From Streptococcus oralis (lineage in GTDB: Bacteria; Bacillota; Bacilli; Lactobacillales; Streptococcaceae), in the NCBI RefSeq assembly GCF_023611505.1, contig NZ_CP097843.1, forward strand, positions 496,001 through 560,000: DNA of 64,000 bases. Direction: 5' to 3'. The notes beneath the pieces are model-generated. The model was not told the origin of the DNA. It saw nothing but the letters and a program-made list of their open reading frames with translations, and did not search any database. The position numbers were made by a program, and so were the translations under genes. Positions 1 to 64,000 of this stretch are shown piece by piece. The number at the start of each line of letters is the position of its first letter. Within the stretch, counting starts at the first letter, position 1.

Positions 1-1
1 T

Positions 2-55
2 GGTGGCTGGGACGGCGGTGGCTTTGATGGTGGCGGTTCGTCTGATGACTGGTGA
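2..55 (+). CDS. C-terminal tail of a Gly-rich protein (partial, starts before window)
   Basis: An open frame enters from the left edge and ends at a TGA after 17 codons. The visible residues are a Gly/Trp/Asp-rich tail (GGWDGGGFDGGGSSDDW). Tails like this end DUF2207-type and TPM-domain membrane proteins, which are often encoded next to lemA, the next gene here. Only the tail is visible, so the family is inferred from composition and neighbour. Confidence 0.55.
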   Translation, partial: GGWDGGGFDGGGSSDDW

Positions 56-215
56 GTGATTGTATATTGCTCAAACCAATTTCTCCATACAGTAAGGTGA
101 CTCCTTTGCAACAGTTCACTCCTTAATTAAAAATAAAAACAAAGTTTGGGAAATTGATTTAAAATCTGAGTATTTTCTCAGAAAAGTTGATAAAAGAAAG
201 TGTTAAGGTTTTGAT

Positions 216-812
216 ATGAAACAAAATAAAGTAATTCTCTCAATAGTGGCGATTTTCTTTGGACTACTAGTTCTGGGAAGTTGTTCCGCAGTGACGACCT
301 ATAATGGTCTGGTTGGTGAACAGACTAAAGTGGAGCAGGCACAGGCCGATGTCTCTACAGCCCTCCAACGTCGTTCGGACTTGATTGGTAACTTGGTGGA
401 GTCCGTTAAAGGACAAATGAAACATGAAACCGAAGTCTTTACCAAGATTGCTGATGCTAGAGCTAAAATCGGTAGTAGCTCAGTAACTTCGGAAGAAAAC
501 CAAAAGGCTCAGGGAGAATTGAGCTCTGCTCTTTCCCGCTTGATTTCCTTGACGGAGAATTATCCAGAACTCAAGAGCAATCACAATGTTGAGCAACTAA
601 TGGTCGAACTTTCAGGAAGTGAAAATCGAATATTTGTAGCACGCAAGGATTATAATAAGGTCGCAGCCGAGTACAATCAAAAGTTGAGAAGTTTCCCAAC
701 CGTGCTTTTTGCGAATATGATGAACTTTAAAGAAGCTGAAACCTTCAAAGAAACAGAAGAAGCCAAGACAGTTCCTAAAGTCGATTTTGGAACATCTTCA
801 TCAAGTCAATAA
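216..812 (+). CDS. lemA: LemA family protein
   Basis: 198 aa, the usual LemA length. An N-terminal hydrophobic segment (about residues 6-22) ends in LGSC at Cys23, which fits a lipobox, so the protein is probably anchored on the outside of the membrane. The rest has the LemA pattern: YNGLVGEQTKVEQAQADV, then RRSDLIGNLVESVKG, then a long helical domain with NHNVEQLMVELSGSENRI and YN..AAEYNQKLRSFP. The cellular role of LemA is not settled. The ATG at 216 has only a weak ribosome site. A Gly-rich protein gene precedes it and a strong terminator follows. Confidence 0.9.
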   Translation: MKQNKVILSIVAIFFGLLVLGSCSAVTTYNGLVGEQTKVEQAQADVSTALQRRSDLIGNLVESVKGQMKHETEVFTKIADARAKIGSSSVTSEENQKAQGELSSALSRLISLTENYPELKSNHNVEQLMVELSGSENRIFVARKDYNKVAAEYNQKLRSFPTVLFANMMNFKEAETFKETEEAKTVPKVDFGTSSSSQ

Positions 813-868
813 AGTGAATCGACTATGAATAAAGGGATTTCTCTAGTATGACTAGTGATTTCAAACTC

Positions 869-898
869 AAACCTGGAAAGCCTTTTCCAGGTTTTTTT
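869..898 (+). terminator. Rho-independent terminator after lemA
   Basis: AACCTGGAAA pairs with TTTCCAGGTT across a short loop and is followed by a T run. Confidence 0.85.
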
Positions 899-906
899 GG
901 TATAAT
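898..906 (+). promoter_or_regulatory. Extended -10 promoter for the small membrane protein gene
   Basis: TGGTATAAT at 898-906 is a full extended -10 that starts inside the T run of the lemA terminator. No good -35 is visible. Confidence 0.5.
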
Positions 907-943
907 AAATGGGAAGAGACAGTGACTGAAATGGAGGTCTGCT

Positions 944-1234
944 ATGGAGAAAACAAAAGCCTTTCTTGAAGCGCACTACAAGAGATATATTCTTACGATT
1001 TGCTTTCTCTGGTTCCTCATGTTTTTCCTTCCTTGGGATTGGCAAGTGGGGGGAGTTTCAATTTATTATTTCGTTATGAAAAAACTCTTTGTGGTTTTTG
1101 GTGTGTTATCCATCCTATACTCCGTACTGATTAAAAAAATCAGTCTCTTTCTCTTGGGAGTGCTATTATGCATGGCCTTCTGGATTAATCTCTTTTGGTA
1201 TTTTGGGATATTACCTGCATTCTTGGGAAATTAA
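944..1234 (+). CDS. Small membrane protein, unknown function
   Basis: 96 aa that I do not recognise. After a short charged N-terminus it is almost entirely hydrophobic, with three likely membrane spans (about residues 15-30, 45-63 and 65-90). A GGAGG ribosome site stands 7 nt before the ATG and an extended -10 promoter lies upstream, so it looks like a real monocistronic gene. No motif suggests a function. Confidence 0.65.
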   Translation: MEKTKAFLEAHYKRYILTICFLWFLMFFLPWDWQVGGVSIYYFVMKKLFVVFGVLSILYSVLIKKISLFLLGVLLCMAFWINLFWYFGILPAFLGN

Positions 1235-1278
1235 ACATAAAATAATGATGGACTAGACTAGTTTCTAACCCTTTTTTC

Positions 1279-1302
1279 TCCTTGTAAAACAAGGATTCTT
1301 TC
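1279..1302 (+). terminator. Weak hairpin before secA
   Basis: TCCTTG pairs with CAAGGA around TAAAA and is followed by TTCTTTCTT. It may terminate the small membrane protein gene; the stem is short. Confidence 0.35.
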
Positions 1303-1331
1303 TTGAAAAATAATGGTAAATATGCTAAAAT
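1303..1331 (+). promoter_or_regulatory. secA promoter
   Basis: TTGAAA (1303-1308), a 17-bp spacer, then TAAAAT (1326-1331) preceded by TGC, which makes an extended -10. Confidence 0.7.
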
Positions 1332-1376
1332 TAAAAGAACATTCTAAAATATTCAGAATCTAAAGTAAGGAAAATA

Positions 1377-3890
1377 ATGGCTAATATTTTAAAAACAATT
1401 ATCGAAAATGATAAAGGAGAACTTCGTCGTCTAGAAAAGATGGCTGATAAGGTTCTTAACTATGAGAGCCAAATGGCCGCAATGTCGGACGAAGAACTAA
1501 AAGCAAAAACTGACGAATTTAAAGAACGCTACAATAAGGGGGAATCACTTGATTCGCTGTTATATGAGGCTTTTGCGGTAGTCCGTGAAGCAGCAAAACG
1601 TGTCCTTGGGCTTTTCCCTTATAAAGTTCAGGTCATGGGTGGGATTGTTCTTCACCATGGTGACGTTCCAGAGATGCGTACTGGTGAAGGGAAAACCTTG
1701 ACGGCGACCATGCCGGTGTACCTCAATGCCCTTGCAGGTAAAGGGGTTCACGTAGTTACTGTCAACGAATACCTGACAGAACGTGACGCGACTGAGATGG
1801 GTGAATTGTACTCATGGCTCGGTCTGTCAGTAGGGATTAACTTAGCAGCCAAATCTCCAATGGAGAAAAAAGAAGCGTATCTCTGTGATATTACCTACTC
1901 AACCAACTCAGAGATTGGTTTCGACTACCTTCGTGACAATATGGTCGTTCGTGCAGAAAACATGGTACAGCGTCCGCTTAACTATGCCTTGGTCGATGAG
2001 GTTGACTCGATCTTGATCGATGAAGCTCGTACTCCTTTGATCGTTTCAGGTGCCAATGCAGTTGAGACTAGCCAACTCTACCATATGGCGGATCATTTTG
2101 TGAAGTCTTTGGATAAGGATGACTATATTATTGACATTCAGTCTAAGACGATTGGTTTGTCTGATTCTGGGATTGACAAGGCTGAGAGCTATTTCAAACT
2201 GGAAAATCTCTATGATGTCGAAAACGTAGCTCTTACCCACTTTATCGACAATGCCCTCCGTGCCAACTATATCATGATTCTTGATATTGACTATGTGGTT
2301 AGCGAAGAACAGGAAATCCTAATCGTCGATCAATTTACAGGTCGTACCATGGAAGGTCGTCGTTACTCTGACGGCTTGCACCAAGCGATTGAAGCCAAAG
2401 AAGGTGTGCCAATCCAAGATGAGACGAAGACTTCAGCTTCTATCACCTACCAAAACCTCTTCCGTATGTATAAGAAATTGGCAGGTATGACAGGTACTGG
2501 TAAAACAGAAGAAGAAGAATTCCGCGAAATTTACAACATTCGTGTTATCCCAATCCCAACCAACCGTCCAATCCAACGTATCGACCACTCAGACCTTCTC
2601 TATGCCAGTCTTGATGCGAAATTTAAGGCTGTAGTTGAAGATGTAAAAGCTCGTCACCAAAAAGGTCAGCCGGTCTTGGTAGGTACAGTTGCAGTTGAAA
2701 CGAGTGACTTTCTTTCTAAGAAACTGGTAGAGGCAGGTGTTCCTCACGAAGTCTTGAATGCGAAGAACCACTACAGAGAAGCGCAAATCATCATGAACGC
2801 TGGTCAGCGTGGCGCAGTTACTATCGCAACCAACATGGCCGGTCGTGGTACCGATATTAAGCTTGGTGAAGGGGTTCGTGAACTTGGTGGACTTTGCGTC
2901 ATTGGTACAGAGCGCCACGAAAGTCGTCGTATTGATAATCAGCTTCGTGGACGTTCAGGTCGTCAAGGAGACCCAGGTGAGTCACAATTCTACTTGTCTC
3001 TTGAAGATGATTTGATGAAACGTTTTGGTTCAGAACGCTTGAAGGGTGTCTTTGAACGCCTCAACATGTCTGACGAAGCTATCGAATCTCGCATGTTGAC
3101 GCGTCAGGTTGAAGCAGCTCAAAAACGTGTAGAAGGAAACAACTACGACACTCGTAAACAAGTCCTTCAATACGATGATGTTATGCGTGAACAACGTGAA
3201 ATCATCTATGCACAACGTTATGATGTCATTACTGCAGATCGTGACTTGGCACCAGAAATCCATGCTATGATCCGTCGTACCATTGGCCGAATCGTAGATG
3301 CGCATGCTCGTTCGAAAGAAGATGAAAAACTGGAAGCAATCTTGAACTTTGCTAAATATAACTTGCTGCCAGAAGATTCAATCAGCCGTTCAGATTTTGC
3401 AGGTCTGTCAGATCAGGCCATCAAAGATGAACTGTATCAACGTGCATTGAAGGTTTATGATAGCCAAGTTGCCAAACTTCGTGATGAAGAAGCAGTGAAA
3501 GAGTTCCAGAAGGTCTTGATTCTACGTGTTGTAGACAACAAGTGGACAGACCATATCGATGCTCTTGACCAGTTGCGAAATGCTGTTGGTCTTCGTGGAT
3601 ATGCCCAAAACAACCCTGTTGTAGAATATCAAGCAGAAGGTTTCCGCATGTTTAATGACATGATTGGATCAATTGAATTCGATGTAACTCGCTTGATGAT
3701 GAAAGCACAAATCCACGAACAGGAACGTCCTCAAACTGAACACAATATCAGTACAACTGCGACTCGTAATATCGCAGCGCAGCAGACTCAGCTTCCAAAA
3801 GATGTGGACTTGAGCCAAATTGGACGAAATGATCAATGCCCATGTGGCTCTGGTAAGAAATTCAAGAATTGTCATGGTAAGAGACAATAA
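1377..3890 (+). CDS. secA: Preprotein translocase ATPase SecA
   Basis: 837 aa, typical for SecA1. SecA drives export of unfolded preproteins through SecYEG by ATP hydrolysis. Visible motifs: Walker A MRTGEGKT at about residues 100-107, the DEVD box at 207-210, second-motor motifs NMAGRGTDI and [13 protein letters not shown], and the C-terminal zinc-binding SecB-type tail [15 protein letters not shown] clean -35/-10 lies upstream and a GGAAA-rich site precedes the ATG. It stands alone ahead of the aro genes. It presumably serves the exported proteins seen here, including the sialidase and the lipoproteins. Confidence 0.98.
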
Positions 3891-3908
3891 TATGAGATAA
3901 GATACAGG

Positions 3909-3949
3909 CGGATACTTGGTAAAAATCATTTTTTGCTTGGTGTCCGTTT
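3909..3949 (+). terminator. Hairpin between secA and the DAHP synthase genes
   Basis: CGGATAC pairs with GTGTCCG (one G-U), and AAAAAT pairs inside with ATTTTT. A TTTG run follows. It could end secA transcripts or act as a leader structure for the aromatic genes. No promoter separating the two is obvious. Confidence 0.4.
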
Positions 3950-3969
3950 GCTTTATAAGGAGATGAATC

Positions 3970-5001
3970 ATGGTATTTACAGCTAAAAGTCCTAAAATTA
4001 ACATTGAAGAAGTTCGCGCCTTGTCTAAATTAGAGGGAGCGGCTCTTGCGAGAAAAAATCAACGTGATCAGGAATTGGAAGCCATCATCCGTGGGGAAGA
4101 CCAGCGTATTCTCTTGGTGATTGGACCATGTTCATCTGATAATGAAGAGGCGGTTCTCGAGTATGCCAAGCGTCTATCTGCTTTGCAAGAAGAGGTCAAA
4201 GATCGTATTTTTATGGTCATGCGTGTCTATACGGCTAAACCTCGTACCAATGGAGACGGCTATAAGGGCTTGATTCATCAACCAAATGCTAAAGAAGCAC
4301 CTAGCTTGATCAATGGAATCAAGGCTGTTCGTCATTTACATTACCGCGTTATTTCTGAGACTGGCATGACAACAGCGGATGAGATGCTTTATCCTGAAAA
4401 TCTTCCGCTAGTGGATGATTTGATTTCTTATATGGCTGTTGGAGCTCGTTCTGTAGAGGATCAACAGCACCGTTTTGTAGCGAGCGGAGCAGATTTCTCA
4501 ACAGGATTTAAAAATCCCACATCTGGAAATCTCAATGTTATGTTTAACGGGATTTATGCAGCGCAAAATAAACAGAGTTTCCTCTTCCTCGGTAAAGAGG
4601 TGGAAACAACGGGGAATCCATTGTCCCATGCCATTCTTCGTGGTGCCTTGAATGAATACGGGAAAAATATTCCTAACTACTACTATGACAATTTGATGGA
4701 TACCATTGCCCAGTATGAAAAGATGGGCTTAGAAAATCCCTTTATCATCATTGATACCAATCATGACAATTCAGGCAAGCAGTACATGGATCAAATCCGT
4801 ATCGTTCGTCAGACCTTGATTAACCGTGACTGGAATGAGAAAATCAAGAAATACGTTCGTGGTTTTATGATTGAGTCCTATCTAGAAGATGGACGTCAAA
4901 ATGAACCTGAAGTTTTTGGTAAGTCCATTACAGATCCGTGTCTAGGCTGGGACAACACAGAAGCACTTGTTCGCGAAATTTACCAAACGCTAGGAGAGTA
5001 A
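3970..5001 (+). CDS. aroF: 3-deoxy-7-phosphoheptulonate (DAHP) synthase, first copy
   Basis: 343 aa. It catalyses the first step of the shikimate pathway, condensing phosphoenolpyruvate with erythrose-4-phosphate in the cytoplasm. It is a class I enzyme of the AroF/G/H type: [18 protein letters not shown] near residues 50-67, [34 protein letters not shown], and D..HDNSGK.Y near the C-terminus. A TAAGGAG ribosome site precedes the ATG. Its stop is 1 nt before the next gene, a paralogue of identical length, so the pair forms an operon. Which copy responds to which aromatic amino acid cannot be read from the sequence. Confidence 0.95.
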   Translation: MVFTAKSPKINIEEVRALSKLEGAALARKNQRDQELEAIIRGEDQRILLVIGPCSSDNEEAVLEYAKRLSALQEEVKDRIFMVMRVYTAKPRTNGDGYKGLIHQPNAKEAPSLINGIKAVRHLHYRVISETGMTTADEMLYPENLPLVDDLISYMAVGARSVEDQQHRFVASGADFSTGFKNPTSGNLNVMFNGIYAAQNKQSFLFLGKEVETTGNPLSHAILRGALNEYGKNIPNYYYDNLMDTIAQYEKMGLENPFIIIDTNHDNSGKQYMDQIRIVRQTLINRDWNEKIKKYVRGFMIESYLEDGRQNEPEVFGKSITDPCLGWDNTEALVREIYQTLGE

Positions 5002-5002
5002 G

Positions 5003-6034
5003 ATGGCATTTATCGAAAAAGGTCAAGAAATTGATATTGAAGCAATCAAGGCTGAGACCCAGTTGTCACCTGAAGCATTGCGAAAAAAAGAAGTCCGCGA
5101 TAGAGAGTTGGCAGCCATCATTTCGGGTGAGGATGACCGAATCCTTTTGGTGATGGGGCCTTGCTCTTCGGACAATGAAGAAGCAGTACTCGAATATGCT
5201 CGCCGCTTAGCAGACTTGCAGAAAAAAGTTGCGGATAAAATCTTTATCGTGATGCGTGTTTATACAGCTAAACCTCGTACCAATGGAGATGGCTATAAGG
5301 GTTTGGTTCATCAGCCCGATACTTCGAAAGCTCCAAGCTTGATTAATGGCTTGCAAGCTGTTCGTCAGTTGCACTACCGTGTGGTTACGGAGACTGGTTT
5401 GACGACAGCTGATGAGATGCTCTACCCGTCAAATCTCGTTTTGGTCGATGATCTGGTCAGCTACCATGCTGTAGGGGCTCGTTCAGTGGAAGACCAAGAA
5501 CACCGTTTTGTAGCTTCTGGAATTGATGCTCCAGTTGGGATGAAAAATCCAACATCTGGGAACCTTGGGGTCATGTTTAATGCCATATATGCAGCTCAAA
5601 ACAAGCAAACCTTCCTTTACCATGGCCAAGAAGTGGAAACTTCAGGAAATCCCTTGGCCCACGTTATTCTTCGCGGTGCCATGAACGAATATGGTAAAAA
5701 TGAACCCAACTTCTACTATGAAACCCTCTTAAATGCCATCAATCGCTATGAGACTATGGGACTTGAAAATCCCTTCATTATCATCGATACCAACCATGAC
5801 AATTCGGGCAAGCAGTATATGGAACAAATTCGCATTGTTCGTCAAGCCTTGCTGAATCGTGACTGGAATGAAAAGATTAAAAAGACGGTTCGAGGCTTTA
5901 TGATCGAATCATACCTAGCAGATGGCCGCCAAAATCAACCAGAGGTCTTTGGCTGCTCCATAACTGACCCTTGTCTAGGTTGGGAAAATACAGTAGCCTT
6001 GGTAGAAGAAATTTATACTACCTTAACAAAATAA
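5003..6034 (+). CDS. aroF: 3-deoxy-7-phosphoheptulonate (DAHP) synthase, second copy
   Basis: 343 aa, colinear with the preceding gene and keeping the same motifs ([54 protein letters not shown]). It starts 1 nt after the upstream stop, using GGAGAG inside that gene's end as ribosome site. Differences are spread along the whole length, so this is an old tandem duplication. Paired copies with different feedback sensitivity are known in other bacteria; here that is inference. Confidence 0.95.
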
Positions 6035-6045
6035 GTGAAAAGGAT

Positions 6046-6072
6046 GGAGTTGGGGGAATCTCAACTCCTTTT
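6046..6072 (+). terminator. Terminator-like hairpin between the aro pair and acpS
   Basis: GGAGTTG (6046-6052) pairs with CAACTCC (6062-6068), followed by TTTT. It lies 7 nt before the acpS start, so it may attenuate readthrough rather than fully stop it. Confidence 0.55.
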
Positions 6073-6078
6073 GTGAGT

Positions 6079-6441
6079 ATGATAGTTGGACACGGAATTG
6101 ACATCGAAGAATTAGCTTCGATAGAAAGTGCAGTTACACGACGTGAGGGCTTTGCTAAGCGCGTGCTGACACCTAAAGAAATGGAGCGCTTTGCCAGTCT
6201 CAAAGGGCGCAGACAGATTGAATACTTGGCCGGTCGCTGGTCAGCTAAGGAGGCTTTTTCCAAGGCTATGGGGACAGGAATTGGCAAACTGACCTTTCAG
6301 GATTTGGAAGTTTTGAACAATGAAAGAGGAGCTCCCTATTTTAGTCAGGCGCCATTTTCAGGAAAAATTTGGCTGTCAATCAGCCATACAGATCAGTTTG
6401 TGACAGCCAGTGTCATTTTGGAGGAAAATCATGAAAGCTAG
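6079..6441 (+). CDS. acpS: Holo-[acyl-carrier-protein] synthase
   Basis: 120 aa, the normal AcpS size. It moves 4'-phosphopantetheine from CoA to a serine of apo-ACP for fatty acid synthesis. Conserved elements are GHGIDIEEL at the N-terminus (metal-binding Asp) and [16 protein letters not shown] in the middle (Glu and Lys of the active site), with SISHT near the end. I chose the ATG at 6079 because the family begins MI.GHGIDI; the open frame extends further upstream. No clear ribosome site is visible. The 3' end overlaps alr by 11 nt. Confidence 0.93.
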
Positions 6442-7534
6442 TCCACATAGACCAACCAAGGCTCTGATTCGTTTGGGAGCTATTCGACAAAATATACAAC
6501 AAATGGGAAGTCATATCCCTAATGGTACGCTCAAATTTGCAGTAGTCAAGGCTAATGCTTATGGACATGGGGCGGTAGCTGTTGCCACTGCTATCCAAGA
6601 TGATGTTGATGGATTTTGCGTTTCCAATATTGATGAAGCTATTGAGTTGCGCCAAGCAGGAATTGACAAGAAAATCCTCATCTTAGGAGTTTCTGAGCTA
6701 GAAGCCGTTTCTCTGGCTAAAGAATACGATATCACCTTGACAGTGGCAGGATTGGAGTGGATTCAAGCGCTGTTAGACAAGGAAGCAGATTTAACTGGCT
6801 TGACTGTCCACCTCAAGATTGATTCAGGAATGGGACGGATTGGTTTTAGAGAGGCCAGTGAAGCTGATCTGGCTCAAGACTTGCTCAAGCAACATGGTGC
6901 TCGCGTTGAAGGAATTTTTACCCACTTTGCGACTGCAGATGAGGAATCAGATACCTACTTTAATCAGCAGTTAGAATGCTTTAAAGCTATTTTGGCAAGT
7001 ATGAAGGAAGTTCCAGAGCTGGTTCATGCCAGCAACTCGGCAACGACCCTCTGGCATGCAGAGACTATTTTCAATGCAGTTCGTATGGGAGATTCCATGT
7101 ATGGTCTCAATCCAAGTGGAGAGGTTCTGACCTTGCCTTATGACTTGACTCCAGCCTTGACCTTGGAGTCTGCCCTGGTCCATGTCAAGACTGTTCCTGC
7201 TGGAGCTTGTATGGGCTATGGAGCGACCTATCAGGCAGATAGCGAGCAAGTCATCGCGACGGTGCCAATCGGTTATGCAGATGGTTGGACACGAGATATG
7301 CAGAATTTCTCCGTCTTGGTAGATGGCCAAGCTTGCCCAATTGTCGGACGGGTTTCTATGGATCAAATCACCATTCGTCTGCCTAAGCTTTATCCTTTGG
7401 GAACCAAAGTCACCCTGATTGGCTCCAACGGCGACAAGAAAATCACAGCAACTCAGGTAGCGACCTACCGCGGAACCATTAATTATGAGGTGGTCTGTCT
7501 TCTCAGCGATCGCATTCCGAGAGAATATCATTAG
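6431..7534 (+). CDS. alr: Alanine racemase
   Basis: 367 aa. A PLP enzyme that interconverts L- and D-alanine and supplies D-Ala for peptidoglycan and teichoic acids. The PLP lysine lies in [10 protein letters not shown] (Lys40) and the second catalytic base Tyr263 in [17 protein letters not shown] and GRVSMDQI are also present. The start at 6431 has GGAGG 6 nt upstream and gives the standard length. It overlaps the end of acpS, a conserved pairing in firmicutes. ddl, which uses the product, lies at 35.1 kb. Confidence 0.96.
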
Positions 7535-7552
7535 AAAAGAAAGGAGTGGAGC

Positions 7553-9568
7553 ATGAATCTACATCAACCCTTGCATGTCTTGCCTGGTGTGGGACCAAAG
7601 TCAGCCGAAAAATACGCCAAACTAGGAATTGAAAACTTACAAGACCTCTTGCTCTACTTTCCTTTCCGTTATGAAGACTTTAAGACCAAGCAGGTGCTAG
7701 ATCTGGAAGATGGGGAAAAGGCGGTTCTGTCTGGTCAAGTCGTGACTCCTGCTAGTGTCCAGTATTATGGTTTCAAGCGCAATCGCCTACGTTTTAGCCT
7801 CAAGCAGGGAGAAGTCGTTTTTGCGGTGAATTTTTTTAACCAACCCTATTTGGCTGATAAGATAGAGTTGGGTGCAACCCTTGCTGTCTTTGGGAAATGG
7901 GACCGTGCTAAGGCCAGTCTGACTGGGATGAAGGTTCTGGCTCAGGTGGAAGATGACCTCCAACCTGTTTATCGACTGGCTCAAGGAATCAGTCAGGCCA
8001 GTCTGGTCAAGGTCATCAAAACGGCCTTTGATCAGGGGTTAGACCTCTTGATTGAGGAAAATCTTCCCCAGTCTTTACTTGATAAATACAAACTCATGTC
8101 TCGTTGCCAGGCTGTCCGCGCTATGCATTTTCCTAAGGATTTGGCAGAATACAAGCAGGCCCTTCGCCGTATCAAGTTTGAGGAACTCTTTTATTTTCAG
8201 ATGCAGTTGCAGACGCTCAAGTCTGAAAATAGAGTTCAGGGAAGCGGTCTGATTCTGAACTGGTCTCAGGAAAAAGTAACGGCTGTCAAAGAAAATCTGC
8301 CTTTCGCCCTGACCCAAGCTCAGGAAAAGAGTCTGCAGGAGATTTTGACCGACATGAAGTCCGACCATCACATGAATCGTCTCCTACAAGGGGATGTGGG
8401 GAGCGGAAAAACTGTGGTTGCTGGCTTGGCCATGTTTGCGGCGGTGACGGCTGGCTGCCAGGCGGCTCTCATGGTTCCGACAGAAATCCTTGCGGAGCAA
8501 CACTTTGAGAGTTTACAGAACCTTTTTCCAGACTTGAAACTGGCTCTCTTGACAGGTTCCTTGAAAGCTGTAGAAAAAAGAGAAGTCTTGGAGACCATTG
8601 CCAAGGGTGAGGCTGACTTTATTATCGGAACCCATGCTTTGATACAAGATGGGGTTGATTATGCTCGTCTTGGTTTGATTATTATTGATGAGCAGCACCG
8701 TTTTGGTGTGGGCCAAAGGCGTGTTCTGCGGGAAAAAGGAGACAATCCAGACGTTCTCATGATGACGGCGACTCCCATTCCCCGGACGCTTGCTATCACA
8801 GCCTTTGGCGATATGGATGTTTCCATTATTGACCAGATGCCAGCAGGGCGGAAGCCGATTGTGACTCGCTGGATCAAGCATGAGCAACTGCCTCAGGTCT
8901 TGACTTGGCTAGAGGGGGAAATTCAAAAAGGTTCCCAAGCCTATGTCATCTCTCCCCTAATCGAAGAATCTGAAGCTCTGGATCTGAAAAATGCTATTGC
9001 CTTATCTGAGGAGTTGACGGTTCATTTTGCTGGTAAGGCCGAAGTGGCTCTTCTACATGGTAAGATGAAGAGTGACGAAAAAGACCAGATTATGCAGGAG
9101 TTCAAAGAGCGAAAAACGGATATTCTGGTTTCGACGACGGTTATTGAGGTTGGGGTCAATGTTCCCAATGCGACTGTCATGATTATCATGGATGCAGACC
9201 GGTTCGGTCTCAGCCAGCTTCACCAGCTCAGAGGTCGTGTCGGTCGGGGGGACAAGCAGTCTTACGCTGTTCTTGTGGCTAATCCCAAGACGGACTCTGG
9301 GAAGGACCGCATGCGCATCATGACAGAAACGACCAATGGATTTGTCCTTGCGGAGGAGGATTTGAAAATGCGTGGTTCGGGTGAGATTTTTGGAACCAGA
9401 CAGTCAGGACTTCCAGAGTTTCAAGTGGCTGATATTATCGAAGACTTTCCTATTTTAGAAGAAGCCAGAAAGGTTGCCAGCTACATTAGTTCGATAGAAG
9501 GTTGGAAAGAGGATCCGGAGTGGCGCATGATTGCTCTCCACCTAGAGAAGAGAGAACATCTGGATTAA
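7553..9568 (+). CDS. recG: ATP-dependent DNA helicase RecG
   Basis: 671 aa, full length. RecG remodels stalled forks and branch-migrates Holliday junctions. Domains in order: N-terminal wedge/OB domain (about 1-230, with LPGVGPKSAEKY at the start), superfamily 2 helicase core with Walker A GDVGSGKT (280-287) and DEQHRFGV (from 379), motif III MTATPIPRTLA, motif VI QLRGRVGRG, and the C-terminal hook. An AAAGGAG ribosome site precedes the ATG. It follows alr closely. Confidence 0.97.
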   Translation: MNLHQPLHVLPGVGPKSAEKYAKLGIENLQDLLLYFPFRYEDFKTKQVLDLEDGEKAVLSGQVVTPASVQYYGFKRNRLRFSLKQGEVVFAVNFFNQPYLADKIELGATLAVFGKWDRAKASLTGMKVLAQVEDDLQPVYRLAQGISQASLVKVIKTAFDQGLDLLIEENLPQSLLDKYKLMSRCQAVRAMHFPKDLAEYKQALRRIKFEELFYFQMQLQTLKSENRVQGSGLILNWSQEKVTAVKENLPFALTQAQEKSLQEILTDMKSDHHMNRLLQGDVGSGKTVVAGLAMFAAVTAGCQAALMVPTEILAEQHFESLQNLFPDLKLALLTGSLKAVEKREVLETIAKGEADFIIGTHALIQDGVDYARLGLIIIDEQHRFGVGQRRVLREKGDNPDVLMMTATPIPRTLAITAFGDMDVSIIDQMPAGRKPIVTRWIKHEQLPQVLTWLEGEIQKGSQAYVISPLIEESEALDLKNAIALSEELTVHFAGKAEVALLHGKMKSDEKDQIMQEFKERKTDILVSTTVIEVGVNVPNATVMIIMDADRFGLSQLHQLRGRVGRGDKQSYAVLVANPKTDSGKDRMRIMTETTNGFVLAEEDLKMRGSGEIFGTRQSGLPEFQVADIIEDFPILEEARKVASYISSIEGWKEDPEWRMIALHLEKREHLD

Positions 9569-9649
9569 GCCTTTTCTAAGAAATCTATAAGCTAGCTTTT
9601 AGGTTTGGGTCTTATACTAGAGTCATCAAAAAGAAACGAGGATTCTCAC

Positions 9650-9721
9650 ATGACTATTAAAGTAACCTACCAAAAGAAATTCCAAACCGTCAAACTAGAG
9701 AAAGGAGCTAGCACCTATTGA
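9650..9721 (+). CDS. 23-codon ORF, small peptide or remnant
   Basis: An ATG with a CGAGGA ribosome site 7 nt upstream opens a 23-residue frame (MTIKVTYQKKFQTVKLEKGA...). A strong terminator follows directly and a possible TATACT -10 lies at 9613-9618. The alternating hydrophobic/charged start looks like the first beta strands of a longer protein. It is therefore either a cut-off gene or a genuine microprotein; I do not recognise it. Confidence 0.35.
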   Translation: MTIKVTYQKKFQTVKLEKGASTY

Positions 9722-9727
9722 TACACA

Positions 9728-9750
9728 GAGAGCGGAAACGCTCTTTTTAT
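9728..9750 (+). terminator. Rho-independent terminator
   Basis: AGAGCG, GAAA loop, CGCTCT, then a T-rich run. Confidence 0.85.
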
Positions 9751-9753
9751 TTT

Positions 9754-9767
9754 TAAAACTACTTTCA
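9754..9767 (+). promoter_or_regulatory. Candidate NanR operator 1 (upstream of the acetyl esterase)
   Basis: TAAAACTACTTTCA, one of four copies of a TRAAASTACTTTYA palindrome, each upstream of a transcription unit in the sialic acid region. The binding protein is inferred to be the RpiR regulator at 22478-23329. Confidence 0.55.
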
Positions 9768-9827
9768 GACGATCAGTTTGAGGGAGGAGAATCTAAAATC
9801 ACTTTCTGTTTCCCATTCTTTCTTGCA

Positions 9828-9867
9828 TTGCTTTTCTAGATATGCTAGAGTTATGATAGCGATTACA
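9828..9867 (+). promoter_or_regulatory. Promoter and cre-like site of the acetyl esterase gene
   Basis: TTGCTT (9828-9833), an 18-bp spacer, TATGAT (9852-9857). TGATAGCGATTACA (9854-9867) overlaps the -10 and matches a streptococcal cre (CcpA) site with two mismatches. Confidence 0.45.
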
Positions 9868-9885
9868 AAACAAAAGGAGCATTCT

Positions 9886-10866
9886 ATGAAAAATCCAGAT
9901 TTTCTAGAAGAAATCAAGACTTATAAAGGAAGGGATGAGGTTCCAGAGGACTTTGATGCTTTCTGGGATGAGGAGGTCAAAAAAGTTTCCTCTCTTCCTG
10001 CCTACCAGTTGGAGGAAAGGGATTTTCATATTCCTCAAGTCAAGTGCTATGAGCTAACCTTTGAAGGAACCAATGAAGGCAAGGTCTACGCACGTGTCGT
10101 CCTTCCAAAGAGTGAGGGTAAAGTTCCCCTAATCTTTCACTTTCATGGCTATATGGGACGTGGTTGGGACTGGGCCGACATGCTGGCCTTCACCGTGGCT
10201 GGTTACGGGGTTGTTTCTATGGATGTTCGAGGCCAGTCAGGTTATTCGCAAGATGGCTTGCGTTCTCCTCTAGGGAATACCGTTAAGGGGCATATCATCC
10301 GTGGTGCTGTGGAAGGTCGGGATCATCTCTTTTATAAGGATGTCTATCTGGATATTTATCAGTTGATCGAAATTATTGCTAGTCTGCCTCAGGTAGATGA
10401 GAATCGGCTTTCCAGCTATGGTGCGTCACAAGGAGGGGCCTTAGCTCTGGTTGCAGCAGCGCTTAATCCTCGGATTCAGAAAACAGTTGCCATCTATCCT
10501 TTCTTGTCAGACTTTAGACGGGTGCTCGAGATTGGCAATACCAGCGAGGCCTATGATGAACTTTTCCGATATTTCAAGTTCCACGATCCCTTCCATGAAA
10601 CAGAAGAGGAAATCATGGCGACCCTTGCCTATATCGATGTGAAAAATCTTGCCCATCGCATTCAAGGTGAGGTCAAGATGATTACGGGCTTGGATGACGA
10701 TGTTTGCTATCCTATTACTCAGTTTGCGACATACAACCGTCTGACCTGTGACAAGGCCTATCGCATCATGCCAGAGTATGCTCACGAAGCCATGAATGTT
10801 TTTGTCAATGACCAAGTTTATAACTGGCTCTGTGGCAGCGAGATTCCTTTTAAGTACGTAAGATAA
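9886..10866 (+). CDS. Acetyl xylan esterase / cephalosporin-C deacetylase family esterase
   Basis: 326 aa alpha/beta hydrolase of the AXE1 family, which removes acetyl groups from sugars. The nucleophile Ser181 lies in SYGASQGGALALV. Further marks are HFHGYMGRGWDW (oxyanion region), SMDVRGQSG, the acid in GLDDDVCYP and the His in EYAHEAMNVF. No signal peptide is seen, so it is cytoplasmic. I chose 9886 because AAAAGGAG stands 7 nt upstream, although the frame is open earlier. Its place at the head of the nan region and its shared operator suggest it de-acetylates imported O-acetylated sialic acid or related sugars. That role is inference. Confidence 0.9.
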   Translation: MKNPDFLEEIKTYKGRDEVPEDFDAFWDEEVKKVSSLPAYQLEERDFHIPQVKCYELTFEGTNEGKVYARVVLPKSEGKVPLIFHFHGYMGRGWDWADMLAFTVAGYGVVSMDVRGQSGYSQDGLRSPLGNTVKGHIIRGAVEGRDHLFYKDVYLDIYQLIEIIASLPQVDENRLSSYGASQGGALALVAAALNPRIQKTVAIYPFLSDFRRVLEIGNTSEAYDELFRYFKFHDPFHETEEEIMATLAYIDVKNLAHRIQGEVKMITGLDDDVCYPITQFATYNRLTCDKAYRIMPEYAHEAMNVFVNDQVYNWLCGSEIPFKYVR

Positions 10867-10872
10867 TGAATG

Positions 10873-10897
10873 AGAGAGCCCAGGAGCTCTCTTTTTT
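10873..10897 (+). terminator. Rho-independent terminator after the esterase
   Basis: AGAGAGC and GCTCTCT form a 7-bp stem followed by a T run. Confidence 0.85.
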
Positions 10898-10909
10898 ATG
10901 TCCAAAACC

Positions 10910-10923
10910 TGAAAGTACTTTTA
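10910..10923 (+). promoter_or_regulatory. Candidate NanR operator 2 (upstream of nanA)
   Basis: TGAAAGTACTTTTA, preceded by CC as in operator 3. About 80 nt downstream lies the -10 TATAAT at 11003-11008, which has no consensus -35, as expected for an activated promoter. Confidence 0.55.
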
Positions 10924-11002
10924 GAAAAATTAAAATATTAAAATATCCTTAAAAGTAAAATCTATTCTGTGGGAACACAGATATAAATATAAGACTTTAT
11001 TG

Positions 11003-14596
<3,594 letters not shown>

Positions 14597-14628
14597 TAAG
14601 CAAAAGCTATTATAGCAAGTCTCAGAAG

Positions 14629-14661
14629 AGATAGCAGGTTTTCAAGCCTGCTATCTTTTTT
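14629..14661 (+). terminator. Rho-independent terminator after nanA
   Basis: AGATAGCAGG pairs with CCTGCTATCT (10 bp), followed by a T run. Confidence 0.9.
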
Positions 14662-14695
14662 GATGACATTCAGGTTGATTCGAAATCATAAGAGG

Positions 14696-14713
14696 CCTGA
14701 AACTACTTTCAGG
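14696..14713 (+). promoter_or_regulatory. Candidate NanR operator 3 (upstream of nanE)
   Basis: CCTGAAACTACTTTCAGG is the best copy of the shared motif: 7-bp perfect arms around CTAC. Confidence 0.6.
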
Positions 14714-14767
14714 ATAGTCTGTTCTATAAAATACTTTTGAAACTGAAATCTATTCTACCATAAGCTA

Positions 14768-14796
14768 TTGAAAGCGCTTAACAAATAATATATAAT
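14768..14796 (+). promoter_or_regulatory. nanE-sat promoter with overlapping cre-like site
   Basis: TTGAAA (14768-14773), 17 bp, TATAAT (14791-14796). TTGAAAGCGCTTAACA covers the -35 and resembles a cre site, so CcpA bound there would block polymerase. Confidence 0.7.
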
Positions 14797-14829
14797 AAGC
14801 CCATAAGAACAAGAAAGGGAGGAAAGAGG

Positions 14830-15528
14830 ATGCCACAGATCAGCAAAGAAGCCTTGATTGAACAAATCAAAGATGGAATCATTGTCTCTTGCCAGGCACT
14901 TCCTCACGAACCGCTTTATACAGAAGCGGGAGGAGTCATTCCCTTGCTAGTCAAAGCGGCTGAGCAAGGTGGAGCAGTCGGTATCCGAGCGAATAGTGTT
15001 CGCGATATCAAGGAGATCAAGGAGGTTACGAAACTCCCAATTATCGGAATCATCAAACGTGACTATCCGCCACAGGAGCCTTTCATTACAGCTACGATGA
15101 GAGAAGTTGATGAACTGGCTGAACTAGATATTGAGGTCATTGCTCTGGATTGTACCAAACGTGAACGTTACGATGGTTTGGAAATCCAAGACTTTATCCG
15201 ACAAGTCAAAGAAAAATATCCGCATCAACTCTTAATGGCTGATACCAGTACGTTTGAAGAGGGAATCGCAGCAGTTGAAGCAGGGATTGATTTTGTAGGA
15301 ACAACCCTATCAGGTTACACTTCTTATAGTCCTAAAGTAGATGGTCCAGACTTTGAACTGATCAAAAAGCTTTGTGAAGCAGGAGTGGATGTCATCGCTG
15401 AAGGGAAAATTCATACACCTGAACAAGCCAAACAAATCCTTGAATATGGGGTGCGAGGCATCGTTGTCGGTGGAGCAATTACTAGACCAAAAGAGATTAC
15501 GGAACGCTTTGTTGCCGGTCTTAAATAA
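14830..15528 (+). CDS. nanE: N-acylglucosamine-6-phosphate 2-epimerase NanE
   Basis: 232 aa TIM-barrel enzyme that converts N-acetylmannosamine-6-phosphate to N-acetylglucosamine-6-phosphate, after the lyase and kinase steps encoded at 20.6-22.5 kb. Family marks: [56 protein letters not shown], and the phosphate-binding [14 protein letters not shown] with [25 protein letters not shown] ribosome site precedes the ATG. It leads an operon with the sat transporter genes. Confidence 0.95.
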
Positions 15529-15575
15529 CACAATCTCAAAACAGAGGAGAGTGGTCGATGAGTCGGATAAAATAA

Positions 15576-16970
<1,395 letters not shown>

Positions 16971-16989
16971 GCACTAAGTCAGATTGATT

Positions 16990-17036
16990 CCCCCCTTTTC
17001 CCTGTGCACTATGGTGTAAGAAAAGGGGGACTTTTG
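16990..17036 (+). terminator. Intra-operon terminator/attenuator after satA
   Basis: CCCCCTTTTC (16991-17000) pairs with GAAAAGGGGG (17020-17029), followed by a short, interrupted T run. It may lower permease expression relative to the binding protein. Confidence 0.7.
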
Positions 17037-17048
17037 TTTGAAATGGTA

Positions 17049-17128
17049 GGAACTGTCACGAAATTAAAATGAAGTTCTTACATAAGCGAATCTTAAAAAA
17101 TTTCATTTTGGTTTTAAAACAGTTCAAG
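17049..17128 (+). other. Long imperfect inverted repeat in the satA-satB gap
   Basis: GAACTGT near 17050 pairs with ACAGTTC near 17127. Inside, AAAATGAA pairs with TTTCATTTT. The RNA could fold into one long arm that ends about 40 nt before the permease start. Confidence 0.4.
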
Positions 17129-17168
17129 AAAATCAAAAACTATTCTATTTGAAAGAGAGGTGCCGACT

Positions 17169-18056
17169 GTGAAAGTCAATAAAATTCGTATGCGGGAAAC
17201 AGTGATTTCCTACGCTTTCCTAGCACCAGTATTATTCTTCTTTGTGATCTTTGTCTTGGCTCCTATGATTATGGGATTCATTACAAGTTTCTTCAACTAC
17301 TCCATGACTAAATTTGAGTTTGTGGGCTTGGAAAACTACATTCGCATGTTTAAAGACCCTGTCTTTGTGAAGTCTTTGATCAATACCGTTATCCTGGTTA
17401 TTGGATCTGTTCCGATTGTGGTTCTCTTCTCGCTCTTTGTAGCATCTCAAACCTATCATCAAAATGCCATTGCTCGATCTTTCTATCGTTTCGTCTTCTT
17501 CCTACCAGTTGTAACAGGTAGTGTTGCCGTAACGGTTGTATGGAAATGGATCTATGACCCTCTATCAGGGATTTTGAACTTTGTCCTTAAGTCAAGCCAT
17601 GTCATCAGCCAAAACATTTCTTGGTTGGGTGACAAAAACTGGGCTTTGCTAGCGATTATGATTATCCTTTTGACAACATCTGTTGGTCAACCGATTATCC
17701 TTTATATCGCTGCCATGGGAAATATTGACAATTCACTAGTTGAAGCAGCGCGTGTTGACGGTGCGACTGAATTTCAAGTCTTCTGGAAGATCAAATGGCC
17801 TAGCCTTCTTCCAACAACTCTTTACATCGCGATCATCACAACCATCAACTCATTCCAATGTTTCGCCTTGATTCAATTGTTGACTTCTGGTGGTCCAAAC
17901 TACTCAACAAGTACCTTGATGTACTACCTTTACGAAAAAGCCTTCCAATTGACAGAGTACGGCTATGCAAATACCATCGGTGTCTTCTTGGCAGTGATGA
18001 TTGCCATTGTCAGCTTTGCTCAATTCAAGATCCTCGGAAACGACGTAGAATACTAA
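17169..18056 (+). CDS. satB: Sialic acid ABC transporter permease (SatB type)
   Basis: 295 aa inner-membrane permease of the MalF/UgpA class with six likely spans; the first covers about residues 13-38. The EAA motif that docks the ATPase is visible as EAARVDGATEFQVFWKIKWP. I chose the GTG at 17169: AGAGAGG stands 9 nt upstream and the protein then starts KVNKIRMRETV. A GTG at 17160 in the same frame overlaps that ribosome site. It is followed 15 nt later by the second permease, and the two form a heterodimeric channel. Confidence 0.9.
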   Translation: MKVNKIRMRETVISYAFLAPVLFFFVIFVLAPMIMGFITSFFNYSMTKFEFVGLENYIRMFKDPVFVKSLINTVILVIGSVPIVVLFSLFVASQTYHQNAIARSFYRFVFFLPVVTGSVAVTVVWKWIYDPLSGILNFVLKSSHVISQNISWLGDKNWALLAIMIILLTTSVGQPIILYIAAMGNIDNSLVEAARVDGATEFQVFWKIKWPSLLPTTLYIAIITTINSFQCFALIQLLTSGGPNYSTSTLMYYLYEKAFQLTEYGYANTIGVFLAVMIAIVSFAQFKILGNDVEY

Positions 18057-18071
18057 AGAAAGGAGACAGTT

Positions 18072-18911
18072 ATGCAACCTACACAAAAGAAACCCTTAAC
18101 AGCTTTTACTGTTATCTCAACGATTATCTTGCTCTTGTTGACCGTACTGTTCATCTTTCCATTCTACTGGATCTTGACAGGGGCCTTCAAATCACAACCT
18201 GATACCATTATGATTCCACCACAGTGGTTCCCTAAAATGCCAACCATGGAGAACTTCCAACAACTCATGGTGCAAAACCCTGCTATGCAGTGGATGTGGA
18301 ACTCTGTATTTATCTCACTGGTAACCATGTTCCTAGTGTGTGCCACCTCTTCTCTAGCAGGTTATGTCTTGGCTAAAAAACGTTTCTATGGTCAGCGCAT
18401 TCTCTTTGCAGTCTTTATCGCTGCCATGGCTCTTCCAAAACAAGTTGTCCTTGTACCATTGGTACGTATCGTCAACTTCATGGGAATTCACGATACTCTC
18501 TGGGCAGTTATCCTGCCTTTGATTGGATGGCCATTTGGGGTCTTCCTCATGAAACAGTTCAGTGAAAACATCCCTACAGAATTGCTTGAATCAGCTAAAA
18601 TCGACGGTTGTGGTGAAATTCGTACTTTCTGGAGCGTAGCCTTCCCTATTGTGAAGCCAGGATTTGCAGCCCTTGCAATCTTTACCTTCATCAATACTTG
18701 GAACGACTACTTCATGCAGTTGGTTATGTTGACTTCACGTCAAAACTTGACCATCTCACTCGGGGTTGCGACCATGCAGGCCGAAATGGCAACTAACTAT
18801 GGTTTGATCATGGCTGGTGCAGCTCTTGCAGCCGTACCAATCGTAACCGTCTTCCTTGTCTTCCAAAAATCCTTCACACAAGGGATTACTATGGGAGCGG
18901 TTAAAGGATAA
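18072..18911 (+). CDS. satC: Sialic acid ABC transporter permease (SatC type)
   Basis: 279 aa permease of the MalG/UgpE class with six likely membrane spans. Its EAA loop is ESAKIDGCGEIRTFWSVAFP. It starts after AAAGGAGACAGTT, 15 nt behind the first permease, and pairs with it. The stop codon runs into a BOX repeat. Confidence 0.92.
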   Translation: MQPTQKKPLTAFTVISTIILLLLTVLFIFPFYWILTGAFKSQPDTIMIPPQWFPKMPTMENFQQLMVQNPAMQWMWNSVFISLVTMFLVCATSSLAGYVLAKKRFYGQRILFAVFIAAMALPKQVVLVPLVRIVNFMGIHDTLWAVILPLIGWPFGVFLMKQFSENIPTELLESAKIDGCGEIRTFWSVAFPIVKPGFAALAIFTFINTWNDYFMQLVMLTSRQNLTISLGVATMQAEMATNYGLIMAGAALAAVPIVTVFLVFQKSFTQGITMGAVKG

Positions 18912-19015
18912 TACTCTGCGAAAATCGAATTCAAACTACTTCAGCATCACCTTGCCATACTTAAGTACTGCCTGCGGTTAGCTTCCTAGTTTGTTCTTCG
19001 ATTTTCATTGAGTAT
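18911..19015 (+). repeat. BOX element, AC type (no boxB)
   Basis: 105 nt with inverted ends ATACTC / GAGTAT and GAAAATCGAA / TTCGATTTTC. The first half matches boxA (CTTCAGCATCACCTTGCC is close to the known BOX primer region) and the second half matches boxC (CCTGCGGTTAGCTTCCTAG). boxB is absent. BOX elements are dispersed in S. pneumoniae and relatives. It overlaps the last base of the permease stop codon. Confidence 0.8.
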
Positions 19016-19029
19016 AAGAGAATACAGAG

Positions 19030-19092
19030 TTATAAGTGTCTACAAAATGTTGGGTATTTGCTTACCTTAGAGATTTTGTCAGACACTTATAA
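19030..19092 (+). repeat. 63-nt stem-loop element with 12-bp perfect inverted ends
   Basis: TTATAAGTGTCT (19030-19041) and AGACACTTATAA (19081-19092) are exact inverse copies. CAAAAT/ATTTTG continues the stem and GGTA/TACC pairs inside. It lies 14 nt after the BOX element. I cannot assign it to a named family. Confidence 0.6.
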
Positions 19093-19147
19093 ACTTAAGA
19101 ATGAACTCTTTTCATGATACTAGTTAGAGTAGGTTTGTTTTATTGTA

Positions 19148-19301
19148 TCTATTTCCCGCTTTAGTGGTATCTAAGATAAGCAATTTACGCTTATCTTAGA
19201 CGGAATTTTTGAGACTGACGATGAAAGAGCAAAGGGCTCAAAAATTAGGAATGAAATTCTGAAGGAATTTGCTTCCGTCCGCACTATTATAGGGAAATAG
19301 A
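19148..19301 (+). repeat. 154-nt multi-arm inverted-repeat element, unclassified
   Basis: The ends are perfect 10-bp inverse copies (TCTATTTCCC at 19148, GGGAAATAGA ending at 19301). Inside are an 11-bp arm (CTAAGATAAGC 19171-19181 / GCTTATCTTAG 19189-19199), a closing stem ACGGA / TCCGT (19200-19204 / 19274-19278) and an inner 10-bp arm (AATTTTTGAG 19204-19213 / CTCAAAAATT 19237-19246). It could be a MITE/RUP-like element or a structured RNA leader of the next gene. Confidence 0.5.
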
Positions 19302-19355
19302 GAAAGGATAATTCGGAACTGAAAAATAGTAATTATCAGAAACGAAGGAAACAGT

Positions 19356-19808
19356 ATGATTTTTGACGATTTGAAAAACATCGCCTTTTACAAGGGAATC
19401 CATCCCAATCTAGACAAGGCTATCGACTATCTCTATCAGCACCGTAAGGATTCTTTCGAACTCGGTAAGTATGAGATTGACGGGGACAAGGTCTTTCTAG
19501 TTGTTCAGGAAAATGTCCTCAATCAGGCTGAAAATAACCAATTTGAGCATCATAAGAACTATGCAGATTTGCATTTGCTGGTAGAAGGGCATGAATATTC
19601 GAGATACGGTTCACGTATCAAAGACGAGGCGGTAGCATTTGATGAAGCAAGCGACATTGGTTTTGTCCATTGTCATGAAGGCTACCCACTCTTGTTGGGT
19701 TATCACAATTTTGCGATTTTCTTCCCAGGAGAACCTCACCAGCCAAATGGTTATGCAGGTATGGAAGAGAAGGTTCGCAAATATCTCTTTAAAATTTTGA
19801 TTGATTAA
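19356..19808 (+). CDS. YhcH/YjgK/YiaL family protein
   Basis: 150 aa cupin-fold protein of the DUF386 family, often found in sialic acid operons. It is thought to act on sugar anomers or N-acetylneuraminate derivatives, but the reaction is not certain. Marks include HKNYADLHLLVEGHEYSRYG and GYHNFAIFFPGEPHQPNGY, which hold the conserved His/Glu metal-site residues. A GAAGGAAACAGT ribosome site precedes the ATG. It is separated from the sat genes by the repeat-filled gap 18912-19355 and followed closely by the DUF624 gene. Confidence 0.88.
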   Translation: MIFDDLKNIAFYKGIHPNLDKAIDYLYQHRKDSFELGKYEIDGDKVFLVVQENVLNQAENNQFEHHKNYADLHLLVEGHEYSRYGSRIKDEAVAFDEASDIGFVHCHEGYPLLLGYHNFAIFFPGEPHQPNGYAGMEEKVRKYLFKILID

Positions 19809-19828
19809 AAGAATCAGGAGGAGCAAAC

Positions 19829-20473
19829 ATGGCACAAAAAGGAGTAAGCCTAATCAAGGCAGCATTTGATACAGATAATTTTCTCATGCGTTTCAGTGAG
19901 AAGGTCTTGGATATCGTCACAGTCAATCTTCTTTTTGTCGTCTCTTGTTTGCCCATCGTGACGATTGGAGTGGCGAAAATCAGTCTTTACGAGACCATGT
20001 TTGAGATTAAGAGAAGCAGACGGGTACCAGTCTTTAGAACTTATCTAAGAGCCTTCAAGCAAAATCTGAAACTGGGTTTCCAATTAGGTTTGCTGGAGTT
20101 AGGCATTGTGTCATTAAGCCTTCTAGATCTCTATCTCTTCTGGGGTCAGACAGCTTTGCCTTTCCAGATTGTGAAAGCTATTTGTTTGGGGATTCTCATC
20201 TTCCTCACTCTGGTGATGCTGGCTAGTTATCCCATTGCTGCGCGCTATGATTTGTCTTGGAAAGAAGTGTTGCAAAAAGGGCTTATCCTAGCAAGTTTTA
20301 ACTTTCCATGGTTCTTCCTCATGTTAGCCACTCTCTTTCTCATTGTGATGGTTCTTTATCTATCCGCCTTCACTCTCCTTTTGGGTGGGTCAGCCTTTAT
20401 CCTCTTTGGTTTTGGTTTGCTAGTCTTTCTCCAAGCAGGTTTGATGGAGAAAATCTTCGCCAAATACCAGTAG
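19829..20473 (+). CDS. DUF624 (YesL-like) membrane protein
   Basis: 214 aa integral membrane protein with about five spans. DUF624 proteins sit beside CUT1 sugar ABC transporters in firmicutes and may help transporter assembly; the role is unproven. Family marks are FMRFSEKVLDIVTVNLLFVV near the N-terminus and a PIVTIG turn after span 1. A CAGGAGGAG ribosome site precedes the ATG. It is the last gene before a new NanR-type operator. Confidence 0.85.
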   Translation: MAQKGVSLIKAAFDTDNFLMRFSEKVLDIVTVNLLFVVSCLPIVTIGVAKISLYETMFEIKRSRRVPVFRTYLRAFKQNLKLGFQLGLLELGIVSLSLLDLYLFWGQTALPFQIVKAICLGILIFLTLVMLASYPIAARYDLSWKEVLQKGLILASFNFPWFFLMLATLFLIVMVLYLSAFTLLLGGSAFILFGFGLLVFLQAGLMEKIFAKYQ

Positions 20474-20486
20474 GATGGCTTGTTTC

Positions 20487-20500
20487 TGAAACTACTTTCA
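20487..20500 (+). promoter_or_regulatory. Candidate NanR operator 4 (upstream of the lyase-kinase operon)
   Basis: TGAAACTACTTTCA. A second similar element, TCTAAAATAC then GTAGAAACT, follows about 13 nt later, as it does in looser form after operator 3. Confidence 0.6.
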
Positions 20501-20556
20501 ATCGTTACAGTTTCTAAAATACAAGTAGAAACTAAAATCTAAGTGTATACAAGATA

Positions 20557-20585
20557 TTGAAAGCGATTTTCACAAGGTGTATACT
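20557..20585 (+). promoter_or_regulatory. Lyase-kinase promoter with overlapping cre-like site
   Basis: TTGAAA (20557-20562), 17 bp, TATACT (20580-20585). TTGAAAGCGATTTTCA overlaps the -35 and resembles cre, the same layout as at nanE. Confidence 0.7.
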
Positions 20586-20642
20586 AAACTTGTAAAAATA
20601 GAACTGCTCTTAGCAGAAAAAAGAAATCTTAGGAGAAAATCT

Positions 20643-21560
20643 ATGTCAGATTTGAAAAAATACGAAGGTGTCATTCCAGCCTTCTACGCATGTTATGATG
20701 ATCAAGGAGAAGTCAGTCCAGAGCGTACGCGTACCTTGGTTCAATACTTCATTGATAAGGGAGTTCAAGGTCTCTATGTCAACGGTTCTTCTGGTGAATG
20801 TATCTACCAAAGCGTAGAGGACCGCAAGTTGATTTTGGAAGAAGTCATGGCAGTTGCTAAGGGCAAATTGACCATCATCGCTCACGTAGCTTGCAACAAT
20901 ACCAAAGACAGTATGGAACTTGCTCGCCACGCGGAAAGCTTGGGTGTAGATGCCATTGCAACGATTCCACCGATTTACTTCCGCTTGCCAGAATACTCAG
21001 TTGCCAAATACTGGAATGACATTAGTGCTGCAGCACCAAACACAGACTATGTTATCTACAATATTCCTCAATTGGCAGGTGTTGCTTTGACTCCAAGTCT
21101 TTATACTGAAATGTTGAAGAATCCTCGTGTTATCGGTGTTAAGAACTCTTCTATGCCAGTTCAAGATATCCAAACCTTTGTCAGCCTTGGTGGAGAAGAC
21201 CACATCGTATTCAATGGTCCAGATGAACAGTTCCTAGGTGGACGACTCATGGGTGCCAAAGCTGGTATCGGTGGTACTTATGGTGCGATGCCAGAACTCT
21301 TCTTGAAACTTAATGAGTTGATTGCTGACAAAGACTTGGAAACAGCTCGTGAATTGCAATACGCTATCAATGCAATCATTGGTAAATTGACTGCTGCACA
21401 TGGAAATATGTACGGTGTCATCAAAGAAGTTTTGAAGATCAATGAAGGTTTGAACATTGGTTCAGTTCGTTCACCATTGACACCAGTAACTGAAGAAGAT
21501 CGCCCAGTTGTAGAAGCAGCTGCAGCCTTGATTCGTGAAACCAAGGAGCGCTTCCTCTAA
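20643..21560 (+). CDS. N-acetylneuraminate lyase
   Basis: 305 aa, DHDPS/NAL family class I aldolase that splits N-acetylneuraminate into N-acetylmannosamine and pyruvate in the cytoplasm. Motifs: NGSSGECIYQS (substrate GxxGE), the catalytic Tyr in DYVIYNIPQLAGV, and the Schiff-base Lys in VIGVKNSSMP. The Ser-Gly after GS and the GVKNSS context favour sialic acid lyase over dihydrodipicolinate synthase, and the neighbours agree. I chose 20643, with TTAGGAG upstream, over an open frame from 20577. It is called nanA in other bacteria, not to be confused with the sialidase. Confidence 0.92.
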   Translation: MSDLKKYEGVIPAFYACYDDQGEVSPERTRTLVQYFIDKGVQGLYVNGSSGECIYQSVEDRKLILEEVMAVAKGKLTIIAHVACNNTKDSMELARHAESLGVDAIATIPPIYFRLPEYSVAKYWNDISAAAPNTDYVIYNIPQLAGVALTPSLYTEMLKNPRVIGVKNSSMPVQDIQTFVSLGGEDHIVFNGPDEQFLGGRLMGAKAGIGGTYGAMPELFLKLNELIADKDLETARELQYAINAIIGKLTAAHGNMYGVIKEVLKINEGLNIGSVRSPLTPVTEEDRPVVEAAAALIRETKERFL

Positions 21561-21577
21561 TCCATAAGGAGGTATTT

Positions 21578-22462
21578 ATGACACACTACGTTGCAATTGA
21601 TATTGGTGGAACCAACATCAAATATGGTTTGATTGACCAAGAAGGCCAACTTGTTGAATCGCATGAAATGCCAACTGAGGCGCAAAAGGGTGGACCCCAT
21701 ATCTTACAAAAGACAAAAGATATCGTAGCCAGCTATTTAGAAAAAGGTCCAGTAGCAGGTGTTGCCATTTCTTCAGCGGGAATGGTCGATCCAGACAAAG
21801 GTGAGATTTTCTATGCTGGGCCTCAAATTCCTAACTATGCAGGAACCCAGTTCAAGAAGGAAATCGAGACTAGCTTTAATATTCCTTGTGAAATTGAAAA
21901 TGATGTCAACTGCGCAGGTCTTGCTGAGGCAGTATCTGGTTCAGGAAAGGGAGCGAGTGTGACACTTTGCTTGACCATTGGAACAGGTATCGGTGGTTGC
22001 TTGATTATGGATGGGAAAGTTTTCCATGGATTTAGCAATTCAGCCTGTGAAGTCGGTTATATGCATATGCAGGATGGTGCTTTCCAAGATTTGGCTTCTA
22101 CGACAGCCTTGGTAGAGTATGTGGCTTCAGCTCATGGTGATTCAGTTGATCAGTGGAATGGTCGTCGTATCTTTAAGGAAGCCACTGAAGGAAACAAGAT
22201 CTGCATGGCTGGTATTGACCGGATGGTAGATTACCTTGGAAAAGGTCTGGCAAATATTTGCTACGTCGCCAATCCAGAAGTGGTCATTCTCGGTGGTGGT
22301 ATTATGGGGCAAGAGGCTATTCTCAAACCCAAGATCCGCACAGCCTTGAAGGCAGCCTTGGTACCGAGTCTAGCTGAAAAAACACGATTAGAATTTGCCC
22401 ATCACCAAAATACAGCAGGTATGTTGGGAGCCTATTATCATTTCAAAACAAAACAATCCTAG
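21578..22462 (+). CDS. nanK: ROK-family N-acetylmannosamine kinase
   Basis: 294 aa sugar kinase of the ROK family, presumed to phosphorylate N-acetylmannosamine made by the lyase 18 nt upstream. Marks: ATP loop DIGGTNIKYG at the N-terminus, AISSAGMVDP, ENDVNCAGLAE with the catalytic Asp, GTGIGGCLIMDG, and EVVILGGGIM. The usual ROK zinc motif (CGCG..GC) is missing; SACEVGYM stands in its place. An AAGGAGG ribosome site precedes the ATG. Confidence 0.88.
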   Translation: MTHYVAIDIGGTNIKYGLIDQEGQLVESHEMPTEAQKGGPHILQKTKDIVASYLEKGPVAGVAISSAGMVDPDKGEIFYAGPQIPNYAGTQFKKEIETSFNIPCEIENDVNCAGLAEAVSGSGKGASVTLCLTIGTGIGGCLIMDGKVFHGFSNSACEVGYMHMQDGAFQDLASTTALVEYVASAHGDSVDQWNGRRIFKEATEGNKICMAGIDRMVDYLGKGLANICYVANPEVVILGGGIMGQEAILKPKIRTALKAALVPSLAEKTRLEFAHHQNTAGMLGAYYHFKTKQS

Positions 22463-22488
22463 TTTGGTTCAACCAAACTAGGATTTTC
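22455..22488. terminator. Bidirectional terminator between nanK and the RpiR regulator
   Basis: AATCCTAGTTTGGTT and its inverse AACCAAACTAGGATT form a 15-bp stem with T-rich ends in both directions. The convergent genes end at its edges. Confidence 0.85.
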
Positions 22489-23329
22489 TAACGCGTTTTT
22501 GTCTACGATAGCCATTGAGTTTTTTATTTTCCCAATAGCTATTAAAGATTTTCTCCTTGCTTTCACGATTGATTTCCAAAAAGTAGGCGTAAACCAAATC
22601 TATAAGGAAGAGCATAGGGAGTTGAGCGGAAATACGCTGGATGTAAGAAGATTGACTATGGCTTGCCACAAGGACTGTTTCGGTATAGGCTTGACTATCT
22701 TTATTGGGAACACTTGTAAAGAGTACAGTCTTCGCCCCCATCTCTTTTGCGTCTAATAGACTGTCTAAAATAGAAGGAGTTGTACCAGAAAGTGAGAAAC
22801 CGAGTACGAGACAATTTTCATCCATGATGCTGGTCGTCCATGCAAAGCCGTCCTGATCGGTTAAGGCTTCACAGACCACACCCAGACGCATGAAACGCAA
22901 TTTCATTTCACGAGCGACAAGACCGGAACTGCCTGTTCCAAAGAAGTAGACACGCTCAGCATCTTCGATTAACTGGGCGACTCGTTCCAGTTGTTCTTCG
23001 TCAATCAAATCCTGTGTTTGTTCTCGCATGATACTGTAGCTTCGCAAAACACGTTTGGTCAAAGGACTATGTTTGTGCGAATGAGTGTCCTGTTTACTCG
23101 CCTGATGCTGGTATTGAAAGACAAATTCTCTGTAACCTGTAAAACCACACTTTTTAGCAAAGCGGGTCAGCGCTGCTTGGGAGATATGTAATTTCTGGGT
23201 AACTTGCTGAGAAGAAAGATCATCTTGGATCGTTTCAGGTTGTAAAAAATAGCGAGCGATTTCTTGCTCAAGCTCGGTTAATTCTTCAAAATGGAGGTCG
23301 ATTATGGTTGCGATGTCTGGTTTGTTCAT
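22478..23329 (-). CDS. nanR: RpiR-family transcriptional regulator (NanR type)
   Basis: 283 aa. The N-terminal helix-turn-helix domain (about 1-75, with QVTQKLHISQAALTRFAKKC) is followed by a SIS phosphosugar-binding domain (about 110-245, with YFFGTGSSGLVAREMKLR and GFSLSGTTPSILD). Such regulators sense amino-sugar phosphates. It lies convergent to the lyase-kinase operon, and the four 14-nt palindromes in the region are its likely targets (inference). GGAGCCTC precedes the ATG. Confidence 0.9.
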   Translation of the reverse strand: MNKPDIATIIDLHFEELTELEQEIARYFLQPETIQDDLSSQQVTQKLHISQAALTRFAKKCGFTGYREFVFQYQHQASKQDTHSHKHSPLTKRVLRSYSIMREQTQDLIDEEQLERVAQLIEDAERVYFFGTGSSGLVAREMKLRFMRLGVVCEALTDQDGFAWTTSIMDENCLVLGFSLSGTTPSILDSLLDAKEMGAKTVLFTSVPNKDSQAYTETVLVASHSQSSYIQRISAQLPMLFLIDLVYAYFLEINRESKEKIFNSYWENKKLNGYRRQKRVRKS

Positions 23330-23360
23330 GAGGCTCCTTTTTATGAGTCAAAGTCTTAAA

Positions 23361-23416
23361 GGTTAACGCTTTCCTAACTATTACTATCATTATATCATAG
23401 AAGTCAGGATAACCAA
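23361..23416 (-). promoter_or_regulatory. nanR promoter and cre-like site
   Basis: On the minus strand TTGGTT (23411-23416), 16 bp, TATAAT (23389-23394) with TGA before the -10. Downstream, GGAAAGCGTTAACC (23361-23374) resembles a cre site placed to block elongation. Confidence 0.6.
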
Positions 23417-23484
23417 ATAAAAAGGCATTTTCAGTTAAAAGTCAAAAAATGCTTCGACTTTTCCAAGAGTTTCTCCGTAAAATA

Positions 23485-23493
23485 TGGTACAAT
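23485..23493 (+). promoter_or_regulatory. Extended -10 of the pbp2b-recR operon
   Basis: TGGTACAAT at 23485-23493 forms an extended -10. No clear -35 is seen. Confidence 0.45.
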
Positions 23494-23584
23494 GAAAAGT
23501 ACTGAGCTTCACCTGTTTGCTCTATTATCTTATATGTAATAAAGGTGAAAATTGGAAATTTTTCTAGAAAAGAGTCTTAGTTGT

Positions 23585-25627
23585 ATGAGAAAATTCAATA
23601 GCCATTCGATTCCTATTCGGCTTAATTTACTGTTTGCTATTGTTATCCTGTTGTTTATGGCCATTATTGGTCGATTGTTATATATGCAGGTGCTCAATAA
23701 GGATTTTTATGAAACAAAATTGGCTTCAGCCAGCCAGACAAGGGTAACAACCAGTTCAGCTCGTGGGCAAATCTATGATGCAGCAGGGAAACCCTTGGTA
23801 GAAAACACTGTCAAGCAAGTTGTGTCTTTCACACGAAACAATAAAATGACAGCAGCAGAATTGAAGGAGACAGCCAAGAAACTTCTCACATATGTGAATG
23901 TAACCTCCCCTAATTTGACAGACCGTCAGATTGCAGACTACTACTTGGCGGACCAGGACGTTTACAAAAAAACAGTCGAATCCTTGCCAAATGATAAACG
24001 CCTAGATTCAGATGGGAACCGCTTATCTGAAGCGACTCTCTACAATAATGCGGTTGAAAGTATTGACGTGAGTCAACTCAATTATACAGATGACCAGAAA
24101 AAGGAGATCTATCTCTTTAGTCAGCTCAATGCCGTTGAAAATTTTGCGACAGGTACCATTTCTACGGATGCCTTAGATGATACCCAAGTTGCTCTCGTTG
24201 CATCAGCGTCCAAGGAATTACCAGGTATCAGTATTTCAACCTCATGGGATAGAAAAGTCCTAGACACTTCTTTGTCTTCAATTGTAGGTAGTGTATCAAG
24301 TGAAAAATCAGGTCTTCCAGCAGAGGAAGTCGATGCCTATCTTAAAAAAGGGTATTCTCTCAATGACCGAGTGGGAACTTCCTATCTTGAAAAGCAATAT
24401 GAAGATGTTCTCCAAGGCAAACGCTCCGTCAAAGAAATCCACCTCGACAAACACGGAAATATGGAAAGTGTAGAAAATGTCGAAGAAGGAAGCAAAGGAA
24501 ACAATATCAAGTTAACGGTTGACCTAGCTTTCCAGAATGGTGTGGATGATCTACTCAAGAGCTACTTCAACTCGGAGTTGGGTAACGGTGGAGCCAAATA
24601 CTCTGAAGGAGTCTACGCTGTAGCCCTCAATCCTAAAACCGGTGCAGTTCTAGCTATGTCAGGTGTCAAGCATGATGTCGAATCCGGTGAATTAAGTTCA
24701 GATTCGCTTGGAACGATAACCAATGTCTTTGTACCAGGGTCTGTCGTTAAGGCGGCAACCCTTAGCTCTGGTTGGGAAAATGGGGTCTTGTCAGGAAATC
24801 AAACTTTGACAGATCAGCCGATTGTTTTCCAAGGTTCGGCTCCGATCAATTCATGGTATACCTTGTCCTATGGCTCCTTCCCTATCACAGCAGTTGAGGC
24901 TCTAGAGTACTCTTCTAATACCTACATGGTTCAGACTGCGCTAGGGATCATGGGGCAGTCCTACCAGCCAAATATGATAGTCGCAACTGATCAGTTAGAA
25001 ACTGCAATGGGCAAGTTGCGATCAACCTTTGGGGAATATGGACTTGGAGCTTCAACAGAGATTGACCTCCCAGATGAATCTACAGGATTTACACCAAAAG
25101 AATTTGATTTGGCCAACTATATTAATAACGCCTTTGGCCAGTTTGATAACTACACACCTATGCAGTTAGCCCAGTATGTCGCAACCATTGCAAACAATGG
25201 CGTACGATTGGCTCCTCACATCGTTGAGGGAGTTTATGGAAACAATGAACAAGGTGGCTTAGGTAATCTAGTTCAAGAAACAGCCACCAAGGAACTGAAC
25301 AAGATCAATATCTCAGAAGCGGATATGGCCCTCTTGCACCAAGGTTTCTATCAAGTTTCGCATGGAACGAGCGCTCTGACAACTGGTCGTGCCTTTTCAA
25401 ATGGCGCAGCCGTTTCCATAAGCGGGAAAACGGGGACGGCCGAAAGTTATGTTAATGGCGGTCAAAAGGCCAATAATACCAACGCAGTTGCTTATGCTCC
25501 GTCCGATAATCCTCAAATCGCGGTCGCAGTCGTCTTTCCTCATAACACCAACCTAACAAATGGTGTCGGACCTTCAATTGCGCGTGATATCATCAATCTT
25601 TATAACCAACAACATCCAATGAATTAG
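23585..25627 (+). CDS. penA: Penicillin-binding protein 2B (class B transpeptidase)
   Basis: 680 aa, the size of pneumococcal PBP2b, which cross-links peptidoglycan during elongation and is a main beta-lactam target. A membrane anchor spans about residues 17-38, followed by the dimerisation domain and the transpeptidase with Ser386 in SVVK, SSN at 443-445 and KTGT near 615. Thr446 directly after SSN is present; its change to Ala is a known resistance mutation, so this allele lacks that one. I chose the ATG at 23585 ([13 protein letters not shown]) over an upstream TTG. recR follows 10 nt later. Confidence 0.97.
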
Positions 25628-25637
25628 AAAGGAACTT

Positions 25638-26234
25638 ATGCTGTATCCAACACCTATTGCCAAGTTAATTGATAGTTATTCGAAGCTTCCAGGTATCGGG
25701 ATCAAAACGGCTACTCGTCTCGCCTTCTATACCATTGGAATGTCTGATGACGATGTCAATGAATTTGCAAAAAATCTCCTATCTGCCAAGCGGGAATTGA
25801 CCTATTGTTCCATCTGTGGTCGCTTGACCGATGATGATCCCTGCTCTATCTGCACAGATCCGACTCGAGACCAGACAACGATCTTGGTGCTAGAGGATAG
25901 TCGCGATGTGGCTGCTATGGAAAATATCCAAGAATACCATGGACTCTATCATGTCTTGCATGGACTCATTTCTCCTATGAATGGTATCAGCCCAGACGAT
26001 ATCAACCTCAAGAGTCTCATGACCCGTCTCATGGATAGTGAGGTTTCAGAGGTGATCGTGGCAACCAATGCGACAGCAGATGGAGAAGCGACATCTATGT
26101 ATCTCTCTCGTTTGCTCAAACCAGCTGGTATCAAAGTCACTCGTCTAGCACGAGGACTAGCCGTGGGAGCAGATATCGAGTATGCGGATGAGGTCACACT
26201 CTTACGAGCCATTGAAAATCGGACAGAGTTGTAG
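25638..26234 (+). CDS. recR: Recombination mediator protein RecR
   Basis: 198 aa, full length. With RecO it loads RecA on gapped DNA. In order: helix-hairpin-helix start ([14 protein letters not shown]), four-Cys zinc finger ([16 protein letters not shown]), Toprim domain ([14 protein letters not shown], with [19 protein letters not shown]). A GAAAGGAACTT ribosome site precedes the ATG. In pneumococci, from memory, ddl follows directly; here about 8.8 kb of accessory DNA lies between them. Confidence 0.97.
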
Positions 26235-26272
26235 GAGTCAGTAAAAACGTAGCTCATTTTGACGTATAAGAC

Positions 26273-26308
26273 AAGCCCTAGGAATTTTTCTTAGGGCTTT
26301 GTTTTTTT
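26273..26308 (+). terminator. Rho-independent terminator after recR
   Basis: AAGCCCTA and TAGGGCTT around a GGAATTTTTCT loop, followed by a long T run. The core operon ends here; the LXG island starts beyond it. Confidence 0.85.
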
Positions 26309-26474
26309 CTGTTTCTCACAAAGGGAGGACAAACCTTGCTAATAAAACTACTCAAACTATAAGGAATCAGAAAGGGGATCTCCAAAATCACTAGTGCGGT
26401 CTCTGTCAAACTCATTCACCGAATGATGGAGTTTATTCTAAGGTGATAGGCGTATTAGTTCCTTATGATTTGTT
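26309..26474. other. Non-coding gap at the left edge of the LXG island
   Basis: No supported gene. A short open stretch (RKGISKITSAVS...) ending near 26445 has no start signal and may be a relic. Confidence 0.4.
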
Positions 26475-26503
26475 TTGAAATCGTACTATTTTTGTGTTAT
26501 GAT
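26475..26503 (+). promoter_or_regulatory. Promoter of the LXG effector cassette
   Basis: TTGAAA (26475-26480), 17 bp, TATGAT (26498-26503) with TGT before it, an extended -10. It is the only good promoter seen at the head of the cassette. Confidence 0.65.
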
Positions 26504-26539
26504 ATGGTCAATATATAATTAATAAGGGGAGTTTGAGGT

Positions 26540-26815
26540 ATGGGTGGAAAGATAAAATCTAGTACGATAGCAGCAGAGGCGGCTATTAATGAGTTGGTTG
26601 GGTATGACACGAGCGACAAGCAAAATCAGCAGGTAGAATTTTCATATACTTCTGAAATTGCTGGGATGGAAGCGGGACGTCTGGCCTGCAATCAAATGCT
26701 TCAGGCAGTTAGTGATTTTAGTTCAGCTATTTTGACCCAAGCAAATAAGTTTCCAGAAATTGCTCATAGGATTGAAAAACGTGATATAGAGCAAGCCAAG
26801 AGATGGAGTTACTAA
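26540..26815 (+). CDS. Lap1-like T7SS chaperone/co-secreted protein (DUF3130, TIGR04197 type)
   Basis: 91 aa, helical, WXG100-like in size. It begins with charged residues, then IAAEAAINELVGY, and ends with a long helix carrying MEAGRLACNQMLQAVSDFSSAI. This fits the TIGR04197/DUF3130 family, small partners encoded ahead of LXG toxins in streptococci and shown in S. intermedius to bind the LXG domain for type VII secretion. Family membership is from memory. The next gene starts 3 nt after its stop. Confidence 0.75.
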   Translation: MGGKIKSSTIAAEAAINELVGYDTSDKQNQQVEFSYTSEIAGMEAGRLACNQMLQAVSDFSSAILTQANKFPEIAHRIEKRDIEQAKRWSY

Positions 26816-26818
26816 GGA

Positions 26819-27175
26819 ATGGCAGATAGAAATGAAGAAAAGCGCTACAAACTTTGGCGAGAGATTGTCAAGATTGACGATAAGGAAGACAGACTCCGAG
26901 CAACTAAAAAGCAATATGAACAGCAGTTGACAAACTTTTACTCGGATATTCAGAGCATTCACCATCGCATGGTAAATCTATTGTCTCTCTCACCCAGTTC
27001 TCGTCAAGTGATAGAGCAAATCGAAAGTGATAATAGAACCATTCAGCGACAGGTCAACTCTTATGTAGAGGAGGAACTGGATGCCTTGGAAAAACAAACG
27101 AAGAAGGCTCGTCGGTCTTTCGATGAAGCCAGAGAAGAACTGATAGCGGAAAGGAATCGGCTACCATGGGAGTAA
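26819..27175 (+). CDS. Lap2-like LXG partner protein (DUF3958 type)
   Basis: 118 aa, highly charged and almost wholly helical; it probably forms a two-helix coiled coil (EEKRYKLWREIVKIDDKEDR, then KQYEQQLTNFYSDIQ). Size, composition and place between a DUF3130-like gene and an LXG gene match DUF3958, the second LXG-associated helical protein. Its last 10 nt overlap the toxin start, so the three genes are translationally coupled. Role inferred: chaperone or targeting partner for the LXG domain. Confidence 0.72.
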   Translation: MADRNEEKRYKLWREIVKIDDKEDRLRATKKQYEQQLTNFYSDIQSIHHRMVNLLSLSPSSRQVIEQIESDNRTIQRQVNSYVEEELDALEKQTKKARRSFDEAREELIAERNRLPWE

Positions 27176-28824
27176 AATACAGCGCACAAGAATCCCAAGA
27201 ATTGATTCAGGCCATGACCAACAACCTCCAAGTCGCAAATGAAGTCACGGACCGCTTATCTAGTGGATGTGACCACCTGATTTCCTCTTTAGACTCAGGT
27301 GAGCTGTCAGGAGCAGCCTACACAGCTGGCAAAGGTGTCTTTACAGACATTATCATCCCCAGCATCAAGAAGTTACAAGAAGCGGTAGGCGATATCCAAC
27401 TAGAGTTGACTTCCTACAAGAATGTGGATGCTCAGGTCTCTGGATATGGTGATTTGGACCTAGATCAGCTCAAGGAACTAAAAAAATTGAGGGAAGAGCA
27501 GTTAGCTATCGTAGAAGCTCAGATTCAAGTGAGGGAGAACTGGCTAAATCAAATCACGGACCTCTTTAGTCTCAATTGGGGGAAAGCCTTCTCTGAGAAG
27601 ACCATCCTCTACAATACCAAGTCTCAAATCGAGTCAGGTATTCAAGATTTGGATGACAAGATTGAAAAACTAGAATTTTTTATCTCACAGGTTTCCCAGT
27701 ATTTCAGTGATAGTTTAGAAGTCCTTAGCTTAGCGATTCAAGGAGCTACGCAACTAAGTAAAGTCATTGCCGATAGCGATGGCAACTACTATGCGGACGG
27801 TCTGGACATGAGCTGGGTACAGAAAATGAAGGATGTGAAGATTGAAAATCAAAAAATTGAGACATCCATACCAATAAGTAAAAAACAAAAATCTATTCAG
27901 ACACTCCAACAGCAATATGGGTTTAGTCAAACTGAATCAGAAATATTACTAAAATTATATGCTAGTATGGAAAAGAAATATGGGACTAAAAAAGCAAATG
28001 TAGAATTCTTTAAGATAGTTGCTTCATACTCTTATGGTGATAAATCTTATGGTGCTTGGCAAATTGTCGCTGGATTATATAGTCCAAACGGGGTGAATGG
28101 TATAATAGTTGGCATAAACGATAAACTGAAATACATACTGAAAAAATATGGATTAAAAGATTATGAAATTGATATGATTCAGAAAGCTATCCAGAATCAG
28201 CATAATTTTGCGAGATTGGAAAAGATTGAAGAGGGAGATACAAATGATGAGATAAAAGGTAAACTGAATTTAGCTTCTGAGAAAGCATATGGTCAAGGAA
28301 ATTATAATAAATTAGACGAGAAGCAGAAAGCAAGAGTAAGGGAATTGTTGTTTCAATTTGGAGGAACAATAGATTATTCTCATATGGCTGCCACCATTTC
28401 TGCACATTTTACAGATAATCATGGAATAGAAAATGAGGATGATTTAGCGGGTTGGCAAGGTGATGTAGCTGGTGCTATGGGAATTTCTCCTAGTCTTGGC
28501 AATGATGATTATCGTTCAGATTTAGATGCTGTTAATATTTACCACAAAATGAAGAACGGAGATAGTGTAGTTGATGTTACAAACTCATACTATGATAGTG
28601 TTGAGAGAACATCTGGCTATAGAGCTTATGAATTTGTTCAAAATATTGGAGAAGGGGATTACACGAAAGGAATGAAGAAATTAGAAGAAACTTATAAATT
28701 ATATGTCTCTTCTCATTCTAGTGAACAATCATCAACTTTCGAAAAATTTATGAATGCTATCCAACATTTCCAAAAAGATTTAGATAAACCCAATCCTTCT
28801 ATCGGAGAGCAAAATGTTAAATAA
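27166..28824 (+). CDS. LXG-domain polymorphic toxin, TelC-like C-terminus
   Basis: 552 aa. Residues 1 to about 225 form a helical LXG secretion domain (SAQESQELIQAMTNN, QEAVGDIQLELTSYKNVDAQ, LNQITDLFSLNWGKAFSEK). The C-terminal toxin domain begins near residue 227, where DNA becomes visibly AT-richer. It holds Asp-rich motifs: DYSHM (403-407), HFTDNHG with Asp417, EDDLAGWQGD (to Asp433), and NDDYRSDLDAVN (446-457). Length and Asp clusters recall TelC of S. intermedius, a calcium-dependent lipid II phosphatase secreted by the T7SS. That homology is from memory, not a search. The immunity candidate overlaps its 3' end by 11 nt. Confidence 0.8.
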   Translation: MGVKYSAQESQELIQAMTNNLQVANEVTDRLSSGCDHLISSLDSGELSGAAYTAGKGVFTDIIIPSIKKLQEAVGDIQLELTSYKNVDAQVSGYGDLDLDQLKELKKLREEQLAIVEAQIQVRENWLNQITDLFSLNWGKAFSEKTILYNTKSQIESGIQDLDDKIEKLEFFISQVSQYFSDSLEVLSLAIQGATQLSKVIADSDGNYYADGLDMSWVQKMKDVKIENQKIETSIPISKKQKSIQTLQQQYGFSQTESEILLKLYASMEKKYGTKKANVEFFKIVASYSYGDKSYGAWQIVAGLYSPNGVNGIIVGINDKLKYILKKYGLKDYEIDMIQKAIQNQHNFARLEKIEEGDTNDEIKGKLNLASEKAYGQGNYNKLDEKQKARVRELLFQFGGTIDYSHMAATISAHFTDNHGIENEDDLAGWQGDVAGAMGISPSLGNDDYRSDLDAVNIYHKMKNGDSVVDVTNSYYDSVERTSGYRAYEFVQNIGEGDYTKGMKKLEETYKLYVSSHSSEQSSTFEKFMNAIQHFQKDLDKPNPSIGEQNVK

Positions 28825-29446
28825 AATGAAAAACTATTATAAAAACAAACCAACTCAAGCTGTCTTAATGCTCATGGTTCTTATTTGGTCAGTATATGAG
28901 ATTGGTGCGACCAGTTTGGCAAGTAACTCTGCATTAACTAAGGAATTCATGCATAGTCGGTATGTTATAGTTTGGCCAATGGTAGATAAGAAAATGAAAT
29001 TATACCATTATGCGGAAGAATGGACTAATGACGTTTTAGTTGGAATTATGCATTTAGATTATGGAAATATTAGAATAACTAGTTTTCCTAAAAAATGGGG
29101 GAGTGAAGCTGAAGTATACTATACGCTGTCTGAAGATGAGTATGCTGATAGAGTATATTTTTTCTTAGACGAGCCAATTTCCAAAGCCTATATCAGCAGT
29201 TTAGAACAAAATTATTATTTGATTTCAAAGAATGCAGTTGCTATTAAAGAGGAAACAGGTAAGACGGTTGAGCAGTTAGTTCAAGAAGTGGGGAATGCAA
29301 GGAAAAACTTCTTATCAGCTCTTGGAAAGATGAAAATCTTTCGATTGGTCTATTTGGTTCTTCGTATGATAGTATTGTTGCAGTGTATCAGGTGGTCGGG
29401 TCAGCATAGAAAAAGGAAAGAGAACGAAATTTTGCAGAATGGATAG
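28814..29446 (+). CDS. Membrane-anchored candidate immunity protein (TipC-like)
   Basis: 210 aa. An N-terminal span (about 15-35, AVLMLMVLIWSVYEIGATSL) is followed by an external domain of about 130 residues with alternating strands (YVIVWPMVDKK, GNIRITSFPKKW, RVYFFLDEP), and a second hydrophobic stretch (FRLVYLVLRMIVLLQCI) near the C-terminus. It starts inside the toxin gene (11-nt overlap, GGAGAG ribosome site), the usual toxin-immunity layout. TipC, which blocks TelC outside the cell, is likewise membrane-anchored. Another frame of the same DNA near 29330-29523 also looks protein-like, so the C-terminus may be altered. Confidence 0.65.
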   Translation: MLNKMKNYYKNKPTQAVLMLMVLIWSVYEIGATSLASNSALTKEFMHSRYVIVWPMVDKKMKLYHYAEEWTNDVLVGIMHLDYGNIRITSFPKKWGSEAEVYYTLSEDEYADRVYFFLDEPISKAYISSLEQNYYLISKNAVAIKEETGKTVEQLVQEVGNARKNFLSALGKMKIFRLVYLVLRMIVLLQCIRWSGQHRKRKENEILQNG

Positions 29447-29523
29447 AGCATGATGATAGAGAACTTCCAAACAATCAAAAAGGTATTCATTTGGTAAAGA
29501 ATGGAATTGTTGTCAACTACTAA
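29420..29523 (+). pseudogene. C-terminal gene relic (tail 1)
   Basis: In a frame different from the preceding gene the DNA reads FAEWIEHDDRELPNNQKG then IHLVKNGIVVNY and a stop. It has no start or upstream coding partner. It looks like the end of a lost toxin or immunity gene. Confidence 0.45.
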
Positions 29524-29530
29524 GGGGAGA

Positions 29531-29584
29531 AAGTTTTTTTATGTAACCAATAACAAGTCCTACACAATCACCATCACCAAGTAG
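29531..29584 (+). pseudogene. C-terminal gene relic (tail 2)
   Basis: The frame FFYVTNNKSYTITITK ends at TAG (29582-29584). It is a beta-strand-like tail with no start and abuts the second LXG module 10 nt later. The ATG-TAA at 29541-29546 in another frame is a chance match. Confidence 0.4.
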
Positions 29585-29594
29585 ACGACAAACC

Positions 29595-31153
29595 AGCGCA
29601 CAAGAATCCCAAGAATTGATTCAGGCCATGACGAACAACCTCCAAGTCGCAAATGAAGTCACGGACCGCTTATCTAGTGGATGTGACCACCTGATTTCCT
29701 CTTTAGACTCAGGTGAGCTGTCAGGAGCAGCCTACACAGCTGACAAAGGTGTCTTTACAGACATTATCATCCCCAGCATCAAGAAGTTACAAGAAGCGGT
29801 AGGCGATATCCAACTAGAGTTGACTTCCTACAAGAATGTGGATGCTCAGGTCTCTGGATATGGTGATTTGGACCTAGATCAGCTCAAGGAACTAAAAAAA
29901 TTGAGGGAAGAGCAGTTAGCTATCGTAGAAGCTCAGATTCAAGTGAGGGAGAACTGGCTAAATCAAATCACGGACCTCTTTAGTCTCAATTGGGGGAAAG
30001 CCTTCTCTGAGAAGACCATCCTCTACAATACCAAGTCTCAAATCGAGTCAGGTATTCAAGATTTGGATGACAAGATTGAAAAACTAGAATTTTTTATCTC
30101 ACAGGTTTCCCAGTATTTCAACGATAGTCTAGAAGTCCTTGGCTTAGCCATCAAAGGAGCCATGCAACTAAGTAAAATCATTGTTGATAGCGATGGTAAC
30201 TACTATGCGGGCGGTGTGGACATGAGCTGGGTGCAGAAGATGAAGGATGTGAAGATTGTTTCGCATGCCAAAAGAGATTTTCAAGACTCAGAAACTCGTG
30301 CCATCAATAAAGCTTCTAGGGATATGATGCTATCGGAAGATGGTGATGCCTACTATCGTGCCGAATTAAAAAGCGTTTAAAAGGTCACGACAAGTCCGAA
30401 TGGGATAAAATAATCGACGACTACAATCACACTCTTAAGATTGACGAAACAGGGAATATCATTGACATTTATCCATTTGAACAAGGCTATGTTGTTTCAA
30501 AAAACGGGAAATACGATGCGGACTATACTCATTTGGTTAACAAAAAGTTTGATGAACTAAAAGCACAAAACTTTGAAGCAAATTCAGTCGAATTTTGGAG
30601 TGGAGTAGCTCAAATATTCTCTGGATTGGGAGTTTACTTTGCGAGTGGTGCCCTCGAAGTCTTGAGTATAATGGCTGGTCCGCCAACAGCAGGGACAAGT
30701 ATCGTAGCTGGTACCGCAGCATCTGTATCAGGGGTACAATATGGAAATGTACTGATAGCTAGTGGAGCAGTAACTAGCTTATCAGCTATCACAAAGACGG
30801 CCTTACAAAATGGCGAAATTCAGGTTAATTATTCTAGCAACTACGACAGCTGGAAAGCTAATAAAAAGACAAGTATTACTCATGGGAAACAGATAGAAGC
30901 ACGTGTGAAAGGGAAAAATGTAAAAATCCGTGTTGATTCTGAACCACAGAGTGGTAAATTTCAAGTACAATCTGGAAGTGGGAAATCTAGCTATCCTCTA
31001 AACGAGCATCTAAGGATAGATAGAATAATAGGAAAAGATTCTATTGTAGACTGGGTAAATTCAAATGAAAGTTTAAGTAAACTCAGCAAGGGGGTTAGAG
31101 AGCAAATTATTGATAGAATTTGGAAAGCTTATCAAAGGTATTATGCGAATTAA
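29595..31153 (+). pseudogene. Second LXG polymorphic toxin gene, 5'-truncated and frameshifted
   Basis: 29595-30257 copies 27181-27843 of the first LXG gene without a gap but lacks its first five codons, so no native start exists; the next in-frame ATG (29616) has no ribosome site. The frame stops at 30380. Just before, an A5 tract (30368-30372) needs one more A to restore the frame RLKGHDKSEWDKIIDDYNH and onward to 31153. The restored protein would be about 520 aa: LXG domain, linker with D.SEWDKIIDDY, a hydrophobic Gly/Ala-rich segment (WSGVAQIFSGLGVYFASG, then PPTAGTSIVAGTAASVSGV), and an unrecognised basic C-terminal domain of about 90 residues. Slippage could restore some product, but the missing start argues for a pseudogene. 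Confidence 0.8.
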
Positions 31154-31167
31154 AACAGGAGGTATGC

Positions 31168-31785
31168 ATGAAGTTATATTTACAAGGTGATTACACCAAG
31201 ACTGATTTTTATGAAGAGTTTAAAGAAATAGCTCAAAAGATGTGGTTCAAAGAGCGAAAAGGAATTCCGCTCGATTTTTCCTATGCTTGGGATGAAGATT
31301 TACATTTGAATTTACGGTTGGATAAATTTAAATATAATGACGAACGTTGGGAGAGTGCAAATTTTAATACAAATATAAACCCTTGGAAGACATTTGAATA
31401 TGAAAACTTGACATTGGATCTAGAAAATTCTTATGAAAGCGATGGGCGTGAGAAAGGTGATTATTTGCGAATTATTTCTACTCATCTAGATATTTTAACG
31501 GTTGACAAGCGTGCGATGTATATTATGGCGATTGAGGTAGCATCTGCCATTGACGGTCAAATCAGCGAAGACGATAAAGAAACATGGCTGAGTATTGAAG
31601 AATTTAAAACGAAACATATAGACTTGCTGAATTTGACCTACGATGAAGCGGTTGATATTAGTTTGGAGGAACTAGAGATTATGGAGGCGGTTGATGAACC
31701 ACTTTGGGATGAATTACACAGAGGATGGGAAGAATACATCAAAATCCATGGTGAACGTGTTTATGACGATGAGGACTACGAGTGA
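31168..31785 (+). CDS. Candidate immunity protein, array member 1
   Basis: 205 aa, acidic, cytoplasmic (no signal or span). First of five tandem paralogues. Shared family pattern: an N-terminal strand KLYLQGDYTK, then MWF, LSYA-like, LDK..DERW, EKGDYLRI..THLD.LTVDKRA, a strongly conserved IAxAIDGQISEDDKETWL block, EEFK.KH, and a tail ending EYIKIHGE plus Asp/Glu. I do not recognise the family. A GGAGG site stands 5 nt before the ATG at 31168 (open frame from 31120). It begins 14 nt after the broken LXG toxin, the place of a cognate immunity gene. Confidence 0.75.
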   Translation: MKLYLQGDYTKTDFYEEFKEIAQKMWFKERKGIPLDFSYAWDEDLHLNLRLDKFKYNDERWESANFNTNINPWKTFEYENLTLDLENSYESDGREKGDYLRIISTHLDILTVDKRAMYIMAIEVASAIDGQISEDDKETWLSIEEFKTKHIDLLNLTYDEAVDISLEELEIMEAVDEPLWDELHRGWEEYIKIHGERVYDDEDYE

Positions 31786-32390
31786 GAGTTTATATTAAAG
31801 GCGATTATACAAAAAGAGTACCTTATGGTTATTTGGAACTAGCTGGAAAAATGTGGTTTCCAGAAGATGAGCAAGTTTCTTACTCAAATGCTGGGAATAA
31901 TGATGCATTAAAAGAGGATTTTTCTGTAAATTTATCCTTGAGGAAAAGTACTGCAGATAAGCGATGGTCTAGTGTTCCCCTAAAGGAAGGGGTACGAAGT
32001 CTCTTTTCACATATTAAGGAATGTATTGAGATAGAGTTTGAAGACGCGTTTGCTACAGATTATAATGAAAAGGGGGACTATCTTCGTATTTTAACTACCC
32101 ATCTAGAAGTTTTGACAGTTGATAAACGCGCCATGTACATTATGGCGCTTGAGATTGCAAAGGTCATTGACGGGCAAATTAGCGAGGATAATAAGAAGAC
32201 ATGGCTAACAGTCGAGGAATTTAAGAAAAAGCACGAGGCTATTCTATCTCTGACTTTTGAAGAAGCAAATGAACGAAGTTTGATTGAAATTCAAATGATG
32301 GATGTTGTAGACGACCCTCTTTGGGAGGAAGAAGCCACTCGTCGAAAAGAATATATACTAGCACATGGAGGCGATATCTCAGATTTATGA
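31782..32390 (+). CDS. Candidate immunity protein, array member 2
   Basis: 202 aa paralogue of member 1. It starts with GTG at 31782, overlapping the previous stop by 4 nt (GTGA), so translation is coupled. It keeps VYIKGDYTK, KMWF, EKGDYLRILTTHLE, LTVDKRAMYIMALEIA, and DGQISEDNKKTWL. The middle (residues 30-85) differs most between paralogues, as expected if that part decides which toxin is bound. Its tail is shorter and lacks the terminal Asp/Glu run. Confidence 0.72.
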   Translation: MRVYIKGDYTKRVPYGYLELAGKMWFPEDEQVSYSNAGNNDALKEDFSVNLSLRKSTADKRWSSVPLKEGVRSLFSHIKECIEIEFEDAFATDYNEKGDYLRILTTHLEVLTVDKRAMYIMALEIAKVIDGQISEDNKKTWLTVEEFKKKHEAILSLTFEEANERSLIEIQMMDVVDDPLWEEEATRRKEYILAHGGDISDL

Positions 32391-33019
32391 GACTTTACAT
32401 CAAAGGTGATTACACCAAAGAAATTCCATTTGATTACTTAGAGCTAGCTAAGAAAATGTGGTTTGAAACTTATCAAGGAGAAGGTATCCCTCTCTCCTAT
32501 TCTGGTTTTCTTCAAATCAGAGATGGGAATGATATAGCAATTCATCTAAAACTAGATAAACAGGATTATGATGAACGTTGGTTGCATGCCCCAATACAAG
32601 AAGGGATAAAATATCGCTTTTTTTCACAAATTGATGAAGAAGTAAATTTAGATTATGAAGATGCTTATGTAACAGATTTTCGAGAAAATGGAGACTGTTT
32701 GCGTCTTGCTTCTACTCATCTTGAACTGCTCACTCTTGATAAAAGAGCTTTCTATATCATGGCAATTGAGATTGCTACAATCTTTAGCGGACAAATTAGC
32801 GAAGATGACAAGAAAACATGGTTAACAATCGAGGAATTCAAGGAAAAGCACCAAGATATCTTATCTCTAACCTTTGAGGAGGCAAATGAGATGAGTTTGG
32901 AAGAAATTCAAACGATTGACGCTATTGACGATCCCATCTGGGAAGAATTGGATAAGAAGCGTGAGGAGTACATCCAAATCCATGGTGAACGAGTTTATGA
33001 CGGTGAGGAAGACGAGTGA
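32387..33019 (+). CDS. Candidate immunity protein, array member 3
   Basis: 210 aa paralogue. The ATG at 32387 overlaps the previous stop (ATGA); I rejected upstream in-frame starts because the family begins RLYIKGDYTK. It keeps KMWF, LSYSGF, LDKQDYDERW, DFRENGD, and LTLDKRAFYIMAIEIA. In the core block it reads FSGQISEDDKKTWL where others have IDGQISEDDKETWL. It ends EYIQIHGERVYDGEEDE. Confidence 0.74.
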   Translation: MRLYIKGDYTKEIPFDYLELAKKMWFETYQGEGIPLSYSGFLQIRDGNDIAIHLKLDKQDYDERWLHAPIQEGIKYRFFSQIDEEVNLDYEDAYVTDFRENGDCLRLASTHLELLTLDKRAFYIMAIEIATIFSGQISEDDKKTWLTIEEFKEKHQDILSLTFEEANEMSLEEIQTIDAIDDPIWEELDKKREEYIQIHGERVYDGEEDE

Positions 33020-33631
33020 AATTATATCTTAAAGGTAACTACGAAACTAGTATATACCAAAAATGTATGGAATATCCTTGGAAAATGTGGTTCAAGGAAC
33101 GTAAGGGAGTGAAAGTTAGTTTTTTATGCATTTGATGATAATTTTTATTTGAGTTTAACTCTAGATAAATTTTCTTCAAATGATGAGCGTTGGGGAAAGG
33201 CTGATTTTAGAATAGGAAAAGACTCTTGGGCGACTTTTAAGCGTGAAAATTTAAATTTAAATTTTGAAGATTCCTATGAAAGTGATGGACGAGAAAAAGG
33301 AGACTATCTACGAATCATCACGACTCATAAGGATATTCTAACGGTTGATAAGCGAGCTCTCTATATCCTGGCGATTGAGGTAGCATCTGCCATTGACGGT
33401 CAAATCAGCGAAGATGACAAAGAAACATGGCTGAATATTGAAGAATTCAAAACGAAACATGCGGATCTATTACATTTTACCTACGACGAAGCGGTTGATA
33501 TTAGTTTAGAAGAGATAAAGGCTATGAAAGCCATTGATGAGCCCCTATGGGAAGAATTGGATAGGAAGCGCGAAGAGTACATCCGAATTCATGGAGAAGT
33601 GGAGTTGGATGACGATGAGGAAGACGAGTGA
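33016..33631 (+). pseudogene. Candidate immunity protein, array member 4, frameshifted
   Basis: A GTG at 33016 overlaps the previous stop and reads KLYLKGNYETSIYQK..., then MWFKERKGV, and stops near 33135. A run of six T's (near 33119-33125) is one T too long; removing one gives SFYAFDDNFYLSLTLDKFSS and continues in frame to 33631 with the full family C-terminus (DGQISEDDKETWL...EYIRIHGE). The 3' part is almost a copy of member 1. A downstream restart might make a 160-aa fragment. Confidence 0.75.
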
Positions 33632-34257
33632 GACTATATATCAAAGGTGATTACACCAAAGAAATTCCATTTAATTACATGGAACTAGCGAAAAGGATGT
33701 GGTTTGAGGAAAAAGATGGAATAGAGCCGGATTTGTCGTATGCTGGGTATCTAGAACTACCAATTGAGAAACTTTCTGTTCACTTAGAATTAGACAAGAA
33801 AACTCATGATGATAGATGGAAAAGTGTTCAGATTAAGGAAGGGATAAAATATGATTTTTTATCCCATAAGTCAGAATATATACAGCTAGACTATGAAGAT
33901 GCTATCATGTCGGATTTTCGTGAGAAAGGTGAATGTTTAAGAATTGCTTCTAAGCATCTTGACCTTCTCACTGTTGATAAACGTGCTTTCTATATTATGG
34001 CCATTGAAATTGCGACTGCTATTGATGGTCAGATTAGCGAAGATGATAAAGAGAGCTGGTTAAGTGTGGAGGAATTTAAAAATCGACATGAGGATATCCT
34101 TTCGATGAGTTATGAAGAAGCTAATGAGCTGAGTTTGGAAGAAATTCCCTTTTTGGACGATGTGAGGGACCCAGTTTGGGAAGAAGATGACCGTAGAAAT
34201 GAAGAATACATCAAAATCCATGGCGAGCCAGTTTATGATGACGAGGAAGATGAGTAA
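33628..34257 (+). CDS. Candidate immunity protein, array member 5
   Basis: 209 aa paralogue, starting with GTG at 33628 in a 4-nt overlap (GTGA). It has RLYIKGDYTKEIPFNYMELA, RMWFEEKDG, LSYAGYLE, LTVDKRAFYIMAIEIA, IDGQISEDDKESWL and the tail EYIKIHGEPVYDDEEDE. It is closest to member 3 at both ends but differs in the middle. Confidence 0.74.
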   Translation: MRLYIKGDYTKEIPFNYMELAKRMWFEEKDGIEPDLSYAGYLELPIEKLSVHLELDKKTHDDRWKSVQIKEGIKYDFLSHKSEYIQLDYEDAIMSDFREKGECLRIASKHLDLLTVDKRAFYIMAIEIATAIDGQISEDDKESWLSVEEFKNRHEDILSMSYEEANELSLEEIPFLDDVRDPVWEEDDRRNEEYIKIHGEPVYDDEEDE

Positions 34258-34310
34258 TAATTTACACTAACACTTATGTGAAAGAGAGTGTTGAATAGGA
34301 GAAGAAACTA

Positions 34311-34838
34311 ATGTCAGATAAAGTAAAACAGTTTAAGTGGTTGATTGTATTGTTTTTGTTTCTGTTAGCAATTCCTTCATATTTTGCTTACAATCATTTC
34401 CGACAATCTAGTACTTTAAAAGAAGCCTTTGAGAAAAATGAAAGAATTGAAGCTCTTCATCATTTAATGGCATCAGGAAAATATGCGTCTGACATCCGAA
34501 AAGAAGGCTATGTCGTTCCTCCTGATGGAGCTATTCGTTTGGATGGAGGAATTGACTCCATAGAGATAAAAGGAGACATCGATTTGGATATCTCAAATCC
34601 GGGACAGAATGGGGTTACTGCTTATTTTAGAATAGAGATAGATGGTAAAATAACTAGTGTACTATATGAATTGGATAAGAACTTTGATTTAGTTTCTAGC
34701 GCCTATTTTCAAATAAATGAAAAAAATATAAAAGAGAGTGTGACTATCCCCCAAGCCGAAGAAGAGCGACTATTAAAAATTGTTCAAAAAGAGCTTGAGG
34801 CTTTCATGCAAAAGATGTATCAGACTTTGTATGGCTAG
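34311..34838 (+). CDS. Membrane-anchored protein, unknown function (possible immunity protein)
   Basis: 175 aa. An N-terminal span (about 9-28, WLIVLFLFLLAIPSYFAY) is followed by a helical stretch (TLKEAFEKNERIEALHHLM) and a soluble external domain with strands (IRLDGGIDSIEIKGDIDLDI, TAYFRIEIDGKITSVLYEL). I do not recognise the family. Topology and place in a toxin-immunity island suggest an immunity protein against a toxin acting outside the membrane, as TipC does. An AGGAGAAGAAACTA site precedes the ATG. Confidence 0.6.
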   Translation: MSDKVKQFKWLIVLFLFLLAIPSYFAYNHFRQSSTLKEAFEKNERIEALHHLMASGKYASDIRKEGYVVPPDGAIRLDGGIDSIEIKGDIDLDISNPGQNGVTAYFRIEIDGKITSVLYELDKNFDLVSSAYFQINEKNIKESVTIPQAEEERLLKIVQKELEAFMQKMYQTLYG

Positions 34839-34970
34839 TTTACCAGAGAAAGTGGCTTCTTGTTCAATACAATGCCGTATGAACAACTGGGCGTGTTGAG
34901 GAATTTTACTAGAAAAAGATGCTGTAGATGACAAACCAGCCCATTTTGAAGCTCAAGTGGTGGATAGGTA
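34839..34970 (+). pseudogene. C-terminal gene relics at the right end of the island
   Basis: One frame reads NTMPYEQLGVLRNFTRK; another, shifted by an A-rich tract, reads LLEKDAVDDKPAHFEAQVVD then R and a stop at 34968-34970. The word GTAGATGACAAACCAGCCCA (34924-34943) nearly repeats 29581-29600, which borders the second LXG module. Confidence 0.45.
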
Positions 34971-34977
34971 AAATTTC

Positions 34978-35000
34978 AGCTCTCAAATGAGGGCTTTTTT
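34978..35000 (+). terminator. Rho-independent terminator, right end of the island
   Basis: AGCTCTCA and TGAGGGCT pair (8 bp, one G-U) and a T run follows. Confidence 0.75.
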
Positions 35001-35029
35001 AGATACAAGTTTCAAAAAAGAAGCAAATA

Positions 35030-35038
35030 TGATATACT
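35030..35038 (+). promoter_or_regulatory. ddl extended -10 promoter
   Basis: TGATATACT at 35030-35038; TTTCAA, 17 bp upstream, is a weak -35. Confidence 0.55.
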
Positions 35039-35075
35039 AAAGAACGAGTATTCTATTAGAATTAGGACAAGCAAT

Positions 35076-36119
35076 ATGAAACAAACGATTATTCTTTTAT
35101 ACGGCGGACGCAGTGCAGAACGTGAGGTGTCTGTATTGTCAGCTGAAAGTGTCATGCGTGCGGTCAACTACGACCGTTTCACAGTCAAGACTTTCTTTAT
35201 CAGCCAGTCAGGTGACTTTATCAAAACGCAAGAATTTAGCCAGACTCCAGGTCAAGAGGATCGTCTCATGACCAATGAAACGATTGATTGGAATAAGAAA
35301 GTTGCACCAAGTGCCATCTACGAAGAAGGTGCAGTGGTCTTTCCAGTTCTTCATGGCCCAATGGGAGAGGATGGCTCTGTTCAAGGATTCTTGGAAGTTT
35401 TAAAAATGCCTTATGTAGGTTGCAATATCTTGTCATCTAGTCTTGCCATGGATAAAATTACGACCAAGCGAGTTCTAGAATCTGTCGGAATTGCCCAAGT
35501 TCCTTATGTGGCCGTCGTCGAAGGTGATGATGTGACTGCTAAAATCGCTGAAGTTGAAGAAAAATTGACTTATCCAGTCTTCACAAAACCATCAAACATG
35601 GGGTCAAGTGTCGGTATTTCTAAGTCTGAAAACCAAGAAGAACTCCGCCAAGCTTTGGAACTTGCCTTCCAATATGACAGCCGTGTCTTGGTAGAGCAAG
35701 GTGTGAATGCGCGTGAAATCGAGGTTGGTCTCTTGGGGAACTACGATGTCAAGAGCACTTTGCCAGGAGAAGTTGTCAAGGATGTTGCCTTCTATGATTA
35801 TGATGCCAAATATATCGATAACAAGATTACCATGGATATCCCGGCTAGGATCAGTGATGATGTGGTAGCTGTCATGCGTCGAAATGCTGAAACTGCCTTC
35901 CGTGCAATCGGTGGTCTTGGTCTCTCTCGTTGCGATTTCTTCTATACAGATAAGGGCGAGATCTTCCTAAATGAGCTTAATACTATGCCAGGTTTTACCC
36001 AGTGGTCTATGTACCCACTACTTTGGGACAATATGGGAATCAGCTACCCAGAACTAATTGAGCGTTTGGTTGACCTTGCTAAGGAGAGCTTTAACAAGCA
36101 CGAAGCGCATTTGCTATAA
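35076..36119 (+). CDS. ddl: D-alanine--D-alanine ligase
   Basis: 347 aa ATP-grasp enzyme that joins two D-Ala for the end of the peptidoglycan stem. Motifs: [14 protein letters not shown] at the N-terminus, [16 protein letters not shown], the ATP-grasp part [21 protein letters not shown], and the metal-site [10 protein letters not shown]. It lies just outside the LXG island and is followed by a long hairpin before murF, the next user of D-Ala-D-Ala. Confidence 0.97.
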
Positions 36120-36128
36120 AAATGAAAG

Positions 36129-36190
36129 AAGGGGTAGAAGCCCGAACCTTCACTGTAGGTGATTAGAGTTCTCGGACTTCAACCCTTTTT
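36129..36190 (+). terminator. Long hairpin between ddl and murF
   Basis: GGGGTAGAAGCCCGAAC pairs with GTTCTCGGACTTCAACCC with few mismatches, followed by a T run. It may reduce rather than stop transcription into murF, since no promoter for murF is evident. Confidence 0.65.
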
Positions 36191-36202
36191 AAAGGAGTAG
36201 AA

Positions 36203-37576
36203 ATGAAATTAACGATCCATGAAGTTGCCCAAGCTGTTGGAGCTAAAAATGATGTTAGTCTTTTTGCGGATGCTCAGTTAGAAAAAGCTGAGTTTGACAG
36301 TCGTTTGATTGCTGCAGGGGACTTATTTGTGCCCCTCAAAGGTGCGCGTGATGGCCACGATTTTATCGAAACAGCTTTTGAAAATGGTGCAGTAGTAACC
36401 CTGTCTGAGAAAGAGGTTGCAAATCATCCCTACATTCTAGTAGACGATGTGTTGTCTGCCTTTCAAACCCTCGCAGCCTACTATCTTGAAAAAACGGCAG
36501 TTGATGTCTTTGCTGTTACGGGTTCAAATGGCAAGACAACGACCAAAGATATGTTGGCACATTTACTATCAACAACCTACAAGACCTACAAAACCCAAGG
36601 CAATTACAATAACGAGATTGGCCTTCCCTACACGGTTCTTCACATGCCTGAGGGGACAGAAAAGTTGGTCTTGGAGATGGGACAGGATCACTTGGGAGAT
36701 ATCCATCTCTTGTCTGAATTGGCACACCCAAAGACAGCCATCGTGACCTTGGTTGGAGAAGCCCATTTGGCCTTTTTCAAAGACCGTTCAGAGATTGCTA
36801 AAGGGAAGATGCAAATTGCAGACGGTATGGCTTCAGGTTCTTTGCTTTTGGCGCCAGCTGACCCTATTGTAGAGGACTACTTGCCAACAGATAAAAAGGT
36901 GGTTCGTTTTGGACAAGGAGCAGAGCTGGAAATTACAGACTTGCTTGAACGCAAGGATAGTCTGACCTTTAAGGCCAATTTCTTGGAGCAAGCCCTTGAT
37001 TTGCCAGTGACAGGTAAGTACAATGCCACCAATGCTATGATTGCTGCTTATGTGGCTCTACAAGAAGGAGTTTCAGAGGAACAGATTCGTCAGGCTTTCC
37101 AGAACCTAGAATTGACGCGTAACCGCACCGAGTGGAAGAAAGCAGCCAATGGAGCAGATATTCTGTCTGACGTATACAATGCCAATCCCACTGCTATGAA
37201 GTTGATTTTGGAGACATTCTCTGCCATCCCAGCCAACGAAGGAGGCAAGAAAATAGCAGTTTTGGCGGATATGAAGGAATTAGGTAGCCAGTCTGTTCAA
37301 CTCCATAATCAGATGATTTTGAGCCTCTCGCCAGATGTGCTGGATACCGTTATTTTCTATGGAGAAGATATTGCGGAATTAAGCCAACTGGCTAGTCAAA
37401 TGTTCCCAATCGGTCACGTTTTTTATTTCAAGAAAACAGCCAACGAGGACCAATTTGAAGACCTTGTCAAGCAAGTTAAGGAAAGCCTCGGTGCCAATGA
37501 CCAAATCTTGCTCAAAGGCTCGAACTCTATGAATCTAGCTAAGTTGGTAGAAAGTTTAGAAAATGAATGCAAGTGA
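36203..37576 (+). CDS. murF: UDP-N-acetylmuramoyl-tripeptide--D-alanyl-D-alanine ligase
   Basis: 457 aa Mur ligase that adds D-Ala-D-Ala (made by the preceding gene) to UDP-MurNAc-tripeptide. ATP loop TGSNGKTTTKDML near residue 110; further marks are NYNNEIGLPYT, LEMG..H.GDI, NATNAMIAAYVALQEG, and DVYNANPTAMK. An AAAGGAGTAGAA site precedes the ATG. The Nudix gene starts inside its last 14 nt. Confidence 0.97.
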   Translation: MKLTIHEVAQAVGAKNDVSLFADAQLEKAEFDSRLIAAGDLFVPLKGARDGHDFIETAFENGAVVTLSEKEVANHPYILVDDVLSAFQTLAAYYLEKTAVDVFAVTGSNGKTTTKDMLAHLLSTTYKTYKTQGNYNNEIGLPYTVLHMPEGTEKLVLEMGQDHLGDIHLLSELAHPKTAIVTLVGEAHLAFFKDRSEIAKGKMQIADGMASGSLLLAPADPIVEDYLPTDKKVVRFGQGAELEITDLLERKDSLTFKANFLEQALDLPVTGKYNATNAMIAAYVALQEGVSEEQIRQAFQNLELTRNRTEWKKAANGADILSDVYNANPTAMKLILETFSAIPANEGGKKIAVLADMKELGSQSVQLHNQMILSLSPDVLDTVIFYGEDIAELSQLASQMFPIGHVFYFKKTANEDQFEDLVKQVKESLGANDQILLKGSNSMNLAKLVESLENECK

Positions 37577-38174
37577 TTTTGTCAAGTATCTTCAAAGAAT
37601 GATTGCCATTACAGATACTGGATTAACCTTTACAAAAGATCCTTTCGACCGCGAGCGTTACGAGGACTTGCGAAGCCTGTTATCTGAAATGTTGAATCAG
37701 GGATTAGACATAGATTCAGAAGAAGTGGCAGAAGTCTTGAAACCGACTTCCGCTTATGCGACTCCTTTAATGGACGTCCGTGCTTGGATTGTTGAGGATG
37801 AAAAAATTTGTCTGGTTAGGGGACAAGGAGAGGAAAGTTGGGCTTTGCCAGGTGGTTTTGGTGAAGTTGGCTATTCTCCAACCGAAAATATTCTTAAAGA
37901 AATTGAAGAAGAAACCGGTTTTACAGCAAAAGCTGAAAGGTTACTTGCAGTTTTTGATACCAATCGTTTCCAACTACAGAGCAAACAATATGCAAAGTTT
38001 GTCTTTGAATGCCAACTTCTTGACGGACAATTTCAAGAGAATCAAGAAATTGCTGAGCTTCAATTTTTTGCCATTGACCAATTGCCGGCCCTATCTGAAA
38101 AACGCATCACCAAGGAGCAAATGGAGATTCTTTGGCAAGTTTATAGAGGACAAAGAGACCAATATGTCGATTAG
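37563..38174 (+). CDS. NUDIX hydrolase
   Basis: 203 aa. An N-terminal helical domain (about 1-65) of the Nudix_N type precedes the Nudix fold. The Nudix box reads GGFGEVGYSPTENILKEIEE then ETGF, with Lys where the usual REXXEE has Arg. Substrate unknown; such proteins hydrolyse nucleoside diphosphate derivatives such as ADP-ribose. It overlaps murF by 14 nt and is probably co-expressed with it. Confidence 0.85.
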   Translation: MNASDFVKYLQRMIAITDTGLTFTKDPFDRERYEDLRSLLSEMLNQGLDIDSEEVAEVLKPTSAYATPLMDVRAWIVEDEKICLVRGQGEESWALPGGFGEVGYSPTENILKEIEEETGFTAKAERLLAVFDTNRFQLQSKQYAKFVFECQLLDGQFQENQEIAELQFFAIDQLPALSEKRITKEQMEILWQVYRGQRDQYVD

Positions 38175-38238
38175 TTTGTGCTAGAGAAGTCGACAAATCA
38201 AAAAAAGGTGTCTGTAAAGTGCATTTCTGCAATACAAA

Positions 38239-38247
38239 TGATATAAT
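38239..38247 (+). promoter_or_regulatory. Extended -10 upstream of the YwaF-like gene
   Basis: TGATATAAT at 38239-38247; no good -35. Confidence 0.45.
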
Positions 38248-38370
38248 AGGTTGCGAATTTAAGACGTAAGTGTTCTATGAATAGCATAGAATCAAGTTTT
38301 TTCAAAAAATTTAAAAGCTGGAGAAAGTGAATTTTTTACCGCCTCTGGCTAGATGAATGAGGAAGAGAAT

Positions 38371-39075
38371 ATGAATTTGTGGGATCAATTGTTTACCACG
38401 CAGATATCAGAACCGCCCCAGTTTGAACTCCACTGGTATATTGGTTTGTTATGTATACTGGCCTTTACTTTCTACACTTCTTATCGTTTTCGTGACAAAG
38501 TGGCTTACCAACGATTTATTCAGATTCTTCAATCTGTTCAACTGATTATTCTGTATAGCTGGTATTGGGGAAACCATCTGCCCCTGTCAGAAAGTTTACC
38601 CTTCTATCATTGCCGTGTAGCCATGTTTGTCTTGCTCCTGATCCCGGGAACCTCTAAGTACAAGCAATACTTTGCCCTTCTAGGAACCTTTGGGGCAACA
38701 GTGGCTCTGACTTATCCACTATTTGATCCTTATCCGTTTCCACACGTGACCATCCTGTCCTTCGTTATCGGACATGTGGCACTTTTGGGGAATGCGCTCC
38801 TATACTTGTTTAAGAATTATGAAGCTTCCCTGCTCAACTTCAAAAATGTAGCGGTGATTACCTTCACCTTGAACGCTTTGATATGGGTTGTTAATTTAGT
38901 TGTCAGTGGGGATTATGGTTTCTTAACGAGACCGCCACTTGTTGGAAATCACGGACAACTTTTGAATTACCTTATTGTTTCGAGCGTTATCGTGATAGCA
39001 ATTTGCGTAACAGCAAAATTGCTAGAGATTTTTTTACAGCAAAAATCGGAAGAATTTATTCAAGAGAAGGTCTAA
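38371..39075 (+). CDS. YwaF/TIGR02206 family membrane protein
   Basis: 234 aa with about seven membrane spans. Features of the family include SWYWGNHLPLSESLPFYHCR early in the protein and a C-terminal span before charged residues. Function is unknown. I chose the ATG at 38371 because GAGGAAGAG stands just upstream; an earlier ATG at 38353 has no such site. A terminator overlaps its stop. Confidence 0.85.
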   Translation: MNLWDQLFTTQISEPPQFELHWYIGLLCILAFTFYTSYRFRDKVAYQRFIQILQSVQLIILYSWYWGNHLPLSESLPFYHCRVAMFVLLLIPGTSKYKQYFALLGTFGATVALTYPLFDPYPFPHVTILSFVIGHVALLGNALLYLFKNYEASLLNFKNVAVITFTLNALIWVVNLVVSGDYGFLTRPPLVGNHGQLLNYLIVSSVIVIAICVTAKLLEIFLQQKSEEFIQEKV

Positions 39076-39092
39076 AAAGACCTTCTTTTTTT
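39065..39092 (+). terminator. Rho-independent terminator before ftsA
   Basis: AGAAGGTCT, AAAA, AGACCTTCT (9-bp stem) and a T run; it overlaps the preceding stop codon. Confidence 0.9.
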
Positions 39093-39222
39093 GATGGGTT
39101 ATAAATATTATCGAATTGTTGACAAGAACATCAAAAACTTTTTCCAGAAGAAAAATTTTCTACTATTTTCTCAAAAAACATGCAGGAAATTTACGAAAAA
39201 CTAAGCATGATTAGTTTTTTTG

Positions 39223-39231
39223 TGTTATAAT
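39223..39231 (+). promoter_or_regulatory. Extended -10 of the ftsA-ftsZ cluster
   Basis: TGTTATAAT at 39223-39231, about 80 nt before ftsA; no matching -35. Confidence 0.6.
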
Positions 39232-39308
39232 ATTCTTTGAATAGCTATGCCCAAACATAGTTATTAAATAGAAGTGAGAAACTTGGAAGATAGAGAGGAT
39301 GCGATGTA

Positions 39309-40679
39309 ATGACTAGAGATGGTTTTTTTACAGGCTTAGATATCGGAACTAGCTCCATTAAGGTGTTAGTTGCTGAGCATAGAGATGGCGAAGTAAATGT
39401 AATTGGTGTTAGTAATGCCAAAAGTAAAGGTGTAAAAGACGGAATTATTGTTGATATTGAAGCGGCTGCTTCGGCAATCAAATCCGCAATCACACAGGCA
39501 GAAGAGAAAGCAGGTATTTCTATCAAGTCTGTCAACGTTGGTCTTCCAGCAAATCTTCTGCAGGTCGAACCAACACAAGGAATGATTCCTGTAACATCAG
39601 ATACAAAAGAAATTACAGATCAGGATGTTGAAGATGTTGTTAAATCAGCTTTGACAAAGAGCATGACTCCTGATCGTGAAGTGATTACCTTTATTCCAGA
39701 AGAATTCATCGTGGATGGTTTCCAAGGAATCCGTGACCCTCGTGGTATGATGGGTGTCCGTTTGGAAATGCGTGGTCTGCTTTACACAGGTCCTCGTACG
39801 ATTCTACACAATCTTCGCAAGACGGTCGAACGTGTAGGTATCCAGGTTGATAATGTGATTATTTCACCTTTGGCGATTGTGAACTCCGTTCTCAATGAAG
39901 GTGAACGTGAATTTGGTGCGACTGTCATTGACATGGGTGGAGGTCAGACTACTGTAGCGACTATCCGTAACCAGGAATTGCAATTCACCAATATCTACCA
40001 AGAAGGTGGAGATTACGTTACAAAAGACATTTCTAAAGTCTTAAAAACATCTCAAAAAATTGCTGAAAGTTTGAAACTGAACTATGGTGAAGCTTACGTT
40101 CCACTTGCAAGTAATGAAACTTTCCAAGTTGAAGTAATTGGCGAAGTAGAACCTGTTGAAGTGACAGAAAGCTACTTGGCAGAAATTATTTCAGCACGTA
40201 TCAAACATATCTTTGACCAAATCAAACAAGAGTTGGAAAGAAGACACTTGTTAGATTTGCCAGGTGGTATCGTCCTTATCGGTGGAAATGCAATTTTGCC
40301 AGGAATTGTTGAATTAGCCCAAGAAGTATTTGGTGTTCGAGTAAAACTTCACGTACCAAACCAAGTGGGAATTCGCAACCCTGCATTTGCTCACGTGATT
40401 AGTTTATCTGAGTTTGCTGGTAAATTGACTGAAGTCAATCTTCTTGCTCAAAAAGCAGTTAAAGGAGATGAATTCCTTCGTCAAAAACCAATCAACTTTG
40501 GCATTCCAAATCAACGTTTGAATCCTGTGGCGCAACCAAGCCCAACACAGACAACTCCAGTTGAAACTGTACAGGAAACTCCAGTTGCTCCCAAGGAAGA
40601 ATTCCAAGCAAGTTCTCAAAGTAAACCGAAGCTAACAGAACGTTTCCGTGGTTTAATCGGAAGCATGTTTGATGAATAA
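39309..40679 (+). CDS. ftsA: Cell division protein FtsA
   Basis: 456 aa actin-like ATPase that tethers FtsZ to the membrane. Nucleotide-site parts GLDIGTSSIKVLVAE (N-terminus), VIDMGGGQTTVA and GGIVLIGGNAILPG, with the 1C domain between. A Pro/Gln/Thr-rich linker (about 400-440) leads to the C-terminal amphipathic membrane helix (RFRGLIGSMFDE). It starts the division cluster; ftsZ follows 16 nt later. Confidence 0.97.
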   Translation: MTRDGFFTGLDIGTSSIKVLVAEHRDGEVNVIGVSNAKSKGVKDGIIVDIEAAASAIKSAITQAEEKAGISIKSVNVGLPANLLQVEPTQGMIPVTSDTKEITDQDVEDVVKSALTKSMTPDREVITFIPEEFIVDGFQGIRDPRGMMGVRLEMRGLLYTGPRTILHNLRKTVERVGIQVDNVIISPLAIVNSVLNEGEREFGATVIDMGGGQTTVATIRNQELQFTNIYQEGGDYVTKDISKVLKTSQKIAESLKLNYGEAYVPLASNETFQVEVIGEVEPVEVTESYLAEIISARIKHIFDQIKQELERRHLLDLPGGIVLIGGNAILPGIVELAQEVFGVRVKLHVPNQVGIRNPAFAHVISLSEFAGKLTEVNLLAQKAVKGDEFLRQKPINFGIPNQRLNPVAQPSPTQTTPVETVQETPVAPKEEFQASSQSKPKLTERFRGLIGSMFDE

Positions 40680-40689
40680 AAGAGGATAA

Positions 40690-41952
<1,263 letters not shown>

Positions 41953-41955
41953 TCA

Positions 41956-42627
41956 ATGAATTTGAAAAAAAATACTGAATTAGTTTTTCAGCAAATTGCT
42001 GATGCTAGTCAAAAAGCCAACCGTAATATAGATGCTGTTTCAGTAATCGCAGTGACAAAATATGTAGATGTACAAACAGCGGAAGCCTTGCTTCCGCTTG
42101 GCATCCATCATATCGGTGAAAATCGAGTTGATAAATTTTTAGAAAAATATCAGGCCTTGAAAGATTACCCAGTCACTTGGCATTTAATAGGAACACTACA
42201 GAGACGGAAAGTAAAAGAAGTAATCCCATATGTGGATTACTTTCATGCTTTAGACTCCCTAAAGTTAGCACAGGAAATTCAAAAGAGAACAGATCATGTT
42301 ATCAAGTGTTTCTTGCAGGTTAATATTTCTGGGGAAGAAAGCAAGCATGGGTTTTCAAAAGAAGAATTGCTAGAACTTTTGCCAGAATTGGCTAAGTTAG
42401 ATCAGATTGAGTATGTTGGTTTAATGACCATGGCTCCTTTTGAGGCAGGCAGTGATGAATTGAAAGAAATTTTCAAGGATACGCAGGCTCTGCAAGCAGA
42501 AATTAGAGAAAAACAAATCCCTAATATGCCGATGACAGAGCTAAGTATGGGAATGAGTCGTGATTTTAAAGAAGCGATTCAGTTCGGCTCAACCTTTGTT
42601 CGAATCGGTACAGCATTTTTTAAATAG
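41956..42627 (+). CDS. ylmE: YggS/YlmE family PLP-binding protein
   Basis: 223 aa PLP homeostasis protein of the YggS family (single-domain alanine-racemase-like barrel). The PLP lysine lies in VIAVTKYVDVQTAEAL; HHIGENRV and LSMGMSRDFKEAI, which binds the PLP phosphate, follow. It begins 3 nt after the ftsZ stop with no separate ribosome site, so it probably relies on coupling. Confidence 0.93.
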   Translation: MNLKKNTELVFQQIADASQKANRNIDAVSVIAVTKYVDVQTAEALLPLGIHHIGENRVDKFLEKYQALKDYPVTWHLIGTLQRRKVKEVIPYVDYFHALDSLKLAQEIQKRTDHVIKCFLQVNISGEESKHGFSKEELLELLPELAKLDQIEYVGLMTMAPFEAGSDELKEIFKDTQALQAEIREKQIPNMPMTELSMGMSRDFKEAIQFGSTFVRIGTAFFK

Positions 42628-42636
42628 GAGAGAGCT

Positions 42637-43167
42637 ATGTCTTTAAAAGATAGATTCGATAAATTTATAGATTATTTTACAGAAGATGGGGAAGAAACGA
42701 CTAACTACCAGACTCAACAAGAGGAAACAGTTAGCCCAGCTATCTCATCTTCTAAAGAATTACCAGCACCTGCTCAGTCAGGATCAGCAAAAGATGCGAA
42801 TATTACTCGCCTCCATGCTCGTCAACAAGAGTTGGCAAAGCAAAACCATCACTCAGATGAGAAAGTGACGATTGATGTTCGTTATCCAAGAAAGTATGAG
42901 GATGCAACTGAGATTGTTGATTTGTTAACTGGAAATGAAAGCATCTTGATTGATTTCCAATACATGACAGAAGTACAAGCGCGTCGCTGCCTTGATTACT
43001 TGGACGGAGCCCGTCACGTCTTGGCTGGAAATATGAAAAAAGTTGCGAGTACGATGTATCTATTGACGCCTGTCAACGTTATCGTGAATATTGAGGATAT
43101 CAAATTTCCAGACGAATCACAAGGTGCCGAGTTCGGCTTTGATATTAAACGAAATAGAGCAAGATAA
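42637..43167 (+). CDS. sepF: Cell division protein SepF
   Basis: 176 aa. A short amphipathic N-terminal helix ([13 protein letters not shown]) for membrane binding, a disordered Gln/Ser/Thr linker, and the C-terminal SepF core ([42 protein letters not shown]-like). It bundles FtsZ filaments. An AGGAGAGAGCT site precedes the ATG. Its stop overlaps the ylmG start. Confidence 0.95.
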
Positions 43168-43427
43168 TGATTTTCTTAATCCGTTTAATCCAGAATGCAG
43201 TTAGCATTTACTCCATCATTCTCGTTGCATTTGCTCTTCTTTCATGGTTTCCAAATGCCTATGAAAGTCAACTAGGTCGCTTAGTCATCAGACTTGCTCG
43301 TCCAGTTATCGAGCCACTTCGTAAGCTCAATTTACAATTTGCTGGTCTTGATTTTACTGTCTGGGCCGCGTTGATTCTGATCCAGTTTCTTGGAAATATC
43401 TTAACACGACTAGTGCTATTACTATGA
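43167..43427 (+). CDS. ylmG: YggT/YlmG family membrane protein
   Basis: 86 aa, two membrane spans with the family's NPLLR-like centre replaced by RPVIEPLRKLN. It sits between sepF and ylmH with 1-nt and 4-nt overlaps, the classic division-cluster order. Its role in division or membrane organisation is not defined. Confidence 0.92.
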   Translation: MIFLIRLIQNAVSIYSIILVAFALLSWFPNAYESQLGRLVIRLARPVIEPLRKLNLQFAGLDFTVWAALILIQFLGNILTRLVLLL

Positions 43428-44215
43428 CAGTAGATCGATCCATTTATCAGCATTTTTCCCAAGATGATATTCCCTTTATTGATAAGGGTTTAGAGTGGAT
43501 CAAGCGGGTAGAAGATACATATGCACCAGTGCTTACTCCTTTTATCAATCCCCATCAGGAACAGATCTTGAGGGTGCTAGCTGGGACATATGAACTGGGT
43601 TGCCAAAGTAGTGGTGATTTTCTTCCGACGGAGTCGGTTCGTGTTCTTCTGTATCCAGATTACTTTGAACCGGAAATATCAGACTTTGAAATGACCTTGT
43701 TAGAAATTTGCTATCCGAGCAAGTTTGAACAGCTGAGCCATGGAAAAATATTGGGAACAATCATCAACCAGCTAGGAATTGACCGTAAATTATTTGGTGA
43801 TATCTTGGTAGATGAAAAGAGAGCACAGATTTTTGTCAATCGTGATTTTATTCCTCTTTTTCAGGATGGAATAAGAAAGATTGGCAGACTTCCTGTATCG
43901 CTGGAGGAACGTCCTTTTACCGATAGGATTATATCTAAAATTGACTTTAGAGAACGAGAAATTTTAGTTTCGAGTTTTCGATTGGATGCCCTCTTATCAA
44001 GTGCCTTGAAATTATCTAGAAATCAAACCAGTCAACTGATTGAGAAAAAATCTGTCCAGGTAAACTATCATCTGGTTGAAAAATCTGATTACCAGGTTGC
44101 AGTTGGAGATTTGATCAGTGTGAGAAAGTTTGGTCGTCTAAAAATTGTTAAAGACAATGGACAGACAAAAAAAGACAAGATAAAATTAAGCATTCAATTA
44201 TTATTAAGTAAGTGA
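43424..44215 (+). CDS. ylmH: YlmH family RNA-binding protein
   Basis: 263 aa. The N-terminal part has the YlmH fold (RVLAGTYELGCQSSGDF, ILGTIINQLGIDRKLFGDI). The C-terminal S4 domain (about 180-250) has SFRLDALLSSALKLSRNQTS and VGDLISVRKFGR. S4 proteins bind structured RNA; YlmH is linked to ribosome rescue in firmicutes. It overlaps ylmG by 4 nt. Confidence 0.94.
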   Translation: MTVDRSIYQHFSQDDIPFIDKGLEWIKRVEDTYAPVLTPFINPHQEQILRVLAGTYELGCQSSGDFLPTESVRVLLYPDYFEPEISDFEMTLLEICYPSKFEQLSHGKILGTIINQLGIDRKLFGDILVDEKRAQIFVNRDFIPLFQDGIRKIGRLPVSLEERPFTDRIISKIDFREREILVSSFRLDALLSSALKLSRNQTSQLIEKKSVQVNYHLVEKSDYQVAVGDLISVRKFGRLKIVKDNGQTKKDKIKLSIQLLLSK

Positions 44216-44223
44216 GGAAAAGT

Positions 44224-45018
44224 ATGCCAATTACATCATTAGAAATTAAAGATAAAACCTTTGGTACAAGATTTAGAGGTTTTGATCCAGAAGAAGTAGA
44301 TGAATTTCTGGATATCGTTGTTCGTGACTACGAAGACTTGGTTCGTAGCAATCACGATAAAGAGACACACATCAAGAGTTTGGAAGAACGTTTGTCTTAC
44401 TTTGATGAGATGAAGGATTCCTTGAGTCAGTCAGTTTTGATTGCTCAAGATACAGCGGAGCGTGTTAAACAAGCTGCTCAAGAACGTTCAAACAATATTA
44501 TTCAACAAGCTGAACAAGATGCTCAGCGTTTGCTTGAAGAAGCGAAATACAAGGCAAACGAAATTCTTCGTCAGGCAACAGATAATGCTAAGAAAGTTGC
44601 TGTTGAAACTGAAGAATTGAAGAACAAGAGCCGTGTATTCCATCAGCGTCTTAAATCAACGATTGAAAGTCAGTTAGCTATTGTTGAATCATCTGATTGG
44701 GAAGATATTCTTCGCCCAACAGCTACTTACCTTCAGACAAGTGATGAAGCCTTTAAAGAAGTGGTTGGTGAAGTTCTTGGTGAATCCGTATCTTTACAAC
44801 CAGAGGAAGAACCAATTGATATGACTCGTCAATTCACTCCAGAAGAGGTTGCTGAATTGCAAGCTCGTATCGAGGCTGGAAACAAAGAATTGGCTGAATT
44901 TGAAGCCCAACAAAATCAACATACAGAAGAACTTGTCCAGCATGAAGAGTCAGTTGAAGTAGAAGCTACTGCAGCAACTGAGGAAGATGCAAACAAAGAA
45001 TCTGTTCTTATCCTATAA
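44224..45018 (+). CDS. divIVA: Cell division protein DivIVA
   Basis: 264 aa coiled-coil scaffold that marks division sites and poles. The N-terminal membrane-binding domain has TSLEIKDKTFGTRFRGFDPE (Phe/Arg at the tip loop) and VDEFLDIVVRDYE; a long coiled coil follows (about 70-150), then an acidic tail (EATAATEEDANKE). I chose the ATG at 44224, with GAGGAAAA just upstream, rather than a GTG at 44212. Confidence 0.95.
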   Translation: MPITSLEIKDKTFGTRFRGFDPEEVDEFLDIVVRDYEDLVRSNHDKETHIKSLEERLSYFDEMKDSLSQSVLIAQDTAERVKQAAQERSNNIIQQAEQDAQRLLEEAKYKANEILRQATDNAKKVAVETEELKNKSRVFHQRLKSTIESQLAIVESSDWEDILRPTATYLQTSDEAFKEVVGEVLGESVSLQPEEEPIDMTRQFTPEEVAELQARIEAGNKELAEFEAQQNQHTEELVQHEESVEVEATAATEEDANKESVLIL

Positions 45019-45019
45019 G

Positions 45020-45246
45020 AAAATGTGAGAACAAGATCGAACCAACTATATTATCAGCGAGCGGGAGATGGTGAGAGTCCTGCAATCCCTAGTGGTTAGA
45101 TTATCCTCTCAAGCAATCCAGTCTGAAAGCAGTAAGACTGGACGTTCCCCACGTTACGGGAAAAGAGGAAAAGAGACCCTGTCTTTTTTCGAACAAAGGT
45201 GGTACCACGATTTTCGTCCTTTTTTGCGAGTCGTGGTTTTTATTTT
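45020..45246 (+). promoter_or_regulatory. T-box leader of ileS
   Basis: A tRNA-sensing T-box riboswitch. Stem I carries the distal GATGGTGAGAG motif (45066-45076). The T-box sequence AAAGGTGGTACCACGA lies at 45195-45210. A terminator (ACCACGA with TCGTGGT, then T run, about 45204-45246) competes with the antiterminator. The downstream gene implies tRNA-Ile; I could not fix the specifier codon with certainty. Confidence 0.9.
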
Positions 45247-45269
45247 GTCTATATAATAAAGGAGATATA

Positions 45270-48062
45270 ATGAAACTCAAAGATACCCTTAATCTTGGAA
45301 AAACTGAATTTCCAATGCGTGCTGGTCTTCCAACCAAAGAGCCAGTTTGGCAAAAAGAATGGGAAGAAGCAAAACTTTACCAACGTCGTCAAGAATTGAA
45401 CCAAGGAAAACCACATTTCACCTTGCATGATGGACCTCCGTATGCAAACGGAAATATTCACGTTGGACACGCTATGAACAAGATTTCTAAAGATATTATT
45501 GTTCGTTCTAAGTCTATGTCAGGATTCTATGCACCATACATCCCAGGTTGGGATACACATGGTTTGCCAATCGAGCAAGTCTTGGCAAAACAAGGTGTTA
45601 AACGCAAAGAAATGGACTTGGTTGAGTACTTGAAACTTTGCCGTGAGTATGCTCTTTCTCAAGTTGATAAACAACGGGAAGACTTTAAACGTTTGGGGGT
45701 TTCTGGGGACTGGGAAAATCCTTATGTGACTTTGACTCCAGACTATGAGGCAGCTCAAATCCGTGTCTTTGGTGAAATGGCCAAGAAAGGCTATATCTAC
45801 CGTGGTGCCAAGCCAGTTTATTGGTCATGGTCATCTGAGTCAGCCCTTGCAGAAGCGGAAATTGAATACCATGACTTAGTTTCAACTTCTCTTTACTATG
45901 CCAACAAGGTAAAAGATGGTAAAGGTGTCCTCGATACAGATACGTATATCGTTGTTTGGACAACAACTCCATTCACCATCACTGCTTCTCGTGGATTGAC
46001 AGTTGGAGCGGATATTGATTACGTAGTCGTTCAACCAGCTGGTGAAACTCGTAAGTTTGTGGTTGCTTCAGAATTGTTGGCTAGTTTGTCTGAAAAGTTT
46101 GATTGGACTGATGTCCAAGTCTTGGCGACTTATCGTGGGCAAGAATTGAATCACATTGTGACAGTCCACCCATGGGATACAGCAGTAGATGAACTGGTAA
46201 TCCTTGGTGACCACGTTACGACTGACTCTGGTACAGGTATCGTCCATACAGCTCCAGGTTTTGGTGAGGATGACTACAATGTCGGTGTTGCCAATGGACT
46301 TGAAGTTGCTGTAACCGTCAATGAACGCGGGATCATGATGGCAAATGCTGGTCCTGACTTTGCAGGTCAATTCTATGACAAGGTTGTGCCGACTGTTATC
46401 GAAAAACTTGGCGACCTTCTCCTTGCTCAAGAAGAAATTTCTCACTCATATCCATTTGACTGGCGTACGAAAAAACCAATCATCTGGCGTGCAGTACCAC
46501 AATGGTTTGCCTCTGTATCTAAATTCCGCCAAGAAATCTTGGATGAAATTGAAAAAGTGAAATTCCATTCAGAATGGGGTAAAGTGCGCCTTTACAACAT
46601 GATCCGTGATCGTGGCGACTGGGTTATCTCTCGCCAACGTGCTTGGGGAGTTCCCCTTCCTATCTTCTATGCAGAAGACGGAGCACCAATCATGACAGCT
46701 GAAACTATTGAACATGTGGCTCAACTCTTTGAGAAACACGGTTCTATCATCTGGTGGGAACGTGATGCCAAAGACCTCTTACCAGCAGGCTTTACCCATC
46801 CAGGTTCTCCAAATGGTGAGTTCAAGAAAGAAACAGACATCATGGACGTTTGGTTTGACTCAGGTTCATCATGGAATGGAGTTGTAGTAAACCGTCCTGA
46901 GTTGACTTACCCAGCTGATCTCTACCTTGAAGGTTCTGACCAATACCGTGGTTGGTTCAACTCATCACTCATCACATCTGTTGCCAACCATGGCGTAGCG
47001 CCATACAAACAAATCTTGTCACAAGGATTTGCCCTTGACGGTAAAGGTGAAAAGATGTCTAAATCTCTTGGGAATACCATTGCGCCAAGTGATGTTGAAA
47101 AACAATTTGGTGCGGAAATTTTGCGTCTCTGGGTAACAAGTGTTGACTCAAGCAACGACGTGCGTATCTCTATGGATATCTTGAGCCAAGTCTCTGAAAC
47201 TTACCGTAAGATCCGTAACACACTTCGCTTCTTGATTGCCAATACATCTGACTTTAACCCAGCTCAAGACGCAGTGGCTTACGATGAGCTTCGTTCTGTT
47301 GACAAGTACATGACCATTCGCTTTAACCAGCTTGTGAAGACCATTCGTGATGCTTATGCTGACTTTGAATTCTTAACCATCTACAAGGCCTTGGTGAACT
47401 TTATCAACGTTGACTTGTCTGCCTTCTACCTTGACTTCGCCAAAGACGTTGTCTACATCGAAGGTGCCAAATCACTCGAACGCCGTCAAATGCAAACAGT
47501 CTTCTATGACATTCTTGTGAAAATCACCAAACTCTTGACACCAATTCTGCCTCACACTGCAGAAGAAATCTGGTCATATCTTGAGTTTGAAGCAGAGGAA
47601 TTCGTTCAATTGTCAGAATTACCAGAAGCTGAAACTTTTGCCAACCAAGAAGAAATCTTGGATACATGGGTAGCCTTCATGGACTTCCGTGGACAGGCTC
47701 AAAAAGCCTTGGAAGCAGCTCGTAATGCAAAAGTAATCGGTAAATCACTTGAAGCCCACTTGACAGTTTATCCAAATGAAGTGGTGAAAACTCTTCTTGG
47801 AGCATTGGATAGCAATGTAGCTCAACTTTTGATCGTGTCAGAATTGACTATTGCAGAAGGGCCAGCTCCAGAAGGCGCAGTTAGCTTTGAGGATGTAGCC
47901 TTCACAGTTGAACGCGCTGCAGGTGAAGTATGTGAGCGCTGCCGTCGTATCGATCCAACTACTGCAGAACGTAGCTACCACGCAGTTATCTGTGACCACT
48001 GTGCAAGTATCGTAGAAGAAAACTTTGCAGATGCAGTCGCAGAAGGATTTGAAGCGAAATAA
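45270..48062 (+). CDS. ileS: Isoleucyl-tRNA synthetase
   Basis: 930 aa class I synthetase. HIGH box in [16 protein letters not shown], editing domain in the middle ([33 protein letters not shown]), catalytic [13 protein letters not shown] loop ([10 protein letters not shown]), and a C-terminal zinc knuckle (CERCRR ... CDHC). This is the bacterial IleS1-like form. AAAGGAGATATA precedes the ATG. Expression is set by the T-box. Confidence 0.98.
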
Positions 48063-48098
48063 TCAGAATAGACTGAGAAAGGTCGCTAAAATCATAAG

Positions 48099-48145
48099 AA
48101 ACGCATAATATCAAGAGTTCAAGTGCTTTGATATTATGCGTTTTA
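48099..48145 (+). terminator. Rho-independent terminator after ileS
   Basis: AAACGCATAATATCAA and its inverse TTGATATTATGCGTTT form a 16-bp stem with a T-rich end. Confidence 0.85.
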
Positions 48146-48389
48146 TCATGGGAAAATTTACTAGTCCATTTCTTCAAATGAAGTTCTTCCTGGCCTGTCC
48201 GTGTAGATAATTAACATAATCAACTATTCAGTTTTCTCATAATTTTATATTTTTACTAATTATAAAGAGACTATAGAACTTAAAATTATTTTTTGAAAAT
48301 CAATATTTATTATAAAATTTTATAAGATTGTTTAATTTTTAGATAAATTATGATAGAATAATACCTATAAAAATTTTAAGGAGATTATT
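48146..48389. other. AT-rich gap
   Basis: No gene supported. TGATAGAAT near 48351-48359 could be the extended -10 of the next gene. Confidence 0.4.
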
Positions 48390-48770
48390 ATGAAAACAAA
48401 TACACTTGCTCGTGTCAACGCTATTTTTGGTCTTATTTCAGGAATTGTATTGCTTTTAGCGCCAGTCATCATGTTTATCCTGGCTATTGGAGCTGCTGCG
48501 GCAACTGAAGACGCAGATGTAACGGTTGGGACATTGACAGGGCTCTCAATTATTTTGTCATTGGTTAAAATTGCTGTTTTAGTATTGGGAATTGTGGCTA
48601 TTGTTTATTATAAAGATGATGAACGTGTTACGAATGCACCTTCTGTTTTGCTCATTGTAGGTGGTGCGGTCGGCTTGATTCCATTTTTGGGATGGGTAGG
48701 TGGAATTCTAACCATTATTGGTGGTTCACTTTACTTTGGAACATTGAAAAAATTTGTAATTGAAGAGTAG
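48390..48770 (+). CDS. DUF4064-like small membrane protein
   Basis: 126 aa with three or four hydrophobic spans (about 8-36, 50-75 and 83-118) and a Gly-rich final span (GLIPFLGWVGGILTIIGGSLYFG). This matches the loose DUF4064 pattern. Function unknown. A TTAAGGAGATTATT site precedes the ATG and a terminator follows, so it stands alone. Confidence 0.7.
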   Translation: MKTNTLARVNAIFGLISGIVLLLAPVIMFILAIGAAAATEDADVTVGTLTGLSIILSLVKIAVLVLGIVAIVYYKDDERVTNAPSVLLIVGGAVGLIPFLGWVGGILTIIGGSLYFGTLKKFVIEE

Positions 48771-48835
48771 TAGTTTTCCAATTATTTTTTGGGGACTATT
48801 TCATCCTCTATCGAGAACAATTATGATAGTGTGAT

Positions 48836-48868
48836 AAAGAGAAGACTGATAAGCTCTTCTCTTTTTAG
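48836..48868 (+). terminator. Rho-independent terminator
   Basis: AAGAGAAGA pairs with TCTTCTCTT, then a T run. Confidence 0.75.
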
Positions 48869-48958
48869 TTGATTTTAACTAGCTTTTTTGTGAAAAATTG
48901 TGTAAAATAGAATAGATAAACGAGGGAAACCTCGAAAAATAAAAGGAGAATCCATCTA

Positions 48959-49651
48959 ATGGTAAAATTGGTTTTTGCTCGCCACGGTGAGTCTGAATGG
49001 AACAAAGCTAACCTTTTCACTGGTTGGGCTGATGTTGATTTGTCTGATAAAGGAACACAACAAGCGATTGACGCTGGTAAATTGATCAAGGAAGCTGGTA
49101 TCGAATTTGACCAAGCTTACACTTCAGTATTGAAACGTGCGATTAAAACAACAAATTTGGCTCTTGAAGCTGCTGACCAACTCTGGGTTCCAGTTGAAAA
49201 ATCATGGCGCTTGAACGAACGTCACTACGGTGGTTTGACTGGTAAAAACAAAGCTGAAGCTGCTGAACAATTTGGTGATGAGCAAGTTCATATCTGGCGC
49301 CGTTCATACGATGTATTGCCTCCTGCAATGCCTCATGATGACGAATACTCAGCACATACTGACCGTCGTTACGCTTCACTTGACGATTCAGTCATTCCAG
49401 ATGCTGAAAACTTGAAAGTGACTTTGGAACGTGCCCTTCCATTCTGGGAAGATAAAATCGCTCCAGCACTTAAAGATGGTAAAAACGTATTCGTAGGAGC
49501 TCACGGTAACTCAATCCGTGCCCTTGTAAAACACATCAAACACTTGTCAGATGATGAAATCATGGGTGTAGAAATCCCTAACTTCCCACCATTGGTATTC
49601 GAATTCGACGAAAAATTGAACGTCGTAAAAGAATACTATCTTGGAAAATAA
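48959..49651 (+). CDS. gpmA: 2,3-bisphosphoglycerate-dependent phosphoglycerate mutase
   Basis: 230 aa glycolytic enzyme interconverting 3- and 2-phosphoglycerate through a phosphohistidine. [19 protein letters not shown] holds the catalytic His; further marks are [24 protein letters not shown], and [14 protein letters not shown]. Codons look highly optimised, as expected for an abundant enzyme. An AAAAGGAGAATCC site precedes the ATG and a strong terminator follows. Confidence 0.98.
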
Positions 49652-49662
49652 TCTATAAACAG

Positions 49663-49688
49663 AAAGCCTAGGATTCCTAGGCTTTTTG
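49663..49688 (+). terminator. Rho-independent terminator after gpmA
   Basis: AAGCCTAGGA, TT, CCTAGGCTT, then a T run. Confidence 0.9.
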
Positions 49689-49701
49689 TTTTTGCTTCTG
49701 G

Positions 49702-49730
49702 TTTCCAACTAGTTGAAAAAGCGTTATAAT
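49702..49730 (+). promoter_or_regulatory. Promoter of the ABC exporter pair
   Basis: TTTCCA (49702-49707), 17 bp, TATAAT (49725-49730). Confidence 0.6.
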
Positions 49731-49769
49731 GATAATAGGAAGTAATTTGTTTGAGAGAAGGTGTGTCTG

Positions 49770-50471
49770 ATGGCTTATATTGAGATGAAACACAGCTACA
49801 AGCGTTACCAGGTTGGGGATACAGAGATTGTGGCTAATCGTGATGTGAATTTTGAAATTGAAAAAGGGGAGCTGGTTATCATACTTGGTGCTTCAGGTGC
49901 TGGAAAATCAACCGTTCTCAATCTTTTAGGAGGTATGGATACCAATGATGAGGGGGAGATTTGGATTGATGGTGCCAATATTGCCAACTATAGTTCGCAC
50001 CAACGAACAAACTATCGTCGTGAAGATGTAGGCTTTGTTTTTCAATTTTACAATCTGGTCTCCAATCTGACAGCCAAGGAAAATGTGGAACTGGCTTCAG
50101 AAATCGTGACAGATGCCTTGGATCCAGAGCAAGTGCTCAAAGATGTAGGTCTGGCTCATCGCCTGAATAACTTTCCAGCCCAGCTTTCTGGAGGGGAGCA
50201 ACAGCGAGTCTCCATTGCACGTGCTGTAGCCAAAAATCCTAAAATCCTCCTTTGTGATGAACCGACGGGTGCCTTGGATTACCAGACGGGGAAGCAAGTC
50301 TTGAAGATTCTCCAAGACATGTCTCGTCAAAAAGGAGCAACGGTGATTATCGTAACCCACAATGGCGCGCTAGCCCCTATTGCAGATCGGGTGATTCATA
50401 TGCGCGATGCCACGGTTAAGAGCATGACGGTCAATGAGCATCCGCAGGATATCGATACATTGGAGTATTAG
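49770..50471 (+). CDS. ABC transporter ATP-binding protein (MacB/LolD type)
   Basis: 233 aa ATPase. Walker [18 protein letters not shown]-loop [14 protein letters not shown], signature [14 protein letters not shown], Walker [13 protein letters not shown], and switch His in VIIVTHN. I chose the ATG at 49770, with AGAAGG 9 nt upstream, over a GTG at 49761. It pairs with the large FtsX-type permease that starts next. Substrate unknown; such pairs export peptides or lipids or act as mechanotransmitters. Confidence 0.93.
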
Positions 50472-50472
50472 C

Positions 50473-53175
50473 ATGAAAAAAACGTATCGGAAAGACCTAT
50501 TTCAGTCAGTGACGGCTTCAAAGGGACGCTTTGTTTCTATCCTGACCTTGATGATGCTGGGTTCTTTAGCCCTTATTGGTCTCAAAGTGGCCAGTCCAAA
50601 TATGGAACGTACGGCAGGGGATTATCTCCGTAAAGCCAATACCCTAGATCTGGCAGTGATAGCTGATTATGGCTTGGACAAAGAAGACCAAGACGAATTA
50701 AAGGCCCTTCAAGGAGCAAGTGTTGAATTTGGTTATATGGCAGACCTAACCGTTGAAAATAGTGAAGAAGCGGTTCGACTTTATTCCAAGCCAGAGGGGA
50801 TTTCAACCTTCCAAGTGACAGAAGGGCGACTGCCAGAGGCTGATGAGGAAATTGCCCTAGCCGACTTCTGGAAAGACCGCTATCAGATTGGGCAGACCAT
50901 TACCTTTACTAAGAAAGAAGAAGGGAAGTCCGTCCTAAAATCCCAAACTTTTACAATTACTGGATTTGTTCAGTCGGGTGAGATGCTTTCTCAAAAAGAC
51001 TTAGGGAGTGCTAGCAGTGGAAATGGAAGCTTGGCTGGCTATGGAGTGATTTTGCCCAGCCAGTTTGATTCAGATGTTTATAGTATTGCGCGTGTGCGCT
51101 ATGATGATTTAAAAAATCTGGATGCTTTTTCATCAGACTATAAAACCAAACGAACCCAACATCAGGAAGAGTTGCAAGATTTGCTAGCCGATAATGGTCA
51201 AAAACGATTGGTAAGCATCAAAGCCAATGGGCAAAAGAGCTTGGAAGAGGGGAAAGAACAGCTCCAAACTGCTGAAAGCAACTTTCAAAATGGCAATAGT
51301 CAGTTAGAGCAGGCTGAAAGTCGCTTGAAAACCCAAGAAGAACAAGCGACCGCTTTACCAGAACCGCAAAAGAGTCAAATCGAGGGACAGCTGATAAAAG
51401 CAAAGGAAGAACTGGCGACTCAAAAAGAAAAACTGGCTCAGACAGAGAGTGATCTAACTAAGGAAAAAGAGAAGATTGAACAGCGTCAGAAAGAGCTTGA
51501 TGAACTGGCAGAGCCGAAATATCACGTATACAATCGCCAAACCATGCCAGGGGGTCAAGGCTATCTCATGTACAGTAACGCTTCAGCAAGCATTCGTTCT
51601 GTCGGGAATATCTTCCCTGTTGTGCTATATATGGTCGCTGCAATGGTGACCTTTACAACTATGACTCGCTTTGTGGATGAAGAACGTACCAATGCCGGTA
51701 TTTTCAAGGCCCTAGGTTACCGGAATCAAGATATAATTGCCAAGTTTGTCCTCTATGGTTTTCTTGCAGGAACTGTAGGAACCATTTTAGGAACGCTTCT
51801 AGGACATTATCTCCTTGCAGGCGTGATTTCGGATGTTATAACAGCTGGGATGGTCGTTGGTAAAAGTCAGGAGTATTTTTACTGGTCTTATAGCCTCCTT
51901 GCCCTAACCTTAAGTTGGGTATCCAGTGTTTTGCCGGCTTATCTGGTGGCACGGAGGGAACTACACGATGAAGCAGCCCAACTCTTACTTCCAAAACCTC
52001 CCGTTAAGGGATCAAAGATTTTGCTGGAACGCCTGAGCTTTATTTGGAGTCGTTTGAGTTTTACTCATAAGGTTACGGCGCGAAATATTTTCCGTTATAA
52101 GCAACGGATGTTGATGACCATTTTTGGAGTTGCGGGTTCGGTTGCTCTCCTATTTGCAGGTCTTGGCATTCAGTCTTCTGTGGGAGGAGTTGTCGATCGT
52201 CAATTTGAACAAATCCAGCAATACCAGATGATTGTAGCAGAAAAGAGCAGTGCGAGTGAGCAAGAAAAAGCAGATTTAGAAAGTGCCTTGCAGGCTGAAT
52301 CTATCCATGCTTATCAAAAGATTTATTCTAAATCCATTGAAAAAGATTTTAAAGGAAAAGCAGGACTTCAAACCATCACCATGATGGTTACTAGTGGAGA
52401 AGACTTCAAGCCCTTTATCGCATTAGAGGAAAATGGCCAAGAGGTGCAGATCACAGATGGAGCGGTCGTGAGTCAAAAACTAGCTCAACTAGCAAATGTT
52501 AAGGTTGGGGACGAGTTGGAGCTTGATGGGAAGGAAATCAAGGTATCGGCTATTTCTGAAAACTATGTTGGACACTTTGTTTATCTCAAACGAGACACAT
52601 ACGAACAAGTCTACGGTACCAGTCCACAAGACAATACCTACCTAGTAAAATTAAAAGAGCCAACACCTTCCAATATCGAGAGAGAAGCAGCTATCTTTAT
52701 GGAAAAAGCAGCTGTTTCTGGGGTGGTTCAAAATGCAACAGCTATCCATCTCTTTGAATCCGTGGCTAGTTCGCTCAATAAAACCATGGCCATCCTTGTC
52801 CTTGTTTCCGTTTTACTAGCCATTGTCATTCTTTACAATCTCACCAATATCAATGTGGCAGAACGTATCCGTGAACTTTCCACTATCAAGGTTCTCGGTT
52901 TCCATAATAAAGAAGTGACCCTCTATATCTACCGTGAGACTATGGTGCTGTCCCTTGTGGGAATTGCTCTCGGTTTGGTAGCTGGCCACTATTTACATCA
53001 ATTTTTGATACAAATGATTTCACCTGCCACCATACTTTTTTATCCACGAGTCAGCTGGGAAGTCTATGCTCTTCCAATCGTCGCAGTGACTGTAATCTTA
53101 GCCTTACTGGGCGTCTTTGTCAATCACCACTTAAGAAAAGTGGATATGCTCGAAGCCCTGAAATCAGTAGAGTAA
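50473..53175 (+). CDS. ABC transporter permease with two FtsX domains
   Basis: 900 aa. A span near the N-terminus (about 18-38), an external domain, a strongly charged coiled coil (about 255-350; repeated Gln/Glu/Lys heptads such as LKTQEEQATALPEPQ), then an FtsX permease block (about 385-500), a second external domain, and a second FtsX block (about 770-900). It starts 1 nt after the ATPase stop (ATG 50473); an upstream TTG/GTG in frame lies inside the ATPase gene. The architecture fits the YhgE/MacB-like DUF214 exporters; substrate not known. Confidence 0.9.
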   Translation: MKKTYRKDLFQSVTASKGRFVSILTLMMLGSLALIGLKVASPNMERTAGDYLRKANTLDLAVIADYGLDKEDQDELKALQGASVEFGYMADLTVENSEEAVRLYSKPEGISTFQVTEGRLPEADEEIALADFWKDRYQIGQTITFTKKEEGKSVLKSQTFTITGFVQSGEMLSQKDLGSASSGNGSLAGYGVILPSQFDSDVYSIARVRYDDLKNLDAFSSDYKTKRTQHQEELQDLLADNGQKRLVSIKANGQKSLEEGKEQLQTAESNFQNGNSQLEQAESRLKTQEEQATALPEPQKSQIEGQLIKAKEELATQKEKLAQTESDLTKEKEKIEQRQKELDELAEPKYHVYNRQTMPGGQGYLMYSNASASIRSVGNIFPVVLYMVAAMVTFTTMTRFVDEERTNAGIFKALGYRNQDIIAKFVLYGFLAGTVGTILGTLLGHYLLAGVISDVITAGMVVGKSQEYFYWSYSLLALTLSWVSSVLPAYLVARRELHDEAAQLLLPKPPVKGSKILLERLSFIWSRLSFTHKVTARNIFRYKQRMLMTIFGVAGSVALLFAGLGIQSSVGGVVDRQFEQIQQYQMIVAEKSSASEQEKADLESALQAESIHAYQKIYSKSIEKDFKGKAGLQTITMMVTSGEDFKPFIALEENGQEVQITDGAVVSQKLAQLANVKVGDELELDGKEIKVSAISENYVGHFVYLKRDTYEQVYGTSPQDNTYLVKLKEPTPSNIEREAAIFMEKAAVSGVVQNATAIHLFESVASSLNKTMAILVLVSVLLAIVILYNLTNINVAERIRELSTIKVLGFHNKEVTLYIYRETMVLSLVGIALGLVAGHYLHQFLIQMISPATILFYPRVSWEVYALPIVAVTVILALLGVFVNHHLRKVDMLEALKSVE

Positions 53176-53200
53176 TTCACTGTTTTAAACAGTAAATTAG

Positions 53201-53229
53201 TTGACAAAGTCCCTGCTTCTTGGTAGAAT
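53201..53229 (+). promoter_or_regulatory. rpsO promoter
   Basis: TTGACA (53201-53206), 17 bp, TAGAAT (53224-53229) with TGG before it. A near-ideal vegetative promoter. Confidence 0.85.
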
Positions 53230-53239
53230 AAGAACTGTC

Positions 53240-53310
53240 GTAAAGACAAATAACTTCTTCTTGGTTACAGGCATGCCAACCTGTCACTCGGATGAAGCCA
53301 AATAAAAAGG
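53240..53310 (+). promoter_or_regulatory. rpsO leader with possible S15 autoregulation structure
   Basis: The leader has ACAGG...CCTGT (about 53267-53287) nested in CTTC...GAAG. Firmicute rpsO leaders often fold to bind S15; here this is inferred from position and pairing only. Confidence 0.35.
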
Positions 53311-53319
53311 AGAAACATC

Positions 53320-53589
53320 ATGGCAATCTCAAAAGAGAAAAAAAATGAAATCATCGCACAATATGCACGTCACGAAGGTGATACAGGTTCAGTAGAGGTT
53401 CAAGTTGCTGTCCTTACTTGGGAAATCAACCACCTTAACGAACACATCAAACAACATAAAAAAGACCACGCTACTTACCGTGGATTGATGAAGAAAATCG
53501 GTCGCCGTCGTAACTTGCTTGCATACTTGCGTAAGAACGACGTTAACCGTTACCGTGAGTTAATCAACTCTCTAGGACTTCGTCGTTAA
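53320..53589 (+). CDS. rpsO: 30S ribosomal protein S15
   Basis: 89 aa, exact S15 length. It binds the 16S rRNA central domain. Marks: [39 protein letters not shown] and [35 protein letters not shown] precedes the ATG. Confidence 0.98.
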
Positions 53590-53671
53590 TTATGATGCTA
53601 AGGGCGTTAAAAAAACCGTATGAAAATAGGGAAAGGAAACAGTGTTCGATGAACACAAGGAGTTTCATCTT

Positions 53672-53728
53672 TTTCACTAGGATTCTAGCCCGAGCTCAAA
53701 TCAGCTCTCTGACTTCAGAGAGCTTTTT
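53672..53728 (+). repeat. Direct repeat copy 1: rpsO terminator block
   Basis: 57 nt starting TTTCACTAGGATTCTAGC and ending in the terminator AGCTCTCTGA / TCAGAGAGCT plus T run (53703-53729). It recurs at 54690-54746 with two mismatches, on the other side of cadD. Confidence 0.85.
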
Positions 53729-53729
53729 T
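53703..53729 (+). terminator. Rho-independent terminator after rpsO
   Basis: 10-bp stem AGCTCTCTGA / TCAGAGAGCT with a T run. Confidence 0.9.
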
Positions 53730-53731
53730 AT

Positions 53732-53774
53732 TGAGGTTTTATCGGTCACAATTTTGGAGACTACAAAAACCTCA
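53732..53774 (+). other. Inverted repeat at the left of the cadD segment
   Basis: TTGAGGTTTT and AAAACCTCAA are exact inverse copies 23 nt apart. Confidence 0.4.
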
Positions 53775-53807
53775 AATGGTATCAGCTAATGACACCATGA
53801 AGGTGCG

Positions 53808-53840
53808 CAGTTACTCGGCTTGAAAAGCCGAGTAACTGTC
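53808..53840 (+). terminator. Strong hairpin upstream of the cadD promoter
   Basis: CAGTTACTCGGCTT and AAGCCGAGTAACTG form a near-perfect 14-bp stem with no T run. It may be an insulator or a repeat end. Confidence 0.4.
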
Positions 53841-53866
53841 TGCAAGCCCCCTCGGAGAGCCCACAC

Positions 53867-53900
53867 TTTACGAAGTAAAGTATAGTATGTTATACTTTAC
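53867..53900 (+). promoter_or_regulatory. cadD promoter with overlapping palindrome
   Basis: TTACGA (53868-53873), 17 bp, TATACT (53891-53896) preceded by TGT. GTAAAGTATA (53875-53884) and TATACTTTAC (53891-53900) are exact inverse copies across the spacer, a likely metal-responsive repressor operator (inference; no regulator gene is adjacent). Confidence 0.6.
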
Positions 53901-53964
53901 ATAGAAGTAGTCACCGAATTCCAGTTAGAAATTACTTTGTAACTACGTTTTGAGGAGGAGTAAA

Positions 53965-54039
53965 ATGCTTTCCTACGTTCGACATTACCCACTAGCGATA
54001 GCTAAATTAATGTGTCTGTGCTCTCCTAAAATCTGCTGA
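53965..54039 (+). CDS. Candidate 24-aa leader peptide upstream of cadD
   Basis: An ATG with a very strong ribosome site (GAGGAGGAG, 6 nt upstream) opens a 24-residue frame that ends CLCSPKIC before TGA. It has three Cys in its last eight residues and lies on the cadD leader RNA, 29 nt before the cadD ATG. A Cys-rich peptide ahead of a cadmium resistance gene hints at translational sensing of metal or Cys-tRNA. Not recognised; it could be chance. Confidence 0.4.
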   Translation: MLSYVRHYPLAIAKLMCLCSPKIC

Positions 54040-54068
54040 TTTATTACTGACTAATACAGGAGGTTTTT

Positions 54069-54680
54069 ATGGGACAGACAATCATATCTGCTATTGGTGT
54101 TTATATTTCCACCAGTATCGATTATTTAATTATTTTAATTATTTTATTTGCACAGCTATCACAGAATAAACAGAAATGGCATATTTATGCGGGGCAATAT
54201 CTAGGAACAGGCTTACTTGTAGGGGCGAGTTTAGTTGCTGCTTATGTCGTTAATTTCGTGCCTGAAGAATGGATGGTTGGATTGCTTGGTTTAATCCCTA
54301 TCTATTTAGGGATTCGCTTTGCAATTGTTGGAGAAGGTGAGGAAGAAGAGGAAGAAATTATTGAAAGATTAGAACAAAGCAAGGCAAATCAACTGTTTTG
54401 GACAGTTACATTGCTGACAATTGCGTCTGGTGGAGATAATTTAGGTATCTATATACCTTATTTTGCTTCGTTAGATTGGTCACAGACCCTCGTGGCGTTG
54501 CTTGTGTTTGTAATCGGCATAATTATCTTTTGCGAGATTAGTCGGATGTTATCCTCTATTCCGTTAATATTCGAGACAATTGAAAAATACGAGCGAATCA
54601 TTGTGCCCATAGTATTCATTCTACTTGGACTATACATCATGTATGAAAATGGCACGATAGAGACTTTTCTGATCGTGTAG
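54069..54680 (+). CDS. cadD: CadD family cadmium resistance transporter
   Basis: 203 aa membrane protein with about five or six spans and an acidic cytoplasmic loop (GEEEEEEIIERLEQ, about 96-108). Family marks are SIDYLIILIILFAQ near the start and TIASGGDNLGIYIPYFA in the middle. CadD proteins confer cadmium resistance by efflux or sequestration. An ACAGGAGG site precedes the ATG. It has its own promoter and lies between two copies of the rpsO terminator block. Confidence 0.92.
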   Translation: MGQTIISAIGVYISTSIDYLIILIILFAQLSQNKQKWHIYAGQYLGTGLLVGASLVAAYVVNFVPEEWMVGLLGLIPIYLGIRFAIVGEGEEEEEEIIERLEQSKANQLFWTVTLLTIASGGDNLGIYIPYFASLDWSQTLVALLVFVIGIIIFCEISRMLSSIPLIFETIEKYERIIVPIVFILLGLYIMYENGTIETFLIV

Positions 54681-54689
54681 ATTTTTTTG

Positions 54690-54746
54690 TTTCACTAGGA
54701 TTTTAGCCCGAGCTCAAATCAGCTCTCTGACTTCAGAGGGCTTTTT
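54690..54746 (+). repeat. Direct repeat copy 2: terminator block after cadD
   Basis: 57 nt, same as 53672-53728 except two substitutions. It contains a working terminator (AGCTCTCTGA / TCAGAGGGCT, T run) that now ends cadD transcription. Confidence 0.85.
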
Positions 54747-54764
54747 CTATCTATGTTTCTATCC

Positions 54765-54793
54765 TTGTTCATCCAATGGAAATATGGTATACT
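54765..54793 (+). promoter_or_regulatory. Promoter of the iron-siderophore operon
   Basis: TTGTTC (54765-54770), 17 bp, TATACT (54788-54793) preceded by TGG. Confidence 0.7.
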
Positions 54794-54840
54794 TTTTATG
54801 AGAATTTTCTAAATTTTTAATTTTGTTTAAGGAGGTTTTC

Positions 54841-55887
54841 ATGCTTTCCAAATTTTCTGGAAGCCGACGGGACCTGCAATTTGTGTTACTTTTAGGTGTT
54901 TTGCTAGGTATTTTAGGGATTTCCCTCTTTCTAGCAGTTTCTATGGGGTCCGTAGCGATTGACTTAGGAGATACCTATCGGATCATTTTGAGCAGGTTGG
55001 GGTTTCCTCTTGAGATAGGAGAGGTTTCCAAGTCTACTCTTGCCATTGTGTGGAACATGAGATTCCCCCGAGTATTGCTCGCTCTGATAGTAGGGGTTGG
55101 TCTTTCCATGTGTGGTAGCGTGATGCAGTCTACAGTGAACAATCCCATCGCAGAGCCTTATGTCTTAGGAATTTCTGCGGGTGCAACTCTAGGGGCAACT
55201 TTGAGCATCATTCTTGGTTTAAAATTGGTGATTAGCCTTGGAGCTTTCCTTGGAGCTATTTTGGCAACAATCACTGTCCTCATCATTGCCTCCATGCAGG
55301 GAAGGATGACAACTTCCAGTCTGATCTTATCAGGAACGGTGGTCAATGCTCTTTTTCTGGCATTTTCCAACTTTATTATCTCAGTGGGTGCTAATGCTGA
55401 CAGTGTGATGACCATTAAGTTTTGGACCATGGGCTCGCTTGCCGGGACTACCTGGTCTGACTTAGTTCTGCCAACTGTAGTAGTAGGAATGGCCTTTCTA
55501 TTTTTCTCTACTCAGTATCGTGTTTTTAATGCGATGATGATGGGAGATGAGGCTGCTTTAACTTTGGGCATTCCCTTACGCTTTTATTGGTATCTTTATG
55601 TGACCATGGTGGCTGTGCTGACAGCAGTCTTAGTGGCAACCTGTGGGATTATTGGATTTGTTGGTCTGATTACTCCTCACTTAGCTCGAGGGTTAGTGGG
55701 AACGAATTACAGGAGGCTTTTTCCTATTGCGACCATACTTGGTTCCCTCTTTGTGGTCTGGGCAGATGTACTCTCCCGTATCATCATTCCAAATGCTGAG
55801 TTGCCTATTGGTATTTTCACAGCCTTAGTAGGTGCTCCCTTCTTTATCTACATTGTTGGAGGTAGGCGAAGGGAGGTGAGGGCCTGA
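54841..55887 (+). CDS. FecCD-family iron-siderophore ABC permease
   Basis: 348 aa with about nine or ten spans, BtuC/FecCD fold. Family marks: MRFPRVLLALIVGVGLSMCG, QSTVNNPIAEPYVLGISAGA, FVGLITPHLARGLVGTNYRR, and NAELPIGIFTALVGAPFF. I chose the ATG at 54841 with AAGGAGG upstream, over an earlier in-frame codon. The single permease is presumably a homodimer. The ATPase follows 1 nt after its stop. Confidence 0.95.
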   Translation: MLSKFSGSRRDLQFVLLLGVLLGILGISLFLAVSMGSVAIDLGDTYRIILSRLGFPLEIGEVSKSTLAIVWNMRFPRVLLALIVGVGLSMCGSVMQSTVNNPIAEPYVLGISAGATLGATLSIILGLKLVISLGAFLGAILATITVLIIASMQGRMTTSSLILSGTVVNALFLAFSNFIISVGANADSVMTIKFWTMGSLAGTTWSDLVLPTVVVGMAFLFFSTQYRVFNAMMMGDEAALTLGIPLRFYWYLYVTMVAVLTAVLVATCGIIGFVGLITPHLARGLVGTNYRRLFPIATILGSLFVVWADVLSRIIIPNAELPIGIFTALVGAPFFIYIVGGRRREVRA

Positions 55888-55888
55888 T

Positions 55889-56644
55889 ATGGACTTGATT
55901 TGTCAGGATGTTCACTTTGGACTAGGAGAGAAAAAAATCTTAAAAGGAGTTTCTCTTAAGGTTGAGGGGCATCAATTTCATACGATACTAGGGCCAAATG
56001 GAAGTGGAAAAACCAGTCTGCTTAAACTCCTCTATCGTCAGAAAAAGGCGAATAAAGGCTTGATAAGACTAGATGGAAAGCCACTGGAGCATTGGTCACT
56101 CAAAGAAACAGCCAAGCAAATGGCAGTTGTCACCCAGTTTAATCAATTGCAGTTTGATTGTACAGTTGAGGAAATCGTCTTGCTGGGAAGAACTCCCCAT
56201 CTCTCTTTTTTACAGAAGGAAAAGGAAAGGGATTATGCCCTCGTTCAAGATGCTCTCGTCAAGGTGGATATGCTTGAGAAGAAAACTCGTCTTTATTCGT
56301 CCCTGTCAGGGGGGGAGAAACAACGAGTCTTATTAGCCCGCGCCTTGGCGCAAGAACCGACTCTCTTGCTCCTGGATGAACCTACCAATCACCTGGATAT
56401 CAAGTATCAGCTAGACTTGTTGGCCATTGTGAAGAATCTCAAGGTCAATGTTTTAGCTGTCCTACATGATATTCAACTTGCTTGTCGCTATTCGGATTAT
56501 CTCTATCTGATGAAAGAGGGAGAAATCCTTTACCAAGGGACTCCAAAGGAGACCATCACCCCTGAGTCATTGCAAACTGTATACGGAGTTCAAAGTCAGG
56601 TTACTTGGACCGAGGATCAGCAAGCTATGATTCACTATTTATAA
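55889..56644 (+). CDS. Iron-siderophore ABC transporter ATP-binding protein
   Basis: 251 aa, FepC/FhuC type. Walker A LGPNGSGKTSLLKLLYR, signature LSGGEKQRVLLARAL, Walker B LLLLDEPTNHLD, and switch His in AVLHDIQLACR. It begins 1 nt after the permease stop, and the ferric-siderophore binding lipoprotein follows 19 nt later. Confidence 0.94.
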   Translation: MDLICQDVHFGLGEKKILKGVSLKVEGHQFHTILGPNGSGKTSLLKLLYRQKKANKGLIRLDGKPLEHWSLKETAKQMAVVTQFNQLQFDCTVEEIVLLGRTPHLSFLQKEKERDYALVQDALVKVDMLEKKTRLYSSLSGGEKQRVLLARALAQEPTLLLLDEPTNHLDIKYQLDLLAIVKNLKVNVLAVLHDIQLACRYSDYLYLMKEGEILYQGTPKETITPESLQTVYGVQSQVTWTEDQQAMIHYL

Positions 56645-56663
56645 GAATGAAAAGGAAAACAAG

Positions 56664-57674
56664 ATGAAAAAAACACTAAGCATTTTACTCGTAACAGTAG
56701 CTACCCTAACCATGACAGCTTGTGGCAATACTACTACAGAAAAAACTACCACACAGTCTAGCACAGAAACAAGTCAAAAGGCGAACACAAAGACGACTTA
56801 TCCACTAACGGTCAAAACCTATGATGCTAAGGGAAATGAAGTCGAACAAGTCTTTGACAAGGCACCTGAAAAAGTTATCACCAACAATCTATCAACCACT
56901 GAAATCTTATTGGAGTTGGGCTTGAAGGATAAAATTGCTGGCATGCTTAACCCTGATAATGCTGTGACGGACAAATACAAGGACGCAATTGCGACTATTC
57001 CTCAAATTGGAGATAAAAAAACAGTCTCACAAGAGACAGTCCTTTCTTATGAGCCAGATGCTGTGATGGGTCGAAACATGATGTTTTCTGAAAAATCCTT
57101 GGGGACAGTTAGCACTTGGAATGAAAACAAAATCCCAGTCTATACACAAAAAGCTTCTCTCTCAACGATTCAGCAAGATTTGGGAAATATTGTAGAAGAC
57201 GTTAAAAATCTTGGAATGATTTTCAATGTTCAGGACAAGGCTAATGAATACGCAGCCCAATTACAAGCTAAAATTGATGCTGTTAAGAAAGCCAATCCAG
57301 AAAGCCAAGGTGAAAAGAAAAAGGCTTTGATTATGGTTGCTTATAATGACGAAACCTTCGGTGCTTACAAGTCTGCTTTGCAAGAGAGCTTGTTGAATCA
57401 ACTTGGTTATACCAACGTTGCAACGGGAACATCAGGCTTGACCTTGGAAAATCTCGTGTCAATGGATCCTGAGTTGATTATCTATGTGACCAGCGACCGC
57501 AATAAAAAATTGGATGCCAACGCAGTAGAGTTGATGAAGGCAAATGAAGTTTTGGAAAACGTTCCTGCAATTAAGAATCAAAAAATCATGACCATTTCCT
57601 ACGATGAGTTGATGGACTATGGTCCAGCAGTGATTGATTCCCTTGAGAAAATCAATGACTTTATCAATAAATAA
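56664..57674 (+). CDS. Iron-siderophore binding lipoprotein
   Basis: 336 aa. A signal peptide ends in a lipobox (TMTACGN, Cys near residue 19), then a Thr/Ser linker and a FhuD/BtuF-type fold of two lobes joined by a helix (APEKVITNNLSTTEILLELG, then LSYEPDAVMG, QDLGNIVEDVKNLGM, ALIMVAYNDETFGAY, and DPELIIYVTSDRN). It collects ferric siderophore or xeno-siderophore for the permease. GAAAAGGAAAACAAG precedes the ATG. Confidence 0.93.
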   Translation: MKKTLSILLVTVATLTMTACGNTTTEKTTTQSSTETSQKANTKTTYPLTVKTYDAKGNEVEQVFDKAPEKVITNNLSTTEILLELGLKDKIAGMLNPDNAVTDKYKDAIATIPQIGDKKTVSQETVLSYEPDAVMGRNMMFSEKSLGTVSTWNENKIPVYTQKASLSTIQQDLGNIVEDVKNLGMIFNVQDKANEYAAQLQAKIDAVKKANPESQGEKKKALIMVAYNDETFGAYKSALQESLLNQLGYTNVATGTSGLTLENLVSMDPELIIYVTSDRNKKLDANAVELMKANEVLENVPAIKNQKIMTISYDELMDYGPAVIDSLEKINDFINK

Positions 57675-58347
57675 TGAGTTTGATTGGGAAGGGATCCAAG
57701 TCAAGGTCAGCCTTCCTTCGACCTATGATCCCAGTCAAACCTATCCAGCGATTCTTTTGAATGATGGAAACTTGGATTTCCTATCCTCCCTTTCAGAATC
57801 TGTGATTTTAGTGGGCTTGACCTCTAAAAATCGCCTAGACGACTACACTCCATGGAAGGCAGCTGCTCTGAGAGATGGAGCTCAAGATTTTGGCGGTCAG
57901 GCAAATGCCTATCATGGTCATTTATTTGGTAGTCTTTTAGAAAAGTTGCAGGTGCTTTATCGCCTGGACAAAAATCGCCTTGCCTATGGAGGTTACTCAC
58001 TAGGTGGTTTGGCGGCAGTATACAGTCTTTTCCGTTTTGATAAGGTCTCCTGTATCTTCTCTATCTGCGGTTCCTTTTGGTATCCTGATTTTACGACTTA
58101 TTGCAGGGAAGAAAAGGTGAAAAATTTAGATTGTTTGCTGTATTTACAGAATGGTCAAACAGAAGGAGCCCATCATACCAATCGCTTGGCTCAAGCACCA
58201 GTCTATGCTGAGCAGATTCATACCAGTCTTCAGAAACACTATCCGACTAGTCAGTTTGTCTTTGATCCCTATGGGCATCATGAGCAAGTGGCTGAACGAT
58301 TCCTAGCCTTTTCCAACTGGTTGGCCCAAAAATGGAAAATCGAATAA
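57655..58347 (+). CDS. Esterase family protein (siderophore esterase-like)
   Basis: 230 aa alpha/beta hydrolase of the enterochelin-esterase (PF00756) type. The nucleophile lies in GGYSLGGLAAVYS, with DGN near the N-terminus and a late His in YGHHEQVAER. No signal peptide, so it is cytoplasmic. Encoded last in the iron operon and overlapping the lipoprotein gene by 20 nt, it probably opens imported catecholate siderophores to release iron (inference). I chose 57655 over a TTG at 57634; the ribosome site is weak and coupling is likely. Confidence 0.85.
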   Translation: MTLSINNEFDWEGIQVKVSLPSTYDPSQTYPAILLNDGNLDFLSSLSESVILVGLTSKNRLDDYTPWKAAALRDGAQDFGGQANAYHGHLFGSLLEKLQVLYRLDKNRLAYGGYSLGGLAAVYSLFRFDKVSCIFSICGSFWYPDFTTYCREEKVKNLDCLLYLQNGQTEGAHHTNRLAQAPVYAEQIHTSLQKHYPTSQFVFDPYGHHEQVAERFLAFSNWLAQKWKIE

Positions 58348-58353
58348 AAGAAA

Positions 58354-58392
58354 TATCCCTTGGCAAAAGCCAAGGGATAATTGTATTTTTTA
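58354..58392. terminator. Bidirectional terminator between the iron operon and the acyltransferase
   Basis: TATCCCTTGGC, AAAA, GCCAAGGGATA (11-bp stem) with T-rich flanks on both sides. Confidence 0.85.
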
Positions 58393-59139
58393 ACCAAGAG
58401 ACTCTCTCTTCTTATCTGGATTCCAGATAAAGCTTGCGATGAAGGTAAAGATAATCGTTAGGATACCAACAATCACAGCAAGGATGAGGGCTGGGATGCG
58501 GACTAACCACCAGAGTGGATTTGGTTTTTTATCATTGTGCCATTGCTTGGTTTCTTCGTCCAAACGTTGGAATTCTGCTTGGATACGGTCTGCAACCATT
58601 TCGATTCCTTCATCATTCATTTTCTTAATGTCTGAGATATCGATTGGATTTCCAAAGTTCATATCCACACGTTCACGGCTAACCAAACCTTTTAAGGTCA
58701 TGGGACCTGTGTAGGTGACAGGCATGATACGGACCTTGGCCATTTTGGCAATCAAGGCAACTCCACCCTTGACATCATTTGAGTGACGGCTCCCACTTGG
58801 GAACATGATGAGAGAGCAATCGCTTTTTTTGAGGACGTTGATAGGGTACTTGATGGCAGAGGCACTAGGTTTTTCCCGGTCAATAGGAAAGGCGCCACAC
58901 ATACGGATCCACCAGCCAAAGATGCGGTTGTTAAACAGCTCTTTTTTGGCCATAAAGATGAATTGTTTTGGTTTGGTCGCAAAAGCCATGTAAACTGGAT
59001 CCCACCAAGTCCGATGAGGTGCTACTAGGATATAGTTTTCATCTTTACTAGGGATTTTATCAGTATTGTGGTAGTGGGCATTGCCATTGATGGACCACAA
59101 GATCAGCATGACTAGTCCACGCAAATAAGTATAGAACAT
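58390..59139 (-). CDS. PlsC-like 1-acylglycerol-3-phosphate acyltransferase family protein
   Basis: 249 aa. Catalytic HX4D motif HRTWWD at 42-47, then FPIDREKPSASAIK, and a block III FPSGSRHSND where the family usually has FPEGTRS. A C-terminal membrane anchor (about 222-242) follows, and a hydrophobic N-terminal span is present. Such enzymes acylate lysophosphatidic acid; the altered block leaves the substrate open. I chose the start at 59139 (GAAGGAG upstream); the frame extends to 59184. Confidence 0.85.
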   Translation of the reverse strand: MFYTYLRGLVMLILWSINGNAHYHNTDKIPSKDENYILVAPHRTWWDPVYMAFATKPKQFIFMAKKELFNNRIFGWWIRMCGAFPIDREKPSASAIKYPINVLKKSDCSLIMFPSGSRHSNDVKGGVALIAKMAKVRIMPVTYTGPMTLKGLVSRERVDMNFGNPIDISDIKKMNDEGIEMVADRIQAEFQRLDEETKQWHNDKKPNPLWWLVRIPALILAVIVGILTIIFTFIASFIWNPDKKRESLG

Positions 59140-59256
59140 GAGAACTCCTTCAATTGTATTGCTTTTATTATTATACCTTATCAAAAGACTACTGGCAAAC
59201 TTTTTCAGTTATCAACCAACAGTTTTTGGATGAGATTAGAATTCTTCTAGAAAAAA

Positions 59257-59265
59257 TGATATGAT
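59257..59265 (+). promoter_or_regulatory. Extended -10 of the P-type ATPase gene
   Basis: TGATATGAT at 59257-59265. It is so close to the ATG at 59273 that the message would be nearly leaderless, unless the start is the ATG at 59291. Confidence 0.4.
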
Positions 59266-59272
59266 AGAATTC

Positions 59273-61609
59273 ATGGATAAAAATAAGATTATGGGATTAA
59301 CCCAAAGAGAAGTAAAGGAAAGACAGGCTCAAGGTTTGGTCAATGACTTTACCGCTTCGGCCAGTACCAGTACTTGGCAAATCGTTAAACGAAATGTTTT
59401 TACACTTTTTAACGCATTAAACTTTGTTATTGCTCTAGCGCTAGCTTTTGTGCAGGCTTGGAGCAATTTGGTCTTCTTTGCTGTTATCTGCTTTAACGCT
59501 TTTTCTGGGATTGTTACCGAACTACGGGCCAAACACATGGTGGACAAGCTCAATCTCATGACCAAGGAAAAGGTCAAAACCATCCGTGAGGGTCAGGAAA
59601 TTGCCATCAATCCAGAAGAGTTGGTTCTAGGTGATGTGATTCGTCTGTCTGCTGGGGAGCAGATTCCTAGTGATGCGCGGGTTTTAGAAGGCTTTGCGGA
59701 AGTCAATGAAGCCATGTTAACGGGTGAGAGTGATTTGGTGCAAAAGGAAGTTGACGCCTTGCTTTTGTCTGGAAGTTTCTTAGCCAGTGGGTCAGTTTTA
59801 GCCCGTGTCCGCCATGTCGGGGCAGAAAACTATGCTTCCAAACTCATGCTGGAAGCCAAGACTGTTAAACCCATCAACTCTCGTATCATGAAATCGCTGG
59901 ACAAGCTAGCAGGTTTTACTGGGAAGATTATCATTCCCTTTGGTCTAGCTCTCCTGCTAGAAGCCTTGATGTTAAAAGGCTTGCCTCTCAAGTCTTCTGT
60001 AGTGAATACTTCGACAGCACTTTTGGGTATGTTGCCCAAGGGAATCGCCCTTTTGACCATCACTTCGCTCTTGACTGCGGTGATCAAGCTGGGCTTGAAA
60101 AAGGTCTTGGTGCAGGAGATGTACTCTGTTGAGACCTTGGCGCGCGTGGATATGCTCTGTCTGGACAAGACGGGGACCATCACCCAAGGAAAGATGCAGG
60201 TGGAGGCGGTTCTTCCTCTGACGGAAACGTATGGTGAAGAGACTATTGCAAGCATTCTGACCAGCTATATATATCATAGTGAGGATAAAAATCCTACAGC
60301 TCAAGCCATTCGCCAGCGTTTTGTGGGAGAAGTTGCTTATCCTATGCTTTCCAATCTGCCTTTCTCTAGCGACCGCAAGTGGGGAGCTATGGAGTTGGAA
60401 GGGCTAGGGACAGTTTTCTTAGGGGCGCCTGAGATGTTGTTGGACTCTGAAGTACCAGAAGCCAGAGAGGCCTTGGAGCGAGGTTCTCGTGTCTTGGTCT
60501 TGGCTCTCAGTCACGAAAAACTAGACCACCACAAGCCACAAAAACCATCTGATATTCAAGCTCTTGCCTTGCTGGAAATCTTGGACCCCATTCGAGAAGG
60601 AGCAGCTGAGACACTAGACTACCTCCGTTCCCAGGAAGTGGGACTCAAGATTATCTCTGGAGACAATCCTGTCACTGTATCCAGCATTGCCCAGAAGGCT
60701 GGCTTTGCAGACTATCAAAGCTATGTAGACTGTTCAAAAATCACGGATGAGGAATTGATTGCCATGGCTGAAGAAACAGCTATTTTCGGACGTGTTTCCC
60801 CTCATCAAAAGAAACTCATCATCCAAACGCTGAAAAAAGTAGGGCATACAACAGCAATGACAGGGGACGGAGTCAATGATATCCTGGCCCTTCGTGAGGC
60901 GGATTGTTCTATCGTGATGGCTGAAGGAGATCCGGCGACGCGTCAGATTGCTAATCTGGTTCTCTTGAACTCAGACTTTAATGATGTTCCTGAGATTCTC
61001 TTTGAAGGCCGTCGCGTGGTCAATAACATCGCTCATATCGCACCGATTTTCTTGATTAAGACCATCTATTCCTTCCTGTTAGCGGTGATTTGTATCGCCA
61101 GTGTTCTTCTGGGACGGTCTGAGTGGATCTTGATTTTCCCTTTCATCCCGATCCAGATTACCATGATCGACCAATTCGTGGAAGGTTTCCCACCATTCGT
61201 TCTGACTTTTGAGCGAAATATCAAACCTGTTGAGCCAAATTTCCTCAGAAGATCCATGCTTCGTGCCCTACCAAGTGCCCTTATGGTCGTCTTCAGCGTT
61301 CTTTTTGTGAAAATATTTGGAGCGAGTCAAGGTTGGTCTGAGTTAGAAATGTCAACTCTCCTCTATTATCTCCTTGGGTCTATCGGTTTCTTATCCGTAT
61401 TTAGAGCCTGCATGCCATTTACCCTCTGGCGTGTTCTCTTGATTGTTTGGTCAGTAGGAGGCTTCCTGACTACAGCTCTCTTCCCAAGAATCCAGAAACT
61501 GCTTGAAATATCAACCTTAACTGGACAAACACTGCCTGTTTATGGAACTATGATGCTGGTCTTTACCCTGATTTTCATTCTAACTAGTCGTTATCAAGCT
61601 AGAAAATAA
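59273..61609 (+). CDS. Cation-transporting P-type ATPase (CtpE/P2-like)
   Basis: 778 aa. TGES actuator motif in EAMLTGESD, phosphorylated Asp in CLDKTGTITQGK, nucleotide-domain KWGAMEL, hinge GDGVNDILALREADCSIVM, and eight or more spans. This is the short P-ATPase form of the CtpE type, often linked to calcium or magnesium. The ion is not shown by the sequence. I chose 59273 (MDKNKIMGLTQREV); an in-frame ATG at 59261 overlaps the apparent -10. Confidence 0.92.
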   Translation: MDKNKIMGLTQREVKERQAQGLVNDFTASASTSTWQIVKRNVFTLFNALNFVIALALAFVQAWSNLVFFAVICFNAFSGIVTELRAKHMVDKLNLMTKEKVKTIREGQEIAINPEELVLGDVIRLSAGEQIPSDARVLEGFAEVNEAMLTGESDLVQKEVDALLLSGSFLASGSVLARVRHVGAENYASKLMLEAKTVKPINSRIMKSLDKLAGFTGKIIIPFGLALLLEALMLKGLPLKSSVVNTSTALLGMLPKGIALLTITSLLTAVIKLGLKKVLVQEMYSVETLARVDMLCLDKTGTITQGKMQVEAVLPLTETYGEETIASILTSYIYHSEDKNPTAQAIRQRFVGEVAYPMLSNLPFSSDRKWGAMELEGLGTVFLGAPEMLLDSEVPEAREALERGSRVLVLALSHEKLDHHKPQKPSDIQALALLEILDPIREGAAETLDYLRSQEVGLKIISGDNPVTVSSIAQKAGFADYQSYVDCSKITDEELIAMAEETAIFGRVSPHQKKLIIQTLKKVGHTTAMTGDGVNDILALREADCSIVMAEGDPATRQIANLVLLNSDFNDVPEILFEGRRVVNNIAHIAPIFLIKTIYSFLLAVICIASVLLGRSEWILIFPFIPIQITMIDQFVEGFPPFVLTFERNIKPVEPNFLRRSMLRALPSALMVVFSVLFVKIFGASQGWSELEMSTLLYYLLGSIGFLSVFRACMPFTLWRVLLIVWSVGGFLTTALFPRIQKLLEISTLTGQTLPVYGTMMLVFTLIFILTSRYQARK

Positions 61610-61616
61610 AGAAAGA

Positions 61617-61643
61617 CTGCAATCTGTGGATTGCGGTTTTTTA
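61617..61643 (+). terminator. Rho-independent terminator after the P-type ATPase
   Basis: CTGCAATC and GATTGCGG (one G-U) around TGTG, then a T run. Confidence 0.85.
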
Positions 61644-61667
61644 GGTGCAAGATTGCTAGCTGAAATA

Positions 61668-61676
61668 TGGTATAAT
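61668..61676 (+). promoter_or_regulatory. Extended -10 of the trmK operon
   Basis: TGGTATAAT at 61668-61676. Confidence 0.55.
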
Positions 61677-61709
61677 AAAAGGTAATAGAGTTTTGGAAAG
61701 CGAGAGAAG

Positions 61710-62387
61710 ATGATTTCAAAGAGATTAGAATTGGTGGTGTCCTTTGTGCCCCAAGGTGCTGTGTTACTTGATGTGGGGAGTGACCATGCTTATCTGCCTA
61801 TCGAGTTGGTCGAAAGAGGCCAAATTAAAAGTGCTATTGCAGGGGAAGTGGTGGAAGGTCCCTACCAGTCTGCGGTCAAAAATGTTGAGGCTCACGGTCT
61901 AAAGGAGAAAATCCAAGTTCGTTTAGCCAATGGCTTAGCAGCCTTTGAAGATGTCGACCAAGTATCGGTTATCACCATTGCAGGTATGGGTGGTCGTTTG
62001 ATTGCTAGGATATTGGAAGAAGGATTGGATAAGCTTGCGAGTGTAGAACGTTTAATCCTCCAGCCAAATAATCGTGAAGACGACTTGCGCATCTGGCTAC
62101 AAGACCACGGTTTTCAAATCGTAGCAGAAAGCATCCTAGAAGAAGCAGGCAAGTTTTATGAAATTCTAGTTGTGGAAGCAGGACAAATGAAGTTATCTGC
62201 CAGTGATGTTCGCTTTGGACCTTTCTTGTCCAAAGAGGTCAGTCCAGTATTTGTCCAAAAATGGCAAAAAGAAGCTGTTAAGCTAGAGTTCGCCCTCGGA
62301 CAAATCCCAGAAAAAAATCTGGAAGAACGTCAAGTTCTAGCTCATAAAATTCAAGCCATCAAGGAGGTGCTCCATGTTAGCAAGTGA
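61710..62387 (+). CDS. trmK: tRNA (adenine(22)-N1)-methyltransferase TrmK
   Basis: 225 aa class I SAM methyltransferase that modifies A22 of tRNA. SAM loop [17 protein letters not shown], then [32 protein letters not shown], and [13 protein letters not shown] as the catalytic region; a helical C-terminal tail follows. It overlaps the Nif3-like gene by 14 nt, a conserved pairing in firmicutes. Confidence 0.95.
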
Positions 62388-63171
62388 AGTGATTAAACGT
62401 TATGAAGACTTTTGTCCTCAGGAATTTTCCATGGAGGGAGACAGTCGTGGCCTGCAAATTGGAACTCTAGACAAGGATATTCAAAGGATTATGGTTGCCC
62501 TGGATATTCGTGAAGAAACGGTGGCTGAAGCCATTGAAAAGGGTGTGGATTTGATTATCGTTAAGCACGCGCCGATTTTCCGTCCCATCAAGGACTTGGT
62601 CGCCAGCCGTCCGCAAAATCAGATTTACATCGACCTCATCAAACATGACATTGCCGTTTATGTCAGTCACACCAATATTGACATCGTTGAAAATGGCCTC
62701 AATGACTGGTTTTGCCAGATGCTAGGTATCGAGGAGACCACTTATCTGCAGGAAACAGGCCCAGAACGTGGGATTGGGCGTATTGGTGACATTCAACCTC
62801 AAACATATGAAGAATTTGCCAGTCATGTCAAACATGTTTTTGGTCTAGATAGTCTTCGCATGGTGCATTATCAAGAGAGTGATTTGAAGAAGGAAATTTC
62901 AAGAGTTGCCATTTGCGGTGGTAGTGGTCAGTCTTTCTATCCTGATGCTTTGGCAAAGGGGGCAGATGTCTATATTACTGGTGACATCTACTACCACACA
63001 GCTCAGGATATGTTGTCAGATGGCTTGTTGGCGCTGGACCCGGGCCACTATATCGAAATCCTTTTTGTCGAAAAAATTACTGCGCTCCTTGCCCAATGGA
63101 AGGCAGAAAAGGGCTGGCCTATTGAGATTTTGCCTAGTCAAGCATCGACCAATCCTTTCCACCATATCTAG
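62374..63171 (+). CDS. Nif3-like dinuclear metal center hexameric protein
   Basis: 265 aa, DUF34/Nif3 family. Metal ligands lie in IIVKHAPIF (His), [15 protein letters not shown] (His/Asp), and the late [44 protein letters not shown]. It has been proposed as a GTP cyclohydrolase-like or metal-trafficking protein; the activity is not settled. An AAGGAGG site precedes the ATG. Confidence 0.93.
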
Positions 63172-63187
63172 TTAGAAAGTGAAAACA

Positions 63188-64000
63188 ATGAAAGAAGTTG
63201 CCATTATTGGAGCAGGGATTGTGGGGGCAACAGTTGCCTACTACCTCTCGAAAGAAAGTGACCTTGAGGTAACCGTCTTTGACCATGGGCAGGGACAGGC
63301 TACCAAGGCAGCAGCGGGAATTATCAGTCCTTGGTTTTCAAAACGACGTAATAAAGCTTGGTACAAGATGGCACGCTTGGGGGCTGACTTTTATGTGGAT
63401 TTGTTGGCTGATTTAGAAAAGTCTGATCAGGAAATCGACTTTTACCAACGCTCAGGAGTTTTTCTCTTGAAAAAGGACGAATCCAAGTTGAAAGAACTCT
63501 ATGAGCTAGCCCTTCAGCGCAGGGAAGAATCTCCCTTGATAGGCCAGTTAGCTATTCTGGACCAAGCGTCTGCAAATGAATTATTCCCTGGTTTGCAGGG
63601 ATTTGACCACTTGCTCTATGCTTCTGGTGGGGCGAGAGTAGATGGCCACCTCTTAGTGACTCGTTTGCTAGAAGCCAGTCAAGTCAAGCTGGTCAAAGAA
63701 AAAGTGAGTCTGACACCATTAGCATCCGGCTATCAGATTGGCGAAGAGGTGTTTGAATTGGTTGTTTTAGCGACGGGAGCTTGGTTGGGGGATATTTTGG
63801 AACCTTTAGGATATGAGGTAGATGTTCGTCCTCAGAAAGGGCAACTCCAAGATTATCAGATTTCCAAAGATATGGAATCCTATCCTGTTGTCATGCCAGA
63901 AGGGGAGTGGGATTTGATCCCTTTTGCAGGTGGGAAATTGTCCTTGGGCGCTACCCACGAAAATGATATGGGATTTGATTTGACAGTAGATGAAACCTTG
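63188..64000 (+). CDS. FAD-dependent oxidoreductase (DAO family), truncated by the window edge
   Basis: The frame opens at ATG 63188 and is still open at 64000 (271 codons). The N-terminus holds a dinucleotide fold AIIGAGIVGATVAYYLSKE, then the acidic residue in VFDHG, ATKAAAGIISPW, and LATGAWLGDIL, typical of D-amino acid oxidase-like flavoproteins such as DadA or glycine oxidase. It starts 16 nt after the Nif3-like gene. The substrate cannot be told from this part. Confidence 0.9.
   Translation, partial: MKEVAIIGAGIVGATVAYYLSKESDLEVTVFDHGQGQATKAAAGIISPWFSKRRNKAWYKMARLGADFYVDLLADLEKSDQEIDFYQRSGVFLLKKDESKLKELYELALQRREESPLIGQLAILDQASANELFPGLQGFDHLLYASGGARVDGHLLVTRLLEASQVKLVKEKVSLTPLASGYQIGEEVFELVVLATGAWLGDILEPLGYEVDVRPQKGQLQDYQISKDMESYPVVMPEGEWDLIPFAGGKLSLGATHENDMGFDLTVDETL

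What the first reader, a model, noticed from the sequence alone, without database searches (positions are those of the whole stretch)
31168..34257. Five tandem coupled paralogues of an unrecognised acidic family: a candidate immunity array
Five genes of about 205 aa, each joined to the next by a 4-nt GTGA or ATGA overlap, share strongly conserved ends (GDYTK; DGQISEDDKETWL; EYI.IHGE) but differ in the middle. They follow directly on a broken LXG toxin. Keeping and duplicating immunity genes after losing the toxin fits protection against neighbours that carry toxin variants. I cannot name the family.
Basis: partly seen in the sequence, partly recalled or inferred. Interest (0 to 1): 0.8.

Follow-up and report, generated by a model that had tools for sequence, protein, structure and literature searches.

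The report
Immunity gene array outliving its toxin
A mouth streptococcus that seems to have lost its protein-weapon machine and carries a broken toxin gene still keeps a row of related genes that very probably each neutralise a different version of that toxin made by neighbouring bacteria.

Summary
The array is real: five tandem paralogues at 31168-34257, each joined to the next by a 4-nt GTGA/ATGA overlap; copy 4 is frame-broken, so four are intact. No credible Pfam, NCBIfam, PADLOC or PDB-sequence match names the family. It is very probably the immunity family of one LXG-type toxin C-terminal domain, also unnamed. In 22 streptococcal loci the gene directly behind the toxin covaries with the toxin domain (Mantel r 0.78, p 1e-4), not significantly with the toxin's N-terminal part (r 0.14, 19 loci); the last gene does not covary. 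The clearest misfit carries a remnant of the expected gene. In two further families of the order (Enterococcus among them) a family gene again lies directly downstream (7 of 7 loci). Arrays rarely repeat a subtype (4 repeats, 16.2 expected). The window genome shows no EssB, EssC or EsxA; 27 of 29 family-bearing streptococcal genomes have EssB. Best reading: an immunity array kept after weapon and machine were lost, assembled by recombination rather than by duplicating one gene. New detail: the acidic tail usually encodes the ribosome-binding site of the next copy. The kind is known (esaG, tsaI, tipC; Vibrio arrays); the pair appears new. The toxin's activity is unknown.

The parts
26540..26815 (+). 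small partner gene 1 (Lap1-like, 91 aa) of the intact upstream toxin cassette
   Evidence: weak TIGR04197 match, 18.3 bits, below cut-off 26; same position in other loci
26819..27175 (+). small partner gene 2 (Lap2-like, 118 aa)
   Evidence: position and homologues in other loci; DUF3958 only at E 0.11
27166..28824 (+). intact LXG-type toxin with a different C-terminal part (552 aa)
   Evidence: open frame; DNA 97% identical to the broken toxin over 665 bp (27180-27844 vs 29594-30258), no further long match; no PF04740 match
28814..29446 (+). 210-aa protein, presumed immunity of the intact toxin
   Evidence: position; about 93-94% identical homologues in L033, L045, L046, L091, L092; no credible family match
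29594..30380 (+). N-terminal piece of the broken (presumably displaced) toxin
30533..31153 (+). C-terminal piece of the broken toxin with a complete toxin domain (about 30794-31150)
   Evidence: domain profile E 3e-57, residues 88-204
31168..31785 (+). immunity copy 1 (type 6), presumed cognate of the broken toxin; AGGAGG ribosome-binding site in front
31782..32390 (+). immunity copy 2 (type 1)
   Evidence: type 1 is the first gene behind the toxin in L039, L044, L047, L087, L093, L101
32387..33019 (+). immunity copy 3 (type 2); residues 28-100 are 80% like the type 3 gene behind the L052 toxin
   Evidence: type 2 itself is never seen first
33016..33631 (+). immunity copy 4 (type 7-like), frame-broken
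   Evidence: 39-codon piece then stop, the rest in another frame; type 7 is first behind the toxin in L100; open piece 87-95% like type 7 genes
33628..34257 (+). immunity copy 5 (type 5)
   Evidence: type 5 is first behind the toxin in L033, L035, L089; 96% identical to the L033 gene
34311..34838 (+). 175-aa protein with an N-terminal hydrophobic segment, possible further immunity family
   Evidence: homologues in two or three tandem copies behind arrays in L033, L035, L046, L092; no credible family match

Best explanation
The family is the immunity family of one toxin C-terminal domain (about 118 aa, conserved core RVDxEP...QxQxGxGK, variable last ~50 residues) carried by LXG-type proteins of the type VIIb secretion system. 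The gene directly behind a toxin is its cognate immunity; the further genes neutralise other variants of the same domain. In the window strain an incoming toxin cassette (26540-29446) displaced the older toxin by recombination in the near-identical N-terminal coding part. The older toxin decayed, the secretion machine is absent, and four of five immunity genes stay open: defence against T7SSb-bearing neighbours without the weapon. Shown: tandem array, covariation of first gene and toxin domain, scarcity of repeated subtypes, broken toxin, no EssB/EssC/EsxA found, ribosome-binding tails. Inferred: export by T7SSb, binding and neutralisation, cytosolic site of action, displacement as the order of events, protection in the mouth.
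For: 24 of 30 streptococcal loci examined have the family directly behind the toxin. Toxin domain vs first gene: Mantel r 0.78, 22 loci, p 1e-4; N-terminal toxin part vs first gene r 0.14, p 0.06 (19 loci); last gene r 0.09, p 0.19 (18 loci). Strongest between toxin tail and immunity residues 28-100, r 0.84; 15 representatives under 90% toxin-domain identity r 0.77 (L098 left out). The clearest misfit, L098, has a remnant of the expected gene directly behind its toxin: first 32 codons 91% identical, then the last 10. Two other families of the order: family gene directly downstream in 7 of 7 loci; 28 pairs together r 0.86, L098 left out. Repeats within 21 arrays 4 vs 16.2 expected, 0 of 20000 shuffles as low. 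Window copies have dN/dS 0.10-0.23 against nearest same-type genes, 13 comparisons, one more saturated. EssB in 27 of 29 family-bearing genomes and 77 of 255 others; the two without it, G000 and G099, gave no EssC beyond an FtsK-like hit and no EsxA, and in both the toxin is broken.
Against: No toxicity or neutralisation has been measured. Neither protein has a fold match that names a function. Covariation could partly reflect linkage: the second gene also covaries (r 0.36, p 5e-4) and the N-terminal part covaries with the toxin domain (r 0.37, p 7e-4). Leave-one-out matching succeeded in 13 of the 16 loci that could be tested; the window and L100 had no near toxin. Mantel p-values treat loci as exchangeable. 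Copy 4 is broken. Pairwise dN/dS does not isolate the window lineage. The upstream 552-aa toxin is intact although no machine was found, so machine loss has not removed all toxins; three of the 22 toxin loci in genomes with EssB are broken too.
Confidence: 0.87

Rival explanations
1. The extra copies are leftovers of recombination between conserved gene ends, with no present protective value; only the first gene matters.
For: Copy 4 is broken; many loci contain fragments, and L099 is a graveyard of pieces. Conserved ends favour recombination, as reported for esaG and tipC (PMC9484751; seen: outline with abstract, section 18 and Discussion).
Against: Low dN/dS (0.10-0.23), scarcity of repeated subtypes (4 vs 16.2), and the same subtypes serving as first genes elsewhere.
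Confidence: 0.12
2. The genes encode chaperones or secretion partners of the toxins, not immunity.
For: They sit in the toxin operon; Lap1/Lap2 partners of LXG toxins exist (PMC9600955; seen: passages).
Against: Known partner genes sit upstream and their products bind the LXG domain (PMC5555719, passages), whereas these sit downstream and covary with the C-terminal domain (r 0.78), hardly with the N-terminal part (r 0.14). Several different copies without a machine fit immunity better.
Confidence: 0.04
3. The pair is TelA/TipA of Streptococcus intermedius under another name.
For: TelA is an LXG toxin with a cytoplasm-acting C-terminal domain without homology to characterised proteins, next to tipA (PMC5555719; seen: passages).
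Against: tipA is reported as generally single copy (PMC9484751, section 18). The TelA and TipA sequences were not in hand, so this was not tested.
Confidence: 0.1

Closest known systems
esaG and tsaI strings of Staphylococcus aureus (immunity to EsaD and TspA)
   Same: Strings of non-identical tandem immunity genes next to a T7SSb toxin; conserved blocks allow recombination in esaG (PMC9484751).
   Different: The array proteins gave no match to any Pfam family of these (the family names are recalled); TsaI is a predicted polytopic membrane protein.
tipC arrays of streptococci (immunity to TelC)
   Same: Streptococcus, up to 15 paralogues at one locus, conserved 5' and 3' regions with a variable centre (PMC9484751 section 18).
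   Different: TipC has a probable lipoprotein signal and faces outward. The array proteins start without an evident signal sequence, are strongly acidic and do not match the TipC model, which finds a TipC elsewhere in the same genome at 241 bits.
Vibrio cholerae T6SS orphan immunity arrays (sequential displacement)
   Same: New effector-immunity pairs replace old effectors while old immunity genes remain (PMC5361080; seen: outline with abstract and start of the text).
   Different: Other secretion system and families; here the older toxin is caught broken behind the newer one, and no machine was found in the genome.

Membership tests
Immunity family of a polymorphic toxin | gene directly downstream of the toxin domain across different loci | tested here: met
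   24 of 30 streptococcal loci examined; 7 of 7 loci in two other families
Immunity family of a polymorphic toxin | covaries with the toxin domain more than with the carrier part | tested here: met
   Mantel r 0.78 (22 loci; 0.83 in the 19 with an N-terminal part) vs 0.14
Immunity family of a polymorphic toxin | neutralises the toxin | not testable with these tools
   needs a co-expression or binding assay
LXG toxin family (PF04740) | Pfam match over cut-off | tested here: inconclusive
   window toxins: no match; homologous toxins L036 (28.8 bits) and L042 (29.1) over the cut-off 26.5, L086 (26.2), L050 (23.8) and L044 (15.9) below it, L047 none
TipC (NF033863) | match to the TipC model | tested here: not met
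   no match at E up to 1 for four intact window copies and the open piece of copy 4; positive control 241 bits
EsaG (DUF600; name recalled) | Pfam match | tested here: inconclusive
   no such match at E up to 1; no positive control run
TsaI | polytopic membrane protein | tested here: inconclusive
   window copies 1, 2, 3, 5 have 40-56 acidic residues of 202-210 and a compact predicted fold; no hydrophobic segment seen by eye, no transmembrane predictor was run
TelA/TipA | sequence homology | not tested
   sequences not in hand
T7SSb machine in the window genome | EssB, EssC and EsxA present | tested here: not met
   no EssB, only an FtsK-like hit for EssC, no EsxA like that of G032; the other components were not searched

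The most novel reading that the evidence does not exclude
The array is a weapon-free, plug-in defence chain. Each gene's conserved acidic tail is written in codons that make the ribosome-binding site of the next copy, so a member dropped in by recombination is at once translated and passes coupling on. Such chains let commensals that have lost type VII secretion live among strains that still have it.
Probability: 0.45. Interest if true: 0.72.

Novelty: new member of a known kind. Interest (0 to 1): 0.62.

Why it matters
It identifies by genetics, though not yet by experiment, both halves of an apparently undescribed toxin-immunity pair found in streptococci and in two other families of the order. 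It predicts which immunity subtype answers which toxin variant, so specificity becomes directly testable in ordinary laboratory co-expression. It also gives a natural case of defence kept without the weapon. The ribosome-binding tail suggests how such arrays can grow and shrink without losing expression.

Tried and rejected

Rejected: array by recent duplication of one gene (48-72% identity to copy 1, each copy of another subtype). TipC membership. A search for wider relatives from the Kroppenstedtia member gave two proteins only.

Rows dropped: L034, L036, L038, L040, L042 and L043 as the same loci fetched again; L051 and L053 (fragments only); further short family fragments listed; L035 and L096 from the Mantel tests (incomplete toxin domain); L095 from the repeat test (same subtype order as L090); L098 from the runs where stated. 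The weak toxin-domain match in G858 and two short toxin-domain pieces in G732 were not followed.

Literature: searches listed no paper whose title or abstract start describes this pair; beyond those listings only the papers were opened, in part. The claim that the pair is undescribed rests on these searches only.

Full report
WHAT IS THERE. The window lies in a one-contig 2.06-Mb genome whose same-genus relatives are Streptococcus; named loci with the family are S. oralis, S. cristatus and S. parasanguinis, and the closest named locus (96%) is S. oralis. Five tandem paralogues occupy 31168-34257, each overlapping the next by GTGA or ATGA. Identity to copy 1 is 48-72%. Copy 4 is frame-broken. 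The matches in this genome are all in this array. In front lies a broken toxin gene in two open pieces, the second with a complete toxin domain. Further upstream is an intact 552-aa toxin with two partner genes and a 210-aa protein. The two toxin genes share 97% DNA identity over 665 bp of their N-terminal coding part, and no long match beyond. This is what displacement by recombination would leave; it is an inference.

DISTRIBUTION. 29 of 284 Streptococcus genomes carry the family. In the class-level sample 12 of 398 genomes match; only three lie outside the genus, with E 6e-13 to 2.5e-9. I examined 30 loci of 28 of the 29 genomes (G017 had only a fragment): 102 full-length members in 29 of the loci, 13 subtypes at 22% distance. 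Of the 30 loci 24 have the toxin directly in front (19 intact, 5 broken: window, L035, L088, L096, L098) and 6 do not (L037, L049, L090, L094, L095, L099). L037, L090, L094 and L095 have flanking genes of the same sizes as loci that do carry the toxin, and tblastn with four toxins found no toxin remnant in them; L049 has an LXG-type gene with another C-terminal part.

COGNATE PAIRING. The toxins share a C-terminal domain attached to different N-terminal parts. Across 22 loci, identity of toxin domains and identity of first genes correlate (Mantel r 0.78, p 1e-4). For the 19 loci with an N-terminal part, that part against the first gene gives r 0.14, p 0.06, and against the toxin domain r 0.37. 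For 18 loci with more than one full gene, the first gives r 0.84, the next 0.36, the last 0.09. The signal is strongest between toxin tail and immunity residues 28-100 (r 0.84); with 15 representatives it is 0.77. Same-subtype pairs average 86% toxin-domain identity (29 pairs, lowest 55), different-subtype pairs 54% (202 pairs, highest 87); both extremes involve L098. L098 has directly behind its broken toxin a remnant of the expected type 3 gene. Leave-one-out matching succeeded in 13 of 16 testable loci; two of 18, the window among them, had no near toxin. The misses are L052 and L098, each other's nearest, and L097, whose nearest toxin is of another subtype. Ten of 13 subtypes occur directly behind a toxin; types 2, 8 and 12 do not.

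OTHER FAMILIES OF THE ORDER. In the order-level search the toxin domain matched 14 of 395 genomes: 8 streptococci, 5 genomes of two other families, and one weak match in a 2199-aa frame that I did not follow. The rest are unnamed. All seven loci taken from them have a family gene directly downstream of the toxin domain (E 3e-39 or better for a search of the locus alone). L131 shows toxin, two immunity genes, a 75-aa orphan toxin piece, then a third immunity gene. With six pairs and one orphan-piece pair added and L098 left out, 28 pairs give r 0.86. Distant relatives in three genomes outside the order lie near a pre-toxin-TG protein (L102, just over cut-off), near an LHH nuclease with a SUKH gene (L104), and near DUF4176 and sub-threshold WXG100 and pre-toxin genes (L103).

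ARRAY LOGIC. In 21 arrays (89 genes) 4 subtype repeats occur, 16.2 expected, none of 20000 shuffles as low. Window copies show dN/dS 0.10-0.23 against the nearest same-type genes (13 comparisons, one more saturated). Between subtypes, residues 21-110 differ more at the amino-acid level (pN/pS 0.51) than residues 111-190 (0.26; a random fifth of the pairs), which fits a recognition surface. Some members are mosaics: L045_5 has a first half 90% like a type 7 gene and a second half 91% like a type 10 gene.

MACHINE LOSS. EssB (PF10140) occurs in 104 of 284 genomes: in 27 of 29 with the family and 77 of 255 without (Fisher p 3e-11; not corrected for kinship). The exceptions are the window genome and G099. 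In both, EssC of G032 finds only a 30% FtsK-like hit and EsxA of G032 finds nothing, while G032 itself has both. In both the toxin is broken. Near the place where G032 carries the machine, the window genome has instead a large surface protein gene, an LXG-type toxin and a TipC gene. Broken toxins occur in 2 of 2 loci without the machine and 3 of 22 with it. Whether the window lineage lost the machine or never had it was not resolved.

RIBOSOME-BINDING TAIL. Of 73 full-length genes followed by another copy, 60 have a Shine-Dalgarno core 4-11 nt before the overlapping start; resampling synonymous codons gives 24.2 on average, at most 36 in 500 runs. The first Glu codon of a terminal DEEDE is GAG in 27 of the 27 genes that end so, while GAG makes 28% of Glu codons in gene bodies. 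Type 1 (0 of 14) and type 13 (0 of 1) are exceptions. Of 29 genes not followed, 17 still carry the core. The conserved end is therefore kept at the DNA level too. Recombination through a shared 3' block could also spread it.

MECHANISM AND LIMITS. By eye the proteins lack a signal or membrane segment; they are acidic and face a basic toxin domain (19-23 basic, 13-16 acidic residues in five examples). This suggests cytosolic neutralisation of a cytoplasm-acting toxin. The toxin residues RVDxEP...QxQxGxGK, kept in 26 or 27 of 27, may be an active site; that is a guess. No fold match names an activity.

PRECEDENT. Strings of T7SSb immunity genes are known: esaG, tsaI and tipC (PMC9484751), and sequential displacement was proposed for Vibrio (PMC5361080). 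The kind is therefore known; this family, its toxin domain, the retention without a machine and the ribosome-binding tail are what is added here, as far as the searches show.

Noticed in passing
Possibly pilin-fused polymorphic toxins; only the listing of one literature search was seen.
   Followed up: partly
window 34311-34838; L033, L035, L046, L092: A ~175-aa protein family with an N-terminal hydrophobic segment occurs in up to three tandem copies behind the arrays; a possible second immunity family.
   Followed up: no
window 26540-29446: An intact LXG-type toxin cassette in a genome in which no EssB, EssC or EsxA was found.
   Followed up: partly
L112 15795-18066: Another LXG-type toxin with a single TipC immunity gene (241 bits) elsewhere in the window genome.
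   Followed up: partly
L099 5187-16100: A graveyard of broken family members on both strands in genome G235.
   Followed up: no
L137 4351-5541: An orphan toxin-domain piece followed by a 320-aa protein that by its length looks like a double immunity protein.
   Followed up: no
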